Positions 1-11,319 of a stretch of DNA of 11,319 nucleotides are shown here, piece by piece. The notes under the pieces are model-generated. The model did not search any database, was not told the origin of the DNA, and worked only from the letters and a program-made list of their open reading frames with translations. Both the position numbers and the translations under genes were made by a program. The stretch lies in contig DLCS01000093.1 of the NCBI GenBank assembly GCA_002480735.1, positions 6,512 to 17,830 of the forward strand. Reading direction: 5' to 3'. The stretch comes from Bacillaceae bacterium UBA7792. Lineage in GTDB: Bacteria > Bacillota > Bacilli > Bacillales > Cytobacillaceae. Numbering within the stretch: position 1 is the first letter of the stretch; each line of letters starts with the position of its first letter.

Positions 1-933
1 CTGGAGGATGGAATTTATCTGAAGGAAGTGGCGGATCAGCCAAATATTCAGGATGTTGTGATCGTGGGTGGAGGCTATATTGGAATTGAAGTAGTAGAAG
101 CGATGCTAAGGCTTGGAAAGAGAGTTCGAGTCATTGAACTGTCTGATCGAATCCTTAGAACCTTTGATTCGGAATTAACCGATCTTGCTGAAAAGGAGCT
201 AGTCAAGCACGGGGTCGAATTGAATCTTGGTGAAAAGGTTGAAGGCTTTATCGGTTCTGAACGGGTAGAGGCGGTCCAAACCGACAAAGGAACCTATCCT
301 GCGGATTTAGTACTCCTATCCATTGGAGTAAGACCAGCTACGAAGTTTTTGGATGGCTCTGGTGTTGCTCTTGCCGAAAATGGAGCTGTCATTATTGATA
401 GAGAAATGAGAACGAACATAAAAGACGTGTACTCCGCTGGGGACTGTGCTCAAGTGTATCATAAGGTTATGGAAGAGAACACATTTATTCCACTTGGAAC
501 GAATGCCAACAAATGTGGAAGACTTGCGGGTGTCAATATTGCCGGTCAACATAATAAATATGTTGGAACACTTGGTAGTGCGGCCATTAAAGTATGTGAT
601 TTAGAAATGGGCCGTACTGGTTTATCGGAGATTGATGCTCGTAATTTAGCGATTGATTATACGACTGTATTTGTCAAAAGTGCGGATCACCCAGGCTACT
701 ATCCGAACCAAACCCCTATTTGGATAAAGCTAATTTGTGAGAAGAGAACAAGAAGAATACTTGGTGCACAGGCAATTGGGAATAAGGGAGCAGTCCTAAG
801 AATTGATATTTTTGCTGTAGCCATTCACAACAATATGTCAGCTGATGAATTGGGTATGACAGATTTAGTCTATGCCCCTCCTTTTGCAGGGGTTTGGGAT
901 GCAGTCCACATTGCTTGTAATGCGGTTAAGTAG
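1..933 (+). CDS. CoA-disulfide reductase / NADH oxidase-like flavoprotein (C-terminal part)
   Basis: The frame is open from base 1, so the gene begins upstream of the window; the first in-frame GTG (28) is not the true start. The visible part starts just before the pyridine-nucleotide-binding motif VIVGGGYIGIE. It continues through the second FAD motif (VYSAGDCAQVY) into the C-terminal dimerisation domain. Two tyrosine motifs of the coenzyme A-disulfide reductase branch are present: GYYPNQTPIWIKL and LVYAPPFAGVW, corresponding to the tyrosines that assist CoA-disulfide reduction in the staphylococcal enzyme. The N-terminal FAD-binding segment and redox-active Cys (SFxxC-type) lie outside, so I cannot tell a CoA-disulfide/persulfide reductase from an H2O- or H2O2-forming NADH oxidase. 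The enzyme should be cytosolic, using NAD(P)H and FAD. It ends 17 nt before the CoA-transferase-like pair and is probably co-transcribed with it. Confidence 0.85.
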   Translation: MEDGIYLKEVADQPNIQDVVIVGGGYIGIEVVEAMLRLGKRVRVIELSDRILRTFDSELTDLAEKELVKHGVELNLGEKVEGFIGSERVEAVQTDKGTYPADLVLLSIGVRPATKFLDGSGVALAENGAVIIDREMRTNIKDVYSAGDCAQVYHKVMEENTFIPLGTNANKCGRLAGVNIAGQHNKYVGTLGSAAIKVCDLEMGRTGLSEIDARNLAIDYTTVFVKSADHPGYYPNQTPIWIKLICEKRTRRILGAQAIGNKGAVLRIDIFAVAIHNNMSADELGMTDLVYAPPFAGVWDAVHIACNAVK

Positions 934-950
934 GATTGGAGGTGGCATAA

Positions 951-1781
951 ATGAAGAAACTGAAAAGCTTAAAGGATGCGATTCAGATAATAAATGACGG
1001 CGATATGGTTTCCTTTGGAGGTAATGTTCTTCATCGTGCTCCCATGGCCGCTGTTCGTGAGATTGCACGCCAAAATAAGAAGAACTTGAGACTTGTCAAA
1101 ACAGCTGGGGCCCAGGACATTGATCTATTGTGCGCCATGGGCTGTGTGGAATCTGTTGATGCGGGGTTTGTCAGCTATGAATCGAAATATGGCCTTGCTA
1201 ATCACTATCGTAAGGGTGTGCAATCCGGGACGATTAAGGGTAATGAACACGCCTGTTATACAGTCATCTGCGCTCTCCGCGGGGCAAGTATGAATGTTCC
1301 GTTTATGCCAGTTAAAGGGCTCAACGCAGGTGATTTGTTAGTAGAAAACGATTATTTCGTGGTCGTAGAGGATCCGTTTAGTGGCGAGCCTGTTACATTG
1401 GTTAAATCATTAGTACCAGACGTGGCGATTATTCATGTTCAGGAATGCGATGAAAAAGGGAACGCCATCATTTACGGACCGAAGTTTGAGGACACGCTAT
1501 TAAGTCGAGCAGCTAAAAAGGTCATCATTACAGCCGAGCAAATTGTTCCTGAAACGAAAACAAAATTGAATGCTGAACGTGTGGATATTCCAGGTTTCCT
1601 AGTGGATTCTGTCGTGCATGTACCAAAGGGTGCAGCACCAAGTTCATGCTATAAAAAATATGATATCGATGACAAATCGATTTCATCATTTATTGGTATG
1701 AAAACAAAGGAAGAAATGCTTGCATATCTGAAGAGCTATGAAGTGAAGGATTATATCGGAGAAAGGATGGGGAGAAGATGA
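951..1781 (+). CDS. CoA-transferase family protein, subunit A (GctA/IpdA-like)
   Basis: This 276-residue protein belongs to the family I CoA-transferase fold. The N-terminal KSLKDAIQIINDGDMVSFGG is the family opening, followed by HRAPMAAVREIAR and the conserved core NVPFMPVKGL (about 115-124). PDVAIIHVQECDEKGNAIIYGPKF (155-178 region) matches the glutaconate CoA-transferase alpha subunit. It is a little shorter than GctA. Aligned from memory with mycobacterial IpdA, the region of the IpdA catalytic glutamate reads GTIKGNEHACY (93-103). One Glu (E99) is retained, and a second IpdA Glu falls on Cys102. The ATG at 951 has a good GGAGGTGG site at 938-945. The stop overlaps the start of subunit B (ATGA), which implies translational coupling and a heteromeric enzyme. 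The substrate is unknown; an acyl-CoA or ring-opened CoA thioester is likely. The fold is secure, the reaction is not. Confidence 0.85.
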   Translation: MKKLKSLKDAIQIINDGDMVSFGGNVLHRAPMAAVREIARQNKKNLRLVKTAGAQDIDLLCAMGCVESVDAGFVSYESKYGLANHYRKGVQSGTIKGNEHACYTVICALRGASMNVPFMPVKGLNAGDLLVENDYFVVVEDPFSGEPVTLVKSLVPDVAIIHVQECDEKGNAIIYGPKFEDTLLSRAAKKVIITAEQIVPETKTKLNAERVDIPGFLVDSVVHVPKGAAPSSCYKKYDIDDKSISSFIGMKTKEEMLAYLKSYEVKDYIGERMGRR

Positions 1782-2506
1782 CAAACAACACGGATTATCG
1801 AATAAGTGATATCATGACTTGTGCGATTTCAAATATGCTACAGGATAATGAAACGGTCTTCCATGGTGTCTCCTCTCATCTCCCAATGGTAGCGATGAAG
1901 CTTGCCAAATCCATGCATGCTCCTGATTTAGTTCATCTTAATATTCCTGGTGGAGTAAATCCTGGTTCAATTCAGCACTCCTCCTATTCCTCCGCTGGCG
2001 CAGAGTTGCTTGGAACAGGAGAGGCTTATTTTCCTCTTCAAGAGGTCTTTGACCTATCGATGCGCGGGAAGCTTGATGTTGCCTTTTTAGGTGGAATTCA
2101 GTTTGACATAAATGGAAACGTAAATGCATCTGTCATTGGAAATTATCATAAACCAAAGGTAAGGCTGCCAGGTGGTGCTGGAAGTGCTGTGCTTATTCCG
2201 ACAGCAAAAAAAGCTATTATTTGGAGGACGAAGCACGATAAAAGAACCTTTGTAGAAAAGGTTGATTTCACCACGACAAGGGGAAATCTCTGGAGGATCG
2301 TGACTCCGCTTTGTGTATTTGAGTTTCGCCATGGAAAGCTTCATCTTGAAAGCATTCATCCGACCTCAAGTCTAGAAGAGGTCCAAGAGAATACAGGCTT
2401 CGAACTCATCTATGATAAATTGAAATATACGAGCCTACCAACGAAACAAGAGCTTCAAATGCTGAAGAAAATTGATCCCCATGATTATCGCTCCATCGAA
2501 TTTTAG
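1778..2506 (+). CDS. CoA-transferase family protein, subunit B (IpdB/GctB-like, catalytic Glu absent)
   Basis: This 242-residue protein is the partner of the preceding subunit; its ATG overlaps the upstream TGA. Family markers are LAKSMHAPDLV (42-52), FLGGIQFDINGNVNASVIG (around 103-122), LPGGAGSAVLIP and the tail LPTKQELQMLKKIDP. In Acidaminococcus GctB the segment after the APD motif carries the catalytic glutamate (Glu54, VESG). Here the same stretch reads HLNIPGG and the aligned residue is Ile56. A family I transferase forms a glutamyl-CoA thioester on that Glu, so classical transfer looks impossible. Mycobacterial IpdB also lacks it, and IpdAB hydrolyses a C-C bond in steroid ring C/D breakdown. 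The C-terminal part (WRIVTPLCVFEF, HPTSSLEEVQENTGFEL) resembles IpdB as well as GctB. I infer a hydrolase-like or otherwise altered acyl-CoA enzyme. Database annotation would probably say CoA-transferase beta. Confidence 0.82.
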   Translation: MTNNTDYRISDIMTCAISNMLQDNETVFHGVSSHLPMVAMKLAKSMHAPDLVHLNIPGGVNPGSIQHSSYSSAGAELLGTGEAYFPLQEVFDLSMRGKLDVAFLGGIQFDINGNVNASVIGNYHKPKVRLPGGAGSAVLIPTAKKAIIWRTKHDKRTFVEKVDFTTTRGNLWRIVTPLCVFEFRHGKLHLESIHPTSSLEEVQENTGFELIYDKLKYTSLPTKQELQMLKKIDPHDYRSIEF

Positions 2507-2567
2507 AATTGTTTGTTTCTTGCTTTTTTAAAAGACTAATAGATTAGATACATGAAGTATTTTTAGT

Positions 2568-2606
2568 AAACCCTCTTTTCCTTTTAACGGGATGAGAGGG
2601 TTTTTT
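2568..2606 (+). terminator. Intrinsic terminator of the CoA-transferase-like operon
   Basis: A perfect 9-bp stem, AAACCCTCT (2568-2576) with AGAGGGTTT (2595-2603), has an 18-nt loop and ends in a run of six T (2601-2606). It lies 61 nt after the subunit B stop and insulates the operon from aceA. Confidence 0.85.
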
Positions 2607-2672
2607 ACTGCTTAAGAAAACAGTTCTTGGCTTATTGTCGAAAAAGTTTTCTAAAAAATATGAAAAAGAGGG

Positions 2673-2701
2673 TTCCATTTCTCGAATTACTGTTATATAA
2701 T
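2673..2701 (+). promoter_or_regulatory. Candidate sigma-A promoter of aceA
   Basis: A perfect TATAAT lies at 2696-2701. The -35 at 17-nt spacing (TTCCAT, 2673-2678) is poor, so an activator or another promoter may be involved. A weaker alternative is TTGTCG (2635-2640) with TATGAA (2659-2664, 18-nt spacing). I saw no convincing CcpA cre site between 2607 and 2812. Confidence 0.45.
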
Positions 2702-2731
2702 ACAAAATATATATAGCCAGTCTGTATTATA
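2696..2731. repeat. 9-bp inverted repeat overlapping the aceA -10 box
   Basis: TATAATACA (2696-2704) and TGTATTATA (2723-2731) are perfect reverse complements 18 nt apart. The pairing continues to GTTA/TAAC if a 2-nt bulge is allowed. The left arm contains the -10 hexamer. It could be a repressor operator or a hairpin at the 5' end of the transcript. Confidence 0.5.
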
Positions 2732-2812
2732 ACAAAGGGGTAATATAGATAGGTCAAAAAGAGAAAGCTCTGCAGAAAAACAAATATTCATAGTTTGAGA
2801 GGAGAATGGGAA

Positions 2813-4099
2813 ATGACAAACGAAAGAGTAAAGCAATTGCAAGAAAGCTGGGAGATGGATGCTCGCTGGAAAGGAATCACAAGACCATACACAGCGGAAG
2901 ATGTGATTAAATTACGTGGTTCAATCGATATTGAGCATACATTAGCTCGACGCGGTGCTGAAAAGCTGTGGAACCTTATAAATACTGAGGATTTTGTTAA
3001 TGCTTTAGGTGCATTAACTGGAAACCAAGCGGTACAACAGGTAAAGGCCGGATTGAAGGCCATCTACTTAAGCGGATGGCAGGTTGCCGCGGATGCGAAC
3101 CTGTCTGGTCATATGTATCCAGACCAAAGCTTGTACCCAGCAAATAGTGTTCCACATGTGGTGAAGCGTATTAATCAAGCTCTTCAACGAGCAGATCAAA
3201 TCTCATACCTAGAAGGCGACGAGTCCATCGACTGGTTTGCACCAATTGTAGCGGATGCAGAAGCTGGTTTTGGTGGGCAGTTAAACGTATTCGAACTCAT
3301 GAAGGGCATGATCGAAGCAGGAGCAGCTGGTGTTCACTTCGAGGATCAGCTTTCTTCTGAGAAAAAATGTGGCCACTTAGGCGGAAAAGTATTGCTTCCA
3401 ACTCAAACGGCAGTTAAGAACCTGATTGCTGCACGTCTTGCTGCAGACGTAATGGGCGTTCCAACTGTTTTAGTTGCCCGTACGGATGCGAATGCAGCGG
3501 ATTTAATTACGAGTGATGTTGACCCTTATGATGCGGAATTTATTGTTGGAGAACGAACTGCTGAAGGATTTTACCGTACGAAAGCTGGTTTAGACCAAGC
3601 AATCGCACGCGGTCTTGCTTACGCGCCTTATGCAGACTTAATTTGGTGTGAAACTTCTGAACCAAATATCGATGAAGCAAGACGTTTTGCTGAAGCGATC
3701 CATGAGAAGTTCCCTGGCAAGCTACTAGCATACAACTGCTCACCTTCCTTCAACTGGAAAGCGAAGCTTAGCGACGAGGAAATCGCTAACTTCCAAATTG
3801 AGCTTGGAAAAATGGGCTACAAGTTCCAATTCGTTACACTTGCTGGCTTCCATTCATTGAACCACAGCATGTTCAATCTTGCTCTTGGCTACAAGGATCG
3901 TGGCATGGCTGCATACTCTGAATTACAGCAAGCTGAATTTGCAAGCGAAAAGGATGGGTACACAGCTACTCGCCACCAAAGAGAAGTTGGTACAGGCTAC
4001 TTCGATCAGGTGTCCATGGTTGTAACAGGCGGTACTTCTTCTACAACAGCATTAAAAGGCTCAACAGAAGAAGAGCAATTTACTGCAAGTACAAAGTAA
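2813..4099 (+). CDS. aceA: Isocitrate lyase
   Basis: Isocitrate lyase cleaves isocitrate to glyoxylate and succinate, the first step of the glyoxylate shunt, needed for growth on acetate or fatty acids. The 428-residue length matches bacterial AceA. The catalytic signature KKCGHLGGK is intact (184-192, nucleophilic Cys186). So are the substrate/Mg region [15 protein letters not shown] (141-155), HFEDQL and [12 protein letters not shown] chose ATG 2813 over the in-frame TTG at 2795 because AGAGGAGA (2798-2805) is well placed only for the ATG, and [16 protein letters not shown] is the usual Bacillus N-terminus. The gene is flanked by terminators (2568-2606 and 4149-4181) and so stands alone. 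In many bacilli malate synthase (aceB) is adjacent, but here it is not in the window. The protein is cytosolic and tetrameric by family knowledge. Confidence 0.97.
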
Positions 4100-4148
4100 T
4101 CCTCCATTAATAATGTGGATTTTCTAACTATATCTTTCTCCAATTTTG

Positions 4149-4181
4149 TCCTTCTCTTCAATCGAAGAGGAGGATTTTTTT
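4149..4181 (+). terminator. Intrinsic terminator of aceA
   Basis: The stem CCTTCTCTTC (4150-4159) pairs with GAAGAGGAGG (4164-4173) with one G·U, and T4149-A4174 extends it. The tetraloop is AATC, followed by seven T (4175-4181). It is strong and lies 50 nt after the aceA stop. Confidence 0.92.
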
Positions 4182-4206
4182 CGATCGTTGTGGCAAACTG
4201 GAAGTA

Positions 4207-4222
4207 TTAATCAATTGATTAA
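4207..4222. repeat. Perfect 16-bp palindrome (operator candidate)
   Basis: TTAATCAATTGATTAA is a perfect, uninterrupted palindrome in the 161-nt gap between the aceA terminator and yueI. Its size and AT-rich symmetry fit a dimeric regulator site. I cannot name the regulator. Confidence 0.55.
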
Positions 4223-4261
4223 ATGAATCGTTGCTGATATGTATACCAAGAGCAGAAAGCC

Positions 4262-4307
4262 ATGAATAGAGAAGAGTTTTTATGCACGGTGCGTCGTTTC
4301 TATTCAT
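4262..4307. repeat. Inverted repeat with nested hairpin upstream of yueI
   Basis: ATGAATAGA (4262-4270) and TCTATTCAT (4299-4307) are perfect 9-bp arms 28 nt apart. One G·U and one A-T pair can extend them inward. Inside lies a small hairpin, GCAC-G-GTGC (4284-4292). The element ends 35 nt before the yueI start. It may be a leader RNA structure or a regulator site, and no T run follows it, so it is not a terminator. Confidence 0.5.
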
Positions 4308-4342
4308 ACATAATAATAGCCTGATAGTGAGGGGGAAAAGAA

Positions 4343-4792
4343 ATGACAAAACCCAATGTGGAGGATTATCTTCAGCAGGGCATCTATGGTCAAAAGGAAA
4401 TCAACCCTGATGAGAGAAGAAAATTTTTAGGAACGTTGCGTGAAAGAATTGTTATTGCACTCACACAAGGACAGGTCATGCAAGAAGGAATTTTTCAAGA
4501 GGTCGAGGATGCTCTTAAAGTCAATCAAGGAGCCAAATTATTATTAAACGGAAATATCGATTATTCCTATTTATCAAAATACACCAAATTAAGCAATCAA
4601 TATAATGTTGAATATACGATTGTGACCAACAAAGAGCATAATACTGACATCGGTTTAGTTCTTGCCTATGATCATGCTGTCGATAAAGAAGAGATTTACA
4701 TTACCCAAAAGAAAATAGAAAACGAAGAAAGCAAGGGAACACCTAAAAAAGGAGTATTCTCCCTTTTTTCAAATATCTTTAAGAATAAATAA
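4343..4792 (+). CDS. yueI: YueI-family protein (DUF1694)
   Basis: This 149-residue cytosolic protein of unknown function is recognised by its DUF1694 pattern. Residues 8-43 region reads DYLQQGIYG (7-15), then PDERRKFLGTLRERIVIALTQGQVM, which closely follows Bacillus subtilis YueI (about 132 aa). Next come LLLNGNIDYSYLSKYTKLSNQYNVEYTIV and GLVLAYDHAVDKEEIYI. The last 25 or so residues are a Lys/Ser-rich tail longer than in YueI. It has no signal peptide or membrane segment. The start at ATG 4343 follows GAGGGGG (4329-4335). The gene is monocistronic by layout: a terminator lies upstream and a repeat array plus the gatC promoter downstream. The fold suggests a nucleotide- or RNA-binding-type small domain, but that is only a guess and no reaction is assigned. 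Confidence 0.88.
   Translation: MTKPNVEDYLQQGIYGQKEINPDERRKFLGTLRERIVIALTQGQVMQEGIFQEVEDALKVNQGAKLLLNGNIDYSYLSKYTKLSNQYNVEYTIVTNKEHNTDIGLVLAYDHAVDKEEIYITQKKIENEESKGTPKKGVFSLFSNIFKNK
4745..4769 (+). terminator. Terminator-like hairpin inside the 3' end of yueI
   Basis: A6-GGAG (4745-4754), loop TATT, then CTCC (4759-4762), a bulged C and T6 (4764-4769) form a terminator-shaped stem. It ends 23 nt before the yueI stop codon and encodes part of the Lys-rich tail. The GC core is only 4 bp, so it may be coincidental. Confidence 0.3.
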
Positions 4793-4806
4793 GATGTAAT
4801 GAGTTT

Positions 4807-4849
4807 ATGAGGACAAGACCTAGGGGAATGCGCCCGAACTTGTCGTCAT
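4807..4849 (+). repeat. Palindromic unit 1
   Basis: Arms are ATGAGGACAAG and CTTGTCGTCAT with a G·G mismatch at the fifth pair; T4806 and A4850 extend the outer end. The centre contains CCTAGGGG and CGCCCG and diverges from units 2 and 3, sharing CTAG and CCCGA with unit 4. Confidence 0.9.
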
Positions 4850-4858
4850 AGCGGTTGA

Positions 4859-4901
4859 ATGAGGACAAGATCAGGAGGAAATCACCGGAACTTGTCGTCA
4901 T
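4859..4901 (+). repeat. Palindromic unit 2
   Basis: It has the same arms and G·G mismatch as unit 1. The centre carries GATC and AGGAGG (4873-4878), a Shine-Dalgarno-like hexamer. It is identical to unit 3 except for one C/T change in CACCGG versus CACTGG. Confidence 0.9.
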
Positions 4902-4910
4902 AGCCGCCGA

Positions 4911-4953
4911 ATGAGGACAAGATCAGGAGGAAATCACTGGAACTTGTCGTCAT
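4911..4953 (+). repeat. Palindromic unit 3
   Basis: It is a near-perfect copy of unit 2 (42 of 43 positions), including AGGAGG at 4925-4930 and the conserved G·G arm mismatch. This suggests recent duplication or gene-conversion-like homogenisation of units 2 and 3. Confidence 0.9.
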
Positions 4954-4963
4954 AGCCCCCCGA

Positions 4964-5006
4964 ATGAGGACAAGATCTAGAGTAACCCACCCGATCTTGT
5001 CCTCAT
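4964..5006 (+). repeat. Palindromic unit 4 (perfect 14-bp stem)
   Basis: ATGAGGACAAGATC (4964-4977) and GATCTTGTCCTCAT (4993-5006) are perfectly complementary around a 15-nt centre, so this unit lacks the G·G mismatch of the other three. It is the distal copy, nearest gatC. Confidence 0.92.
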
Positions 5007-5049
5007 AACAATTACATGAGTAATTCATGTCAAAGAGCCCTGCTCTCTA

Positions 5050-5079
5050 TTGCTTTATTGCGGTAAATTTTGTTATTAT
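5050..5079 (+). promoter_or_regulatory. Candidate sigma-A promoter of gatCAB
   Basis: An extended -10, TG-T-TATTAT (TG 5071-5072, hexamer 5074-5079), is paired with TTGCTT (5050-5055) at 18-nt spacing. It leaves a leader of about 35 nt before gatC and lies after the repeat array, so the operon need not depend on yueI transcription. Confidence 0.55.
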
Positions 5080-5122
5080 CAAGTTATTGTTTAGGTCTTA
5101 AATTTAAGTGGAGGTGATAGAG

Positions 5123-5413
5123 ATGTCAAGGATTACAGCGGAACAGGTTAAGCATGTTGCCCACTTGGCAAGACTGGCGGTGACAGAGGAGGATGTGCAG
5201 AAATTTACGCAACAGCTCGATGCCATCATTACCTATGCAGAGCAGCTTAATGAACTCGATACAGAACATGTGGAACCGACTTCACATGTATTAAATATGA
5301 AGAATGTGATGAGAGAAGATATTCAATCAGAAGGACTTCCACGTGAAGAGGTTCTGAAAAATGCACCTGAACACGAGAATGGACAAATTAAGGTGCCATC
5401 GATTATAGAGTAA
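5123..5413 (+). CDS. gatC: Asp-tRNA(Asn)/Glu-tRNA(Gln) amidotransferase subunit C
   Basis: GatC is the small scaffold subunit of the GatCAB complex, which converts Glu-tRNA(Gln) and, where needed, Asp-tRNA(Asn) to the amidated forms. It wraps around GatA and stabilises the GatA-GatB contact. The 96-residue protein starts [20 protein letters not shown] and has the typical [25 protein letters not shown] segment (around 35-60). The tail [21 protein letters not shown] is also typical. I chose ATG 5123 over GTG 5108 because AGTGGAGGTGAT is an almost ideal ribosome site covering that GTG, and the resulting length matches B. subtilis GatC. The stop TAA is part of the next gene's Shine-Dalgarno (TAAGGAGG). 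It is first in the gatC-gatA-gatB operon. Confidence 0.96.
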
Positions 5414-5425
5414 GGAGGGGGAAGC

Positions 5426-6883
5426 ATGGGTTTATTTGATCAGAAGCTAAGCACTCTTCATGAGTCATTACATAATAAAGAAATTTCTGTCTCGGATCTT
5501 GTGGATGAGTCTTATAAAAGAATCGGACAGGTTGATGATAAGGTTCAGGCATTCCTAACGTTAAACGAAGAGAAGGCACGCCTCAAAGCAAAAGACCTTG
5601 ACGACAAGCTCGGTACGAATGAATCAAAGGGTCTTTTATTTGGAATGCCAATTGGAATTAAGGACAATATCGTTACGAAAGGGTTGCGCACGACTTGTGC
5701 CAGCAAGATTCTTGAAAACTTTGATCCTATTTATGATGCAACAGTTATGCACAGGCTTGAGGAAGCGGAAGCCATTACGATTGGAAAGTTGAATATGGAT
5801 GAGTTTGCAATGGGCTCTTCAACGGAAAATTCCAGCTTTCAATTAACAAGAAATCCTTGGAATCTCGAAACCGTACCAGGTGGTTCTTCGGGTGGTTCAG
5901 CAGCGGCGGTTGCTGCGGGGGAAGTACCATTTTCCTTAGGGTCAGATACCGGTGGCTCCATTCGTCAGCCCGCATCATTCTGTGGTGTCGTTGGCCTGAA
6001 GCCTACATATGGACGAGTTTCCCGATACGGATTAGTGGCATTTGCCTCTTCTCTTGATCAAATCGGGCCAATTACAAGAACAGTGGAGGATAATGCCTAT
6101 CTCCTTCAAGCAATTTCAGGTGTTGATCCAATGGATTCAACCTCTGCCAATGTTGATGTGCCTAATTTTGTGCGATCCTTAACAGGTGATGTTAAGGGAC
6201 TCAAAATTGCCGTACCGAAGGAATACCTTGGTGAAGGGGTAAATGAAGAGGTTAAGCAATCGGTCATGAATGCCCTTCAAACTTTAGAAAAGCTAGGTGC
6301 AACATGGGAGGAAGTATCGCTTCCTCATTCTAAATATGCATTAGCCACTTATTATCTACTATCTTCCTCAGAGGCTTCTGCCAATCTAGCACGCTTTGAT
6401 GGGGTACGATACGGCTATCGTTCACCAAATGCAGAAACTTTGATGGAACTATATAAAAATACAAGAGCAGAGGGCTTTGGTGAAGAGGTTAAAAGAAGAA
6501 TCATGCTCGGAACCTTCGCGCTTAGCTCGGGGTACTATGATGCTTATTATAAGAAGGCACAAAAGGTGCGTACGTTAATTAAGCAAGATTTTGAAAAAAT
6601 ATTTGAATCATACGATGTTATTGTTGGACCAACGACCCCAACACCAGCTTTTAAAATCGGTGAAAATATTGCTGACCCAATGACGATGTACTTAAACGAT
6701 ATACTCACGATCCCAGTGAACCTGGCGGGAGTACCAGGAATCTCCGTTCCTTGTGGATTATCAAATGGTCTGCCTCTTGGTCTGCAAATCATTGGAAAGC
6801 ATTTTGATGAAAGTACCGTTTACCGAGTTGCCCATGCGTTTGAGCAGGCGACTGATTTTCATAAACAAAAACCACAATTGTAA
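5426..6883 (+). CDS. gatA: Asp-tRNA(Asn)/Glu-tRNA(Gln) amidotransferase subunit A
   Basis: GatA is the glutaminase subunit of GatCAB; it releases ammonia from glutamine, which is channelled to GatB. It belongs to the amidase signature family and is 485 residues, the usual length. The Ser-cisSer-Lys triad is visible: Lys79 in MPIGIKDN, Ser154 in the [10 protein letters not shown] motif and Ser178 in [12 protein letters not shown]. The [19 protein letters not shown] region follows. The C-terminal [18 protein letters not shown] and [11 protein letters not shown] are standard. The start ATG 5426 lies 12 nt after gatC with AAGGAGGGGG directly upstream, so the two are translated in close series. 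Nothing is missing or unusual. Confidence 0.98.
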
Positions 6884-6895
6884 GGGGTGAGACGA

Positions 6896-8323
6896 ATGGA
6901 ATTTGAAACGGTGATAGGACTTGAAGTCCATGTGGAATTAAAGACAGACTCGAAAATATTCTCTTCTAGCCCGAACCATTTTGGTGCAGAACCGAATACC
7001 AACACAAGCGTCATTGATTTAGGCTATCCAGGTGTTCTGCCTGTCCTCAATAAAAAGGTAGTTGACTACGGCATGAAGGCTGCAATGGCACTGAACTGTG
7101 AAATTGCGACGGAAACAAAATTTGACCGGAAAAACTATTTTTACCCAGATAACCCGAAGGCCTATCAAATTTCGCAATTTGACAAGCCGATCGGAGAGCA
7201 TGGCTGGATTGAAATTGAAGTGGATGGCTATAAAAAGAGAATCGGGATTACCCGTATTCATCTTGAAGAGGATGCAGGCAAGCTTAATCATGAAAAGGGC
7301 TATTCCTTATGCGACTACAACCGCCAAGGAACTCCCCTAATCGAAATCGTCTCTGAGCCAGACATTCGCACACCCAATGAGGCTTATGCTTACTTAGAAA
7401 AGCTAAAGTCGATCATACAATATACTGGTGTTTCCGATTGTAAAATGGAAGAGGGCTCGCTCCGCTGTGATGCAAATATCTCCATTCGCCCAGTGGGACA
7501 AAAGGAATTCGGGACAAAGACAGAGCTGAAGAACTTGAACTCTTTTAACTTTGTACGAAAAGGGCTGGAGTTTGAACAAAAGCGGCAGGAGGAAGTGATT
7601 CGTGCGGGTGGTACGATCGAGCAGGAAACACGCCGCTTTGATGAAGCAACAGGTCATACGATTCTGATGAGGGTCAAAGAAGGATCGGATGACTATCGCT
7701 ATTTCCCGGAGCCAGATTTGTTAGATTTGTATATTGATGAGGAATGGAAGGCAAGAGTGCGTGCAGAGATTCCAGAGCTACCAGATGCTCGAAAGAAGCG
7801 TTACATCGAAGAGCTTGGCTTGCCTGAATATGATGCCGCCGTACTAACGGTAACAAAGGAAATGGCTGATTTCTTTGAGGCAACCGTTGCAGCAGGTGCA
7901 GAAGCGAAGCAGGCGTCTAACTGGCTGATGGGAGAGGTATCGGGCTATTTGAATGCTGAGCAGAAGGAGCTTGCTGATGTTGCGCTGACTCCTGAAGGCT
8001 TGGCGGGAATGATTAAGCTGATTGAAAACGGCACGATTTCATCCAAGATTGCGAAAACCGTGTTCAAGGAGTTAATCGAGAATGGCGGCGATGCGGAGCA
8101 AATCGTCAAGGAAAAAGGACTTGTACAAATTTCCGATGAGGGTGCACTGTTGAAGGTTGTTACTGAAGTGTTAGACAACAATCCGCAATCGATTGAGGAC
8201 TTTAAGAATGGTAAGAATAAAGCGATCGGTTTCCTTGTCGGACAGCTGATGAAGGCAACAAAGGGACAAGCAAATCCACAAATTGTCAACAAACTGTTAC
8301 AGCAGGAAATACAAAAACGATAA
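6896..8323 (+). CDS. gatB: Asp-tRNA(Asn)/Glu-tRNA(Gln) amidotransferase subunit B
   Basis: GatB is the tRNA-dependent kinase/transamidase subunit. It phosphorylates the Glu or Asp on the mischarged tRNA using ATP and replaces the phosphate with ammonia from GatA. The 475-residue protein opens with [17 protein letters not shown]. It carries the catalytic-cradle motifs [17 protein letters not shown] (from about 81), [34 protein letters not shown] and [13 protein letters not shown]. The C-terminal part, about 330-475, is the helical plus YqeY-like tRNA-binding tail. I chose ATG 6896 over the in-frame GTG 6887: GTG is part of the AAGGGGTGA ribosome site, and the family starts M-x-FETVIG. The gap after gatA is 12 nt. 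The operon terminates right after this gene; dgkB, a frequent neighbour in Bacillus, does not follow. Confidence 0.98.
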
Positions 8324-8331
8324 GCAAGCAA

Positions 8332-8361
8332 TTATGATTACGAAAGTCAGTAGGATATAAT
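8332..8361 (+). promoter_or_regulatory. Possible promoter embedded in the gatB terminator
   Basis: A perfect TATAAT (8356-8361) sits at the terminator loop, with a weak TTATGA (8332-8337) at 18-nt spacing. It is the only promoter-like sequence in the 76-nt gap before the thioredoxin-like gene. The poor -35 keeps confidence low. Confidence 0.35.
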
Positions 8362-8383
8362 CATCTTACTGGCTTTTATTTTT
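8343..8383 (+). terminator. Intrinsic terminator of gatCAB
   Basis: A 14-bp stem, AAAGTCAGTAGGAT (8343-8356) with ATCTTACTGGCTTT (8363-8376), has two G·U pairs and a 6-nt loop. It is followed by T-rich TATTTTT (8377-8383). The next ribosome binding site begins at 8384, immediately after the T tract. Confidence 0.9.
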
Positions 8384-8399
8384 GGGGAGGGAAGAAAGT

Positions 8400-8960
8400 A
8401 TGAACTTAATCGATTGGTTTCAGAAAGGGTTAACATACGAAGAATACAAGGCACAAATGAAGGTAAATCTCGACGAAATGAATTTGATTTATGAAAAATT
8501 CGAGCTAGATGAGCAACAAAAATCTGAGCTTACAGCCTTAAAAGGACGGACATCAAAGGTAATCGTCCTGACAGAGGATTGGTGTGGGGACGCCCTCATG
8601 AATAATCCCATTCTCATGAAAATAGCTAAAGAACTAAACCTAGATGTTCGTTTTGTACTTAGAGACAGTAATTTAGAATTAATGGATCAATACTTAACAA
8701 ACGGGACGGCACGATCAATTCCGATCTTTGTCTTTATCGATGGGGAAGGCAATGAAAAGGCGGTGTGGGGCCCGAGAGCTTCTGAAGCACAGAACTTGGT
8801 CGATACATTAAGAAGCGAGCTTCCTCCAAAAGATGCTGAGGACTTTGAGGAAAAGCAGAAGGAGTTGTATAAGAAAATTAAGCAAACCTATCTAGAGGAT
8901 CAAAATTTATGGCACCAAGTAGCAAATAGTATTATCTCGAAGCTAAAAAATGAGAAATAG
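8400..8960 (+). CDS. Thioredoxin-fold family protein with single active-site cysteine
   Basis: The 186-residue protein has a thioredoxin-like core after an N-terminal helical region (1-52). The beta strand KVIVLTEDWCGDALMNNP (53-70) places Cys62 where the CxxC motif should be, but the motif is C-G-D-A, so the resolving cysteine is missing. The cis-proline loop is present (ARSIPIFVFID, Pro108). The C-terminal 40 residues are a charged helix (DAEDFEEKQKELYKKIKQTYLEDQ). This matches the Bacillus thioredoxin_9-type family, cytosolic and without an assigned substrate. A monothiol redox or thiol-binding role, or a non-redox one, is inferred. ATG 8400 follows GGGGAGGG (8384-8391), preferred over the in-frame TTG 8382 inside the T tract. 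The last codons and stop form one arm of the convergent terminator at 8951-8980. Confidence 0.85.
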   Translation: MNLIDWFQKGLTYEEYKAQMKVNLDEMNLIYEKFELDEQQKSELTALKGRTSKVIVLTEDWCGDALMNNPILMKIAKELNLDVRFVLRDSNLELMDQYLTNGTARSIPIFVFIDGEGNEKAVWGPRASEAQNLVDTLRSELPPKDAEDFEEKQKELYKKIKQTYLEDQNLWHQVANSIISKLKNEK

Positions 8961-8980
8961 AGGTAAGTCTCTATTTCTCA
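8945..8980 (-). terminator. Terminator overlapping both convergent stop codons
   Basis: TGAGAAATAGAG (8951-8962) and CTCTATTTCTCA (8969-8980) form a perfect 12-bp stem with loop GTAAGT. On the minus strand it is followed by T6 (8950-8945), so it terminates leftward transcription. The plus-strand side has no T run. The thioredoxin-like stop TAG lies in one arm, the minus-strand ORF stop TGA in the other. Confidence 0.85.
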
Positions 8981-9268
8981 GGAGACACGAGGCCCAGTAT
9001 TAATTAAAGAATATATCTCTTCATTATCTTTTATGACAAATTCCCTTTCATCTACTGGGGGTTTCACAGTAAATCCCGAGGTAATTGACCAGGATTTACT
9101 AATTTTAATCTCCTCGATTTTATCAAAATCTTCCTCCACAGAAATATGATCCTTAATCATATTAGGAAATGTGGTGGGCAAAGAGGTTAATGATATATTA
9201 AAAAACCATATAATTCCTATAATAATAAGGATAAAACCTAATGTAAAATACCTAATCTTATTTTTCAA
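8978..9268 (-). pseudogene. Small membrane-anchored protein, probable remnant of a zinc-ribbon protein
   Basis: The open frame from TTG 9268 encodes 96 residues: a short basic N-terminus, one strong membrane segment (FTLGFILIIIGIIWFF, about 8-23) and a polar domain to the end. The frame stays open upstream to 9358 without any ATG, GTG or TTG. The translated extension contains WGNKNYRDATSCLAGK followed by IENEKNGREFLK, which looks like a zinc-ribbon head (C-x-x-C-G-N-K-N ... F-C-x-x-C-G-K) with three of four cysteines lost. The TTG has only a weak ribosome site (GGGCGTGAG). I therefore read it as a decayed zinc-ribbon/membrane protein, possibly still making a short product from TTG. It lies downstream of plsY on the same strand and ends in a good terminator, so it is probably read through from plsY. 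Its function is unknown. Confidence 0.55.
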
Positions 9269-9371
9269 AAACTCACGCCCATTTTTTTCATTTTCAATTT
9301 TACCAGCAAGGCAGGAAGTCGCATCTCTGTAGTTTTTGTTACCCCATATTACTACTCTTTAAAGTTCCAGT

Positions 9372-9989
9372 TTATTTTTTTCTTGATGAAGAGATCCTAT
9401 CATTCTTTAAATTCTTATCATTGACCTTAGGTTCCTTCTTCGCGAGGAAGTTTCGAATATTGGACTGGTGTAAGTAAAACAAAGAGAGAATAAATATGAA
9501 AAAGATAAGTTCATAGCTTTGACCCGGTTCCAATAATGAATAGATAAATAAAGCGACCCCGACTGAAATGGACCCCATAAATACATACTTTGTTGCAAAA
9601 ATAACACCAAAAAAGCTCACATAAGCAACAACCAGCATCCACGGGTTGGCAATGAGAAGTGTCCCTGCTGTGGTGGCGATCGCTTTTCCTCCGCGAAAGT
9701 TAGCGAAGATTGGGAAGCAATGACCCAAGACGGCTACCAATCCGATCAGAAGTGGATCGGCATCCACATGCAGAATATAGGGTAGTGCCGCAGCAAGCGC
9801 TCCTTTGCCGATGTCCCCGATTAAAACGATAACACCAGCCCTCTTCCCAAGTACCCTCACTGTATTCGTTGCACCCGGATTATTGCTGCCATGGTTACGA
9901 ATATCGACTCCGTAAAAAAGCTTTCCCACAATTATAGCAGTGGGTATGGACCCGATCACATAGGCCGCTACATATAGAAGAACAGTCAT
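9372..9989 (-). CDS. plsY: Glycerol-3-phosphate acyltransferase PlsY
   Basis: PlsY moves an acyl group from acyl-phosphate to glycerol-3-phosphate, making lysophosphatidic acid, the first committed step of membrane phospholipid synthesis in Gram-positives. The 205-residue protein is hydrophobic throughout, with about five membrane segments. It opens with MTVLLYVAAYVIGSIPTA. The three family motifs are present: RNHGSNNPGATN (31-42), GDIGKG (58-63) and GHCFPIFANFRGGKA (89-103). The basic tail after about 180 (KKEPKVNDKNLKNDR) is cytosolic and a little longer than in B. subtilis. The start follows AAGGGGGATG on the minus strand. In many bacilli the housekeeping plsY lies beside parE/parC; here it does not, so this may be an extra paralog. 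The motif variant SNNPG instead of the common SGNxG fits a divergent copy. Confidence 0.95.
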   Translation of the reverse strand: MTVLLYVAAYVIGSIPTAIIVGKLFYGVDIRNHGSNNPGATNTVRVLGKRAGVIVLIGDIGKGALAAALPYILHVDADPLLIGLVAVLGHCFPIFANFRGGKAIATTAGTLLIANPWMLVVAYVSFFGVIFATKYVFMGSISVGVALFIYSLLEPGQSYELIFFIFILSLFYLHQSNIRNFLAKKEPKVNDKNLKNDRISSSRKK

Positions 9990-10024
9990 AACATCCCCCT
10001 TAATATTCAGGTTATCCTTATACT

Positions 10025-10053
10025 ATCATATTGTGATAATGTGGAAATAGAAA
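10025..10053 (-). promoter_or_regulatory. Candidate sigma-A promoter of plsY
   Basis: On the minus strand TTTCTA (10053-10048) and TATGAT (10030-10025) are 17 nt apart, with a leader of about 30 nt to the plsY start. The -10 matches five of six consensus bases and the -35 three of six. Confidence 0.5.
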
Positions 10054-10117
10054 TTTTTTGGATCAGGTATCTAATAGAAAGTGCCAGCTCAAGATGACAA
10101 AATTTTTTTCAAAAAAG

Positions 10118-10144
10118 TGTAGGGTTATGAAATTCCTAATCGTC
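10118..10144 (+). promoter_or_regulatory. Candidate ECF-type autoregulatory promoter
   Basis: TGTAGG (10118-10123) and CGTC (10141-10144) are 17 nt apart, the layout of ECF promoters such as that of sigma-X (TGTAAC-N17-CGWC). The -10 fits and the -35 lacks the usual AAC. ECF sigma operons are commonly self-activated, so this is a reasonable candidate, but only from pattern. Confidence 0.35.
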
Positions 10145-10165
10145 TATTGATATAGAAGCTGCTCG

Positions 10166-10184
10166 AAAGGGGGAGAGAGAGATT
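10166..10184 (+). promoter_or_regulatory. Ribosome binding site with ATT start codon for the sigma factor
   Basis: AAAGGGGG (10166-10173) can pair with all eight matching bases of the anti-Shine-Dalgarno (one G·U). It stands 8 nt before ATT (10182-10184), whose next codons give S-D-Q-V-L-I-K-K-I, the usual second residue onward of ECF sigma factors. No standard start codon exists in this frame between the upstream stop (10137-10139) and TTG 10266, apart from CTG at 10197 and 10239. Confidence 0.65.
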
Positions 10185-10727
10185 AGCGATCAGGTTCTGA
10201 TTAAGAAAATACTAGACGGAAACGATCATGCCTTTAGGCTGCTCGTTGAGAAATATCGTACGGAATTGTTTCGAACCATCTTTGCTGTCCTAAGGAATCA
10301 AAAGGATGCCGAAGACGCTACACAAGAAGTCTTTTTGAAGATCTATCATTCTCTCCCCCAATATGAGAATCAAGGCTTCAAAACATGGATGAAAAGAATT
10401 GCAGTTAATCACGCCATTGATATTAAGCGAAAGCAAGCGAGACGCAGAGAGGAAGTGGTTGAAGGGCTCGAATATGATGCCCTTACCTCCACTCGAGACC
10501 ATGTCGAATCCGAGGTAATTAGCATGGAGAGGCGGCGTCTTGTAAGAGAACGACTGGAGGAGCTTCCGGATAACTATCGAGGAGTCGTCTATGACTTCTA
10601 TATAGAAGAGAAGAGCTATCAGCAGATGGCAGAGGAACAGCAGGTACAGGTGAAGACCATTGAAACGAAGCTGTACCGGGCAAGGCATTGGATGAAAAAG
10701 CATTGGAAGGAGGACGATTTTTCATGA
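10182..10727 (+). CDS. ECF-type RNA polymerase sigma factor
   Basis: This 181-residue ECF (group IV) sigma factor directs RNA polymerase to stress-type promoters. Region 2 spans about 10-95: LDGNDHAFRLLVEKYRTELF, DAEDATQEVFLKIY (core binding) and FKTWMKRIAVNHAIDIKRK (-10 recognition). A charged linker follows, then region 4 (LEELPDNYRGVVYDFYIEEKSYQQMAEE and VKTIETKLYRARHWMKK, a helix-turn-helix for the -35). I place the start at ATT 10182. The first ordinary start codon, TTG 10266, would remove 28 residues of region 2.1 and has no ribosome site, whereas ATT follows a strong one. The stop overlaps the anti-sigma ATG (ATGA), giving translational coupling. It runs divergently from plsY. The subfamily is not identified; a YlaC- or SigV/W-like member is possible. 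The start is the only uncertain part. Confidence 0.9.
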   Translation: MSDQVLIKKILDGNDHAFRLLVEKYRTELFRTIFAVLRNQKDAEDATQEVFLKIYHSLPQYENQGFKTWMKRIAVNHAIDIKRKQARRREEVVEGLEYDALTSTRDHVESEVISMERRRLVRERLEELPDNYRGVVYDFYIEEKSYQQMAEEQQVQVKTIETKLYRARHWMKKHWKEDDFS

Positions 10728-11179
10728 ATCATGTTTCCTACGAGGAATGGGTCAAGTACGTGAACAATGAAATAAATGACAATGTCCGTGAGGTGTATGA
10801 TGATCATTTATACAGCTGCGACCAATGTTTGGAGCTTTATCTACAAGCCGTGACCGAGCTTGAATCCTCGTTGCCGGTTCTTTCAAACGCAGACGACTTT
10901 ACCAACCTGGTGATGGCAGACGTTTCACAAGTGAAAAAGAAATTGCCTGAAAAACAAGCACCGTTTTATCAAAGGACGAGTTTTCATTATATAGTGGCTG
11001 CAGCAATGACACTACTTTTTATGACATCCGGTGTTTTTCAATCGATTACGAAATATGCGGGTGCTGTGGAAACACCGAGCATTGATGAAAGCCCGCCTTC
11101 TATGACGGAAGAGATAATGAATAAAACGTTTGCGTGGATCGATACATTCGAGATTAAAAATAGGGAGGCGAACAAGTAA
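10724..11179 (+). CDS. Anti-sigma factor with zf-HC2-type zinc motif and one membrane segment
   Basis: The 151-residue protein is predicted to hold the preceding sigma factor at the membrane until a signal releases it. The cytosolic N-terminus has the ZAS/zf-HC2 motif His28-x3-Cys32-x2-Cys35 (DDHLYSCDQC), which normally binds zinc. One membrane helix lies at about 87-107 (FHYIVAAAMTLLFMTSGVFQS). The C-terminal 45 residues (ETPSIDESPPSMTEEIMNKTF...) should face outside. The ATG at 10724 overlaps the sigma stop and follows AAGGAGG (10707-10713); the in-frame TTG 10688 lies inside sigma and has no ribosome site. The stop overlaps the next start (TAATG). The pair forms a typical sigma/anti-sigma module. 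The extracytoplasmic signal is unknown. Confidence 0.9.
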   Translation: MNHVSYEEWVKYVNNEINDNVREVYDDHLYSCDQCLELYLQAVTELESSLPVLSNADDFTNLVMADVSQVKKKLPEKQAPFYQRTSFHYIVAAAMTLLFMTSGVFQSITKYAGAVETPSIDESPPSMTEEIMNKTFAWIDTFEIKNREANK

Positions 11180-11319
11180 TGAAAAACCCAATACTAGCAT
11201 TTTTATTGGCATTCTTCCCTGGAGGAGGGTTGCTTTACTTACGAAAAACATTCCGAGGACTAGCTTATATGTTCGGCGAGTTTGGGCTGATTGCACTATT
11301 TTTTATACTCATGACCGGA
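11179..11319 (+). CDS. Small membrane protein of the sigma-factor operon (N-terminal part)
   Basis: Only 47 residues are in the window; the gene runs off the end. It starts at ATG 11179 in a TAATG overlap with the anti-sigma gene, behind GGGAGG (11163-11168). Two hydrophobic segments are visible: ILAFLLAFFPGGGLLYL (5-21) and LAYMFGEFGLIALFFILM (28-45). They are separated by the basic RKTFRG turn, a hairpin layout reminiscent of TM2-like membrane proteins. The coupling implies it belongs to the sigma/anti-sigma unit, perhaps as a further regulator or as a target of the sigma factor. Its role is not known. Confidence 0.75.
   Translation, partial: MKNPILAFLLAFFPGGGLLYLRKTFRGLAYMFGEFGLIALFFILMTG

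Follow-up and report, generated by a model that had tools for sequence, protein, structure and literature searches.

What is the regular array of palindromes that follows a gene of Bacillaceae bacterium UBA7792, and what has given all its units nearly the same length? The window, i.e. the whole stretch of DNA that was analysed, is 11,319 nt long, and the array lies at 4807-5006, between a DUF1694 gene which is presumably yueI and a gene read as gatC.

4343..4792, plus strand: upstream gene, DUF1694 (Pfam PF07997), with its stop codon 14 nt ahead of the array
4805..5008, no strand: whole array, period 52/52/53, outer ends TTATGAGG / CCTCATAA
4807..4849, plus strand: unit 1, imperfect palindrome of 43 nt, arms ATGAGGACAAG / CTTGTCGTCAT with a single G:G mismatch
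4850..4858, no strand: spacer between the arms of units 1 and 2, 9 nt, second possible hairpin register
4859..4901, plus strand: unit 2, arms as unit 1, one base apart from unit 3
4902..4910, no strand: spacer between units 2 and 3, 9 nt
4911..4953, plus strand: unit 3, 43 nt, right arm CTTGTCGTCAT
4954..4963, no strand: spacer between units 3 and 4, 10 nt
4964..5006, plus strand: unit 4, perfect 14-bp arms ATGAGGACAAGATC / GATCTTGTCCTCAT
5108..5413, plus strand: downstream gene, read as gatC, relatives found by tblastn

The left arm ATGAGGACAAG is common to all four units. As their right arm, units 1-3 have CTTGTCGTCAT and unit 4 has CTTGTCCTCAT. The G:G mismatch sits in the middle of the arm in units 1-3, and unit 4 alone is perfect over 14 bp. 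The spacers read AGC....GA, and since the arms pair across them as well, two hairpin registers are possible. The two ends of the array, TTATGAGG and CCTCATAA, are inverted repeats of each other on the scale of the whole array. TRF gave the array a score of 251 (3.8 copies, period 52, 85% matches). When the window was shuffled 200 times with its dinucleotides preserved, the score never exceeded 55 and periods of at least 30 did not occur. The preliminary description, with its four equal 43-nt palindromes, constant spacers and near-identical middle units, is thus borne out far above chance. It had also noted the lack of T tracts and of coding potential, and we found no ORF of at least 60 aa overlapping the array and just one terminator-like site in 4300-5500, at 5034-5046, outside the array. 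No T run follows the hairpins, which rules out that the units are intrinsic terminators. The regular, palindrome-bearing units resemble a CRISPR, but here it is the whole unit that repeats (85% matches) and there are no unique spacers; no Cas protein was seen among the six window proteins scanned.

In three relatives of the same genus (L203, L204 and L210) the yueI-gatC spacer is short, lacks an array and, judged by eye, contains a terminator, and in L205-L207 gatC was not found beside yueI within the stretch examined. No terminator was found between the DUF1694 gene and the array of the window; positions 4793-4806 lack the yueI terminator of L203, L204 and L210, and the array sits there instead. 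This position, directly after yueI and at the place of the relatives' terminator, would suit an RNA element, i.e. tandem hairpins in the 3' UTR with a role in transcript stability, termination or protein binding, as would the strong predicted folding of 4795-5050 (z = -7.85, with none of 200 shuffles equally stable). Against this explanation, the array has no T tract, and Rfam returned nothing at gathering score, so that a known RNA family was ruled out; the five sub-threshold matches, to miRNA and snoRNA models, are all far below their gathering scores and look like chance. The array-free spacer of the three relatives also fits a non-autonomous mobile element with palindromic ends, of which a putative transposase or recombinase would insert adjacent copies at a step set by the enzyme. 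A clean target-site duplication or an empty site could not be shown, which speaks against it. The array has no match in the plasmid and phage collections, and an origin from either was dropped.

The array was suggested from the start to belong to a dispersed family, and this was confirmed by further copies in the own genome and in relatives. The own genome is a draft of 296 contigs, 82% complete, and contains at least seven arrays of the window's kind, the window's included. The further ones, on contigs C9, C70, C99, C150, C202 and C218, have about 2-6 units each with steps of mostly exactly 52 nt. Their arms vary as ATG[A/G/C][C/G]GACA ... TGTC[G/C/T]TCAT, and the middles of the units differ between arrays. 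A stretch of N (L004 1611-1865) directly adjoins the C218 array.

A strict pattern of the inter-unit palindrome, run across 84,980 species, gave nine places where our own estimate of the chance expectation is about four, and the one place of the nine that was inspected, in Neobacillus muris, is an array. The strict pattern is a poor probe, and the covariance model, built from 37 units of four genomes, was therefore used instead. At E <= 0.01 it matches 85 of the 193 genomes of the family, the four source genomes included, many of them with just one or two weak matches. In an order-wide draw of 397 genomes 14 match at E <= 0.001: three belong to the own family, nine to genus g35 of a second family, and two further families have one each. 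A single match, which may be due to chance, is all that four of these 14 have. All five loci fetched from the second family (L268-L272) were confirmed by TRF as 51-52 nt arrays. The carrier G116 is Neobacillus muris (stretch L044 is identical letter for letter within the G116 locus L048), and its loci L053/L055 contain a run of 21 arm words, with 19 of the 20 steps exactly 52 nt. Arrays or units were repeatedly seen at contig ends (L113, L114, L115, L135 in G182, L044/L048 in G116 and L270 in G310). They seem to break draft assemblies, which implies that the copy numbers are underestimated.

TRF also revealed, near the fetched arrays, arrays of 52-nt period with a sequence seemingly unlike that of the window (L123 6929, L124 1398 and L132 4326). 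When similarity was tested the first two stayed separate, and the third joined the window's family by single linkage. To see which periods the family has, 1.6 Mb in total were sampled at round coordinates from eight genomes, six of them chosen among the model-matching ones and two (G001 and G011) without matches, and all tandem arrays with units of 18-120 nt were counted, coding repeats included. Units of 51-53 nt make up 28 of the 84 arrays (19 at 52, five at 51 and four at 53) and 21-nt units another 20, with at most seven arrays at every other length. The 51-53 class is present in seven of the eight genomes, G001 among them, and G011 has none; nor was there any such array in 0.4 Mb from four genomes of four other families of the order. 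Examples of the 21-nt class are L149 3815-4130, L167, L168, L170 and L180 (all samples of G114), and L280-L283.

Forty-six consensus units, from 44 arrays with a 52-nt consensus and two later ones, were compared ungapped, circularly and on both strands, with single linkage at 31 of 52 identical positions, the maximum of 1500 shuffled comparisons being 30. They fall into 16 families, the window's with 29 members, two with two members each, and 13 singletons. The families could still have a common ancestor and be too diverged for an ungapped test. Over a set of 44 arrays we counted 1295 substitutions and 38 indel events (33 of +-1 and five of +-2), a count restricted to arrays with a 52-nt consensus and biased downwards by that selection and by the penalty on gaps. 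In several cases indels of opposite sign occur within one array. Edge units carry 6.0 mismatches as compared to 4.8 in the interior, and faster decay at the edges was dropped as too weak to use. Paired neighbouring arrays with different consensus were observed at L132 3875-4678, L165 2204-3121, L175 10888-11544, L311 1207-1568, L312 1469-2046 and L316 1046-1672. Overlapping fetches doubled three arrays (L123 3988 = L148 16887, L123 6929 = L148 19828, and L121 = L154). The doubles were removed for the indel count, the family clustering, and the terminator count and 57-array palindrome test given below; they are still within the sets of 62 arrays (palindrome score) and 60 arrays (gene context).

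Unlike sequences are also found at one and the same place. In 16 species of genus g35 we compared the spacer between two orthologous genes, read as agmatinase (speB) and ywiB. In G530 this spacer contains 20.6 GAGGACA-type units, and seven species have 3-12 units of a 52-nt type B, with a sequence unrelated to the GAGGACA type. Four species have the motif AATCCCGTCA at steps of 21 nt or small multiples of it (one of 62), and four have no array. The array of G310 has its far edge outside the examined locus. With up to three mismatches allowed, type B was found in seven of the 16 g35 genomes, those with the slot arrays, and in none of the other nine, and the reversed control gave nothing; in G567, G360 and G336 it is present at several loci per genome among the matches listed. 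Columns 11-13 of the 21-nt motif change little and the last eight vary. The units were located by their first ten columns, whose constancy is therefore of little value as evidence, and the four species are related by descent. That different families occupy one slot suggests that the particular arm sequence is unimportant to the neighbouring genes. The filling of one slot by different families, and the restriction of type B to some species, are also what a mobile element would give if its arms and its enzyme co-evolve into species-specific families, by the logic of REP/REPIN but with another enzyme.

Differing sequences that share a length of about 52 bp suggest that the cell measures DNA length and not one sequence. 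The helical repeat of B-DNA is 10.4 bp per turn. A unit of 52 bp is then five turns and one of 21 bp two, which would place half-sites on one face of the helix and allow cooperative binding along the array. The explanation that we prefer, and to which we give a little less than an even chance, is that the period-locked, mostly palindromic arrays work at the level of double-stranded DNA, as putative protein half-sites phased to helical turns and spread as a satellite. Each arm would serve as one half-site, recognised by a protein or an assembly of proteins, which could bridge, wrap or insulate the DNA between transcription units. Copies would spread between loci and grow by unequal recombination or slippage, and arrays would be kept only if in phase. 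The conserved arms imply that something reads them, and the conserved length that the helical phase matters. A single sequence-specific protein would hardly account for the many unlike arms within one genome. It also counts against the phased half-sites that phase alone would predict classes of 31-32, 42 and 63 bp to be equally common, whereas in the sample only 21 and 52 stand out, and that most of the sampled genomes had been selected as carriers. In a wider form, which we put forward tentatively and hold to be less likely than not, the arrays would constitute a bacterial satellitome set by a measured length (52 or 21 bp), which a cellular machine or selection on helical phase would maintain, its sequence turning over completely between sister species in the same spacers and largely outside transcription units.

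A palindrome that no more than three of 60 shuffles reach is present in 39 of the 57 distinct arrays with units of 51-53 nt, and in the set of 62 arrays with units of 50-54 nt, which includes two apparent coding repeats, the mean inverted-repeat score is 8.0 vs 4.9. In 17 rows of unit-52 arrays without the window's arm words (16 distinct, one array being doubled) the pairing is strongest 4-8 and 12-13 nt away from the dyad and drops at 10; in the units of the window the mismatch is found at position 9. The window's type has a dyad loop of about 9 nt, others have one of 11 and type B, by eye, one of about 3, which implies that total length is better conserved than the position of the arms. Covariation in the 37-unit alignment is modest: 86.5% of the cells pair as compared to 84.3% when shuffled (reached by 7 of 500), and of the 500 shuffles 5 reach the covariation score and 3 the number of cells with changes on both sides, but 203 reach the pairs changed on both sides and 317 the further pair types. 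We give this result no weight.

The remaining 18 of the 57 arrays have no palindrome beyond shuffles, and this, like the inconstant loop, weakens the half-site model. It is in better agreement with a neutral satellite without function, in which replication or repair duplicates DNA by 52 or 21 bp at a time and the copies are spread and homogenised by gene conversion. The location in spacers and the likeness of units within an array, including the nearly identical middle units of the window, would also be expected from such a process. However, we know of no process that sets a 52 bp step, and the arms evolve nearly three times slower than the rest of the unit. In 21 arrays with window-type arm words, at least three copies and a dyad score of at least 7/9, arm positions differ from the array consensus at 125 of 2916 (4.3%) and other positions at 654 of 5377 (12.2%), with the arms slower in 19 of the 21 (Wilcoxon p = 3e-5). 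Arm positions 5-7 and 12 from the dyad have less than 1.6% substitutions, and the triplet ATG adjoining the spacer is almost invariant in window-type arrays. We therefore regard a purely neutral origin as improbable. That the arms are better kept than the centres had been claimed from the window alone; it fits a putative protein-binding array, which the preliminary description gave as an alternative.

The arrays are mainly found between genes. Among 60 arrays of period 51-53, three overlap an ORF call, five are at the edge of the locus and 52 are intergenic, with gene neighbours taken from simple longest-ORF calling and some of them uncertain. Of the intergenic arrays 30 have tandem, 15 convergent and seven divergent neighbours; the background, drawn solely from the eight sampled genomes, consists of 481, 93 and 165 other spacers of 100 nt or longer in these three arrangements. 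With two double counts removed, convergent spacers are enriched for arrays (15/50 vs 93/739, p = 0.002). The shortage in divergent spacers (7/50 vs 165/739) is not significant with p = 0.22, and depletion between divergent genes was dropped. A terminator-like hairpin precedes the array in 25 of 59 cases where it faces the 3' end of a gene and in three of 43 where it faces a 5' end, as compared to 4.2% of shuffles, in a count that left out segments longer than 500 nt. In 28 arrays with tandem gene neighbours, the mismatched arm pairs of the sense strand are G.U in 89 and A.C in 110 cases; there is no excess of G.U and no sign of selection on an RNA hairpin. Taken together, the convergent enrichment, the terminators before arrays and the lack of a G.U bias point to DNA and not RNA. 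Nor would hairpins need an exact unit length. On the other hand, no terminator was found before the array in 34 of the 59 cases facing 3' ends, and with the window's array only 14 nt past a stop codon and no terminator between, some arrays may be transcribed. We consider an RNA element very unlikely, and the repeat RNA that had been proposed earlier is not supported.

A RAYT-like transposase had also been suggested and was looked for. The known REP enzyme, RAYT, is related to IS200/IS605 and has the domain Y1_Tnp. A profile search with PF01797 at E <= 0.001 in 9 and 27 genomes gave no match in the model-matching genomes G061, G063, G181 and G185, each of them 99-100% complete; the arrays of G061 and G063 were those checked by TRF. 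Conversely, G201, G203 and G196 have Y1_Tnp and their samples no 51-53 nt arrays. Y1_Tnp genes are present in most of the other carriers examined, and a role for them in some lineages is possible. Beside the Y1_Tnp loci, some of which are ordinary IS200-like genes, there was no window-type unit (0/20) and no 51-53 nt tandem array (0/24). A RAYT-driven REP is thereby ruled out as a requirement, and the mobile element, with all that the variable slot and the array-free yueI-gatC spacer offer it, appears unlikely to us.

The label REP-like, which the array was also given, holds loosely. REP, BIME and REPIN sequences are intergenic imperfect palindromes of 20-60 bp, clustered and in many copies, and this is true of the arrays here too. 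The flanking RAYT and the orientation of units do not agree: neighbouring units of REP/BIME alternate, whereas those here are head-to-tail with a 52-nt step (orientation was read from the asymmetric centre and the spacer, the arms being nearly symmetric). A fixed step of 52 bp over many sequence families, with no Y1_Tnp beside the units where examined, also sets them apart. STAR of Staphylococcus, BOX of Streptococcus and MIRU of Mycobacterium are short modules that form arrays between genes, differ in copy number and have a separate sequence for each kind. The arrays here are like these, going by such general descriptions, and add one step across families; to our knowledge no common step is known across unrelated families of the STAR, BOX or MIRU kind. 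Eukaryotic satellite DNA is known for homogenised arrays, rapid replacement of families and a favoured length, the nucleosome step. The arrays may be likened to it by analogy, but they are small, lie between bacterial genes and have no nucleosomes.

CGTC-tagged REPs are palindromic and have no known dedicated transposase (PMC3733652). They are described with an unpaired terminal CGTC tag, stems of 8-9 bp and loops of 4-5 bp, with negligible head-to-tail pairs and rare clusters, and Bacillota (Firmicutes) is not among the five phyla named for them (PMC3733652). The arrays share with this description the palindromes and a CGTC motif in the arms. They differ from it in that the CGTC of the window's units is inside an 11-bp stem with a loop of 21 or 9 nt, depending on the register, and they do not fit this definition.

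The window's array is apparently a small member of an undescribed 52-bp tandem repeat class of Bacillus relatives. Among the papers listed in searches of the open PMC library, none has a title or abstract opening on 52-bp arrays in Bacillaceae, and an older description is possible. A bacterial intergenic repeat family is usually given an explanation of its own, with a separate sequence and, at most, a separate transposase. Sixteen unjoined families with one unit length, and a slot whose content varies, separate length from sequence, and this makes the retention of palindromic intergenic repeats a testable question. If the satellitome reading holds, the intergenic DNA of these bacteria would be organised in a chromatin-like way, through the reading of length. 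The arrays could also serve as typing loci.

Ten g35 species have a Y1_Tnp gene about 69-76 kb from ywiB, with about 50-58 bits to PF01797 and a RAYT-like length (for instance G310:C23:226529, G282:C80:93534, G247:C38:129672, G511:C1:4030965 and G567:C12:292666), which is perhaps a vertically kept, domesticated copy. At the far end of the window, 10266-11179 encodes a sigma-70 family factor with regions 2 and 4 (Pfam), and it is overlapped by a 163-aa ORF without Pfam match, possibly its anti-sigma factor.
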